A program made the translations under genes and the position numbers. A model generated the notes under the pieces. The model was not told the origin of the DNA and did not search any database. It saw only the letters and a list, made by a program, of their open reading frames with translations. This document shows, piece after piece, positions 1-39,253 of a DNA stretch of 39,253 nt; position 1 is the stretch's first letter, and every line of letters starts with the position of its first letter. Source of the stretch: a virus; IMG/VR virus record IMGVR_UViG_3300011116_000469, positions 1 through 39,253 of that record. One strand, 5' to 3'.

Positions 1-221
1 GCCCGCCGCCCGCCCTGCCCCCGGTCGCGCCCCGCCTCGCGCCTTGCCCGCGCCCGCTCCGCCCGCATGGCCGCAGCCCGCGCACCCTTCGCCCCTGCCC
101 GGTACGCCTCCACCTCCGCCGCCGTGGGCACTCCGCCCGGGTGCGCCGCCTGCCATGCCGCCCACGCCTCGCCGCCCTGCGCCCGTGCGGCGTTGCGCTC
201 CGCGATCCATGCGCGGGTCAT
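1..221 (-). CDS. Partial small protein between terminase subunits (runs off window)
   Basis: Reading leftwards from an ATG at 221-219 there is an open frame of 73 codons with no stop before the window edge. The product starts MTRAWIAERNAARAQ and is rich in Ala, Arg and Gly, with a probable helical middle (TAAEVEAYRAGAKGARAAAMRAER). It begins 23 bases after the terminase small-subunit stop. If the window ends are joined, the frame continues through the right edge to a TAA at 39159-39157, giving about 105 codons and overlapping the 5' end of the terminase large-subunit gene. I do not recognise the family. The extreme G+C content lets spurious frames stay open, so this is a moderate call. Confidence 0.4.
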   Translation of the reverse strand, partial: MTRAWIAERNAARAQGGEAWAAWQAAHPGGVPTAAEVEAYRAGAKGARAAAMRAERARARREAGRDRGQGGRR

Positions 222-243
222 CCCCGCCGCCCGCCCGCGCCCG

Positions 244-744
244 TCATCCTTGCGCATCGTCCGCCTCCGGTTCAGGCAGGGCTGCGGGACTTTCCGCTGC
301 CGCTGCCCGAAGTCGCGCAGCCGCAGCGAACCGCTCCAACATCTCCAACGCCCGCGAGGCGTTGCCGTCCTCCACCCGCAGTGCTCCGGACACCTCCACC
401 CGCTGCGCGGAGTCGCGATACCGCCCGGGCTTCAGCCCGCGCAGCCGCAGCGCAATCGCGTTCAACTGCACCTGCGACCCCGGCAGCGTCCCGGCGGCGA
501 GTTGGTCTAGCGTGGACTCATGCCCCTCCGCAATCGCCTGCTCCGCCCGCGCCCGGGCAGCGGCGAACACGCGATCAGATGCCGTCCAGCCGCACGGAGT
601 TGCCTCCGCAACGCCCGCAGCACGGCAGGCCGCTCCCCAGCCCACCCCGGTGATCCAAGCCCGCAGGAAGGCTTCCTTGCGCTCCCGGGACTTCGTGAAA
701 AGTCGCACGAAGTCGGCCATCCAATCCTCTTCGCCTTCATCCAT
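244..744 (-). CDS. terS: Terminase small subunit (putative)
   Basis: This 166-residue protein has the layout of small terminase subunits, which recognise the packaging site and recruit the ATPase/nuclease large subunit. An N-terminal helical segment (FVRLFTKSRERKEAFLRAW) is followed by a helix-turn-helix-like stretch around residues 34-60 (GVGWGAACRAAGVAEATPCG, then W), then a helical middle with ESTLDQLAAGTLPG and a charged C-terminus. The ATG at 744 follows a G-rich stretch (GGGGGG-ATGG) that can serve as ribosome-binding site; an internal ATG at 720 is the alternative. It is the leftmost minus-strand gene and the large subunit is at the opposite end of the window in the same direction, so on a circular map they are close neighbours. 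The assignment rests on layout and position; I see no single diagnostic motif. Confidence 0.6.
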   Translation of the reverse strand: MDEGEEDWMADFVRLFTKSRERKEAFLRAWITGVGWGAACRAAGVAEATPCGWTASDRVFAAARARAEQAIAEGHESTLDQLAAGTLPGSQVQLNAIALRLRGLKPGRYRDSAQRVEVSGALRVEDGNASRALEMLERFAAAARLRAAAAESPAALPEPEADDAQG

Positions 745-790
745 CCCCCCAGTGTCGCACGGCTAGCCGCTTCCCCCGCGTTTCACGGCG

Positions 791-818
791 TTTCTAGTCC
801 TGAAAGAAATTTCAACAA
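791..818 (-). promoter_or_regulatory. Possible leftward promoter for the terminase/late block
   Basis: On the minus strand TTGTTG (818-813) and TAGAAA (796-791) are separated by 16 bases, upstream of the terminase small subunit. Each hexamer matches the sigma70 consensus at 4 of 6 positions. It overlaps the AACAAT element of the rightward promoter P1, so this would be a divergent control region. Weak evidence. Confidence 0.3.
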
Positions 819-873
819 TCTTCCCGGATTTCCTACCCTACCTGTTGACAGGCAGCCGATAGGGTGATACCTT
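814..873 (+). promoter_or_regulatory. Early promoter P1
   Basis: TTGACA (845-850) is followed after 17 bases by TACCTT (868-873). An AACAAT element lies at 814-819, 31 bases upstream of the -35 box. The same arrangement recurs at P2 and P3, and P1 and P2 also share GCCGATAG in the spacer. It sits directly before the first plus-strand early gene. The -35 box is a perfect consensus and the -10 is weak (3 of 6). Confidence 0.6.
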
Positions 874-877
874 ACCC

Positions 878-898
878 GTGTGGGCACGTTGCCCGCAC
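878..898 (+). promoter_or_regulatory. Inverted repeat just downstream of P1
   Basis: Arms GTGTGGGCA (878-886) and TGCCCGCAC (890-898) pair at 8 of 9 positions around a CGT loop. The position relative to the -10 matches the better-conserved GTCGGA/TCCGAC repeats behind P2 and P3. It could be an operator or an RNA hairpin at the start of the transcript. Confidence 0.35.
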
Positions 899-928
899 CA
901 CTCACCCCCGACACTGGAGACCCTGACC

Positions 929-1225
929 ATGACCACCCCGACCACCACCACCGACCGCCCCGCCTCTCCGCTCACCGTCACGGAGGACGCATCCGGCGGG
1001 TTCTCCATCGTGGGCAAGGACAACGTCCGCGCCTTCGCGGAACTGATGATCCTCCGCGCACTGGACTTCGAAGTCCGTACGGGCATGAAGTTGAGCCGTG
1101 GCCCCTCCGCCTACGCCACCGTGAAGGCCCGCTACGGCTTCAAGGGAAACAAGCGCAGCGTCCTCCTCCAACTCCGCGCCGACCTCCACAGCCGTGGGTT
1201 CGACCTTCCGCCCGTGACCCTCTGA
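929..1225 (+). CDS. Early protein of unknown function (98 aa)
   Basis: First gene behind P1. The start is the ATG at 929, because it follows the shared leader (CTGGAGACCCTGACC-ATG) used by this early gene set. The product opens with a Thr/Pro-rich segment (MTTPTTTTDRPASP), then a compact part with SGGFSIVGKDNVRAFAELMI, and a basic C-terminal part with YATVKARYGFKGNKRSVLLQ, which could bind nucleic acid. No transmembrane segment or known motif is visible. A large hairpin (1228-1278) follows the stop almost directly. I do not recognise the family; being first in the early transcript suggests a host-takeover or regulatory role. Confidence 0.7.
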   Translation: MTTPTTTTDRPASPLTVTEDASGGFSIVGKDNVRAFAELMILRALDFEVRTGMKLSRGPSAYATVKARYGFKGNKRSVLLQLRADLHSRGFDLPPVTL

Positions 1226-1227
1226 CC

Positions 1228-1278
1228 GTGCCCCCCACCGCGCTCCCCCACTGGGGGGGCCGGATGGGCGACATTGTG
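1228..1278 (+). repeat. Intergenic composite hairpin A
   Basis: A core stem CCCCC/GGGGG with an ACT loop (about 1245-1257) is flanked by an imperfect outer stem beginning GTGCC and ending ATTGTG. It lies between a stop codon and the next leader. Three relatives at 1756-1799, 2191-2239 and 5118-5163 keep the GTG outer base and a C-rich/G-rich core with different base pairs. No U-run follows, so it is not a simple intrinsic terminator. Confidence 0.5.
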
Positions 1279-1312
1279 CCGCCTCTCGCACCTGACACTG
1301 GAGAATCTGACC

Positions 1313-1753
1313 ATGACCACCGCCACCACCGAACCGACCGCTACCCTGACCCTGCCCGTGTGGACGCTGCAATCGCTCCGCGTTCGCGCCCTCGCTACCG
1401 CCGCACTGGTTACGCTTGACCTGATCGGGCGGGAGGCATATTGGGCATCGGAAGCCGGACGATGCCGATCCGCTTCGATGTGGTGCGGGGAGCAGGATGC
1501 GGTGAGCATGAGCCTAGACGCGCTCCGCGAACGTATCGATGCCGAACGCGCAACTGCCGATGCCCTCGCCGCTGCTATCACCGCCGCCGGGTTCGGCGTG
1601 ATCACCCCGGGCGCATTCGGCGTGGTCGAAAGGGTCTGCGGAACCGCGCTGCTTATCCTTGACCTTCCTTCCACGGTTATCAGCCAAGCGAATGCTACCC
1701 AGTGCAACGACTGGGCCGATGACCTCCGCGACTACCTGACGGGCCGCATCTAA
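1313..1753 (+). CDS. Early protein of unknown function (146 aa)
   Basis: The ATG at 1313 follows the shared leader CTGGAGAATCTGACC. The product has a Thr-rich start (MTTATTEPTATLTLPV), a hydrophobic helix around residues 24-38 (VRALATAALVTLDLI), a charged helical segment (SLDALRERIDAERATADALA) and a second hydrophobic stretch (VVERVCGTALLILDLP). Mostly helical with two moderately hydrophobic helices; neither is a convincing membrane anchor. Flanked by composite hairpins A and B. Family not recognised. Confidence 0.7.
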   Translation: MTTATTEPTATLTLPVWTLQSLRVRALATAALVTLDLIGREAYWASEAGRCRSASMWCGEQDAVSMSLDALRERIDAERATADALAAAITAAGFGVITPGAFGVVERVCGTALLILDLPSTVISQANATQCNDWADDLRDYLTGRI

Positions 1754-1755
1754 CC

Positions 1756-1799
1756 GTGCCCCCCACCTACCCCCCGCGAGGGGGGCTAGTGGGCTGCAC
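1756..1799 (+). repeat. Intergenic composite hairpin B
   Basis: The inner stem CCCCCC (1770-1775) pairs with GGGGGG (1780-1785) around GCGA, a GNRA tetraloop. The outer stem pairs GTGC (1756-1759) with GCAC (1796-1799) and CCCAC with GTGGG, with small internal loops. Same intergenic position as hairpins A, C and D. Confidence 0.55.
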
Positions 1800-1835
1800 T
1801 GTGCAACCCTTCGAACCTGACTGGAGAACCTGACC

Positions 1836-2186
1836 ATGCGTACCCGTATCACCGTCACCGACCTTCGCGCCGCCGTTGCCCTGCTTAACCGTATCACCAA
1901 GAACACTCCCGGGGCAGTGGGTTCCTACGTCCTTGAAGGGGCGTACGGTGGGTGGCAACTCCAACGCCTCGCCAACGCTAGCGGCGGCGTTCGACAGATC
2001 ACCTACGGCTACATCCCCGCCCGGGAACTGTTAGCGCAGATCCACGCATTCCGCCGGGGGTACGAACTGGCCGAACTGGCATCCATTCCGCCCGCCGCCG
2101 ACTACTGCGCTTCGTGCGACACCGTGCACCCCGCCCCCGCCGACTGCTGCCCCGTGACTGGCGACACCTACGGCCTTTCTTCCTGA
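1836..2186 (+). CDS. Early phage protein with C-terminal Cys motif (116 aa)
   Basis: Starts at the ATG after a full shared leader (CTGGAGAACCTGACC). The first ~80 residues (VTVTDLRAAVALLNRITKNT-like opening, then YVLEGAYGGWQLQRLAN, GGVRQITYGYIPARELLAQI) resemble a small hypothetical family I have met in many phages, recognised by an AYGG..L.R..N..GGV..I....P.REL pattern. The C-terminus adds CASCDTVHPAPADCCPV, four cysteines plus a histidine that could bind a metal ion. The family role is unknown to me. Hairpin C and promoter P2 follow the gene. Confidence 0.75.
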   Translation: MRTRITVTDLRAAVALLNRITKNTPGAVGSYVLEGAYGGWQLQRLANASGGVRQITYGYIPARELLAQIHAFRRGYELAELASIPPAADYCASCDTVHPAPADCCPVTGDTYGLSS

Positions 2187-2190
2187 CACC

Positions 2191-2239
2191 GTGCCCCGCA
2201 CCTGCTCCCGGCCTACGCCGGGGGCGGGCTGCGCGACAC
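2191..2239 (+). repeat. Intergenic composite hairpin C
   Basis: CCCGGC (2207-2212) pairs with GCCGGG (2217-2222) around CTAC. The outer GTG (2191-2193) pairs with CAC (2237-2239). It shares the GCGACAC right flank with hairpins A and D. It precedes P2, so it may also insulate P2 from upstream transcription. Confidence 0.5.
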
Positions 2240-2273
2240 TGTGTCCGCAAGTCTAGTTCCGACAGTGGTCTGC

Positions 2274-2331
2274 AACAATTCTGCAATCTTACTGGAATTC
2301 ATGTTGACATACTGCCGATAGACTGTACAGT
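2274..2331 (+). promoter_or_regulatory. Early promoter P2
   Basis: AACAAT (2274-2279) lies 30 bases upstream of TTGACA (2304-2309), followed after 16 bases by TACAGT (2326-2331). The -35 is perfect and the -10 matches 4 of 6. The block between AACAAT and TTGACA (TCTGCAA.CTT.CTGGAaT) is shared with P3. It drives the DUF932 gene and probably the genes after it. Confidence 0.7.
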
Positions 2332-2340
2332 ACTGACATG

Positions 2341-2355
2341 GTCGGAACGTCCGAC
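2341..2355 (+). promoter_or_regulatory. Operator-like inverted repeat downstream of P2
   Basis: GTCGGA-ACG-TCCGAC, a perfect 6-bp dyad with a 3-base spacer, starts 9 bases after the -10 of P2. The identical 15-mer follows P3 at 4625-4639. Identical sequence and promoter-relative position argue for a protein-binding site, or a transcript 5' hairpin. Confidence 0.6.
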
Positions 2356-2383
2356 CGAATCACCCCTCACTGGAGAACCTCAC

Positions 2384-3400
2384 ATGGCACATCAGATCCG
2401 CAAGAATGACCACCTCGTCCTCGCCGGGAAGTCCGCTTGGCACGGCCTCGGCACGGTGACGGAGGGCGCACCGAACCCCTTTGCCGCGCTCCGCCTCGCC
2501 CGTTTGGAATGGGATGTCCTCCCCTCCGCCTCCGTCTCCGGCATCTTCAACCCCGGCGAGAAGGACGAATTCCGCGTCTCCACCGACACCGCGCAGGTGC
2601 TCGTCCGGTCGGATGACAAGTCCGTGCTTGGCGTGGTCGGCCCCGACTACACCCCGGTGCAGAACCTGCAACTGGCCGAACTGGCCTACGCCCTGCGGGA
2701 CGCGGGTTCCGATAGGGGTGTGGAGATTGAGTCCGCCGGGAGCCTGTACGGTGGGCGCAAAGTGTGGTTCCTCATCCGTGCGGAGTCCATCGAAATGGGC
2801 GGCAAGGGCGATACCACCGTCCCCTACTTCATGCTCACCAACACCCACGATGGCACGGCTAGCCTTCAGGGCTTGGGCACGGGTACGCGGGTGGTCTGCG
2901 CGAACACGATGCGGATCGCACTGGGTGAGGCGAAGGATCGCATTGCCTTCCGCCACACCTCCGGCATCGGGACGCGGGTGGAGGAAATGGCGGGCATCAT
3001 TCGCCAGTGGTTCTCCAACGTGGAGAAGGGGCAGGCGGTCGCCGCCCGCCTCGCTGCCAAGCCCATGACGAGCGCGGCCATCCGTGAACTGTGGGTGGAA
3101 GTGATTCAGCGACTGGACGGCGAGATCCCCCAGTCCCCCACCAACGGGTGGGAAGAGACGCGCCGCGAGAAGGCGATCAACGGCCTCGCCCACATGGCGC
3201 AGACGTTCGACCGCGAATCGCAGCAGTACGGCGCGAACCTGTGGGTGGCAGCGAACGCGGCGACCAACTGGGTGCAGCACGTTCGCAGCCAGTACGCCAT
3301 CCGCAAGGGCGACAGCACCGCCCGCGCCTACGCCCAGTGGAACGGCGCGACCGCGGACGATTCCGCCGAAGTGTGGAAGGTCGCAACCGCCGCCGTGTGA
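2384..3400 (+). CDS. DUF932 / phage-plasmid-like protein (338 aa)
   Basis: The protein matches the DUF932 (TIGR03299, phage/plasmid-like) family. The N-terminus has GKSAWHGLGTVTEGAPNPF, the middle has GVVGPDYTPVQNLQLAELA, and a later part reads YFMLTNTHDGTASLQG then TRVVCANTMRIALGE, all typical of the family. The length is usual for it. The biochemical function is not established; members are common on phages and plasmids and are often expressed early. The start at ATG 2384 follows the shared leader CTGGAGAACCTCAC; an upstream in-frame extension is rejected because it would run through the P2 promoter. Two small hairpins follow the stop. It is the largest plus-strand gene. Confidence 0.9.
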   Translation: MAHQIRKNDHLVLAGKSAWHGLGTVTEGAPNPFAALRLARLEWDVLPSASVSGIFNPGEKDEFRVSTDTAQVLVRSDDKSVLGVVGPDYTPVQNLQLAELAYALRDAGSDRGVEIESAGSLYGGRKVWFLIRAESIEMGGKGDTTVPYFMLTNTHDGTASLQGLGTGTRVVCANTMRIALGEAKDRIAFRHTSGIGTRVEEMAGIIRQWFSNVEKGQAVAARLAAKPMTSAAIRELWVEVIQRLDGEIPQSPTNGWEETRREKAINGLAHMAQTFDRESQQYGANLWVAANAATNWVQHVRSQYAIRKGDSTARAYAQWNGATADDSAEVWKVATAAV

Positions 3401-3419
3401 CGCGACTGGTGCGCGGTCA

Positions 3420-3444
3420 CCCCTCCCCGCCCGTGGGGGAGGGG
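3420..3444 (+). repeat. Intergenic hairpin E
   Basis: CCCCTCCCC (3420-3428) pairs perfectly with GGGGAGGGG (3436-3444) around a 7-base loop, 19 bases after the DUF932 stop. No U-run follows, so it is probably an mRNA-structure element or attenuator. Confidence 0.5.
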
Positions 3445-3457
3445 GATCCGCGAGTCA

Positions 3458-3475
3458 GTCGGGACGAATCCCGAC
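3458..3475 (+). repeat. Inverted repeat F, related to the GTCGGA dyad
   Basis: GTCGGGA-CGAA-TCCCGAC is a perfect 7-bp dyad. It resembles the GTCGGA/TCCGAC repeats behind P2 and P3, but I see no -35/-10 pair directly before it. It lies 31 bases before the next gene and could be a binding site or an RNA hairpin. Confidence 0.4.
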
Positions 3476-3506
3476 AGTACTGCGCAACTTACTGGAGAAC
3501 CGACCG

Positions 3507-3827
3507 ATGGAATTCATTCACAACGCCCGCCTTCCCGACCTCGCCCGCCCTGCCACTGAAGTGGTGAAGTACATCTGCGATCAGATGAACGAGGGTATGC
3601 GCCTGATCAGGGAATCGTGGAGCAGTTCGCAGTGGAGCATCAACCTGAACACCACCCGCCTGCGCGTTCTGTTCGAACAGGTCAAGGCCCATATCACCCT
3701 GCTGTTCCGCACTGATTTCCTCACTGTCGAAGCCTACGCCGCCATGCACGGGGAGGCAGTCGCGGCCTACACCTCCGCCCTCGCCCGCCGTTCCCGCCGC
3801 CTCGCCGATGCGAAGGCGAACGCCTAA
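3507..3827 (+). CDS. Early protein of unknown function (106 aa)
   Basis: Starts at the ATG after the shared leader (CTGGAGAACCGACCG). A mostly helical, mildly basic protein: VVKYICDQMNEGMRLIRESW, then LNTTRLRVLFEQVKAHITLL, and a C-terminal helix with ALARRSRRLADAK. No membrane segment or catalytic motif is evident. Family not recognised. Confidence 0.7.
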   Translation: MEFIHNARLPDLARPATEVVKYICDQMNEGMRLIRESWSSSQWSINLNTTRLRVLFEQVKAHITLLFRTDFLTVEAYAAMHGEAVAAYTSALARRSRRLADAKANA

Positions 3828-3849
3828 CCCCTAACTGGAGAACCTGACC

Positions 3850-4029
3850 ATGATCCGATTCGAGATTGTCGCAACCTTCCGCAACCCCGGCAACGACACT
3901 GACCCGTTCCGGCATGAATTCTTCAACGTCTACAGCGACTGCACTGCGAACGCCGTGGCCGTGGTTGCCGACCTCACCCGGGACGATGGGGGCCGCGTGG
4001 CCGTCACCGTCCACCCCACCAACGACTGA
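3850..4029 (+). CDS. Small early protein (59 aa)
   Basis: A 60-codon frame with a complete shared leader (CTGGAGAACCTGACC-ATG) 22 bases after the previous stop. The product MIRFEIVATFRNPGND continues with FRHEFFNVYSDCTANAVAVV and ends VAVTVHPTND. The alternating hydrophobic pattern suggests a small beta-rich or ferredoxin-like fold. Function unknown; the leader is the main support for it being a real gene. Confidence 0.65.
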   Translation: MIRFEIVATFRNPGNDTDPFRHEFFNVYSDCTANAVAVVADLTRDDGGRVAVTVHPTND

Positions 4030-4051
4030 CCACCCTCAACTGGAGAACCCA

Positions 4052-4222
4052 ATGGAACAGCCCACCGAATCGCAGCCCGCTACCGCCCCGTCCAACGACA
4101 CCCTTGCCACCATGCTCCGCGACTTTGCGGAGGACAATCGGAAGTCTGATCTGCTCTCGTTCGCAGACTTCGATCTGCTTCACCTCGCCGCCGACCGCCT
4201 GTCGGCAACCATCAAGCCCTGA
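4052..4222 (+). CDS. Small early protein (56 aa)
   Basis: Starts at ATG 4052 after CTGGAGAACCCA. An acidic protein with a Pro/Thr-rich N-terminus (MEQPTESQPATAPSND) and a helical C-terminal part (TLATMLRDFAEDNRKSDLLS, then FADFDLLHLAADRLSATIKP). The short distances to both neighbours fit one polycistronic transcript from P2. Family not recognised. Confidence 0.65.
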   Translation: MEQPTESQPATAPSNDTLATMLRDFAEDNRKSDLLSFADFDLLHLAADRLSATIKP

Positions 4223-4244
4223 CCACCACCAACTGGAGAACCCT

Positions 4245-4562
4245 ATGCGACCTGATTCCAAGATCGACCACCTGCGTTCTGCCCTGCTGATGCACGTTGC
4301 CACCAGTATCGCCCGCCTGAACCAATGGGCTACCGACCTGCGCACGGGCGGGGTACACGTTCCCGCCCGCCGCATCATCGACCGCGACATAGAACGCGCC
4401 CTATGGCTGATCGATTTCTGCAAGGCTATCACAACCGATGCGGAACGGAGGACGATGCGCTCCGACCTGCGCGAGGCATCCATCCCGGTATTGATCCTGT
4501 TACAGGAGCGAACGGCACAGCGATCAGCGCAACGTAAGTCCAATCCTGCAAACGCTTTGTAA
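4245..4562 (+). CDS. Early protein of unknown function (105 aa)
   Basis: Starts at ATG 4245 after CTGGAGAACCCT. The product is helical, with KIDHLRSALLMHVATSIARL, a middle containing RRIIDRDIERALWLIDFCKA, and a basic tail with QERTAQRSAQRKS. Last gene of the P2 transcript: its stop overlaps the AACAAT element of P3. Family not recognised. Confidence 0.7.
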   Translation: MRPDSKIDHLRSALLMHVATSIARLNQWATDLRTGGVHVPARRIIDRDIERALWLIDFCKAITTDAERRTMRSDLREASIPVLILLQERTAQRSAQRKSNPANAL

Positions 4563-4618
4563 CAATCTGCAAACTTTCTTGGATTACCTCTTGACATTCT
4601 GTATACAGATGGTACACT
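4561..4618 (+). promoter_or_regulatory. Early promoter P3
   Basis: AACAAT (4561-4566) lies 30 bases upstream of TTGACA (4591-4596), with TACACT (4613-4618) after a 16-base spacer. Same three-part layout as P1 and P2, with long stretches shared with P2 upstream of the -35. It starts a second early transcript. Confidence 0.7.
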
Positions 4619-4624
4619 AGACCA

Positions 4625-4639
4625 GTCGGAACGTCCGAC
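4625..4639 (+). promoter_or_regulatory. Operator-like inverted repeat downstream of P3
   Basis: Exact copy of the 15-base GTCGGA-ACG-TCCGAC dyad found behind P2, 6 bases after the -10 box. Likely a shared regulatory site. Confidence 0.6.
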
Positions 4640-4665
4640 ATCACCCCTTACTGGAGAACCTGACC

Positions 4666-4857
4666 ATGATCACGATCACCATCAGCAAAGAACTCGCCTC
4701 CGAATTCACTGCGGCACTGGGACGAGCCGCCAACGATGCGGAGCGAGCATCGACCGACCGCAATCTGCTTGCCCGCGAACGTGATCAGGCGGAGAAGGAC
4801 TGCGTGTCCATCGATGCGTTGGACACCATCATCCGCACTGCCATCGACCGTGCCTAA
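4666..4857 (+). CDS. Small early protein (63 aa)
   Basis: First gene behind P3, with a complete shared leader. The product starts MITITISKELASEFTAALG and continues as one charged amphipathic helix (NLLARERDQAEKDCVSIDAL), possibly a short coiled coil. The RERDQAE segment is reminiscent of the RAERDEARR heptads in the minus-strand small-protein cluster, but this could be chance. Function unknown. Confidence 0.65.
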   Translation: MITITISKELASEFTAALGRAANDAERASTDRNLLARERDQAEKDCVSIDALDTIIRTAIDRA

Positions 4858-4887
4858 CTGCGTCACCCCTTACTGGAGAACCTGACC

Positions 4888-5115
4888 ATGAAGACCACCA
4901 TCACCATCACCATCGAAGTACTGGGAGTCGATCCGAAGTCTGATTCGGCTAGCAGATTCCTTGACGCAGTCGAATGCCAGTTCGACCGGGCAGCAGACAA
5001 CCTGCAATACGTTGCGGTTCCGGGCGGCGGAGATTCTCCGAAGTTCATTAACCGCTACTGGTTCGCCATCGAAGGCGGCGAGACGCGGCATATGCCGGAC
5101 GATCAGGACTGCTGA
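4888..5115 (+). CDS. Small early protein (75 aa)
   Basis: Complete shared leader and ATG at 4888. The product begins with a beta-strand-like Thr/Ile alternation (MKTTITITIEVLGVD), has a helix (SRFLDAVECQFDRAADNL) and ends with WFAIEGGETRHMPDDQDC. Acidic and soluble. Followed directly by composite hairpin D. Family not recognised. Confidence 0.65.
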   Translation: MKTTITITIEVLGVDPKSDSASRFLDAVECQFDRAADNLQYVAVPGGGDSPKFINRYWFAIEGGETRHMPDDQDC

Positions 5116-5117
5116 CT

Positions 5118-5163
5118 GTGTCCCACACCTGTCCACCCACCGGGTGGGCAGGATGGGCGACAC
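5118..5163 (+). repeat. Intergenic composite hairpin D
   Basis: The best-paired of the four. CCACCC (5133-5138) pairs with GGGTGG (5142-5147) around ACC; the stem extends outward with small mismatches to GTGTC (5118-5122) pairing with GACAC (5159-5163). It covers almost the whole gap between a stop codon and the next leader. Confidence 0.6.
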
Positions 5164-5199
5164 CGTGTAGCCCTTCACCCCTTACTGGAGAACCGACCA

Positions 5200-5409
5200 A
5201 TGGAAATCGTCAAGGTTGACCGCCACACCTACCGCATCATCCTGTCCACGACCGAATTGATGGGGATCTGCGCACTGCTTTCCGTGCTTCGTACAGGATT
5301 CCTCAACTGGCTACAGCGCAAGGGTAAGCGGACGCAAGATCAGCAGGTGATTTACCTCACCGAAACGGACAAGATTCTGACTGCCTTCCGCCACGCATCC
5401 GAAGCCTGA
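5200..5409 (+). CDS. Small early protein (69 aa)
   Basis: Starts at ATG 5200 after CTGGAGAACCGACCA. The product has a short beta-like start (MEIVKVDRHTYRIILSTTEL), a moderately hydrophobic helix (LMGICALLSVLRTGFLNWL) and a basic segment (QRKGKRTQDQQ) before the C-terminus. The hydrophobic helix could associate with a membrane, but it is short. Family not recognised. Confidence 0.65.
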   Translation: MEIVKVDRHTYRIILSTTELMGICALLSVLRTGFLNWLQRKGKRTQDQQVIYLTETDKILTAFRHASEA

Positions 5410-5435
5410 CGCACCATCAACTGGAGAACCTGACC

Positions 5436-5702
5436 ATGATCAACATCGATTCCATGCTCTTCGGCCAACGCACCCGGCGCACCGTGCGCGAATGGATGCA
5501 GCGGCCCACGCGCCCGATCACCACCACCGTACTGGCAGGCGAGATCGATTCGCCCGCCGCCCGTGAACTAACTCGCTGCGCCTATCAACTTTCCACCATC
5601 GACCCGGATGACGAGGCCGGGTTCGATGCCGCCGTTGAATCGTTCAACGCTGCGGAGACTGCCTTCCTCGCCGCTCACTCCGACACGGAGGTCACGCTAT
5701 GA
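5436..5702 (+). CDS. Early protein of unknown function (88 aa)
   Basis: Last gene with the complete shared leader. The product begins MINIDSMLFGQRTRRTVREW, a basic region, and turns acidic and helical in the second half (SPAARELTRCAYQLSTIDPD, then DDEAGFDAAVESFNAAETAF). Its stop overlaps the ATG of the next gene (ATGA), so downstream translation is coupled rather than driven by a leader. Confidence 0.7.
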   Translation: MINIDSMLFGQRTRRTVREWMQRPTRPITTTVLAGEIDSPAARELTRCAYQLSTIDPDDEAGFDAAVESFNAAETAFLAAHSDTEVTL

Positions 5703-5929
5703 CTGCAAAGAGAACCACCGACAATCCGCATTCCACTTGGAAGGTGCGCAAGCAAGTGCCCCTGCCACTGGTGACTTACGATATGGCTATCAAGTATCGG
5801 GATGCCATCGCTGCCGACCTGCCGCCCGGAGTCTTCCTCTCCATGCACTCCGCCATCCATCACGCATTGAGCGTGGCCGCTTCGGCGCGTGGCATCGACA
5901 TCGAAGGGGAAACTAATGCCGTTGGGTAA
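5699..5929 (+). CDS. Early protein of unknown function (76 aa)
   Basis: Overlaps the previous gene by ATGA. The product begins MTAKRTTDNPHSTWKVRKQV and contains PLVTYDMAIKYRDAIAADLP and a helical C-terminal part with HSAIHHALSVAASARGIDIE. It lacks the shared leader and depends on coupling. It overlaps the next gene by 14 bases. Family not recognised. Confidence 0.65.
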   Translation: MTAKRTTDNPHSTWKVRKQVPLPLVTYDMAIKYRDAIAADLPPGVFLSMHSAIHHALSVAASARGIDIEGETNAVG

Positions 5930-6245
5930 CCTGACTGCACTGTCGATGGTGACCGCCGTGTATGGGTCAACCATCTTCCAAGTCGATGACAACTTCGTGA
6001 TATGGCAGGCGGGCATCGCTGCCAAACTGGACAACGGCGCATGGGTCGGATCCAGTTTTGAGACTTGGCCCGGGGTCAACCCGCCGTGGAACCCAGTGTC
6101 TTCCCCGGTGCAGGTGGTGACCCCGGTGGTGTCGGCCCCGGTGCAGGTGTTCGTGCCTCCGCCGCGCCCATCATCCTCGCCACGGGTGGAGCGGCATCAG
6201 TTCACCATCGCGGGACAATCGGTAACCTACGAACTGACGCGGTGA
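5916..6245 (+). CDS. Early protein with Pro/Val-rich linker (109 aa)
   Basis: Start chosen at ATG 5916, preceded by GAAGGGGAAACTA, a good ribosome-binding site inside the end of the upstream gene. The first ~60 residues look like a small beta domain (VTAVYGSTIFQVDDNFVIWQ then AKLDNGAWVGSSFETWPG). A low-complexity linker follows, with repeated PVQVV/PVQVF and PPPRPSSSP, then a short tail (HQFTIAGQSVTYELT). Last gene of the rightward early block; the terminator follows after 16 bases. Function unknown. Confidence 0.7.
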   Translation: MPLGNLTALSMVTAVYGSTIFQVDDNFVIWQAGIAAKLDNGAWVGSSFETWPGVNPPWNPVSSPVQVVTPVVSAPVQVFVPPPRPSSSPRVERHQFTIAGQSVTYELTR

Positions 6246-6261
6246 GAGGGACGCAACCAAG

Positions 6262-6292
6262 CCCCCGGCTAACGCCGGGGGTTTTTGTTTTT
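6262..6292 (+). terminator. Rho-independent terminator of the rightward early block
   Basis: CCCCCGGC (6262-6269) pairs with GCCGGGGG (6274-6281) around a TAAC loop, followed by TTTTTGTTTTT. An 8-bp perfect G+C stem plus U-run is a textbook intrinsic terminator for plus-strand transcription. On the minus strand it lacks a U-run; instead it encodes the C-terminal KNKNPRR of the convergent gene. Confidence 0.95.
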
Positions 6293-6535
6293 GTACCTTC
6301 GGCATCGCTCCGTGTTCCCGGCCACGCATTTCGGACAGCGGCATCCGTACTGATACGCGGTCGATGCGGAGTGATGAGGGAACTTGCAAGGCTTTCCCTT
6401 GAGGGCGCGGAGTTTGGCGCGGGCAATCACCTGCCGCTGCTTCTCGCTGTTCCAGTCATTGCAGTCGGTGCATCTGCACCCACGCCGATGGGCGGTGGAT
6501 GATGACAGGTCGGGGAATTCGCATTCGTTCTTCAT
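6269..6535 (-). CDS. Cys-rich protein with two tandem zinc-ribbon-like modules (88 aa)
   Basis: The protein has two related modules: CEFPDLSSSTAHRRGCRCTD followed by C, and CKFPHHSASTAYQYGCRCPK followed by C. Each carries C-x-F-P, S-T-A and a G-C-R-C-x-x-C knuckle, suggesting one zinc ion per module. Similar GCRC..C modules occur in small phage proteins, often basic and probably nucleic-acid binding. The start overlaps the RusA stop (ATGA). It is the last gene of the leftward early block, and its final codons lie in the stem of the plus-strand terminator. The DNA-binding role is inference. Confidence 0.75.
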   Translation of the reverse strand: MKNECEFPDLSSSTAHRRGCRCTDCNDWNSEKQRQVIARAKLRALKGKPCKFPHHSASTAYQYGCRCPKCVAGNTERCRRYKNKNPRR

Positions 6536-6933
6536 GGTGTTTCCGTGATGGTTAGCAGAACTCCGCAGTCGCCCAGTGCCTTGACGCGGACGGTGGAAAA
6601 CTGGATGGACTGGATCAGGCGATCATCCGACCACGCCTTGGCATCGGTCAGGCCATCGATGAACGCCTTGGTGCGCCCGCCGATGTTGTCAACGTCAGGA
6701 AGGCGACCGCGACCGCGCCACTCAACGGTCACGACCGCCTTCCTGAACGGCTCCCACGATGCGCACTTGCGCATCTCCACCATCGCGAGGGTTGCCGCAA
6801 CGTAGCGGTCATGTCGCGCTGCCTTCATGCGTACCACCCAGTGTGACCGGGCGTTTGCACTGGGCATCTTTGGCGGTGGGAGGACGATGGTCAGGCTTCT
6901 AGCAGTTCCGTCGTAGGGGCTGCGAGAATCCAT
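6532..6933 (-). CDS. rusA: RusA-family Holliday junction resolvase
   Basis: The product has the RusA signature: TIVLPPPKMPSANARSHW near the N-terminus, then a catalytic centre with D80-V-D82-N83, K89, D93 and the pair D103-D104 (LPDVDNIGGRTKAFIDGL, then WSDDRLI). RusA enzymes are dimeric, metal-dependent endonucleases that cut four-way junctions during recombination and packaging. The ~133-residue length is normal. The start is uncertain: ATG 6933 is used here, with upstream ATGs at 6954 and 6978 possible; none has an ideal ribosome-binding site and the gene overlaps its upstream neighbour. With the exonuclease and ERF protein of the same block it completes a recombination set. Confidence 0.9.
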   Translation of the reverse strand: MDSRSPYDGTARSLTIVLPPPKMPSANARSHWVVRMKAARHDRYVAATLAMVEMRKCASWEPFRKAVVTVEWRGRGRLPDVDNIGGRTKAFIDGLTDAKAWSDDRLIQSIQFSTVRVKALGDCGVLLTITETP

Positions 6934-7235
6934 TCCACCAGTTGCTGTGCCCATTTGCTTGCCTCTTGGTCGCTCCACCCACTGGGCTGTTCGATGGCAA
7001 TCGAACGGCGGCGGCGACCCGCATGGAGCGTGAGCATCGTAATGCGCTTATCCCAATTCGTGCCCTCATCGTGCAGAAGACGTTCGGCGGGTTCGCCCAT
7101 CGCGCTCACTGCATTTGCGATAAGGGCAGCGCATTCCACCGCAGTGTCTCCCGGCTCCACGTTGAAGGATCCCTGCGCACCAAGGATGCGGGAGTCATCA
7201 ACGAACCAGTCGATCTGTATTGTCCAGTGTTTCAT
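6891..7235 (-). CDS. Protein of unknown function (114 aa)
   Basis: Start chosen at ATG 7235, since CTGGAGACTATGG precedes it with good spacing, again close to the shared early leader. The product has a beta-like N-terminus (MKHWTIQIDWFVDDSRILGA), a helix (DTAVECAALIANAVSAMGEP) and a basic patch (LHAGRRRRSIAIEQ) before a Trp-containing C-terminal helix. It overlaps the upstream gene by 38 bases. Family not recognised. Confidence 0.7.
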   Translation of the reverse strand: MKHWTIQIDWFVDDSRILGAQGSFNVEPGDTAVECAALIANAVSAMGEPAERLLHDEGTNWDKRITMLTLHAGRRRRSIAIEQPSGWSDQEASKWAQQLVEWILAAPTTELLEA

Positions 7236-7512
7236 CCATAGTCTCCAGTACTTTCCGTGCATGGCACGGGGACTTGCCGTCCAGTGCTTCCATACGCAGT
7301 GTCGTGAACTTGCCCACCAATCTCCGTGCCCTGCGCTGCTGCATCCCACCACGGGTGGCTGCGGCCTGACGCAGAGCAAGCATCAATAGGGTCAGGCATT
7401 CGTCCAGTGCGGCAGCGGCGTTGTGTGCTTGTGCCTCGCGCCGCTCCGCCGCCTGTCTCAACCGCATCAGCACCGCAACATCCTTGTCCGGGTCGAATAC
7501 GGGATCTTTCAC
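7198..7512 (-). CDS. Helical protein of unknown function (104 aa)
   Basis: Starts with GTG at 7512, preceded by GAGGGGTAAG, a strong ribosome-binding site one base after the previous stop. The protein is almost entirely helical and charged: RLRQAAERREAQAHNAAAAL, LTLLMLALRQAAATRGGMQQ, then a basic segment RRARRLVGKF. A coiled-coil or oligomerising role is possible. Family not recognised. Confidence 0.7.
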   Translation of the reverse strand: MKDPVFDPDKDVAVLMRLRQAAERREAQAHNAAAALDECLTLLMLALRQAAATRGGMQQRRARRLVGKFTTLRMEALDGKSPCHARKVLETMDETLDNTDRLVR

Positions 7513-7513
7513 C

Positions 7514-7801
7514 TTACCCCTCGCCTTCGTAGAGTGCCTTCACCAGTGCGCTCTTGAGTTGTTCGGGCGTAAACCTACGGCCACGCTCCTCCAGTTCGTT
7601 GATGAGCATGGTGTTCCTTCGTGCAAGCCTGTCGCACTCTGCGCGGAGGCGTTCGATTTCGTTAGCCGCATCGCGTTCCATGTCGGCACGAAGTTTGCTC
7701 GTATTGATTTCTGCCGACAACCTGCTGATGCGTTCTGTTCTTCGCAACTGCGCCAGTATGTCGTTGTCTAATTCCTGCAATGTCATTTCGTTGCGTGTCA
7801 T
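7514..7801 (-). CDS. Small coiled-coil protein (95 aa)
   Basis: Overlaps the upstream gene by ATGA. The N-terminal MTRNEMTLQELDNDILAQLR leads into a long heptad region (ANEIERLRAECDRLARRNTM, then LINELEERGRRF). The EIERLRAE core is the same as in the WDCFKENTD family upstream, but the C-terminal motif is absent, so it looks like a diverged relative. Function unknown. Confidence 0.7.
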   Translation of the reverse strand: MTRNEMTLQELDNDILAQLRRTERISRLSAEINTSKLRADMERDAANEIERLRAECDRLARRNTMLINELEERGRRFTPEQLKSALVKALYEGEG

Positions 7802-8073
7802 CTGCGCCCCTTTGTGAACTGAACCATTTCGTTCGTGAAGTCATCGAACCACTGGATGTCCGGCATGCCGTTGCATCGGTGCTCCATGTACTGCCCGTTC
7901 TTCGGGTGCACGATGCAGACATGGGTGCGACCGGGGGAGACGGTGAAGATCACGCCGTCATCGTCAACGGCAACAAACCCGCGCTCCGTCTGCCCGACCG
8001 TGAACCCTTGGTTGCGCAGGTGATCCATGACGGCGAACCGCCTGCTTTCGATAGTCATATCTGAAGTTGTCAT
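7798..8073 (-). CDS. Protein of unknown function (91 aa)
   Basis: ATGA overlap with the upstream gene. The product looks like a small alpha/beta domain: RRFAVMDHLRNQGFTVGQTE, then a beta-rich part FVAVDDDGVIFTVSPGRTHV, and a C-terminus with QWFDDFTNEMVQFTKGRR. No catalytic motif recognised. It is not coiled-coil and interrupts the coiled-coil gene series. Confidence 0.7.
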   Translation of the reverse strand: MTTSDMTIESRRFAVMDHLRNQGFTVGQTERGFVAVDDDGVIFTVSPGRTHVCIVHPKNGQYMEHRCNGMPDIQWFDDFTNEMVQFTKGRR

Positions 8074-8348
8074 TTCTTTGTCTCTTTCAGTTTCTTGGCA
8101 AGTCTGGTGGTCTTGTCTTTCTCCGCATCAAGTTGAAACAACACGCGCTCAAGGTGTCGGCTGACATGGTGGTGTTGATCGCAGATTTCCCGCATCAGTT
8201 CATCACTGATGCAGACGTACCCGGAAGCATCTGCAACACCCTTGAGGTAGAGAAGATGATCCTTGGTTTTGATTTCCATGTCCGTCTGATGTACTGGAAC
8301 AAGCCCATCGCATCCGTGCGGGGGAGGGATGTATTTGGTTTTGCTCAT
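8070..8348 (-). CDS. Protein of unknown function (92 aa)
   Basis: ATGA overlap with the upstream gene. The N-terminal part is loop-like (MSKTKYIPPPHGCDGLVPVH). The rest is helical (SDELMREICDQHHHVSRHLE, then RVLFQLDAEKDKTTRLAKKL) with a Lys-rich C-terminus, another probable coiled coil. Family not recognised. Confidence 0.65.
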   Translation of the reverse strand: MSKTKYIPPPHGCDGLVPVHQTDMEIKTKDHLLYLKGVADASGYVCISDELMREICDQHHHVSRHLERVLFQLDAEKDKTTRLAKKLKETKK

Positions 8349-8518
8349 TTCTTCGCCTTCTTCTTCTTGGATGCGTGGTGTTGGTACAGACCGATGCGCT
8401 GGTTGGCGCGTGCGAGTTCCCGTTTCAGTTCCTTGATGCGACGGGCCGCGATCATGGGGACGCTGTGCGCGCGGCAGTCCATGCGGGTGAGGTATTCGAC
8501 GAGGTGCTGGTCAGTCAT
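8345..8518 (-). CDS. Small basic coiled-coil protein (57 aa)
   Basis: Start chosen at ATG 8518 because it follows AAGGGGAACACCG, the ribosome-binding site encoded by the C-terminal FKGNTDD codons of the upstream gene. The product MTDQHLVEYLTRMDCRAHSV leads into ARRIKELKRELARANQRIGL and ends in an extremely basic tail (SKKKKAKK). The tail suggests nucleic-acid contact. Function unknown. Confidence 0.65.
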   Translation of the reverse strand: MTDQHLVEYLTRMDCRAHSVPMIAARRIKELKRELARANQRIGLYQHHASKKKKAKK

Positions 8519-8798
8519 CGGTGTTCCCCTTGAAGCAGTCCCATCCCATTTCCTCTGCAATGCTCTCCGTGGTGTTCTTTTCTCCAAGATTCTCCGTGAT
8601 TTCTTGGAACGCAATGCAGTAGAGCCGCCTCGCCTCGTCGCGCTCGGCGGTCAACTTGTTAGTAGTGCTTACAAGTTCAGCGCGCAGCCGTTCGATCTCG
8701 GCGGCGGCGGCGCGAAGCACCTCCGGGTTCACGCTGTGGCCGCGCCTGCGCGTGTCGGCGTGTTGCCGCAGGATCGCGGCGTGGTCGATGTCATCCAT
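8511..8798 (-). CDS. WDCFKENTD-family coiled-coil protein (95 aa)
   Basis: Start at ATG 8798, overlapping the upstream stop. Begins MDDIDHAAILRQHADTRRRG, carries the AAAEIERLRAEL and AERDEARRLYC heptads, and ends MGWDCFKGNTDD. It shares the opening MDDID and the body with the gene at 10202-10456, so they are probable paralogues. The last codons provide AAGGGGAAC as ribosome-binding site for the next gene. Function unknown. Confidence 0.75.
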   Translation of the reverse strand: MDDIDHAAILRQHADTRRRGHSVNPEVLRAAAAEIERLRAELVSTTNKLTAERDEARRLYCIAFQEITENLGEKNTTESIAEEMGWDCFKGNTDD

Positions 8799-9291
8799 GT
8801 GCTTCCTCCATCGTGGTTGCTTCGTATCCATGCGGTTCTTCGTGTGGCAATGCGTGCCTCCACTCAATCTGATCCCATGCAATCAGATCCTCAACGCGGC
8901 TGTTCACGACGAAGGGCGTGCCGTCCCAGTTCCAGACATATAGGTATCCCCGCCGACTACCGATGCAATACCGCTTCTTCTGCTCCTGCTCTCTTGCAAG
9001 GTTGAGTCGAACCAGAAACCGATGCCATAGTGATGGGCGTTGATTGGGATGGGACGGGATTTCCTTCCACAGCACATTGACAAACTTCTGCATCGTGTAC
9101 TCGCCGAAAACTAGATCGGGATATGTGATTGGTGTGTCGGAAGGCGAATCGCCCCAATATGCGTGCGGGGTGATCTTGGTGGTGTCCAGTGCCTTAAATC
9201 TGTTTGTGTGAAACCCTGCCACCTGTCCATGCTTTGGGCCACCAAAGCAGCGGATGCGCAGGCGGTTCACGGTGTCGGCTTGGTCAGTCAT
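8791..9291 (-). CDS. Phage protein of unknown function (166 aa)
   Basis: Start at ATG 9291 inside the FKENTDD end of the upstream gene (AAGGAGAACACCG-ATG). The product starts MTDQADTVNRLRIRCFGGPK and contains GQVAGFHTNRFK, a central YGDS-like segment (AYWGDSPSDTPITYPDLVF) and a Trp-rich second half (YLYVWNWDGTPFVV). The RCFGGPKHGQ opening recalls small phage proteins of unknown role. Not coiled-coil; a globular cassette inserted among coiled-coil genes. Confidence 0.75.
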   Translation of the reverse strand: MTDQADTVNRLRIRCFGGPKHGQVAGFHTNRFKALDTTKITPHAYWGDSPSDTPITYPDLVFGEYTMQKFVNVLWKEIPSHPNQRPSLWHRFLVRLNLAREQEQKKRYCIGSRRGYLYVWNWDGTPFVVNSRVEDLIAWDQIEWRHALPHEEPHGYEATTMEEAHG

Positions 9292-9571
9292 CGGTGTTCT
9301 CCTTGAAACAGTCCCAGCCGCGCCGCTCGGCTTCCCGCTTCTTGTCGCTTTGATTCATACGCAGCCCAGTTTCGTTCATGCTGCATACCTCCCGCCTCGC
9401 ATCGTCGCGCTCGGCGCGCAGCCGTTCGATCTCCTCGGTAACAGCCGACAACTGTGATCGCAGGCATTCGATCAGGTGCGTTCCCTCCAAGTCGGTGCTG
9501 CTCAAGCCACGGGTGGCTTCAAGAATCTGCACGCTCTTCTGTTCGTAGTTGCCACGGTTGAATTCGAACAT
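9284..9571 (-). CDS. WDCFKENTD-family coiled-coil protein (95 aa)
   Basis: Start at ATG 9571, preceded by AAGGAGAACACCA. The product MFEFNRGNYEQKSVQILEAT carries a heptad region (TEEIERLRAERDDARREV) and the family C-terminus RRGWDCFKENTDD, whose codons supply the ribosome-binding site and start of the next gene. Its own first 53 bases are also read in another frame as the tail of the upstream gene. Function unknown; oligomerisation through the coiled coil is likely. Confidence 0.75.
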   Translation of the reverse strand: MFEFNRGNYEQKSVQILEATRGLSSTDLEGTHLIECLRSQLSAVTEEIERLRAERDDARREVCSMNETGLRMNQSDKKREAERRGWDCFKENTDD

Positions 9572-9974
9572 TGGTGTTCTCCTTGAACAAGTTGTAAATG
9601 GCTTCAAGATGCCCGTTGCTCTCCGCGCCGTGTTCTATGCGGCAGTCGATCTCATTGAGGATGCGTGCCGTTTGCAGCCTCGCCTCGTCGCGCTCGGCGC
9701 AGAGCCTAGTGCGCTCTTCAATCCAGCCTTCCAGCGTGGCAGTGGCAACAGCCTCTCCGTGCCTCGCCTCGTCGCGCTCCTCCATCATGCGGCGCATCTG
9801 ACCGCAGATGCATGAATAGTCGCGGCGCAGCCGCTCAATCTCCTTGATAGCACACTCGATGTAGTACGCGGCAGTAGCAGGTGCATCAAAGGTGTCTGCG
9901 CCGCTATCCCGAATGGTTGCGGCGATCTGCTGAAGGCGGGGGATGGGGTCAAAGTTGTGGGTGGTGTCAGTCAT
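9519..9974 (-). CDS. Coiled-coil protein with read-through C-terminal tail (151 aa)
   Basis: Start at ATG 9974, overlapping the upstream stop. Contains YYIECAIKEIERLRRDYSCI, two ERDEAR heptad blocks (MRRMMEERDEARHGEAVAT, RTRLCAERDEARLQTAR) and LFKENTN near residue 130. Family members stop one or two codons after KENT; here the frame continues for about 20 residues (NVRIQPWQLRTEERADS), translated from the start of the next gene in another frame. The family stop was probably lost and the tail overprinted. Confidence 0.75.
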   Translation of the reverse strand: MTDTTHNFDPIPRLQQIAATIRDSGADTFDAPATAAYYIECAIKEIERLRRDYSCICGQMRRMMEERDEARHGEAVATATLEGWIEERTRLCAERDEARLQTARILNEIDCRIEHGAESNGHLEAIYNLFKENTNVRIQPWQLRTEERADS

Positions 9975-10209
9975 TTGCGTATTCCTCTCCGTACAAAATG
10001 ACATTTGCGGCTGTCCAATCCTCGCAGAACTTGCACGAACCAAGATCCGGTCGGTGGTCGAAGCCGCAATCATGCTTCGGGTTCTTGTCGAGCGGCGTGA
10101 TTCCGTAGATGTGTCTAACCATCGCATGGAGCAGGCGAGTCGCTTCGTCGCGTTCCTTCCTCGCCGTGTTCAGGAAGTGGATGAGTTCGTTCTTGTCGGG
10201 GTCAGCCAT
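9967..10209 (-). CDS. Small Cys/His-containing protein (80 aa)
   Basis: Start at ATG 10209, overlapping the upstream end (GAGAACAGCA-ATG). The product begins MADPDKNELIHFLNTARKER and then HDCGFDHRPDLGSCKFCEDW, a C-x(10)-C-x-x-C pattern with flanking histidines that may bind zinc. The N-terminal helix has the RKERDEATRL version of the family heptad. Probably a relative in which the C-terminal motif is replaced. Function unknown. Confidence 0.7.
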   Translation of the reverse strand: MADPDKNELIHFLNTARKERDEATRLLHAMVRHIYGITPLDKNPKHDCGFDHRPDLGSCKFCEDWTAANVILYGEEYAND

Positions 10210-10456
10210 TGCTGTTCTCTTTGAAGCAGTCCCAGCCGCGACGCTTGGCTTCTGCACGCGCTTCCTGTTCGTATGCGCTTTGCTTCCATCCGGACAGTTC
10301 GTAACAAGTCTCTCGCCTCGCCTCGTCGCGCTCTGCCCGCAGCCGTTCGATCTCGGCGGCAGCATCACGCACCGCTTTCGACGATGAAACCCAATGGCCT
10401 GCCTCCATCGTCTTTGCGATCCTTTTCAATTGAATCACGATGTCGATGTCATCCAT
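10202..10456 (-). CDS. WDCFKENTD-family coiled-coil protein (84 aa)
   Basis: Start at ATG 10456 inside the upstream KENTDG codons (GAGAACACCG-ATG). The product opens MDDIDIVIQLKRIAKTMEAG, has the heptads AAAEIERLRAERDEARRETC and ends RRGWDCFKENSNG. Strongly similar to the 8511-8798 product at both ends. The terminal codons again provide the ribosome-binding site of the next gene. Function unknown. Confidence 0.75.
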   Translation of the reverse strand: MDDIDIVIQLKRIAKTMEAGHWVSSSKAVRDAAAEIERLRAERDEARRETCYELSGWKQSAYEQEARAEAKRRGWDCFKENSNG

Positions 10457-10721
10457 CGGTGTTCTCCTTAAAGCAGTCCCATTCAACAAACTCTGCCATT
10501 CCCTCTGCCCCACGCCTGCCCTGCCAATCCAACGGCAGACCATCCTGCTTTGCCCACTCCTCGCACAGCATCCGCCTCGCCTCGTCGCGCTCGGCGCGAA
10601 GCGCATCGACCATCGTCAGCAGTTCCACGATGTCGCTGCGGTTGATGAATGCGAACTCACCCTTGCGCAGCATGCCTTGCTGCTGCTGACGCAGGCGCGT
10701 GATGATGTCAATCATTTCCAT
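10449..10721 (-). CDS. WDCFKENTD-family coiled-coil protein (90 aa)
   Basis: First member of the series in transcription order. It begins MEMIDIITRLRQQQQGMLRK, contains MVDALRAERDEARRMLCEEW and ends VEWDCFKENTDG. It overlaps the upstream wHTH gene by 14 bases. The MIDII/MDDID opening plus heptads plus C-terminal motif define the family. No enzymatic motif is visible. Confidence 0.75.
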   Translation of the reverse strand: MEMIDIITRLRQQQQGMLRKGEFAFINRSDIVELLTMVDALRAERDEARRMLCEEWAKQDGLPLDWQGRRGAEGMAEFVEWDCFKENTDG

Positions 10722-11061
10722 TTGATGCCCCTATCGGAAACAGGAACTCCGAACTTGCGACCTGCCATACACGAGCGGATCGACCTGACCGCGTCTTTCG
10801 ATATCCCTCTGCGACTATCAGTCCATCGTTCATCAAGTTGTTCACCGAAGCGGAGCAAGTCTGATGCGACAATCCAAGACGCTGTTCCAGTTCATCGCAG
10901 GTGCTTGGGCACTCCTTCAGTGCGTCTAGTACCTTCGCGTTGATCGTGCCAAGGCGTGGCTGCACGGATGTCCACGCCTGATCCTGCGTGTCCCACCGGG
11001 TGGCCTGCCCCCGTGTCTTGCGTGGAGGCAGGCCATCGGCTGCGAACTGGTCACGAGTCAT
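10708..11061 (-). CDS. Winged-helix DNA-binding protein (117 aa)
   Basis: Start chosen at ATG 11061 (MTRDQFAADGLPPRKTRGQA), preceded by GGGAGACATGT and overlapping the ERF stop. The C-terminal half is a winged helix: NAKVLDALKECPSTCDELEQ, recognition helix LSHQTCSASVNNLMNDGLIV, then a basic wing (YRKTRSGRSARVWQV). This resembles MarR/ArsR-type wHTH modules in phage regulators. It could control one of the early blocks, for example via the palindrome at 12688-12701, but no target is shown. Confidence 0.8.
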   Translation of the reverse strand: MTRDQFAADGLPPRKTRGQATRWDTQDQAWTSVQPRLGTINAKVLDALKECPSTCDELEQRLGLSHQTCSASVNNLMNDGLIVAEGYRKTRSGRSARVWQVASSEFLFPIGASNGND

Positions 11062-11812
11062 ACATGTCTCCCGAATCGGTCGGCGGGGCGGTGCGCACTT
11101 CAACGATGCGCGGCGGTGCGCCTTCCTTCTTCGACGGTTCCGTGATGACCCACACGGTTTCGCCCTTCATGTCGCGCAGCACGGGATGCAGTGCGATATC
11201 CCAAGCGAAGTAGGTGTTGCCGTCCGGATCCTTGATCTTGACGTATGGCGTGGAGTTCTTGCCTGCCACGCCCTCGTCTACCCACTTGCAGACGAGGCGC
11301 GTCCACTCGCCATCGGCCTGTTCGACCTTCGGCTCCGGCCTTGGTGCAGCCTTCGCTGCCGCCTTCGGAGCCTGATACTCCTGCCGGGGAGCGGACTTCT
11401 GTTCCACCCGTTCCTTGCGGTCGTTGTCGCCATCATCGTCTTCGGCTGGGTCACCGACAATCGCGCACAGGCTGATCAGGCTATACCTACGGAGGTAGGT
11501 CACGGTCGATCCGGCCTGCTGCACGTTGCTGTTGCCCGGGATCGGGAACGCCATCGTCTCGCGCATCCATTCGCCGGACGAGTGGTGCAGACTGGTGGTG
11601 ACTCCGATGCGGTTGTCAAGGAATGACACGCTCTGCATCAGGGCAATGCCCTGCTTCGCAAGCGGCTTGCGGACGGCGTTGAGGACGGCTGCGAGGGTGC
11701 TGAACCGCGACTTGAAGTGCGGGTTGATGCCGTCCAGTTCGGGGTTCTCGATCTCAAGGTGCGCCTTCGCGAGTGCTTCCGCGATTGCTCCGGTGGTGGT
11801 GCTCGTTTCCAT
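11051..11812 (-). CDS. erf: ERF-family single-strand annealing protein
   Basis: The sequence has the ERF (Essential Recombination Function) family layout: AIAEALAKAHLEIENPELDG, FKSRFSTLAAVLNAVRKPLA, KQGIALMQSV, then GSTVTYLRRYSLISLCAIVG with D-rich DPAEDDDGD after it. ERF proteins form rings on single-stranded DNA and anneal complementary strands. A linker rich in Ala/Pro/Lys and a C-terminal domain (WTRLVCKWVDEGVAGKN) follow. The start is placed at ATG 11812, because CTGGAGA sits at proper distance from it; ATG 11818 (ATGA overlap with the exonuclease) is too close to that site. It partners the nuclease just upstream. Confidence 0.9.
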   Translation of the reverse strand: METSTTTGAIAEALAKAHLEIENPELDGINPHFKSRFSTLAAVLNAVRKPLAKQGIALMQSVSFLDNRIGVTTSLHHSSGEWMRETMAFPIPGNSNVQQAGSTVTYLRRYSLISLCAIVGDPAEDDDGDNDRKERVEQKSAPRQEYQAPKAAAKAAPRPEPKVEQADGEWTRLVCKWVDEGVAGKNSTPYVKIKDPDGNTYFAWDIALHPVLRDMKGETVWVITEPSKKEGAPPRIVEVRTAPPTDSGDMYDS

Positions 11813-11814
11813 GT

Positions 11815-12633
11815 TCATTCTCCAGTAGGTGCGAGTAGGTCCGTCTGTGCCCAGTTCGGGATACGGATCTCAAGGATGTCATCGCTCCATCCCTTGCACG
11901 GGTCGGCAAGGAATTCGGCGTACAACTTGGCGAGGTCGGGGAGTCGCGAGGCAGCGAGGTCAAGCCCATCGGGGTGCAGTCCTGCGCACATGCATGCGTG
12001 GGGAGCGTTCTTCTCCACCACAATCAGAACCACGTTGTTGACTTCCTTCCCGGCAGCGCGGAGCATCTCACGGTAGAACGCAAACTGCGTCCAGTACCCA
12101 AAATTCCACGCAGCCCTAGCGAATTCCTGCGGGGAAGCAAGCCCGCTATGGGTCTTGATGTCGATGATCGTGCCAGTGGATTCGATCCACCCGTCGATGC
12201 GGGCCTTGGCATCTATTCCATAGATGGATCCCTTGACGGTCAGTTCAACGTCCTCGCCGCAGGCGTTGATGAGCAGGCGGGAAGCGGGATGCGTCATCAC
12301 GCCACCGCGCATCTCTTCCACCAAGCAGTACTCGTCGCGGGTCAGGACGGTGCGTCCCTCCGCCAGTTCCTGAAACTTCTCCCACTCTTCCTTGCCCGCC
12401 TTGGTGCGGCGGTCGATGTCCGGGGCGGACAGGAAGTCACGGTCGTAAACCGTAGGTGTCAGCAGCAGGGAGTGCAGCGCACGGCCCACGCGAAATGCGG
12501 AGGTGTCGGTGCGGTTCTCCTGTTCTGCCAAGAGATGGAGCGGGGTGGACTTGTCAAGCGTCTTGAGCGCGGACGCGCTCATCAACTTCCAGCCGTGGTA
12601 TTCGGCCTCCGGTACGTTTCTAATCAGTTCCAT
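11815..12633 (-). CDS. PD-(D/E)XK exonuclease, RecB/exoVIII-like (DUF3799-type)
   Basis: A 272-residue nuclease with VPEAEYHGWKLMSASALKTL at the N-terminus, a catalytic-type His in GRALHSLLL (H54), then D147 (AKARIDG), D158 and K160 (TIIDIKT) and Q183/Y187 (YWTQFAFY), the PD-(D/E)XK set with the RecB-like QxxxY motif. Such enzymes resect duplex ends to give single strands for the annealing protein, which is the next gene (ATGA overlap region). The start follows TAGGAGAACCAA. First gene of the leftward early block, downstream of the promoter at 12679-12706. Confidence 0.9.
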   Translation of the reverse strand: MELIRNVPEAEYHGWKLMSASALKTLDKSTPLHLLAEQENRTDTSAFRVGRALHSLLLTPTVYDRDFLSAPDIDRRTKAGKEEWEKFQELAEGRTVLTRDEYCLVEEMRGGVMTHPASRLLINACGEDVELTVKGSIYGIDAKARIDGWIESTGTIIDIKTHSGLASPQEFARAAWNFGYWTQFAFYREMLRAAGKEVNNVVLIVVEKNAPHACMCAGLHPDGLDLAASRLPDLAKLYAEFLADPCKGWSDDILEIRIPNWAQTDLLAPTGE

Positions 12634-12678
12634 TTGGTTCTCCTAGAGTTGCGATCCCGGGTGGGATCTGGTGCGTGT

Positions 12679-12706
12679 ACGATACCGATGTATCGATACA
12701 TTGCAA
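12679..12706 (-). promoter_or_regulatory. Putative leftward early promoter with palindromic operator
   Basis: On the minus strand TTGCAA (12706-12701) and TATCGT (12684-12679) are 16 bases apart, each 4 of 6 to consensus. The perfect 14-bp palindrome ATGTATCGATACAT (12688-12701) fills the spacer, and GTATCG recurs next to it. A 6-bp hairpin (12653-12668) follows in the 5' leader of the exonuclease gene. A repressor bound to the palindrome would block this promoter. Confidence 0.5.
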
Positions 12707-12752
12707 GGGGGGACATGAGAATCCGACTGGATTTTTTTATGCATGTATGCAT

Positions 12753-12927
12753 GAATAAACCCCCGCAGGATCTTGCGATCTACTGCGGGGGCTTCCGGGG
12801 GCGGAGTGGATGGACTAGGGAATTGTCGGGGCCGGGGCGAGGGGCTGAATTCTCGCCCCGGCTCTCGACTTTGCGTCTTGCATTTCGCGGGACCAACCGC
12901 TACCATGCAGGTCTGGAGAACCTACGC
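12753..12927 (-). ncRNA. Predicted small RNA complementary to the early-gene leader
   Basis: Predicted from promoter (12962-12934), start near 12927 and a terminator-like hairpin (12791-12760), about 175 nt. Near the 5' end it carries AGGUUCUCCAG (12923-12913), the exact reverse complement of CUGGAGAACCU in the leaders of the plus-strand early genes. A 10-bp perfect hairpin follows (CCGGGGCGAG 12861-12852 with CTCGCCCCGG 12841-12832), then the terminator. A free 5' seed plus two stem-loops is a classic antisense small-RNA layout. Six early genes match all 11 bases, four match 10, two have one mismatch. No convincing ORF lies in it. Alternatively the site is a remnant of a lost plus-strand early gene. 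Confidence 0.5.
12760..12791 (-). terminator. Leftward terminator-like hairpin
   Basis: CTGCGGGGG and CCCCCGCAG arms (12783-12791 and 12760-12768) enclose a further GATC-TTGC-GATC stem with a 2-base bulge. Read leftwards the hairpin is followed by TTTATT. It would end the small RNA and also any read-through from the late block before the leftward early promoter. Confidence 0.7.
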
Positions 12928-12933
12928 GCTCAC

Positions 12934-12962
12934 AGTATAGCGTGTTGTGGCCTGCGGGTCAA
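12934..12962 (-). promoter_or_regulatory. Strong leftward sigma70-like promoter
   Basis: TTGACC (12962-12957), a 17-base spacer and TATACT (12939-12934), each 5 of 6 to consensus: the best -35/-10 pair in the window. No plausible coding start follows within 250 bases; the first structures downstream are the two hairpins of the predicted small RNA. Confidence 0.7.
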
Positions 12963-13332
12963 TACTGTCGCAAGATTTCCCCGGCGCGGTAGGGGGAAAG
13001 TGGTTCAAGACTGCGGCACTGACTCTAGCCGCAGCCAACGTCCGCGACTACGGACTGTTGCGCTCCTTTGTAAGGGCAGCGCGTGGCTACCACCCACGGA
13101 AATGGTGAAACTTACAACATGGGATACCTCGCACGGCTCCGGTCGGGCTGAATCCTATGCCCTCTTCGGAGGGTCATGGTGTTCCTTCACTCACCAGTCG
13201 AACTGGTACAGCCCAGACCGCCTAGCGCGGCTGTGCAGGGGTGCGGGGGGCGCAGCCCCCTGCGTTACCTCATACAAAAACAAAAACACGCAGCGTCCCG
13301 TAGCGAGTAGCGCGGCGCAGCCGCGATACGAA
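12963..13332. other. Non-coding interval downstream of the giant gene
   Basis: About 370 bases with no gene I can support. It contains short G+C hairpins (GCGGC-GCA-GCCGC near 13311; GGGGGC-GCA-GCCCCC near 13245) and, on the minus strand, a T-rich run TGTTTTTGTTTTTG near 13275-13290 that may help end late transcription. A plus-strand frame from an ATG at 13099 (MVKLTTWDTSHGSGRAES...) to 13350 stays open but lacks a ribosome-binding site and runs into the late gene. I looked for a tRNA and did not find a convincing cloverleaf. Confidence 0.4.
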
Positions 13333-16300
13333 CTAGGGAAGAGGAATTGAAACGCGACCAGCGTTCTTCGCACGTTGCAGCACACGCCTGCGGATTTCTT
13401 CAGGACTGAAACGCTGCTCAATCGTCTGAAGCCGCTTCTGCAACTTTTCCTGCGGAGTCTTCTCCGCTTCGGGAATCTGCTTCGCAACGAACGAATACAA
13501 CTGGTACGCAGGAACGCCACGCAACTGGGCAACAGCAAGGATCGCAGGCGCAAGGTAAGCCCAACTGCCATCCTCGCCGCCGATCTTCGCAGCCTCACGA
13601 GTCGCCTGTTCAAGAGGTCGCGTCACAAGAGCCTGCATTGGAGCGCGGCGGTACATCGTCGCCGTGATCATGCCCTGCAACGCGAGGCCGATATAGCCAC
13701 CTACCTGACCAGACAGTTCTGCGGCAACGGTGACAGGAAGTTCCTTCGCAGCCTTGGCGAAAGCCTTGTCTTCCTCATCAGTCGGTTCATCAGCACCACC
13801 AAGAGCAGACGAGATCGTCTTTGCAATGTAAAGCAGCGTACTTACGCTTGCCGCGTTGATGATCGCGTTCGTCGTGAGGTTGCCGCCAATGGCAAGCGCA
13901 GTGCCACCACGGCGTTCGCCGCTGATCCACGCACGGCGGATCTGGTTGCGGGCCTTCAGCGTGTCGCTTGAGAACGGGAACAGCAGTCGCCATCCCGGCG
14001 ACTTGTTGGAAGTGCGCGTCTCCGCAGCAAACGCAGTCTCATCAAACTCGTCACTGGAGTTCTGCGACCTGCGGAAGTCCTGCTCTGCACGTTCGACCGC
14101 CACAGCAAATGCGGCAGCACCAGAGTATCCCTGATCCTTTGCCTCTGCCAGCCGCGCCTCCACGGCAGTCAGCATGATGTTCTCATCGATGCCACGCAGG
14201 ACATCGACAAGGCTAGACAGCACGATGTTTGCGTTGTCAGTCGCATCTCCAAGCGAATTCAGGGTATCGGTGAAGTTCGCGGCACGGGTGGTGGTCGTGG
14301 CTGCGGCAATCGACTTGTACACGGCCTTCGCAGCAGTCATCACCTTGATGCGATCCTGCTCCGACATGCTTCCGGACATGATCGAACGCATGTTCATCTG
14401 ATGGCGGTGCGTGAAGTACCCGCTCTGCGAATGGATCTGCTCGACACGCGCCTGCCACATCGCAGGGGAACGGAGCATCGCCGTTGCCCGCGCCGTTCCT
14501 TCGGCGAGGTACACCGGGCCGACTTCGCTGGCAAGGCGGATCACGCCACCAGTCGCTACCTTTGCCCACGTTCGCGGAGACAGGGACAGCACTGCACCAG
14601 TGACGTTGTTCGTCAACTTGTCGATGATCGTCGCGTTGGTACGCGCCGTTGCACCCACGCCGTTGGAGAAGATCGACAGCAGTGCGTTGGCAGTGCCCGG
14701 ACCCATCTGCCTGTCCATCAGCGACACCACCTGCTGATCGGAAAGCACTGTAGCCGCATCGCGATATGGCTGCGCCATGTGGATCATGTCCAGCGCAACC
14801 TGCACATGGCGATCCCAAGTCTGGAACGCATCGCTGTATAGGAGCGGGCGATTTCCACCAGTACGGGCATTGGCGAAGCCCACGGAGGTCAGTGCGCCGC
14901 GAACCAGTGCGCCAGCCGCATTCAGCACGGCTGCGGATTCGCCCTCAAACCCAGCCATGTCGCGAATGCGCGGCCAGTAGTTCTGCACGATGGGTGGCTG
15001 ATCGCCTTCGATCTTCCAGATCGCGTCCATTGTCCGGTCGCGGATTTGGGTTTCAAGGATGGCCTTCATGCCGTCAACCAAGCCCTGCTGACCCGGCGTA
15101 AGCCCTGCCTTGATAGCCATGATCTCCTCGCGGGTCGGGTAGATCGTGGTAGTCGTGCGCGAACCCGGGAAACGGATGCCCTGCGTGAGCGGTTCGCCTG
15201 CCTTCGGGAAGATGGCAAGCGTCTCGTCATCCATCGCGGCAATCGAGAGCATCGTGCCGACCGGAATCGTCACGTTTCCACCGCCAAGCGTCACCGTGAC
15301 CGGGTTGACAAGCGTCTGGCCCATCATGCCGTTCTTCAGCGCGTAGTCATCCAGTCCGCTGTAGCCAGCCGCCTGAAGCAGCGGTTCCAACTGCCGGATG
15401 ATGGCCGCATGCTCCAGTGCAGACGCACCCTTGCCCTGCTGTGCCGCCGTCAGCAGTTTGTTGATAATCCCATCTGACTTTCCTTCTAGTTCCAACTGAA
15501 GGGTGTAGATGTCGGAGTTCGCAACGCGGATTCGACGCGCCAACGAGGTGCGCGGCGGCTGATCGGTGCGGTCACGCATCGGCAGGTTCGGCCTGCCCTG
15601 CATGTTGGCGACTAGCGCAGCCGTATCGGCCTGATACTTTGCAACGCGGGCTTCCTTCTCCGCCTTGAACGCCGCTGCATCGTTGGTGTAGAGCACCAGT
15701 GCCGCGTCAACCTTGGCAGCGGCATCAGCCACCTGACTGTAGACATTCACGGCGTTGATGATCGCCGCACCCATCGACCTGCCAGCCGCGTTCTTCATCA
15801 CGCCGACACTGGCTTGGATTCGCCGCCTGTTGGCCTGACGGAGAGCAGCGTCTGCATCCCGCAGCAGCGTCTCGATCTGCACACGGGTGTCGTACTTCAT
15901 CCCGCGCTTGTTCATCTGCTTCTTGAGACGGGCAATCGTCTTGAGCGTGGACGAAACTTCCTCGTTGATCGCCAACTTGGTTGCTTCCACCGCAATTCGA
16001 TTGGCCTGTCCAATCGTCTTGGCGTTGGCAATGCGGATGGCAAGCGGTCCACGCAGCCGCACTGGCAACGTACGCGCTGCATCGGTCGCGATCTGGCTGA
16101 TAGCCGTGCGCAAAGCCTCAAGGTTCGTTACCTTGGTGGTCATCAGGTCGCGAAGACCAGTCAACTGCCGCTGCAAGGTGTCTTCGCGCTGCGCCATCTT
16201 GCGCAACAGCACCTGCCGACCACGCATCATGCCCTGCACCTGACCAGAACGCAGGCCCAGTTGGTACGCGAAGTCAACAGCCTTCTGCGCAGACTTCTCG

Positions 16301-19300
16301 TCCTGTGCAATCTGCTTTCGCGCTGCCCGAAGGTCTTCGGTCGCCTTCGCAAGACGGGCTTCAACGAGCGGCAGACGCTCCTTGAGCGGCTTGATCACCC
16401 GCAACTGCTCACGCCGCTCCTGCTGCATGCCCGCGACCTGACCAGCCACCAGCCCCTCGTTGCGTCCAATGGCGTAGGACCAGTTCGCCACGCGGTCCAG
16501 TTTCTTCTCTGCCTCGCGGAGCAGGTCTTCCGTGTCAGCGTTGGACTTTGCCTCGCGCAGTTGCTGGCGCAGCGAAGCAACGGTCGCACGGGCTGATTCC
16601 AGATCCGTGGACATCTTCGCAGCCGCCTCTTGAGCAGCCTGCTTGGCATCGCGGTTGACCTGCTTCTGGATCTCCAGCCGTGCGGAAACACGCGCCGCCT
16701 GACCGATCTTCTGTTCGGCAATCAACTGGGCAGCAGACAACTTGCGCTCCAACACACGCACCTCGCGCAGAGCGTTTACACGCTGTGCGGCAGTGGTGTT
16801 CTGTACATCGCGCATCTGACGCTTGAGGTCTTCAATCTGCTGACGCAGCGCAGTTACTTCGGCATCTTCGTCAGCGCGGGCGTAGGAGATGTCTCCACGC
16901 TGTGTGGTTGTGCGCTCATCAACGACAGTGAGGTTTGGATAAAGACGCTTCAGCCCATTGTTGTATTCGTCGAATGTCTCAACTGCATGCAGGCTTGTGT
17001 CTGCTGCAAATTGATTGGCAATTTGCGAAAGTCTTTCAATCACTGATTCTTTGGATGATCCAAGAGGAATTCCAATCATGGACACATCAATTGACTCTGG
17101 GAAAAATGTGCCACCAGTGTGATATCCATTTGCTCTGATTTGTTCAATTGACCATTCGCCGTTAGTTTCGACGATATCAATTGACACAGGCAGATCAGTT
17201 ACATTTTTCAAACTGCTTGTTCTTGGATAACTATTTCGTTCTTCCCAAGGAACAGTATTTGGAAGAACAGACAGACTTTTTTTCACACCGGGCAGTGCAA
17301 ACCAAACACGGAATTTCTTTTCTCCTAGAGTTTCAACTGTTTCCAATCCAGTAATTAAAGGGAATCCCTTTATAGTGATTGGCTTTTTCGGCGGTGCTTG
17401 CACTTCTCCGGGAACAGCGGATCTACGAAGTGGCTTTCCGATACCAGATGCCATGTCGGTCTGCGAAATCTCGGTAGTAAGATTCATCAGATCATCAAGC
17501 ATTGACTGCGAAACAGTCTGATCAATTCCAAGAAACTTGCGAAGCGTATTCATCAAGCGGCTGAACATCGATCCAGATCCGCGCTTCTTGCTTGGCAGTT
17601 TGCGAAGCAAGTCTTGGAATCTCGTGTCGTTGATCGCTTCAGCAACGAATTCATGCAGATTGCCAAAGGCATACATGCCTCCATTTTCAAGCATGGCATC
17701 GCCGCCGTTGTTGCGATTTACAAGACCTCCACCTTCATACGTTCTCTGTTCTTCAAAACCCGGAATAATGGTCTTGACAGCGGTTCCGGGCGCGGAAATG
17801 CTGACCATTCCAATTCCATTTTCCTGATAACTGACACGCATTCGCGAGAAATACGTCTGCGAAACAGGTGTTCCGCTATTCAACTTGTCAACAAGATCTT
17901 GCAGTTTGTTGAGCGCATTGATTGAAGATTCGCTTGTTTCATCTGCAACGTGAACCGATGTAATTATTACTTTGTTGTTTGCAATAATTACTGCACTCTT
18001 GCTTGTGGAACCATCTGAACCACGTTCGTCGATGATTCGCGCTTCTAGTTTGACCTTCTTTGGATCGATGACAACACCATCACTTGATGATGCACCCTTT
18101 GTCATCAGGTTGTACTGATGCGGATTCGATCTTGCAGATTCCAAGAAGCAGTCAACCAACTCCTTGAAGGCGGGATCGACTTCAGGATCAGTGGAATATC
18201 GTTCCAGATTTTCGATGTACTGTGCGCCATCTACACCGCGCAGTTCCCATTGTTCTGCAATCTGTTCTCCAGCCTCGCCATATCTCCTCTGACCAGATTG
18301 CGCAATTTTCCTATCTACAAATGAGTTGACATAATCATCGATGCGCCGTGCTGTCGCTGCATGCATCAACTCATGCGCAAATACCAATCCGCCATCATTT
18401 ACTTTTGAACCCGACAATGATTCAGGCAACTGTGATTGATGCAATTCAATAGATCCAAGCCCATACATTCTGTTGGCGGCATAATTTGCGCGGACATCTC
18501 GATATGTGATGACAGCAATGCTTTCATCCAGATCCAACTTCGCAATGTCCGGATCCTTGATCTCTGGTGTTTTCCCCGCCCCAGCGAGAGCATCATTTCT
18601 TTCTCTCACTGAACGCCCAACGACATCCTGAAGCGCAAGCAGAATGTCAGACCATCTGCTTCCTTGGGCGACAAACCCAGAGACAATGTCTTTGGTTGAG
18701 TCTTGACGAATGCGGGCCATCGACTCCGTAGCACCGGACACGGCGCGATCAGTCTGGGCCTGCGGCGCAGCCTGCGGTTCCAGTTCCCCACGCGCATACG
18801 ACTCCGCCGCGTCCAACTCGCCCTTGAAGTCAAGGTTCATGTCGTTCGCCCAGAGCAGCGTCCGGGCGAGTGGTGACAGAGTGGCTACAGGCTTTGTACC
18901 TTCCACGGTTTCGACGGCAGCAGCGCGGGAGGCAGCGTCCAGCACGGCCATCGCGGCCATGACATCGCGGCCCAGAAGCCCACGGCGGGCCGCAAACTGC
19001 TGGAGAGGCGCGAGGATCGATCCGGACCCTGTGGCCCGGGCGGCGGCTGCAAACGCATTGGCAGCACCTTCCTGCTCGATTCTGGCCGCACCCATGCGGG
19101 CGGCTTCGGGCGAGATGCTGGGCTGCTCACCCTCCAACTGGGCGACCGCCGATTCCGCCTGCGCCAGCGCAGCCCTATCCATCCGCGCCTTGTCTTCGGA
19201 CTCCTTGGTCCCTTGGGCGGCATAGGCAACGCCCGCCTGATACACGGGCATCAGTCCAGCCTTGTCCATAAACACCTGCGCCAACTCTGGTTGGAACATC

Positions 19301-21327
19301 TGGATGTCGTGGAACACCTCTTCCAAGGCGTTCGCAAGGACATTCGCAGGAGCGGCATCGGCGTTCATGTACACCACGCCCTTGGACCGCATGCTGTGGA
19401 ACGCAGGGCTGAACGTCCCCTTCGATGGGCGAAACCACACAACCTTGCGGCCAAGTGCTTCGATCTGGGCCTGCGCCCGTGCCCCGTTTTTGGGCATCGC
19501 CGTGGGCTTGAGTTCGACCCCAGCCCGCGTGGACACATCGGTCAGCACCTGTTCCGGAGCAGCCTGCTCGATGGTCGCAGGCATCTCCCCGATCTTCTCC
19601 GCGACTGCCGAATACTGTGCATCGGCCATCATCGCATCGCTCGTCGCCAACTGGAGTTGCTCGTCGAGGGTGGAGATCTGACCACGGATCTGCTCCGCCT
19701 GATCCTTGGCCGCAGCCTTCTCCTCATCCGTCCCGTTCTCCGCCAGATCCAGCGCACCCGTCAGGCCGATGTCCAACTGCTGACGCTGCGTCAGCAGGTT
19801 GTCTGCATTCGTGCGGGCATCAATCCGGCGGTCACCCAGTTCGCGCAGGAACGTGCCGCGCTGCTCCTGATCCATGCCGTTGACGCTGTCCAGCGCGGTT
19901 GATAGACGAGCGTTCTGCTCCTCCGTCAAGTCCTGCGACCAGTTGGTCTTACGCTGCATGGCATCGGTGTGGATCTGGCGCAGCACACGCTCACGATCCG
20001 TCTCCGGGCGCATCGAATCACGGACGTTGACCACGCCCTGACGCACGGCAAAGGCTCCAGCCGGAGCCACGCCTCCAACGCCACCTGCTCCAAGTCCGAT
20101 CATCGCGCTGTACAGGCCGTTGGCAATGTCTTCAGACAGAGGTGCAGAAGTGAACGGAGCCATCAACGCTGCCGTCACCAGTTCTTCGCCGCCTTCTTCG
20201 ATGGCGGAAGTAGCACCCATCGCCAAAGCCTTGCCGAAGAACCCGTTACGGAACTCAAGCGTGTTTTCCGATAGCCGTGCAAATGTCTGAAGTCCCTTGC
20301 TGCCCACCTTGGACACCATCACCCGGTCCACAATCGGCATACCACGGTCGATGAGCGGCTTCAGCGCAGCCTGCCCAATAGCCGTAGCCCCGGTGGTCTT
20401 GGCAATCTTGCCGATGATCTTGCCACCCAGAGCCGCACCGCCAAGTTCGACACCCGTGTTGATTACCGCCGAAGTCGCGGCATAGTCGCGCATGTCGGAC
20501 AGGTTGAACTCCGGAATGTCTCTTCCCTCCATCGCAGCCGCTGCCCGGTCACGGTTTGTCTGGTCGATGTACTCCAGTGCGCCCGCAGTCCAACTGGACC
20601 CCGGCAGATACAACTGGGAAGCCATTGCCGCCCCTGCCACGGGCGTACCAAGGGCAACCGCCGGAGCCATTGCGGCAAACTGGGTCAGGCTCTGACCAGT
20701 CGCACGGGCAATGTCGCCACCAATACCCTCGCGTTGACCCTTGGCAGTGCCCTGTGCAGCCCCCTGCGCAGCGATTAGTTCCTCGCGGACGCGAGTCGGA
20801 TCCATCTGGGTATCGAACGCAGCGCGTTCAACAGCCATAGACGTTTCCTGTGCTGCTGCACCAGTGATGGCCTGCTTGAGTTCAGGCGATTGAATGCGGA
20901 TCTCACGCATCGCCGGACCCATGCCAGCAGAAGCCAGTTCCGCGAGCGTCCACGCCCCGTTGTAGATCGACTGGATCAGTTGCGCCCGCATCCCGGGAGT
21001 GGCAATCGCCTGTGCAGCCTGCGACACCTGACCACGCGCACCACGTTCAATCTCGCGAGGAATCCAGCCCACAGATTCAGGCAGGACTACCTCATTCTCG
21101 TACATCTTTGCAGCGGCAGCGGTTAGATCCTGTTCACCGGGTGCTGATCCGGGAGCAGCCCCGGGCGCAGACTTGAGATCCAACTGCGCAGCAAAGTTGG
21201 CAAGCGCATCCAGAGCAGATTCAGGTGCAGCGTCTGGCACAGGAGCGGAAGCAGCAGCAGCAGCATCCTGCTCCTCGGGCTTTTTGAGTTGAACGAGGAA
21301 GTCCGACAGTCTGTCGAGTGAAGACAT
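13333..21327 (-). CDS. Giant internal virion / large polyvalent protein with metallopeptidase motif (2664 aa)
   Basis: A single frame of 2664 codons, by far the largest gene. N-terminal: acidic, Ala-rich start; Ala/Gly-rich hydrophobic stretches (AAMAPAVALGTPVAGAAMA; YSAMIGLGAGGVGGVAPAGA) that could cross or breach membranes. Residue ~669: EEVFH, a degenerate zinc motif. H985-E-L-M-H989 then AATARR: canonical HExxH, with NLHEFVAEA at ~1224-1231 likely giving the third ligand. Residues ~1485-1900: long charged coiled coil (AEVTALRQQIEDLKRQ). The C-terminal half has segments typical of large polyvalent proteins (PPIVQNYWPRIRDMAGFEG) and further Ala/Gly-rich helices. Its place after the internal virion genes suggests an ejected injection protein; the peptidase could cut cell-wall or host proteins. 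No RNA polymerase motif was seen. The start follows AGAGAAAG, three bases after the previous stop. Confidence 0.9.
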   Translation of the reverse strand: MSSLDRLSDFLVQLKKPEEQDAAAAASAPVPDAAPESALDALANFAAQLDLKSAPGAAPGSAPGEQDLTAAAAKMYENEVVLPESVGWIPREIERGARGQVSQAAQAIATPGMRAQLIQSIYNGAWTLAELASAGMGPAMREIRIQSPELKQAITGAAAQETSMAVERAAFDTQMDPTRVREELIAAQGAAQGTAKGQREGIGGDIARATGQSLTQFAAMAPAVALGTPVAGAAMASQLYLPGSSWTAGALEYIDQTNRDRAAAAMEGRDIPEFNLSDMRDYAATSAVINTGVELGGAALGGKIIGKIAKTTGATAIGQAALKPLIDRGMPIVDRVMVSKVGSKGLQTFARLSENTLEFRNGFFGKALAMGATSAIEEGGEELVTAALMAPFTSAPLSEDIANGLYSAMIGLGAGGVGGVAPAGAFAVRQGVVNVRDSMRPETDRERVLRQIHTDAMQRKTNWSQDLTEEQNARLSTALDSVNGMDQEQRGTFLRELGDRRIDARTNADNLLTQRQQLDIGLTGALDLAENGTDEEKAAAKDQAEQIRGQISTLDEQLQLATSDAMMADAQYSAVAEKIGEMPATIEQAAPEQVLTDVSTRAGVELKPTAMPKNGARAQAQIEALGRKVVWFRPSKGTFSPAFHSMRSKGVVYMNADAAPANVLANALEEVFHDIQMFQPELAQVFMDKAGLMPVYQAGVAYAAQGTKESEDKARMDRAALAQAESAVAQLEGEQPSISPEAARMGAARIEQEGAANAFAAAARATGSGSILAPLQQFAARRGLLGRDVMAAMAVLDAASRAAAVETVEGTKPVATLSPLARTLLWANDMNLDFKGELDAAESYARGELEPQAAPQAQTDRAVSGATESMARIRQDSTKDIVSGFVAQGSRWSDILLALQDVVGRSVRERNDALAGAGKTPEIKDPDIAKLDLDESIAVITYRDVRANYAANRMYGLGSIELHQSQLPESLSGSKVNDGGLVFAHELMHAATARRIDDYVNSFVDRKIAQSGQRRYGEAGEQIAEQWELRGVDGAQYIENLERYSTDPEVDPAFKELVDCFLESARSNPHQYNLMTKGASSSDGVVIDPKKVKLEARIIDERGSDGSTSKSAVIIANNKVIITSVHVADETSESSINALNKLQDLVDKLNSGTPVSQTYFSRMRVSYQENGIGMVSISAPGTAVKTIIPGFEEQRTYEGGGLVNRNNGGDAMLENGGMYAFGNLHEFVAEAINDTRFQDLLRKLPSKKRGSGSMFSRLMNTLRKFLGIDQTVSQSMLDDLMNLTTEISQTDMASGIGKPLRRSAVPGEVQAPPKKPITIKGFPLITGLETVETLGEKKFRVWFALPGVKKSLSVLPNTVPWEERNSYPRTSSLKNVTDLPVSIDIVETNGEWSIEQIRANGYHTGGTFFPESIDVSMIGIPLGSSKESVIERLSQIANQFAADTSLHAVETFDEYNNGLKRLYPNLTVVDERTTTQRGDISYARADEDAEVTALRQQIEDLKRQMRDVQNTTAAQRVNALREVRVLERKLSAAQLIAEQKIGQAARVSARLEIQKQVNRDAKQAAQEAAAKMSTDLESARATVASLRQQLREAKSNADTEDLLREAEKKLDRVANWSYAIGRNEGLVAGQVAGMQQERREQLRVIKPLKERLPLVEARLAKATEDLRAARKQIAQDEKSAQKAVDFAYQLGLRSGQVQGMMRGRQVLLRKMAQREDTLQRQLTGLRDLMTTKVTNLEALRTAISQIATDAARTLPVRLRGPLAIRIANAKTIGQANRIAVEATKLAINEEVSSTLKTIARLKKQMNKRGMKYDTRVQIETLLRDADAALRQANRRRIQASVGVMKNAAGRSMGAAIINAVNVYSQVADAAAKVDAALVLYTNDAAAFKAEKEARVAKYQADTAALVANMQGRPNLPMRDRTDQPPRTSLARRIRVANSDIYTLQLELEGKSDGIINKLLTAAQQGKGASALEHAAIIRQLEPLLQAAGYSGLDDYALKNGMMGQTLVNPVTVTLGGGNVTIPVGTMLSIAAMDDETLAIFPKAGEPLTQGIRFPGSRTTTTIYPTREEIMAIKAGLTPGQQGLVDGMKAILETQIRDRTMDAIWKIEGDQPPIVQNYWPRIRDMAGFEGESAAVLNAAGALVRGALTSVGFANARTGGNRPLLYSDAFQTWDRHVQVALDMIHMAQPYRDAATVLSDQQVVSLMDRQMGPGTANALLSIFSNGVGATARTNATIIDKLTNNVTGAVLSLSPRTWAKVATGGVIRLASEVGPVYLAEGTARATAMLRSPAMWQARVEQIHSQSGYFTHRHQMNMRSIMSGSMSEQDRIKVMTAAKAVYKSIAAATTTTRAANFTDTLNSLGDATDNANIVLSSLVDVLRGIDENIMLTAVEARLAEAKDQGYSGAAAFAVAVERAEQDFRRSQNSSDEFDETAFAAETRTSNKSPGWRLLFPFSSDTLKARNQIRRAWISGERRGGTALAIGGNLTTNAIINAASVSTLLYIAKTISSALGGADEPTDEEDKAFAKAAKELPVTVAAELSGQVGGYIGLALQGMITATMYRRAPMQALVTRPLEQATREAAKIGGEDGSWAYLAPAILAVAQLRGVPAYQLYSFVAKQIPEAEKTPQEKLQKRLQTIEQRFSPEEIRRRVLQRAKNAGRVSIPLP

Positions 21328-21330
21328 GTA

Positions 21331-22857
21331 TTACTTTCTCTGGGCAGCAGTTGCGGCAGCAATCACAGCGCGGTACTTGCGGTAACGCTCTCGTCCCTGC
21401 GGGGTCATATCGCGAGACAACTCAACTCCAAGTTGCATGATGTCATCAAGCGTGTTTCCAGTGCCACGCATCTGAATACCAGCAGCCTGCAACTCGCGAA
21501 CAATCGGAATCAACTGCGCATCAGCCTGCGTCTTGTCGCCACGGATGACACCAGTCACAGCGCGGGTCTGTTCGGCACGGGCCTGCTGCGATTCAGCCGA
21601 AGCCTGCGCCTGCACAGCCGAAGCCTCGCCGCGAAGAGCCTGTGCCCGTTGTGCCTCCAACTTCGCCTGCTGCATTTCCGACTGGTACTGCTGTCCTTGC
21701 TGCTGTTCAGCCTGCTGCGACATGCGCCCGGTGTACAGAGCCTTCTGTTCAGGCGACAACGCACCAATCTGTGCGGGAGTCTGGTACTGCCTATTCATCT
21801 CCGGAGAGTTGGCAAGTCGATTGGCAATGAACTGCGCAGCCATAGCCTTGTCAGGCTGTGACCACGGATAAGACCAGCCAATCTGCTGGGTAGATGCCTC
21901 CGCCCGCTGCACAAGCATGGGGAGACGCAGCGGTTCCGGCATCGCCATCAACGCCTCGCGGCCAACATCATTGATGACATAGTCCGCCATCGTTGTCATG
22001 GCAGTGGTGTTGAAACTGTTGGTGTAGTAGGACGGAAACGCCACATGCGGAATGATGTCGCCCGCCGGAGGAGCAAGCGTTCCAAACGTGTTGAATGTCT
22101 GCAACTGCATGCGAACATTCTGTTCCATCTGCGCCCGCATCAGCGGAGGAAGGCTCTCGTTCTCGACCACGCCCTGCATCTTGGTCAGATATTCTTCGCT
22201 CTTGTAGTTAACGAAGTTCTGCGCCTGCGCCCGGGCAGTCTCAAGCAGCGATCCGTTGACACGCTTCTGCATGTCCATGCGGATCATCTCGTCCTTGGCC
22301 TTGACCTTGCCGTACATGTCAGCAGCCATCGCGTATGCCGCAGATGGGTTCTTCTCCAGTTCGATCTGGAGGTACTGGCTGATGCCCGGAACTTCAACGT
22401 CTAGTTCCTTTCCAAGCGCAGCCACCGGAGCCTTGAGGCGTTCCGCATCCTGCTGCTTGCGCATCCCCTGCGCCATGTCGATGCGGCCCTTGGCCCGCTG
22501 CTGCAAGGCAGCAAACCACTGCTCGTTCGTCATGCGGATGGCCTGCCGCTGGCCGCTCTTGTCCGTGAACAGGGCAGCAGGCGTACCGTCCGGTAGCGTC
22601 CCGAAATCCATCGCCTCAAGTCCGGTGTAGTAGCCATTCTCAAGAGCCTGACCGACCGCCTCGTACGTCCCGTAAGGGGCGATCTGGCGAGAGCCACGGT
22701 GGTCCATTGCAGACTTGCGCAGTTCTTCGTCATCACGCAGCGGATCAATAGCCTGTTCAGGCTGCGGCTGCTGGGCAAAACCTTCGTTCTGCTGAAGCGT
22801 CAGAGGCTTCTGCTGACTGAAGTCGGTAGGGACGTTGGGAGTTGGTAGAAGGCTCAT
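21331..22857 (-). CDS. Internal virion protein (508 aa)
   Basis: Overlaps the upstream gene by ATGA and precedes the giant gene. Gln-rich N-terminus (QKPLTLQQNEGFAQQPQPEQ), helical middle, a central part with YYTNSFNTTAMTTMADYVIN, and a coiled coil around residues 380-440 (QQGQQYQSEMQQAKLEAQRA). No enzymatic motif. Size, helicity and position between tail genes and a giant protein fit the ejected internal virion proteins of podoviruses; no homologue named with confidence. Confidence 0.8.
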   Translation of the reverse strand: MSLLPTPNVPTDFSQQKPLTLQQNEGFAQQPQPEQAIDPLRDDEELRKSAMDHRGSRQIAPYGTYEAVGQALENGYYTGLEAMDFGTLPDGTPAALFTDKSGQRQAIRMTNEQWFAALQQRAKGRIDMAQGMRKQQDAERLKAPVAALGKELDVEVPGISQYLQIELEKNPSAAYAMAADMYGKVKAKDEMIRMDMQKRVNGSLLETARAQAQNFVNYKSEEYLTKMQGVVENESLPPLMRAQMEQNVRMQLQTFNTFGTLAPPAGDIIPHVAFPSYYTNSFNTTAMTTMADYVINDVGREALMAMPEPLRLPMLVQRAEASTQQIGWSYPWSQPDKAMAAQFIANRLANSPEMNRQYQTPAQIGALSPEQKALYTGRMSQQAEQQQGQQYQSEMQQAKLEAQRAQALRGEASAVQAQASAESQQARAEQTRAVTGVIRGDKTQADAQLIPIVRELQAAGIQMRGTGNTLDDIMQLGVELSRDMTPQGRERYRKYRAVIAAATAAQRK

Positions 22858-23375
22858 CGGGTCTTTCCGAGCAGCATTATGCGCTCTGCCGCCGTGGGCT
22901 GGGAAGACATGGCAGATGGGAATCCGCCAATCTTGAATTCAAATGGTTCAACCACCGCCTTGGGCTGCGAAACGCCTGCCGAAATCCCGGTGATGTCGGG
23001 AAGAACGGAAGCGCGGTTTGCCGCCGAAGTCGCCAACTTCTCCTTGGTAGCCTGTTCAGCCTCCGTGTCTAGTGCCTTCTGTTCGCGCTTCAACTTGGCC
23101 TCCGCCTCAATGCGCGGCATGGCAAGAGCGGTCTGGAGATCGCGGCTTGCGCCAAGGAATCCGCCAGCAATGGACGAAGCGGGATTGCGTGGGTCATAGG
23201 CAGCAACGCCAGAGGCGAAGCCAACGCCAAAGTTTCCAGCAGCCCGCAGCGCACCAGACAGAAAACTGTCCCATCCAGTCGGCTTCAACTGCGGCTTGGT
23301 TCCCATAGCGGCATTGGCAAGCACAGGCATGTTTGCCTGCGCTGCCATCATCGATGCATTTCCAAATAGACTCAT
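22854..23375 (-). CDS. Small internal virion protein (173 aa)
   Basis: Begins MSLFGNASMMAAQANMPVLA and has a Gly/Ala-rich hydrophobic region (FLSGALRAAGNFGVGFASGV; SSIAGGFLGASRDL), then a charged helix (RIEAEAKLKREQKALDTEAE). The pattern of Ala/Gly membrane-active segment plus helix is common for ejection proteins. The start follows TGAGGAACAATT. Positioned between a similar protein (23385-24194) and the 508-residue protein. Confidence 0.75.
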   Translation of the reverse strand: MSLFGNASMMAAQANMPVLANAAMGTKPQLKPTGWDSFLSGALRAAGNFGVGFASGVAAYDPRNPASSIAGGFLGASRDLQTALAMPRIEAEAKLKREQKALDTEAEQATKEKLATSAANRASVLPDITGISAGVSQPKAVVEPFEFKIGGFPSAMSSQPTAAERIMLLGKTR

Positions 23376-23384
23376 AATTGTTCC

Positions 23385-24194
23385 TCACTTTGCGACTGCG
23401 CCACCAAGGCTTGCGCCTATTCCTGCACCAACTGGACCAGCCATGATTCCACCAAGAACTCCTCCCGCCGCGCCAATCAGCGCACCGCCGATAGCACTCT
23501 GCGACTGCTGCTGCTGTGCAGCCTGACCAGCCTTGGCACTGAACCGGGTACTGATTGGTGCTTCTCCAAGTGCGCGGCTGACATTGAGTCCAGCCTGTTG
23601 CGCCTGAAGTCCACCCATCGTGTACTGGTTGTAGATGTTGGTCTGTGCAGTTGCAGCGTTCAGTCCCGCACCAAACAGGCTCTGGGCAGTTCCTTGTTCC
23701 ATGTTGGCAAGTGCGGTTGCCTGCGCCATTTGTGCGTTGGCAAGCGTCTGGGCATACTGCTCCTTGACGGCAGCAGCCTGAAGCGCACCCTGCGTGGAAA
23801 CGGCGTTGATGGCGTTCTGGCCGAACGTGGTGTTTGACAGTCCAGTCAGCATGCCAGACAGGGTCTGGCGACCAACAGCCTTGTCAGTCTCCTGCTGAAG
23901 CAACTGGAGCGTGGCATCGCGACCGGACGCAAGCGTCTCATACGCCTTCGCACCAGCAGCCTGAAATGCCTGACGGCTCTGGGCCATCAAGTCGCTGTAC
24001 TTGCCAATGGCCTCGTTGTATTGTTTGGAGTAGACATCTGCGTTGTTAGCACGTTCCAGCGTGAACTGGTTGGCAAACTTGGCAAATGCGCTTTCCTGCT
24101 CTCCACGCAACTTTGCGTAGTCCTCTTCCATGCGCTTGAGTGGCTTTTTGAGGCCACCACCGCCACCGCCGAACAATCCATCAAAGAGGCCCAT
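23385..24194 (-). CDS. Internal virion / ejection protein (269 aa)
   Basis: Starts MGLFDGLFGGGGGGLKKPLK, with a helical body (EDYAKLRGEQESAFAKFANQ; AMAQATALANM-type Ala/Gln repeats) and a C-terminal Gly/Ala-zipper (SAIGGALIGAAGGVLGGIMA, then GPVGAGIGASLGGA). Such C-terminal glycine-zipper segments are seen in podoviral proteins that enter or span the membrane on DNA ejection. Coupled to the tail nozzle gene by TAATG. Confidence 0.8.
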   Translation of the reverse strand: MGLFDGLFGGGGGGLKKPLKRMEEDYAKLRGEQESAFAKFANQFTLERANNADVYSKQYNEAIGKYSDLMAQSRQAFQAAGAKAYETLASGRDATLQLLQQETDKAVGRQTLSGMLTGLSNTTFGQNAINAVSTQGALQAAAVKEQYAQTLANAQMAQATALANMEQGTAQSLFGAGLNAATAQTNIYNQYTMGGLQAQQAGLNVSRALGEAPISTRFSAKAGQAAQQQQSQSAIGGALIGAAGGVLGGIMAGPVGAGIGASLGGAVAK

Positions 24195-26383
24195 TAGTAG
24201 GTTCCTTTCACATTTCTGTTGAACTTGGTGGCTTCCACCAGCACCGACATTCGCTCAATGGCCCACGGGACACCAAGGCTTTCGATGCGCATGTAGACAG
24301 CCTGATCGTTGATGCGGCATCGCTGCGAGTCGTTGCGACCGTAGGTCAACGTGCCAAGCAGAGTCGAGTTCGTGTTCTCGTAAGTTGCGCTGCTGACCTT
24401 CACACGCGGTGCATTGTAGTTTGGCAGGAATGTCAGACTGTTCGGTGATCTGAACGACGGCGGTTCATACAGATACGTTCCACCCGGAGTATCAGCGGAG
24501 GTATCAGGCAGTGTTTCATCACGCCTCATCAGCACCGTGTAAACAGAACCGACCGTGTCTCTGATCACCCAGTTTGTTGTTCCAGTTCCATCATTGTGAA
24601 CTTCCAACGACTGGTAGTCATATGTCCGTGCGGTCGGATCGGTAATCAAAGAATCAGCAGTCGTATATGTCGCGGGGGAAAGTTGCACAGCACCAAACAG
24701 ATCGACACCATATGAGCCGCTTGGAGAGTTGAATGCCGCGTTCCCGCAGTTCTGCAAGATGAACGAATATTGCGGATCGCTCGTTCCGTTTGGAAGAGTT
24801 GAAGTTCCACCATCAAGCGTCAGCATCGGATAGTCAGGATCGAACTGCACTGACACGGAAATGATGTTCTCTCCGACAGCCTCTTCAGCAGTCTGCCCAG
24901 AAAGTGCATACAGGAATGGGCCAGATACAACTGATTGATATTCGTAAACCTCAGATGGCTGATCCATCGTCATTTCAATACGAACATCTTTGACCATAAC
25001 CTGCGCAACTTCTTGCGAGAGCACTGGTCCAAAGAGCAACTTGCTTACCACTCGTTGAGCAGCAGCATTTTCTCCCGGAACAAAGATCGATGAACCCTTG
25101 AATCCAACCGCACCCTGACCGTCAATACCGGAAGTCAGGTCGCGATCAAACCAACCAAGGAAACCCTTTTCGCTTCCAAATGCAAGGATTGGAGCGCGGG
25201 CATCACCAAATGGAAAGTCGCCGCAGCAGGTCGGTGCTTGAAACGCAGGCCATGCAGTCTTGATCGGCCAGAACGAATTGGTGGCCTGACTATATACAAG
25301 ATGGATGCTGCTGCCGGGGAGATCGGTGCGCGACATCATGCAATAGATGTTCTGCGATTCAGCATCGTATCCAAGAACGCAGTTCAACTGGTCGAACTTC
25401 TGTTGCTGGAAATAGGTATCCAGTCTGGCAGTGGTGATTCGGTTGCTCTTAGTGACTTGAAAGTCATTTGGCTGTACGCGATACAGCCCATCCTGTGCCA
25501 TTACATAGATGGTCTGCGCATCGCTTGCGCACCATGCCCGAGCACTAACAATTCCAACGCTGCGAGACAATTCGATGAATCGCGCATCAGTGACAATTGG
25601 ATCAGCAGTCAGATACGTCATCGTATGACTGCCAGCCATGAGAAGACCACTCTCGCCTACAGGAACAAGAGCGGTTATCGGTTCTCCGGGAACACTGAAA
25701 CGAGTGGAATTAGTTCCTGCTACAGCACCATTTGTATTTGATCCAGCGATTGGAGACCAATTATTTGGATCATTCAGACTAGACAGGAACCAGATGTTTG
25801 GAGCACCAACGATTCCACCCATTGCCAATCTTCCGCCGAATCGAACAAGCAGCGGTGCATAGTTGTATCCACCACCAGTTTTTGCAACACGAACATGGTC
25901 ATATGGACTTTGTGCACCGATGTTCCAATTTTCAACCGTTGGTGTTGCAGCAGTAATGTCAACTCGTCGATAATAAGTTCCATCGGCGAAATACGCATAC
26001 TGACCGAAGACAGCGTGGCCGATGTGTCCAGTTGTCTTCATCGCACTTAAACCAGTGCGTGCAAGTTTTACTGGTGCATAGTCAGTTGGATCGAACTTGA
26101 ACACCTCGCCACCAGCAATGATGAAACACCGCTGTACGAGTGTCGTTCCAACATACGCATCTGCGCGAAATATCGCCTGTACTTCGCGAATGACTTCTGG
26201 ATCAGCGTCATTGAACTCAAGTGCCCCGCACAGTGCTCGTCGCTGACCTAGCCGCAACTTTCCCTTGTACGGATCGAACGGCAAGATGTTGATGCAGTCC
26301 GAAGTGAAACCAGCAGGCAGCGTGGAATATCCGCTGTCGATGTTGATTCCGCCGTAGGGAATGGATACTGGGACGTATGGCAT
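24194..26383 (-). CDS. Tail nozzle / tubular tail protein (729 aa)
   Basis: A large beta-rich protein starting MPYVPVSIPYGGINIDSGYS, with propeller-like segments: YAYFADGTYYRRVDITAATP, NIWFLSSLNDPNNWSPIAGS, ITALVPVGESGLLMAGSHTM, IYVMAQDGLYRVQ, QNIYCMMSRTDLPGSS. This matches podoviral tail nozzle / tubular protein B-like proteins, which bind below the connector ring and form the end of the short tail. Gene order (fibre, nozzle, internal proteins) agrees. Coupled to the preceding fibre gene by TAATG. Confidence 0.8.
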   Translation of the reverse strand: MPYVPVSIPYGGINIDSGYSTLPAGFTSDCINILPFDPYKGKLRLGQRRALCGALEFNDADPEVIREVQAIFRADAYVGTTLVQRCFIIAGGEVFKFDPTDYAPVKLARTGLSAMKTTGHIGHAVFGQYAYFADGTYYRRVDITAATPTVENWNIGAQSPYDHVRVAKTGGGYNYAPLLVRFGGRLAMGGIVGAPNIWFLSSLNDPNNWSPIAGSNTNGAVAGTNSTRFSVPGEPITALVPVGESGLLMAGSHTMTYLTADPIVTDARFIELSRSVGIVSARAWCASDAQTIYVMAQDGLYRVQPNDFQVTKSNRITTARLDTYFQQQKFDQLNCVLGYDAESQNIYCMMSRTDLPGSSIHLVYSQATNSFWPIKTAWPAFQAPTCCGDFPFGDARAPILAFGSEKGFLGWFDRDLTSGIDGQGAVGFKGSSIFVPGENAAAQRVVSKLLFGPVLSQEVAQVMVKDVRIEMTMDQPSEVYEYQSVVSGPFLYALSGQTAEEAVGENIISVSVQFDPDYPMLTLDGGTSTLPNGTSDPQYSFILQNCGNAAFNSPSGSYGVDLFGAVQLSPATYTTADSLITDPTARTYDYQSLEVHNDGTGTTNWVIRDTVGSVYTVLMRRDETLPDTSADTPGGTYLYEPPSFRSPNSLTFLPNYNAPRVKVSSATYENTNSTLLGTLTYGRNDSQRCRINDQAVYMRIESLGVPWAIERMSVLVEATKFNRNVKGTY

Positions 26384-27579
26384 TATGCGACTCTACATAC
26401 ACAGAAATTCCAACCGCTGCTAGCCGAAAGACCAGTAGCAGTAGCAATATCAGCCATTGTCTGTTGACCAGTCAAGATCGCACAAGAAAAACTAGATCCA
26501 CCAGATGACTGCCTACAAGCCAAGTACAGCCATGTATGTCCGGCAACACCAACCGTTGTTGCCGCCGCATACTGCAATTCAAATTGCGCCCAGTTTCCAA
26601 TCGACAAACTGGCATTCTTTTGAGTCGTAGTATTTTGCGTTCCAACAACTGTCCCAGCACCAACAATGTTGGTGGGAATTCCAAGCATGGTTTGCGCTTG
26701 TGCCTGTGTAAGCGCAGATACGTTTGTAGCACTAGAAGTTCCTGCCGGAGTTCCAATGAATGAAGGAGTGGAAACTTGAGGCAATTTTGCAAACGTCACA
26801 CCATTGTTTGCTAATGCTGCACCAGAAATACTTCCAGTAGGAACAGTCACAGTTCCAGCACTGACCGTTAATCCACCAGTGGAAACAGTCAAAGCACCTG
26901 ACGAAATAGTTGTTCCAGTAATTGCAACGCCAGTATCGTTAGCGCGAAGTCGTTCCGCTCCATTGACCTTTAGAACGACAAGTGAACTACTTGCTACAGA
27001 AGCAACATTGCCGGGATTGGCATTGACGCTAATTGATCCAGTTGAAGTGTCAGCATCTACTGATGCGTATTCGGCAGTCCCGCTAGTTGTGTCCTTGAGG
27101 CGGATGACCGGAGCAGTTCCCTCAATGTGAACTTGAGACAGAGGATTGTTCGTTCCGATTCCGACAAGCCCTGTTGGTGCAATGCGAACTTTTTCAGTAC
27201 CGCCACATTGAAATACATGGCCGTTCCAAGCATTGAGCAGCACGTTGTTAGATCCATCTGATCCAAGTTGGTTTGATGCACCAATGGTTCCAAATGTAAT
27301 TTGCCCACCCACATGAAGTGGTGATTGTGGGCTAGTTGTTCCAATTCCAACACGGTTGTTCGTCTGATCAACAGACAGAGTAGTTGTCAAAAGACTGCTG
27401 TTCGTCCCGGTGTAGTACGGAGCCTGATACTTCAGGCTTGACCAGACAGTCAGGCCATCGCCAATCTTCATGTTGCGCGTGTCGGTGACATATCCGATCT
27501 CGCCCTCAAGAAGAACAACATTTGGATTCGCGTTCCAGTTTATCAATATATCACGACGAATCTGCAACTTGATAGCCAT
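26383..27579 (-). CDS. Tail fibre / receptor-binding protein (398 aa)
   Basis: The N-terminus has the fibre-attachment pattern IKLQIRRDILINWNANPNVV, LLEGEIGYVTDTRNMKIGDG, as in many phage fibre and tropism-determinant proteins. The shaft contains NRVGIGTTSPQSPLHVGG and LVGIGTNNPLSQVHIEG repeats, then Thr/Ser/Gly-rich beta repeats (STGGLTVSAGTVTVPTGS). The C-terminus (HTWLYLACRQSSGGSSFSCA) is probably the receptor-binding tip. The gene is noticeably less G+C-rich than the early genes. It overlaps the lipoprotein stop (TAATG) upstream. Confidence 0.85.
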   Translation of the reverse strand: MAIKLQIRRDILINWNANPNVVLLEGEIGYVTDTRNMKIGDGLTVWSSLKYQAPYYTGTNSSLLTTTLSVDQTNNRVGIGTTSPQSPLHVGGQITFGTIGASNQLGSDGSNNVLLNAWNGHVFQCGGTEKVRIAPTGLVGIGTNNPLSQVHIEGTAPVIRLKDTTSGTAEYASVDADTSTGSISVNANPGNVASVASSSLVVLKVNGAERLRANDTGVAITGTTISSGALTVSTGGLTVSAGTVTVPTGSISGAALANNGVTFAKLPQVSTPSFIGTPAGTSSATNVSALTQAQAQTMLGIPTNIVGAGTVVGTQNTTTQKNASLSIGNWAQFELQYAAATTVGVAGHTWLYLACRQSSGGSSFSCAILTGQQTMADIATATGLSASSGWNFCVCRVA

Positions 27580-27806
27580 TACCGCTGCTCCTCTACGAAC
27601 GAAGGTGGTACGCAGTACCAGCCTTCGGGAATCCGAACTTCGTTGTCACCTAGTTTCCACCCATCGTCCTGTTTCACATAGACCTTCCCATGCACATCAG
27701 GTCCGGTCCTGATCGGGCTTGACTCGCTCACCAGCACCGTCCTTGTGCAGCCACCCGTGAATACGAGAGCCAGCGCGGCGAAGAAGACCGCGATCAACAG
27801 GAGCAT
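27579..27806 (-). CDS. Small phage lipoprotein (75 aa)
   Basis: Start chosen at ATG 27806 (preceded by CAAGGCGCAG), because it places a clean signal peptide at the N-terminus: MLLLIAVFFAALALVFTGGC, with lipobox FTGGC and lipidated C20. The mature part (VLVSESSPIRTGPDVHGKVY; ending with VRIPEGWYCVPP) resembles small phage lipoproteins that sit next to holin genes. It may act in lysis as an outer-membrane component, spanin-like, but it lacks an obvious inner-membrane partner. The frame can be extended upstream to ATG 27884, which would put a Cys-rich segment before the signal; less likely. Confidence 0.7.
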   Translation of the reverse strand: MLLLIAVFFAALALVFTGGCTRTVLVSESSPIRTGPDVHGKVYVKQDDGWKLGDNEVRIPEGWYCVPPSFVEEQR

Positions 27807-27888
27807 CTGCGCCTTGACCTCGTCCTGTAGCGACCCCTTGCAGCCACTGCAACAGGGACATGATGACTGCTCTGATAAGGTCATACAT
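27697..27888 (-). CDS. Possible small overlapping protein (63 aa)
   Basis: An ORF starting TGATG-coupled to the holin-like stop: MYDLIRAVIMSLLQWLQGVA, an amphipathic helix, then a basic region (RGLLRRAGSRIHGWLHKDGA). Its 3' part overlaps the lipoprotein gene in another frame, an arrangement known for embedded lysis genes. The coupling supports it; the G+C-rich context weakens it. It may be translated only to couple the lipoprotein. Confidence 0.4.
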   Translation of the reverse strand: MYDLIRAVIMSLLQWLQGVATGRGQGADAPVDRGLLRRAGSRIHGWLHKDGAGERVKPDQDRT

Positions 27889-28085
27889 CAGACCGCCTTC
27901 TTGTTGTCCTTGGCGAAGATCAGGCCCACGCCAGCCAGCACGGCGGCAGCAAGCGAACCCCAGTCCGGGACGGTCAGCGGGTCATTGTCGGTCAGGGCGG
28001 TCAGGCAGGCTCCCACGGCCACCAGAATGGCGGCAAGGCCAGCACCAGTGGTCTTCCAAGAAGACGTCTTCAGCAGATCGCTCAT
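27888..28085 (-). CDS. Holin-like small membrane protein (65 aa)
   Basis: The product has two hydrophobic helices (GAGLAAILVAVGACLTALT and WGSLAAAVLAGVGLIFA) separated by a short polar turn (DNDPLTVPD) and a basic tail (KDNKKAV). This is a typical small phage holin layout, also seen in small phage membrane proteins of unknown role. It is coupled to its neighbours (ATGA and TGATG) and next to a lipoprotein, so a lysis role is likely. No endolysin is recognisable nearby. Confidence 0.7.
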   Translation of the reverse strand: MSDLLKTSSWKTTGAGLAAILVAVGACLTALTDNDPLTVPDWGSLAAAVLAGVGLIFAKDNKKAV

Positions 28086-28288
28086 CGTTCGTTCCTTTCA
28101 AGTTTGGCTTCGATCTTGTCGAGCCGCTTGCTCATGCTCTCTTGGTTCGTCACGACCTGCATGAGCAGACGGTCATGGTTGATATACGCGGGGATCAACA
28201 TCCCAAGCAGGGTCAGCGCAATCGCCACAATGGCAATCCAGTTAGCAGTAGACAGGCTGACCTTGATGTTCGTATTTTCGATTGTCAT
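28082..28288 (-). CDS. Single-pass membrane protein with coiled-coil tail (68 aa)
   Basis: ATG 28288 (with a GTG one codon earlier), after AAGGAACGTG. One transmembrane helix (WIAIVAIALTLLGMLIPAYI) follows a short N-terminus; the C-terminal half is a charged coiled coil (NQESMSKRLDKIEAKLERNE). The topology resembles i-spanin or antiholin-like proteins. Together with the holin-like gene and the lipoprotein it forms a probable lysis group. Confidence 0.65.
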   Translation of the reverse strand: MTIENTNIKVSLSTANWIAIVAIALTLLGMLIPAYINHDRLLMQVVTNQESMSKRLDKIEAKLERNER

Positions 28289-28296
28289 CACGTTCC

Positions 28297-28599
28297 TTAC
28301 AGAAACACGCGGTAGGGGATAGTGGGGGATGGGTCAAATGTGGGAAGTAGATCGATCTGCGCTTTCGTCAGTTCAATAGCAGCCCGCAGATTGGCGTGGT
28401 AACGGTTGTCTCCGGGTCGGACGATGAGTCCATCATCGTCAATCTGCGCTGGGATTGGACCGATGCGGTCAAGCGTGATGCCTTCCACGGGCTGCACGGT
28501 GACCTCTCCATCCGGATCGGTGACTTCCCGCGCGACCCCTGCGGCAATGAGCGCATCGTCTAGAGCGGACTCTGTGGTTACTCGGAGGAGGTAGTCCAT
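28297..28599 (-). CDS. Small protein downstream of fibre gene (100 aa)
   Basis: Acidic protein: DYLLRVTTESALDDALIAAG, then a beta-rich middle (GEVTVQPVEGITLDRIGPIP) and NRYHANLRAAIELTKAQIDL near the C-terminus. The position directly after a fibre gene is typical for small proteins of unknown role, possibly fibre chaperones or virion components. No motif recognised. Confidence 0.7.
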   Translation of the reverse strand: MDYLLRVTTESALDDALIAAGVAREVTDPDGEVTVQPVEGITLDRIGPIPAQIDDDGLIVRPGDNRYHANLRAAIELTKAQIDLLPTFDPSPTIPYRVFL

Positions 28600-28603
28600 G
28601 TGG

Positions 28604-29974
28604 TTACAGAGTCGTGACGGCGTTTAGTTGCGATTGCACCATTGCAAACGGGAAGAACTTGATTTGTCGAATGGTCCCAAACATGACTGAACTAGCCGTG
28701 GTATCACCAGTGCAACCAACACCCATATGAGTGACTTGAGTTGCAAGCGCAGGAGGTGCGGTAGTTGTTCCAGTACCAGTTAGTCCGTCATATGAACCAA
28801 GGAATGCCGATGAATCAACAGATATGGCAAACTTGTGACGGCTGTTGTATGACAGTCCAGACGCTAGCGGACGGTCAGAACTCGTTGACGCAATCGTCTT
28901 TCGCTGCGCCGCCATTGTTGAAGAACCGTAGTAATAAATTTCAGTACCGTAACTGAATGCTCCCCCAGCGGTACGGTCAAACAGTCTCACAATGTCTGGA
29001 AACGCTGCGCTTGGATTTGCAGGTATGCAATCTACAAACAACGTCTGCGGATACAACGCCCCGGTAATAAACAAAGAAGTCGGCATCGTGCAGAAGTCAG
29101 CCACTCTGTTCGCCGTGCTTGCCACGGTCGGCATGTAGGAAGACGCGCCGGAACTAGCCTCAAGTTGTGCGCCCCACGCTTCGCATCCGTTTGTTCCGCT
29201 TGCAGGAACGGCATCTTTATTTGAAATTCCGAACCCGGTGGTTGCAGCGGTGGCCGGAGTCGTGCCCGTCATTGTGCACCGATACCAACCATTTGGGTAT
29301 GCAACCGGAGTAGTTGCAGATGTGTTTGTGAAGTTTGTAGAAGTGGTAATTGCAGCCGTTGGTGTTGCCACGCTGAAATCAACGGTCATTTCCAAGTTGC
29401 CTGCAAATGCACTTGCCGATGTCTTCGTAAATCCAAACACCGATACACGTTGGTTACCACGATTCTTGAGCCATACGCTCCATGTGTATGGCTGACTTGC
29501 AGACACGGCGATGCCCGGTTGCTCCGTATAAGCAGATTCAACCGCTGTCCCGTTTGTCCATGTAAGGACATTAGAGGTTGAATCGTTTGCCGGAGATCCG
29601 TTTCCAGTTTCTGAAATTGAAACAGCCGCTGGCTTGACCCACGGCGAAGTATTCAATGCTTGGCTTCTAGTTACAAGATTATTTGTTGAAGCCTCAATCA
29701 GCAACCCTCGCGGAGCCAGTGTGGTCGGGTCGTAGTCGAAACGCGCTTTGGTTGGATCGTTGGTCGGTGCTGCGCCAATTGTCGTGACATAGCCGCTGGA
29801 ATTGATGTATGTTGCCGTGCTGTTGCGGATGAACGTCAGGCGCGGATCGAGGACGCCAGTGGTGAAGTCAAGGGACAGCGTGGAGCCATCTCCACCTTCC
29901 ACGTTCATGGTGCGTTGCCGACAACGCTCAACAGGGTCACTGCCGAGCATCCATGTACGGTTTCGTGCATGCAT
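28604..29974 (-). CDS. Fibre / spike-like structural protein (456 aa)
   Basis: The start is the ATG at 29974, in TGATG overlap with the previous stop; a longer frame upstream is rejected because it covers that gene. The product carries a pattern common in phage head or tail spikes: LTFIRNSTATYINSSGYVTT, then RFDYDPTTLAPRGLLIEAST followed by N-N-L, then lectin-like beta segments (QPYTWSVWLKNRGNQRVSVF) and a C-terminal beta-sandwich-like part. A carbohydrate-binding (concanavalin-like) fold is likely. It could be a second adsorption protein or a capsid fibre. Confidence 0.8.
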   Translation of the reverse strand: MHARNRTWMLGSDPVERCRQRTMNVEGGDGSTLSLDFTTGVLDPRLTFIRNSTATYINSSGYVTTIGAAPTNDPTKARFDYDPTTLAPRGLLIEASTNNLVTRSQALNTSPWVKPAAVSISETGNGSPANDSTSNVLTWTNGTAVESAYTEQPGIAVSASQPYTWSVWLKNRGNQRVSVFGFTKTSASAFAGNLEMTVDFSVATPTAAITTSTNFTNTSATTPVAYPNGWYRCTMTGTTPATAATTGFGISNKDAVPASGTNGCEAWGAQLEASSGASSYMPTVASTANRVADFCTMPTSLFITGALYPQTLFVDCIPANPSAAFPDIVRLFDRTAGGAFSYGTEIYYYGSSTMAAQRKTIASTSSDRPLASGLSYNSRHKFAISVDSSAFLGSYDGLTGTGTTTAPPALATQVTHMGVGCTGDTTASSVMFGTIRQIKFFPFAMVQSQLNAVTTL

Positions 29975-30519
29975 CAGATGTATCCGATGAGGACGTTGGC
30001 AGTCGTGGCAGCAGTTCCAGTGATTGCAATTTCCAGCAGTTCTGCACCGCACAGATCAACGATGATGAACCCCCCCTGTGCCGCTGCGGTATTGCCGTTG
30101 TAAATCTTGCAATCACCATAGTTCTTGACGTACGTCAGACCCGGATACAGGCTTGCGCTATTGATCGTCGTTGCAACAGTGCCGTTGGTGATGGTGCAGG
30201 TGGTCAGAAGTTGCGGCCTCCAAGTGCCGTCATAACTCTTGTTCCATCCGATGACATGCATCACCACGTTCGTTGCACCTGATGCGCTGGTAAGCGGCTG
30301 GATCTTCGCATAGTTCAGTGGAGAACCAACGACGATCCTGCTTCCTGCGTAGTTGTTTCCGACAACATCGGACAGAGAAACTGGAGCAGTTGAGGTAGGA
30401 ACCTTGACCGTCAGATTTGCCGCTGACGGGAGATTGATGTTGGTCTGAAACCCAACCTCAAGCGGAGCCGTGAGAGTGCGGGTGGCAGTAATGGTTGGCG
30501 AAAGTCCGATCAGGCTCAT
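29974..30519 (-). CDS. Virion structural protein (181 aa)
   Basis: Beta-rich, Thr/Ser/Ala-rich protein (SPTITATRTLTAPLEVGFQT; ending in TANVLIGYI) without enzymatic motifs. It follows GAGGAATAGACC. The gene lies between the head-tail connector and the fibre, so a neck or small tail protein is likely. Family not recognised. Confidence 0.7.
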   Translation of the reverse strand: MSLIGLSPTITATRTLTAPLEVGFQTNINLPSAANLTVKVPTSTAPVSLSDVVGNNYAGSRIVVGSPLNYAKIQPLTSASGATNVVMHVIGWNKSYDGTWRPQLLTTCTITNGTVATTINSASLYPGLTYVKNYGDCKIYNGNTAAAQGGFIIVDLCGAELLEIAITGTAATTANVLIGYI

Positions 30520-30529
30520 GGTCTATTCC

Positions 30530-31261
30530 TCAAGACGGGTTCTGTACGGGATTCAGGATGACAAAGCCCGGTCCCCAGTTGGACGGGCTACGCCAGCGAT
30601 TCGGCTGCAACTGTCCGAAATGGCTCTGCACCATTCCGTCCTTCTGCTTGGCTGCTCCGAAGATCGGACCAGCCTCAATCTCTGCAAGACGCTGTGGAAG
30701 TCCATCATCCTCGTACGCCTCCGCGACCGCCCGCGTATAAGCGATCATGGTCGATTCCACATGCTTTGGAACCGGGATGATGGTGGTCGTGGAAGTGCTG
30801 CTTGTGACCGAAGACCATCCAGTGCGATACAGGATCTTCAGCGTGTCCACGGCGGTTGGCGTGGGATAAATCTGGAGTTGATACGCCTGTGCAACCGAAC
30901 TTCCAGCGGTATCACCACTTGGAACCACCGTCTTGACGTACACGCGATAGGTCAAGTCTGGAAATGAGGTGATGCGGGCAGTCTCCACCTCGTCAGGAGT
31001 GCTGATCCAGATTGGCTGGTTCGACTTCCAGACGGAGGTCAGTTCCGCAAAGTCAGCAGGAAGCGACACATACTCCTGCGCAGCCACCGTGTTGATGTTT
31101 GCGGTCGCTTCCCGGAACTTCCACGGGTGCGTGAACAGGTGTTCGCCAGCAATGTTGACGATCTCCGCCTGTCGGTCAGCGACAGTCTGCCCGGAAGCCG
31201 TCGAGGGACGGCCACCGAGAGCAAGGAGAATGTGGTTCTTCAGATCGCCGTAGGTAAGCAT
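30530..31261 (-). CDS. Head-tail connector / tail adaptor protein (243 aa)
   Basis: The product fits podoviral adaptor proteins (T7 gp11 / P22 gp4-like role) that form the ring under the portal. N-terminal helices (TYGDLKNHILLALGGRPSTA; VADRQAEIVNIAGEHLFTHP with W-K-F) are followed by a beta part (EYVSLPADFAELTSVWKS) and C-terminal helices (STMIAYTRAVAEAYEDDG). The start codon lies 6 bases after a 12-bp hairpin with no clear ribosome-binding site, so translation could depend on that structure. Confidence 0.75.
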   Translation of the reverse strand: MLTYGDLKNHILLALGGRPSTASGQTVADRQAEIVNIAGEHLFTHPWKFREATANINTVAAQEYVSLPADFAELTSVWKSNQPIWISTPDEVETARITSFPDLTYRVYVKTVVPSGDTAGSSVAQAYQLQIYPTPTAVDTLKILYRTGWSSVTSSTSTTTIIPVPKHVESTMIAYTRAVAEAYEDDGLPQRLAEIEAGPIFGAAKQKDGMVQSHFGQLQPNRWRSPSNWGPGFVILNPVQNPS

Positions 31262-31267
31262 TGAAAT

Positions 31268-31295
31268 CCACTGGGCGGGTTTCCCCGCCCAGTGG
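31268..31295 (-). promoter_or_regulatory. 12-bp hairpin with GAAA tetraloop before the connector gene
   Basis: Arms CCACTGGGCGGG and CCCGCCCAGTGG pair perfectly; on the transcribed (minus) strand the loop is GAAA, a stable GNRA tetraloop. It lies between the decoration-like gene and the connector gene, at the head-tail boundary. No U-run follows. It may attenuate transcription, protect the capsid mRNA 3' end or control connector translation. Confidence 0.7.
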
Positions 31296-31310
31296 TTAGG
31301 TTTGAATCAA

Positions 31311-31811
31311 TCAGATCGCGGCAGGGAACCAATACTGAAGCGGAACGAACACGCGCCGCTGGGCAGTACCAGAACCGCTGACCGTCTCGCACAGGATTGC
31401 GCACGGAACGGTGGAAGTCATCGTTCCACCAGTGTCCGTAAGCGCAGCACCAGCATCCGCTGCACCGAGCAGTGCGCCCGGATCGAGAGCAGCAGAGGCA
31501 GTCACCTTTGCAGTGACAATGCCGCCAAACTGGATTGCAACAGTCGTTCCGACAGTTCCATCGGTTCCGAGAAGACTGGTAACAACGCCAACATAGCCGT
31601 TGTTACGCGCTTCATTACCGTCGATGGGGCGAACATTGTTGAAGATGTACAGCGCATCTCCATTGGCGTTCGGATCAAACGTAGCGGAACCATGAATTGC
31701 AGAGGTGACAACAACATCACCGACAGCAACAGTCGCGCCACGCACGGTTGCCTTGACATTGATGGGCGCAGGGAGAATTCCGATTGGCCCATGATTAGAA
31801 GCAAAGATCAT
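31311..31811 (-). CDS. Capsid decoration-like protein (166 aa)
   Basis: Small Gly/Ala/Thr-rich beta protein following the major capsid gene. Segments such as IKVATVRG-like VKATVRGATVAVGDVVVTSA, YVGVVTSLLGTDGTVGTTVA and ALDPGALLGAADAGAALTDT resemble head-decoration proteins that bind the capsid surface. The start follows AAAAGGACACACA. Assignment from position and composition. Confidence 0.65.
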   Translation of the reverse strand: MIFASNHGPIGILPAPINVKATVRGATVAVGDVVVTSAIHGSATFDPNANGDALYIFNNVRPIDGNEARNNGYVGVVTSLLGTDGTVGTTVAIQFGGIVTAKVTASAALDPGALLGAADAGAALTDTGGTMTSTVPCAILCETVSGSGTAQRRVFVPLQYWFPAAI

Positions 31812-31838
31812 TGTGTGTCCTTTTGTTGGTTGTGATGA

Positions 31839-33113
31839 TTAGGCCGAGCGGAGCGGGGCAATGATGCCGTGACGCTGGCGGCTGTTGCAGAAGAGGTTCC
31901 ACCAGCAGTCCACGGGCTGAACCCAAGTGAACGGCTGATTCGGATGGCGCATGACATCATGCTTCTTCATGTAGCGGGTGCTATGGAAGATGGGCGTGAG
32001 GTACTGACCATTGACGAACCAGTAACGAGCACCCTTGTCGATGGTGGTCGAGCCATTTTCCGTGCTCGTACCAGTCACCGTCTGACCATTGCGATCAAGA
32101 AGTGCCGTATCGAGCACTGCGCTCGTGGCAGCAGGGAAGATGGCAGCATCATCAAGGTTCGCGCAGTATTCCAGCGGGATGCCGCTGAAGGTCGGAGTCA
32201 TGTACGCCGAATCTTCCGCGCTGACCAGCAACTGGTTAGCGGCACGAAGAGCGCGCTTGTACTGATTCAGACCTTCACGGCTGCACAGAATCATCTGACG
32301 CTGGAAGTTGGTGTCATCGAAATACTGCTTCTGGGTCAGCGGAGCCTTGAACTGCACCTTGAGGTACATGTCATCGAATGCGCCAAACAGACCGAACACG
32401 GTGCGCGTGGTCGATGCATTTGCATTCTGCCCAGTGTATGCAGCAGCAGCCTTCGTCACGGAAGCGGCATTTGCACCTGCCGTCAGATTGCGGTCATAGA
32501 ACGAAATCTGGTTCGACCAACGAGCATCGACGGTCGGATCAACGCCGAGGACGTTGCCGCTCCAGTTGCCGGGACGGCCACCGCGTTCACCGTAGGTCAG
32601 AACGCTGTTGACGTTCTCCGTGATGAATGCCGGGAGCGAGTACGGCTCCTTGCCTCCCGTTTCCATGTTGGCAGCGTTGTTGTAGGGGGTAGCCCACAGG
32701 TCATTCTCGATGCCGTTGAGCATCGAAGTCCACATGCGCATTTCCTTGATGCGCTTGAGACGCTTGTACATGACCTTGGCATCGCCCTCGTTGAGTTCGA
32801 TTTCCTGATCGGTCCAAGTCATGTAGTCCATGCTGAAACGCCACGAGGCGGTCAGCGTGTCGGTGACCTGCGGATTCGTCCAAGTGAACGTGTCGTTCGG
32901 CTGGTACTTCTGGTAGGTCGAAGCATCATCGAACACGATGGTGTCCTTGATGCTGCTGCCAGACTGAATCAGCGTTTCGGTGGCCTTCTCCTTGAGGAGA
33001 CGGGAAAGAACGTAGTTGTTCTTGACGGCTTCGTTGATGACTGCATCTGCGGACTTCAGATATGCAGGACCAGTGGTCTGCATGAAGTCATTGAACTGGG
33101 TAATCGAAGGCAT
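31839..33113 (-). CDS. Major capsid protein (424 aa)
   Basis: Position after portal and scaffold and the sequence style identify the main capsid subunit, probably HK97-fold. N-terminus SITQFNDFMQTTGPAYLKSA; SIKDTIVFDDASTYQKYQPN; an elongated middle with WTDQEIELNEGDAKVMYKRL and a C-terminal NQPFTWVQPVDCWWNLFC. No cleavage motif was identified. A strong ribosome-binding site (AAGGAGGGCAACA) precedes the ATG, as expected for the most abundant virion protein. Confidence 0.85.
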   Translation of the reverse strand: MPSITQFNDFMQTTGPAYLKSADAVINEAVKNNYVLSRLLKEKATETLIQSGSSIKDTIVFDDASTYQKYQPNDTFTWTNPQVTDTLTASWRFSMDYMTWTDQEIELNEGDAKVMYKRLKRIKEMRMWTSMLNGIENDLWATPYNNAANMETGGKEPYSLPAFITENVNSVLTYGERGGRPGNWSGNVLGVDPTVDARWSNQISFYDRNLTAGANAASVTKAAAAYTGQNANASTTRTVFGLFGAFDDMYLKVQFKAPLTQKQYFDDTNFQRQMILCSREGLNQYKRALRAANQLLVSAEDSAYMTPTFSGIPLEYCANLDDAAIFPAATSAVLDTALLDRNGQTVTGTSTENGSTTIDKGARYWFVNGQYLTPIFHSTRYMKKHDVMRHPNQPFTWVQPVDCWWNLFCNSRQRHGIIAPLRSA

Positions 33114-33124
33114 TGTTGCCCTCC

Positions 33125-34021
33125 TTATCTACGGGTTGCTGGGCGCAGGCTGCTGCCTTTGCCCGAAAGGATCTGATCAAGGATCTCATCATCCGAATCA
33201 CGAGGAGTGGGCTTCACCGGAGGAGACGAGCCTTTCGGCGGGGTCGGCTGGCTGGCCCTGATGTTCGTGGGTGCGGACGGCTTCGATCCAACGAGTGCCT
33301 CGTAGGCAGCAGCGGCGAGTGCATCGACGCTTGCAAACCCACCCGGCATTGCGGTCCCGAGTTCCGACATCTTCGCAAGGACCGTGTCGTAGGACGGCGA
33401 CTTTGCGCCGTACTGGAAACGGAGTGCGACATCGGATGCGCGGGCCTGCGCAAGCAGCATCTGTTCCTGCATCTGCTGCTGCTGGGACATGAAGGCTTGG
33501 CGGACAGGTGCGACGAGGTCTTCGCCGTACATGTGTGCCATCTGCGCGAACGGGTCGTTCGCCGCGACAGGGGCAGCAGGAGTGTTGTCCTGCACGGCCA
33601 CTGTTTCGGCTGGCTTGCCGCTCGACAGTTTCGCCTCCATCTCCTTCATTCGACTGCCGTACGAGTCAACGTCCTTCTGTCGCTTTGCCGCTGCATCCGC
33701 CCACTTGGTGAGCGTTTCGGGGCTGGCCGAGGAAATGACTTCGTCGGGTACGCCATCCCTCTTCAGGATCTTGGCGACCGCTTCACGGTCGAAGGTGGTA
33801 GTCGGTGCTTCCGATGGCGTTGCGGCGGAATACGAATCTTCCGTGGCAGGTTCATCGGTGGACTCCAACTCGTTGAGCAGCCTTGCCAGAACCTCGTCAT
33901 CATCGTCAATCGGTTGGTCCGGGTTGGACTCGTTGACGGGCGCGGTGTCCTGCACAACCTGCTCCTCCGACCCACTGGTCGGAGTGTCGGTCTGCTCGAT
34001 GGGTTCAGCGGTGCTGTCCAT
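33125..34021 (-). CDS. Scaffolding protein (298 aa)
   Basis: Acidic, disordered N-terminus (DNESNPDQPIDDDDEVL-like, residues ~1-70), a helical Gln-rich middle (SQQQQMQEQMLLAQARASDV) and a basic Pro-rich C-terminus ending LRPATRR. This is the usual architecture of scaffold proteins, whose basic C-terminal tail contacts the capsid protein. Directly upstream of the major capsid gene. Confidence 0.8.
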   Translation of the reverse strand: MDSTAEPIEQTDTPTSGSEEQVVQDTAPVNESNPDQPIDDDDEVLARLLNELESTDEPATEDSYSAATPSEAPTTTFDREAVAKILKRDGVPDEVISSASPETLTKWADAAAKRQKDVDSYGSRMKEMEAKLSSGKPAETVAVQDNTPAAPVAANDPFAQMAHMYGEDLVAPVRQAFMSQQQQMQEQMLLAQARASDVALRFQYGAKSPSYDTVLAKMSELGTAMPGGFASVDALAAAAYEALVGSKPSAPTNIRASQPTPPKGSSPPVKPTPRDSDDEILDQILSGKGSSLRPATRR

Positions 34022-34022
34022 G

Positions 34023-34325
34023 TCAGTCCTCTGCTCTGATGTAGCCGTGTTCGGACGCTACGTTGCGTTCGTGCCTGCGGCTCATAATGATCGGTCTTCC
34101 CTTGCTGTCGGCAGGAACCCCGGGCATGTTGCGCGGCAGGGTGTGGCTGACATAGGGATAGGTACTGGTGGTGAAGTTCGGGCTGACCTGCGTCCCGCTG
34201 GGGACGCGGACCACTGAACCAAACACCGGGTGCTCGTAGGTCGTGCCAATGGCAGGCGCATCGCGCATCGCAAACGCGACTTCGATGATTTTCCCTGCTT
34301 CGGTCTGAAACTCATACGCTGGCAT
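34023..34325 (-). CDS. Small protein between portal and scaffold (100 aa)
   Basis: Begins MPAYEFQTEAGKIIEVAFAM, with APAIGTTYEHPVFGSVVRVP and a C-terminal RPIIMSRRHERNV. The opening resembles FmdB-like or zinc-ribbon-type small proteins, but the metal-binding cysteines are absent. Similar small genes are found beside portal genes in related podoviruses; role unknown. Confidence 0.7.
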   Translation of the reverse strand: MPAYEFQTEAGKIIEVAFAMRDAPAIGTTYEHPVFGSVVRVPSGTQVSPNFTTSTYPYVSHTLPRNMPGVPADSKGRPIIMSRRHERNVASEHGYIRAED

Positions 34326-36089
34326 TTACATTCGTCCTCGTGCACTCTGAATCGCGGCCTGCGCTTCCGGGGGAACAGCAGGAGCCTCACCCGTAGGAGA
34401 CGGTGCTGGGCCTCCGGACGGAAGACCCCCCCCTTGCTGCGGAGCCGCCTGTGCCTGTCGCATCTGCTGCAACGCAGACTCATCGATGAAGTCCTGCATC
34501 TGCGGCACGTTCTGGGCATCACCAAGGAAGCCAAGCAGGTCGCGCCACTTGACCCACGGCATGGCAGGCATCGCCTGTGCCGCTTGGGTTACCACTTGGA
34601 ACGTCTCGACAGCCCGCTTCTGGGCCATCATCTCGCTCGTCCGCTCCATGCTGTAGGCATCGACATCGATCTCAAGGTCTTCCCACGAGCCAACCTTGAT
34701 CCCACCCACGAACACCGGGTCGATCATGCCCATCGCCTGCGTGTCTTCACCACCCACGGGGATGTTGATGCGGCCATCGTGGAACATGTACCAGCCCACG
34801 TTGCGCAGCATCAGGTCCATCGAATCCTGAAACGCCCGCTTGAGGTGGGCAATTCTCATAGTGCTGGCAGACTCTGCCACCGCAACTTCGGTAGCCGAAG
34901 CAGACCCTGCGACATTGCCGCGCATCGCGTCAGACATACCCAAAGCCCTGTCAAGACGCTCTTTAGCGACTTCGACGCTCTGGATGTGCTGGTTCGTAGA
35001 CCCACCAACTTCGACAGGCTGGAGGCTACGAGCGTCAAGTCCTGCTTCTGCAAAGACATACAGATCCGGAGCGTTGACCACATCCTGCAAGAACTTGGGG
35101 TTCTTGGCATCGCCCACGAGGATGCGCTTGTATCGCCGCTGGTTTTCCTGCTGGCTAATTGCCAAATCGTTGGCGTACTGGATCTGGTTCCGGCAGGCCA
35201 CGATGGGAGACAGGGGATAGGGGTCGTTCGGGACGGTGAACGCACCGAACAGGGTGTAGGGGCCAGTCGCAGGCCCGTAATAGGGCAGGGGCTTGCGGAT
35301 GAACTCGCACTGGCAGTTGTCGGAACTGCCCTGATACTTGGCAATCGTGTAGATCGTGCCGTTGTACAGGGATTCGTCGGCCAACTCGTCCAGCAGTTCC
35401 GCAGCCTGTTCGTCCAGTTCCGGAACCCAAATCTCGTAGATCGCCATTTCAAACCGCTCTGGAATGTCGCGGTTGTCGCGGAGTTCGTCCACGCCGTTGT
35501 TGGTGGCAAGACCCTCGATCACCTCGCGGTTCCAAGTCTCGTCCTGTTCGGCGCGGCGGAGCAGGTCTTCCTTGTCGGCAACGTAGACATGCCCACGGAA
35601 CCGTGCCTCCTCCCAGTGCATGGCAGCGGGGTCCATGATGAACCGCTTGGGGTCGATGCGGTAGATGCGCGGCAGGTAGGGTCCATTGGCATCCCACTGG
35701 CGTTCCGCACCCTTCGGCTCGTTGACCGTCAGCCCCACGCCCCAGCCAAGGAGCATGTCGGTGGCGATCCGCTCGATAGTCCCCCGGAGCCGCGTCATCT
35801 TGCACCACCGATTCAGTGCGGCCCGAATCGCAACGCAGGCCGTCTTCTGAACCATCGGCTTCGCGCTCACCACGCGAACCTTCGGATTGTCATGCACGAT
35901 TCGCGGCAGCACCATCGAGATGTACGCATGGACTGCGTTCTCCGGATGGTTCACACCGTACCCCTCACGGTAGCCCTGACCGCAGAACCATTCACGGCAC
36001 TCGTTGGGAGTGAACATGTGCTGGTCGCGGAACCACTCTGCCCGGTCGATCTCGTCGCGGATCCGAGAGATGTTGGAGAAATCAAGCAT
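34326..36089 (-). CDS. Portal protein (587 aa)
   Basis: The product has portal hallmarks: length, position after terminase and before scaffold, and segments NPKVRVVSAKPMVQKTACVA, GTIERIATDMLLGWGVGLTV and RIYRIDPKRFIMDPAAMHWE. The C-terminal part is Gln/Pro/Gly-rich (QMRQAQAAPQQGGGLPSGGP). The dodecameric portal is the DNA channel for packaging and ejection. It overlaps the upstream gene by 8 bases. Confidence 0.9.
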   Translation of the reverse strand: MLDFSNISRIRDEIDRAEWFRDQHMFTPNECREWFCGQGYREGYGVNHPENAVHAYISMVLPRIVHDNPKVRVVSAKPMVQKTACVAIRAALNRWCKMTRLRGTIERIATDMLLGWGVGLTVNEPKGAERQWDANGPYLPRIYRIDPKRFIMDPAAMHWEEARFRGHVYVADKEDLLRRAEQDETWNREVIEGLATNNGVDELRDNRDIPERFEMAIYEIWVPELDEQAAELLDELADESLYNGTIYTIAKYQGSSDNCQCEFIRKPLPYYGPATGPYTLFGAFTVPNDPYPLSPIVACRNQIQYANDLAISQQENQRRYKRILVGDAKNPKFLQDVVNAPDLYVFAEAGLDARSLQPVEVGGSTNQHIQSVEVAKERLDRALGMSDAMRGNVAGSASATEVAVAESASTMRIAHLKRAFQDSMDLMLRNVGWYMFHDGRINIPVGGEDTQAMGMIDPVFVGGIKVGSWEDLEIDVDAYSMERTSEMMAQKRAVETFQVVTQAAQAMPAMPWVKWRDLLGFLGDAQNVPQMQDFIDESALQQMRQAQAAPQQGGGLPSGGPAPSPTGEAPAVPPEAQAAIQSARGRM

Positions 36090-36381
36090 TGGTCTTCACC
36101 CGTGCCTTCTGCTTTGCAATTTCAGACATGGTGATCTGCGCCTTGAGGCCCATCACCGCAGCCTCAAGCGCGCTGATCCGCTGGGTCACGATGGGAGGAA
36201 CGGTCGCCTCCACGGTCGGTTCCGCAGCCCTGTTCAACTGCTTCAGAACCTTCTCTGATTCAATGGGGTCAAGGTCGATCTTGACACCATTGCACAGATC
36301 GACGCGCAAGCGTCCGCCAATCTCCACGATGGCATCGATGCTGTCGTGGGGATACCAACTGCCACGGACGCGGATGAACAT
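36082..36381 (-). CDS. Small protein before portal (99 aa)
   Basis: Begins MFIRVRGSWYPHDSIDAIVE, has a beta-rich region (IGGRLRVDLCNGVKIDLDPI) and a C-terminal helix (RISALEAAVMGLKAQITMSE) with a basic end. TGATG coupling with the upstream basic peptide gene. The shape suggests a small beta domain with a coiled-coil tail; function unknown. Confidence 0.7.
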   Translation of the reverse strand: MFIRVRGSWYPHDSIDAIVEIGGRLRVDLCNGVKIDLDPIESEKVLKQLNRAAEPTVEATVPPIVTQRISALEAAVMGLKAQITMSEIAKQKARVKTNA

Positions 36382-36527
36382 CAGCGACCCTTCTTCTTGG
36401 AAGCGGTCTTCTTCGCGGCCCGGGCCGGAAGAGACTTGATGTTCTTGGTCTTGTGTGCCATTTCACGCGCAATGCGCGGATGGGTGGCAAACATCATCTT
36501 CTGCTGTGCCTTGCTCTTGAACGGCAT
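36381..36527 (-). CDS. Tiny basic protein, MPFKSKAQQ type (48 aa)
   Basis: MPFKSKAQQKMMFATHPRIA followed by REMAHKTKNIKSLPARAAKK and a Lys-rich end. The opening is familiar from tiny phage proteins (related to DUF3008-like MPxKSKAQQ peptides). Strongly basic, so probably nucleic-acid associated or a packaged peptide. Coupled on both sides (TGATG). Confidence 0.75.
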   Translation of the reverse strand: MPFKSKAQQKMMFATHPRIAREMAHKTKNIKSLPARAAKKTASKKKGR

Positions 36528-36637
36528 CAGTAGCCCTTTCCCTTGGTCATCTTCTTGCCAGTCTTCTTCGCGTAGGTCTTGGCAGCAGCCTTGCCCTTGG
36601 CGGTGTACGGGAATTCCTTCTTTCCGACCTTGGGCAT
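36527..36637 (-). CDS. Tiny basic protein, MPKVGKKEFPYT type (36 aa)
   Basis: MPKVGKKEFPYTAKGKAAAK followed by TYAKKTGKKMTKGKGY. This very short Lys-rich family is common in podovirus-like genomes near portal genes. Coupled by TAATG to the upstream gene and TGATG to the next. Role unknown; perhaps condenses DNA or is a virion peptide. Confidence 0.75.
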   Translation of the reverse strand: MPKVGKKEFPYTAKGKAAAKTYAKKTGKKMTKGKGY

Positions 36638-36753
36638 TAGGACTTCCCCCCGCGCATGCGCTCACGCATCTTCATGCGCTTGGACTCGTTGGCTTCGTGC
36701 TTCTTCTTCGCTGCGGGAGACTTGTAAGACTCCTTCTTCATCATCTTCTTCAT
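36637..36753 (-). CDS. Tiny basic protein (38 aa)
   Basis: MKKMMKKESYKSPAAKKKHE followed by ANESKRMKMRERMRGGKS. Highly Lys/Arg/Met-rich, probably helical. The coupling with the next gene (TAATG) and the run of similar tiny genes support it. Function unknown. Confidence 0.65.
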   Translation of the reverse strand: MKKMMKKESYKSPAAKKKHEANESKRMKMRERMRGGKS

Positions 36754-36756
36754 GGC

Positions 36757-36882
36757 TTACTTCTTCCAGCCGCGCTTCATGGCGGCAAAGGACTTCGCGC
36801 TGACGGTTGACTTCGACTTGGGGCGCGAGATCCCAAGACGCTTACGCTTGTTGATGTTGCCGACCAGCGAGTTCTTTGCCAT
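36757..36882 (-). CDS. Tiny basic protein, MAKNSLVGNIN type (41 aa)
   Basis: MAKNSLVGNINKRKRLGISR followed by PKSKSTVSAKSFAAMKRGWK and a final Lys. Similar short basic phage peptides with SRPKSKSTVS patterns are known. It starts one base after the upstream stop. Probably nucleic-acid binding; inference from composition. Confidence 0.7.
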   Translation of the reverse strand: MAKNSLVGNINKRKRLGISRPKSKSTVSAKSFAAMKRGWKK

Positions 36883-36883
36883 G

Positions 36884-37117
36884 TCAGCACCCCCACCTTG
36901 CTCGTGCAGCCTTGCCACGGTCACCCTTCCACGAGCGGCTCCGTGCGCAGAACGACTTGTGGCGCGGATCGCTGCTGTCCTTGGTGGGAGCCTTCAGGTT
37001 GCTGCCAGTCTCCCGGTTGTACTTGGCGCGTCCCTTCGCGGTCAGTCCTGCGCCCTTGGACACGGACAACTTCTCGCCACGACCGACAGAGAGATTTGGG
37101 CCACGCTTCTTCGCCAT
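36884..37117 (-). CDS. Small basic phage protein (77 aa)
   Basis: MAKKRGPNLSVGRGEKLSVS, then GAGLTAKGRAKYNRETGSNL, KAPTKDSSDPRHKSFCARSR and a basic end. The pattern G-L-x-A-K-G-R then K-A-P then D-P-R-x-K-S-F-C-A-R is familiar from a widespread family of short phage proteins encoded near terminase or portal genes. Role unknown. Confidence 0.8.
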   Translation of the reverse strand: MAKKRGPNLSVGRGEKLSVSKGAGLTAKGRAKYNRETGSNLKAPTKDSSDPRHKSFCARSRSWKGDRGKAARARWGC

Positions 37118-37119
37118 TG

Positions 37120-37401
37120 TCAGTCCTCGCATTCAGGCAGGAACATCCAGACAGGTGTCAGGTCACCCAAGTGGGAGCCAATGATGTTGTGCTCCAGATG
37201 CTCCAAGGCTTCGTCGTACTCAAGCCCTTGGTCATTTTGCAGGATGTTCAATACCCGACTGATGTCGTATACCACACGGTACTCACCGCTCTTGTGGTCC
37301 CGGGTCAAACCAACCACGGCATCGTCCAGCCCATCCGCGAACAGGGCGCGTTCGCCGTTCTCGTCGATCCAGTCCTTGACCCGCTTGGCATTGGCAATCA
37401 T
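37120..37401 (-). CDS. Small conserved phage protein (93 aa)
   Basis: Start at ATG 37401, overlapping the terminase stop (ATGA). MIANAKRVKDWIDENGERAL with LFADGLDDAVVGLTRDHKSG, then YDISRVLNILQNDQGLEYDE followed by A-L-E-H-L-E-H-N. The pattern WIDENG..ALFADG...A..G, with a helix EYDEALEHLEHNIIGSHLGD and P-V-W-M-F, recalls a small phage family common near packaging genes. Function unknown. Confidence 0.8.
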   Translation of the reverse strand: MIANAKRVKDWIDENGERALFADGLDDAVVGLTRDHKSGEYRVVYDISRVLNILQNDQGLEYDEALEHLEHNIIGSHLGDLTPVWMFLPECED

Positions 37402-39230
37402 CGGTTGACCTCCCAATGCCGAAAGATGTCTCCGGCAGTGCCGGGAGCGTACTGCTCCTCCGTCTGACCGGGAACAGGGGCATCGTCCAACGCCATCCAA
37501 GCGAGTGCCAATGCAATGACCCGGTCGCCGTGGTTCTCCCGTGCGCCCGTGCTCTCGTCCCGCAGCCGACCGGGGATGACTCGACCGTTGCCATCCAGCA
37601 CATAGGCCAGCATCTCGTCCAGCGTTCCAGTGCAGGGAACGATGATTTCCCCCTGCTGCACCGCTCTGGACAGGTTGCCCAAGAGCAGCCGCTTGCTCTG
37701 TTCACTCGACACCCAGCCAACGCGGTCGATGATCCCGTGGGTGGTCTTGCCCTCCCGCCTTGGCTTCCAGACCCGATGGAACCGCTGGGCCTCAAAGTCG
37801 CGTTGCAGGCTCTGGCCGGGGCCGTTCACTTCCCACGCCACCACGGAATCCCGGAAGGCTCCACGGCAGACATCCGCCACCTCGGCGGCGAGATCCGCAG
37901 GGCTGATGTTGGCATCGACCATCATCGCAACCATCTGGCGGGTCGAGGCATCCAACACCGCGACCGCGCTGGCGTGGTTACCCGTTCCATAGGCAGGGTC
38001 CATGCCCACGGCGTATGACCCAACCTCAACGTCACCCCACAGCCGCCACCGTCCGGTTGGGCTGTCCACCCACCGACCCTTGATCCAGTTGGCGCGGCGC
38101 GGCTCCTGCCCGAACTCCCGCCGATGTGCCGTCACCGACACACTGGGGAAGAACGCAGCACCCGCGCCCATCGCCTCGGCAAAGACGTTCTGGGCCAGAT
38201 CGATCTTGTCGCGCTTACGCAACTGATCACCAAGCCACGGGGTCCAGACGTAAGTGCCACCAGTCACACCTGTTACGGTTCCATCGGTGTCCACCTTCGT
38301 GACCGCGCCGTGCCCCTTCTCCGGGTGCTGGTAGTACAGCATCTCGATCAGTTCAGGGTTCCCCGTTCCACGCGCCTCCGCCACCAACTTGTCGTAGCGG
38401 GTTCCAAAGCCGATGGGGGTACTCACCGCAATGCGGCAGGAGGTGGTGTCCGAAGCCGAACGCCACGCTGCCTCGTCATCCTCAAGGGCGGCGAATTCGT
38501 CAAACAGCACGAAGGTGCGGCGACCACCACGGCCAATGTGCGCACCGCTGGCCTGACCAGCAATGGTGGCCCCGCTCACCGGATGCCGCAAGACCATGTG
38601 TTGTCGATATGATCCACCCTTCCGCAAGTCCGTGATGGAGCATGGAAGAATCCATCCGGGCTGTGTTGAAAGCAGGTAGTCAACCTTCCAGAACAGGCTG
38701 TCGGGGTCGCCAGACCGATCCACGTTGTCCTCCACGCGGCTCACCAAGAGGCTCTGCCACCCGTGGAATAGCCACCCCCATGTCGCCAGCCCCAGCACAA
38801 GCCACGATGCCCCCATGTCGCGGCTCTTCCTGATCACGGAATCACGACCGTCCTTCACACACGCGGCCAGTTTCCGGATCGACCCAATCTGCACAGGCCA
38901 CGGCACAAACGGCACATCCGCAATCTCCACCGGGCGTTCCCGTCCCTCTAGCGTGACCTCCTTCACCCGGTAGGTCCAAGCCGTCATGGCAAGCCACGCA
39001 GCCGGATCGCTCTTGAACAGCGCGTACAGATCCGCCCGCTCACCTTCGTTCGCACCACGAACCACAAAGTCACGAAGAGCAATAACATCGGTATGGTCCG
39101 TGGGCCATGTGGGTTGGTAGAGCGGATCCCGGAGGAAGGTATCACGGGCTGGAGGGTTAGGCAGAGGGGAGTGGGACTCCGGCGGCGCGGCAGGCCCGGG
39201 GGATCCGTACGGCGAAGGGCCACCCCCCAC
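37398..39230 (-). CDS. terL: Terminase large subunit (610 aa)
   Basis: ATPase and nuclease motor that packages DNA into the prohead. ATPase motifs: Walker A-like KSRDMGASW (residues 135-143) and Walker B VLFDEF (241-246, D244, E245), with a TPIG (271-274) coupling-type segment. Nuclease centre: D411 in AVGMDPAYGTGNHA, E467 in AWEVNG and D569 in ENHGDR. All key residues are present. The start is given as GTG 39230; the first ~30 residues are a Gly/Pro-rich low-complexity segment (MGGGPSPYGSPGPAAPPESH) and the frame stays open to the window edge, so the true start may differ. Confidence 0.95.
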   Translation of the reverse strand: MGGGPSPYGSPGPAAPPESHSPLPNPPARDTFLRDPLYQPTWPTDHTDVIALRDFVVRGANEGERADLYALFKSDPAAWLAMTAWTYRVKEVTLEGRERPVEIADVPFVPWPVQIGSIRKLAACVKDGRDSVIRKSRDMGASWLVLGLATWGWLFHGWQSLLVSRVEDNVDRSGDPDSLFWKVDYLLSTQPGWILPCSITDLRKGGSYRQHMVLRHPVSGATIAGQASGAHIGRGGRRTFVLFDEFAALEDDEAAWRSASDTTSCRIAVSTPIGFGTRYDKLVAEARGTGNPELIEMLYYQHPEKGHGAVTKVDTDGTVTGVTGGTYVWTPWLGDQLRKRDKIDLAQNVFAEAMGAGAAFFPSVSVTAHRREFGQEPRRANWIKGRWVDSPTGRWRLWGDVEVGSYAVGMDPAYGTGNHASAVAVLDASTRQMVAMMVDANISPADLAAEVADVCRGAFRDSVVAWEVNGPGQSLQRDFEAQRFHRVWKPRREGKTTHGIIDRVGWVSSEQSKRLLLGNLSRAVQQGEIIVPCTGTLDEMLAYVLDGNGRVIPGRLRDESTGARENHGDRVIALALAWMALDDAPVPGQTEEQYAPGTAGDIFRHWEVNR

Positions 39231-39253
39231 CCCCCCGGCCCCTGCCCCCCCAC

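Follow-up and report, generated by a model that had tools for sequence, protein, structure and literature searches.

The locus lies in a 39,253-base IMG/VR virus record that was analyzed over its full length and is called the window here; related contigs carry G and L numbers. To the left of the locus are the genes for Erf and exonuclease VIII, and to the right is the structural block, with matches to tail, head, and terminase proteins. The exonuclease VIII gene (positions 11815 to 12633) has the same direction as the leftward RNA described below, begins ∼120 bp beyond its terminator, and has a possible promoter of its own. A palindrome, TGTATCGATACA, at 12680 to 12700 overlaps promoter-like sequence just upstream of this gene and is possibly a repressor operator. 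On the other side, the coding sequence of a 2664-residue protein (13333 to 21327), for which Pfam gave no match, ends ∼400 bp from the predicted leftward start; the protein found at this place in relatives has 2365 to 3925 residues.

The leftward promoter consists of a −35 box TTGACC (12957 to 12962, minus strand) and a −10 box TATACT (12934 to 12939, minus strand). With its spacer of 17 nucleotides, TTGACC-N17-TATACT is the top σ70 −35/−10 pair on both strands of the whole window (15.8 bits, the next being 13.6), in agreement with the sequence-only reading of this DNA, which had singled it out. TTGAC(C/A) is kept with a 16- to 17-nt spacing in the exo and L170 clades, and TAnnnT is kept at the equivalent place in relatives. 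From the predicted start at ∼12927 on the minus strand, the promoter would give a small RNA of about 172 nt (12754 to 12927, minus strand), both ends of which are predicted from the promoter, folds, and terminator found in the window and in relatives. Rather than the two hairpins described earlier, minimum-energy folds of single sequences give P1 enclosing P2 and P3 in a three-way junction, followed by P4, a C-rich linker, and the terminator. P2 (12909 to 12921; GGUU-CUCCA-GACC) carries a hypervariable loop, which differs even between the close relatives G005 and G006; in the window, its apical loop plus stem form the segment complementary to the leader of the rightward genes. Folds and promoter scan place P3 at 12880 to 12908, in DNA that also contains the rightward promoter, and P4 occupies 12832 to 12861. 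The intrinsic terminator (12754 to 12792), which had been correctly proposed for the end of the RNA, is a hairpin at 12760 to 12792 with a GCAA loop, followed by UUUAUU. All four elements are on the minus strand. In G001, G004, and G023-G024, the P1-P2-P3 junction comes out partly rearranged in the best single fold, and its presence there is deduced from the other lineages.

Relatives were collected via the exonuclease and via DNA patterns, and the leftward promoter is found again in uncultured phages together with the hairpins and the terminator. This comparison supports the notion that the leftward RNA, though predicted, is real. One alignment of the leftward RNA, in which the G006x row came from wrong coordinates, was set aside. 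The leftward promoter of the exo clade reads TTGACCCGCAGG-N8/9-GCTAnnCT (CTAnnCT in G008), and that of the L170-L179 clade reads TTGACA with TAnAAT. Between G001 and the window, changes in P4 and in the terminator stem are compensated. A long P4 hairpin is usual across relatives, and the shortest leftward RNAs (87 to 99 nt in G014-G016) keep only the junction and the terminator. An extra domain around UUCUCUGACGAG lies ahead of the terminator in G004 and G008, bringing the RNA to about 240 to 250 nt there. The leftward RNA was not found in G002/G003, although the leaders are conserved in these contigs.

Upstream of the leftward promoter, the region 12960 to 13230 is conserved even better than the leftward RNA. 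It belongs to a predicted structured noncoding RNA of roughly 300 nt read rightward (provisionally 12913 to 13231, plus strand; analyzed core, 12936 to 13231). The element occurs in about 40 contigs. In an alignment of 13 diverse lineages, 55 base pairs are supported, 97.3% of their cells are paired, and compensatory double changes are seen at 22 of the 55. Its covariation score was 0.403, compared with 0.141 in shuffles and 0.03 to 0.08 in slid controls, and none of 500 shuffles reached the observed value. On the same alignment, the consensus energy is −66.2 kcal/mol for the plus strand versus −47.6 kcal/mol for the minus strand, and in several lineages hairpins are capped by UNCG/GNRA tetraloops (UUCG, UACG, GAAA, and GAGA) on the plus strand only. 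A minus-strand model fits for the most part as well (48 pairs, 96.5% paired); energy, tetraloops, and promoter jointly favor the plus strand. A protein-coding reading of 12947 to 13230 was dropped, since frames, judged by eye, are not kept between relatives. Searches of Rfam, including GOLLD, ROOL, and riboswitches, gave no match at the gathering threshold or at E values up to 2 to 3. Likewise, DNA searches for the element in named phages and plasmids, plus one GTDB pattern scan, gave no match, and no near relative of the window was present in the phage and plasmid collections searched.

The putative promoter of this rightward RNA, TTGCAT-N17-TACCAT (12878 to 12906, plus strand), faces the leftward one from inside P3 and would start transcription at ∼12913; it is the best plus-strand match just upstream of the element (P = 0.027 in the window). 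In the majority of the 18 contigs scanned, the best plus-strand match occupies the corresponding position, with spacings of 16 to 18 nt and individual P values of 0.000 to 0.18. These rightward promoters are mostly modest (7 to 13 bits), many of them individually nonsignificant, and almost every lineage has a higher score for its leftward than for its rightward promoter. No consistent facing promoter emerged from the scan in L213, L214, L220, and L183. The sequence-only reading had thus recognized the leftward half of the locus, the small RNA itself, and missed the facing promoter and the roughly 300-nt structured RNA.

As a consequence of the two promoter positions, the predicted RNAs overlap at their 5′ ends by about 15 nt in the window (12913 to 12927, both strands), a segment that includes CTGGAGAACCT (12913 to 12923), the 11 nt with which the predicted rightward RNA begins. 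The overlap measures 12 to 53 bp in most relatives: 12 to 17 nt in L217, G014, G016, and both the exo and L170 clades, with 14 of the 18 scanned contigs in this range, 49 in G018/G019, 46 in G017, whose plus-strand promoter is the weakest (P = 0.18), and 43 to 53 nt in eight distant loci (L209-L212, L216, L218, L219, and L184), in most of which it contains one shared hairpin. For G015, the automatic call took another leftward promoter and gave 58; its close relative L217 has 16 with the aligned promoter. No part of the locus varies more than the overlap, and G005 and G006 are nearly identical here except for the P2 loop. Between the close relatives L212 and L220, the shared 36-base overlap hairpin is inverted within identical flanks; once one copy is reverse-complemented, the two agree at 33 of 36 positions. 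Two RNAs transcribed from the two strands of one DNA segment stay complementary whatever its sequence, and drift of the overlap would be harmless to such a pair.

The RNA pair is kept amid differing neighbors, next to a giant gene in the window and a terminase operon in G023-G025. A second phage group, L170-L179, has the same pair between a terminase operon and an Erf/Gam operon; a methyltransferase-like protein of 474 residues is further encoded by L179. The exonuclease gene lies ∼1.6 kb from the leftward RNA in G005-G007, with other genes between, and in G025 Erf and Gam lie further on past the leftward terminator.

Scanning the window for CTGGAGAACCT with at most one mismatch gave 13 sites, all on the plus strand; shuffles lead one to expect 0.6 and never gave more than 3. 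Twelve of these sites are leader copies, each standing immediately before an ATG in the rightward block, none of them among the structural genes. Six are exact (1821 to 1831, 2370 to 2380, 3835 to 3845, 4651 to 4661, 4873 to 4883, and 5421 to 5431), four retain 10 of 11 bases (3492 to 3502, 4040 to 4050, 4233 to 4243, and 5185 to 5195), and two have one internal change (914 to 924 and 1298 to 1308), exactly as had been counted before; their consensus is ACTGGAGAACC(T). The thirteenth site, at 12913 to 12923 in the overlap, is the only copy without a start codon behind it. The next-best promoters of the window (845, 2304, and 4591, plus strand) each lie about 60 to 70 bp upstream of a leader copy, and an inverted repeat, TCGGAACGTCCGA, is found between promoter and leader at two of them. 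Among relatives, the leader is ACTGGAGAACCT in the window, G012, and G013, ACCGGAGACCTGACC in G005, G007, and G011, ACGGAGACCCTGACC in G009, ACGGAGAAC(C/A) in G008, and GGAGACTCTGCC in G002 and G003.

Each leftward RNA was compared with the leader of its lineage, using leaders borrowed from close relatives for G001 and G006 (the G006 contig has none of its own) and from G009 for G010. The longest complementary run is 11 nt in the window and 10 nt in G001, both in the P2 loop. In G009/G010 it reaches 13 nt and lies in the P4 loop (GUCAGGGUCUCCG), a different hairpin and a different leader than in the window, and in G005-G007/G011 it is a short and weak run of 8 to 9 nt, also in the apical loop of P4. 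G008 has both a leftward RNA and conserved leaders with a longest run of 5 to 7 nt (5 with its leader copies). Against dinucleotide shuffles, whose probabilities are indicative since the leader consensus was chosen by us and related lineages are few, own-leader complementarity gave P values of 0.0005 for the window, 0.0025 for G001, 0.00025 for G009, 0.02 for G005, 0.06 for G011, and 0.23 for G008; by the same test, no leader match was found in G014, G016, and G018. In a matrix of all RNAs against all leaders, those of the window/G001, G005/G007/G011, and G009/G010 fit the leaders of their own lineage best. These data suggest that some relation between leftward RNA and leaders exists in part of the clade.

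Other observations speak against a conserved regulon switch. The segment homologous to the match in the window is 7 to 8 of 10 bases like CTGGAGAACC in G005, G011, and G004, so that the match in the window needed few changes; G005 and G011 use another leader despite this segment, and the G004 contig has no recognizable leader copies. G005 and G007 have the same leader, and yet the P2 loop of G006/G007 is not that of G005. The sequence-only reading had proposed comparing changes in the leader with changes at this site. Given the missing match in G008, the different loops of G005 and G006, and the CTGGAGAACC-like segment under another leader, the two have not changed together in several relatives, and for this site the comparison tends to speak against the earlier proposal. 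A search of viral contigs for the anti-leader word over 14 bases was swamped by chance matches. The P2 loop of G004 has a 14-nt complement at another place in the same contig; it apparently lies inside coding sequence, away from gene starts, and was judged to be chance. The hypervariable P2 loops of G005/G006 had no convincing target at gene starts in their own genomes, and no repeated leader was found in the L170 clade DNA examined for an anti-leader match.

Taken together, we favor the view, at a probability of roughly 55%, that the leftward RNA and its promoter form one half of a conserved locus for two RNAs, which would act as a cis-encoded antisense pair. Two facing σ70-type promoters would produce a short, terminated leftward RNA and a rightward noncoding RNA of roughly 300 nt; the exposed 5′ loop of the leftward RNA would bind the 5′ end of its rightward counterpart, mutual interference between the facing promoters would add to this, and in this way the leftward RNA would keep the rightward one in check. 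The structures of both RNAs, their conservation, the facing motifs, and the geometry and hypervariability of the overlap can be read from the DNA itself; from them we infer the transcription of both RNAs, their pairing, and the direction of control, and the rightward RNA would be a noncoding effector of no known family. What favors this view is the harmless drift of the overlap, the combination of a strong leftward with a weaker rightward promoter, and the retention of the pair among different neighbors. At the motif level, promoters on opposite strands give overlapping predicted transcripts, and one partner is predicted to be short and structured, with a strong promoter and its own terminator. 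That the leftward promoter outscores the rightward one is as expected of an antisense regulator, and since the segment that matches the leaders is also the predicted start of the rightward RNA, the leftward RNA has a more general partner than the leaders. On the other hand, an overlap of 15 nt is short for a classical antisense pair, and the own-leader matches in the window and in G009 are left unexplained.

These same matches are the strength of the proposal made earlier, in which a trans-acting RNA blocks with its loop the ribosome-binding leaders of many rightward genes together. The complementarity exceeds dinucleotide shuffles in the window, G001, G009, and G005, is best within lineages, covers the ribosome-binding region, and falls each time in an apical loop of different hairpins (P2 or P4), as selection for pairing would give. 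We nevertheless hold this proposal to be doubtful, though possible: in G008 the run with the leader copies is only 5 nt, the distant relatives G014, G016, and G018 have no match, the match in G005/G011 is short and weak, P2 loops diverge under like leaders, the homologue of the matching segment resembles CTGGAGAACC under another leader, and leaders are conserved in G002/G003, where the leftward RNA was not found. The silencing of early genes is supported in part, by the lineage-specific matches in the window, G009, and G005. A variant in which the leftward RNA silences the leader-sharing genes while the rightward RNA is a decoy soaking it up builds on the predicted first bases of the rightward RNA being leader sequence in the window. 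We consider such a three-part circuit in this clade improbable; if true, the balance of two overlapping promoters would set the state of a whole gene block.

Two further explanations were considered. The leftward RNA could be the attenuated leader of a recombination operon, made of the operon promoter, an attenuator, and a put-like or protein-binding antitermination structure. Past the terminator there is often a gene of like orientation (exonuclease VIII in the window; Erf and Gam in G025), as in the λ pL or pR′ layouts, and terminated leaders of such kind can accumulate as small RNAs. This explanation is nonetheless unlikely: the exonuclease and other downstream genes have promoter-like sequences of their own, the exonuclease of G005-G007 is distant and behind other genes, and the facing promoter, the conserved rightward RNA, and the hypervariable overlap are left without a role. 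Finally, CTGGAGAACCT at 12913, as the sole leader copy lacking a start codon, might be left over from a rightward early gene that has since disappeared, the opposite promoter being there by chance. The leader flank does not continue after this site, relatives have no early gene there, and the leftward promoter and RNA are kept in relatives whose homologous segment is no leader, which largely refutes this idea and makes it very improbable indeed.

Under the cis-encoded antisense pair, the main partner of the leftward RNA is probably the neighboring rightward RNA, and pairing with early leaders would be either coincidental or an added trait of certain phages, specific to their clade. The 13-nt match in G009/G010 makes mere coincidence less likely. 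Silencing of the putative early genes may occur in some phages without being the shared feature of the family.

The general layout recalls ColE1 RNA I/RNA II and CopA/CopT, in which a short, strongly promoted stem-loop antisense RNA lies opposite a longer structured RNA. In such plasmid copy-control pairs, loops are hypervariable and still complementary, automatically so since both DNA strands are read. Their antisense RNA overlaps its target completely, whereas the phage pair overlaps by only about 12 to 53 nt at the 5′ ends. GOLLD and ROOL, which are larger than the rightward RNA, gave no Rfam match to it. Both are large structured noncoding RNAs of environmental and phage genomes whose function is unsettled (PMC12286853). 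An Rfam-negative structured RNA pair in about 40 environmental phage contigs would constitute a new noncoding RNA family, and the facing, overlapping promoters with a hypervariable, even invertible, shared 5′ region would be a new setting for phage antisense control. SdsR/RyeA of Escherichia coli, chromosomal toxin/antitoxin RNAs, have a similar layout (PMC6610125); we liken them by layout alone, and the phage pair overlaps only at its 5′ ends. Among phage RNAs that pair with phage mRNA, P22 sar, which acts at the translation start, λ OOP, and aQ have one target each as described (PMC12197685). The leaders are similar to the start-associated sequences of cluster K mycobacteriophages, short repeats with a Shine-Dalgarno core directly upstream of many nonstructural gene starts; in four of these phages a single orphan copy faces the other way, and the authors left room for either an RNA or a protein as partner (PMC3203893). 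The leaders of the window likewise contain a Shine-Dalgarno sequence and are repeated directly before nonstructural gene starts, and their promoter-leader layout with TCGGAACGTCCGA recalls the extended start-associated sequences of that cluster. They differ in consensus (GGGATAGGAGCCC in cluster K versus ACTGGAGAACC(T) in the window) and in host, and no antisense RNA was described in cluster K. The locus thus gives a concrete test of whether one phage RNA can control a gene set via a common start-associated leader, a question that dates from the description of the cluster K leaders.
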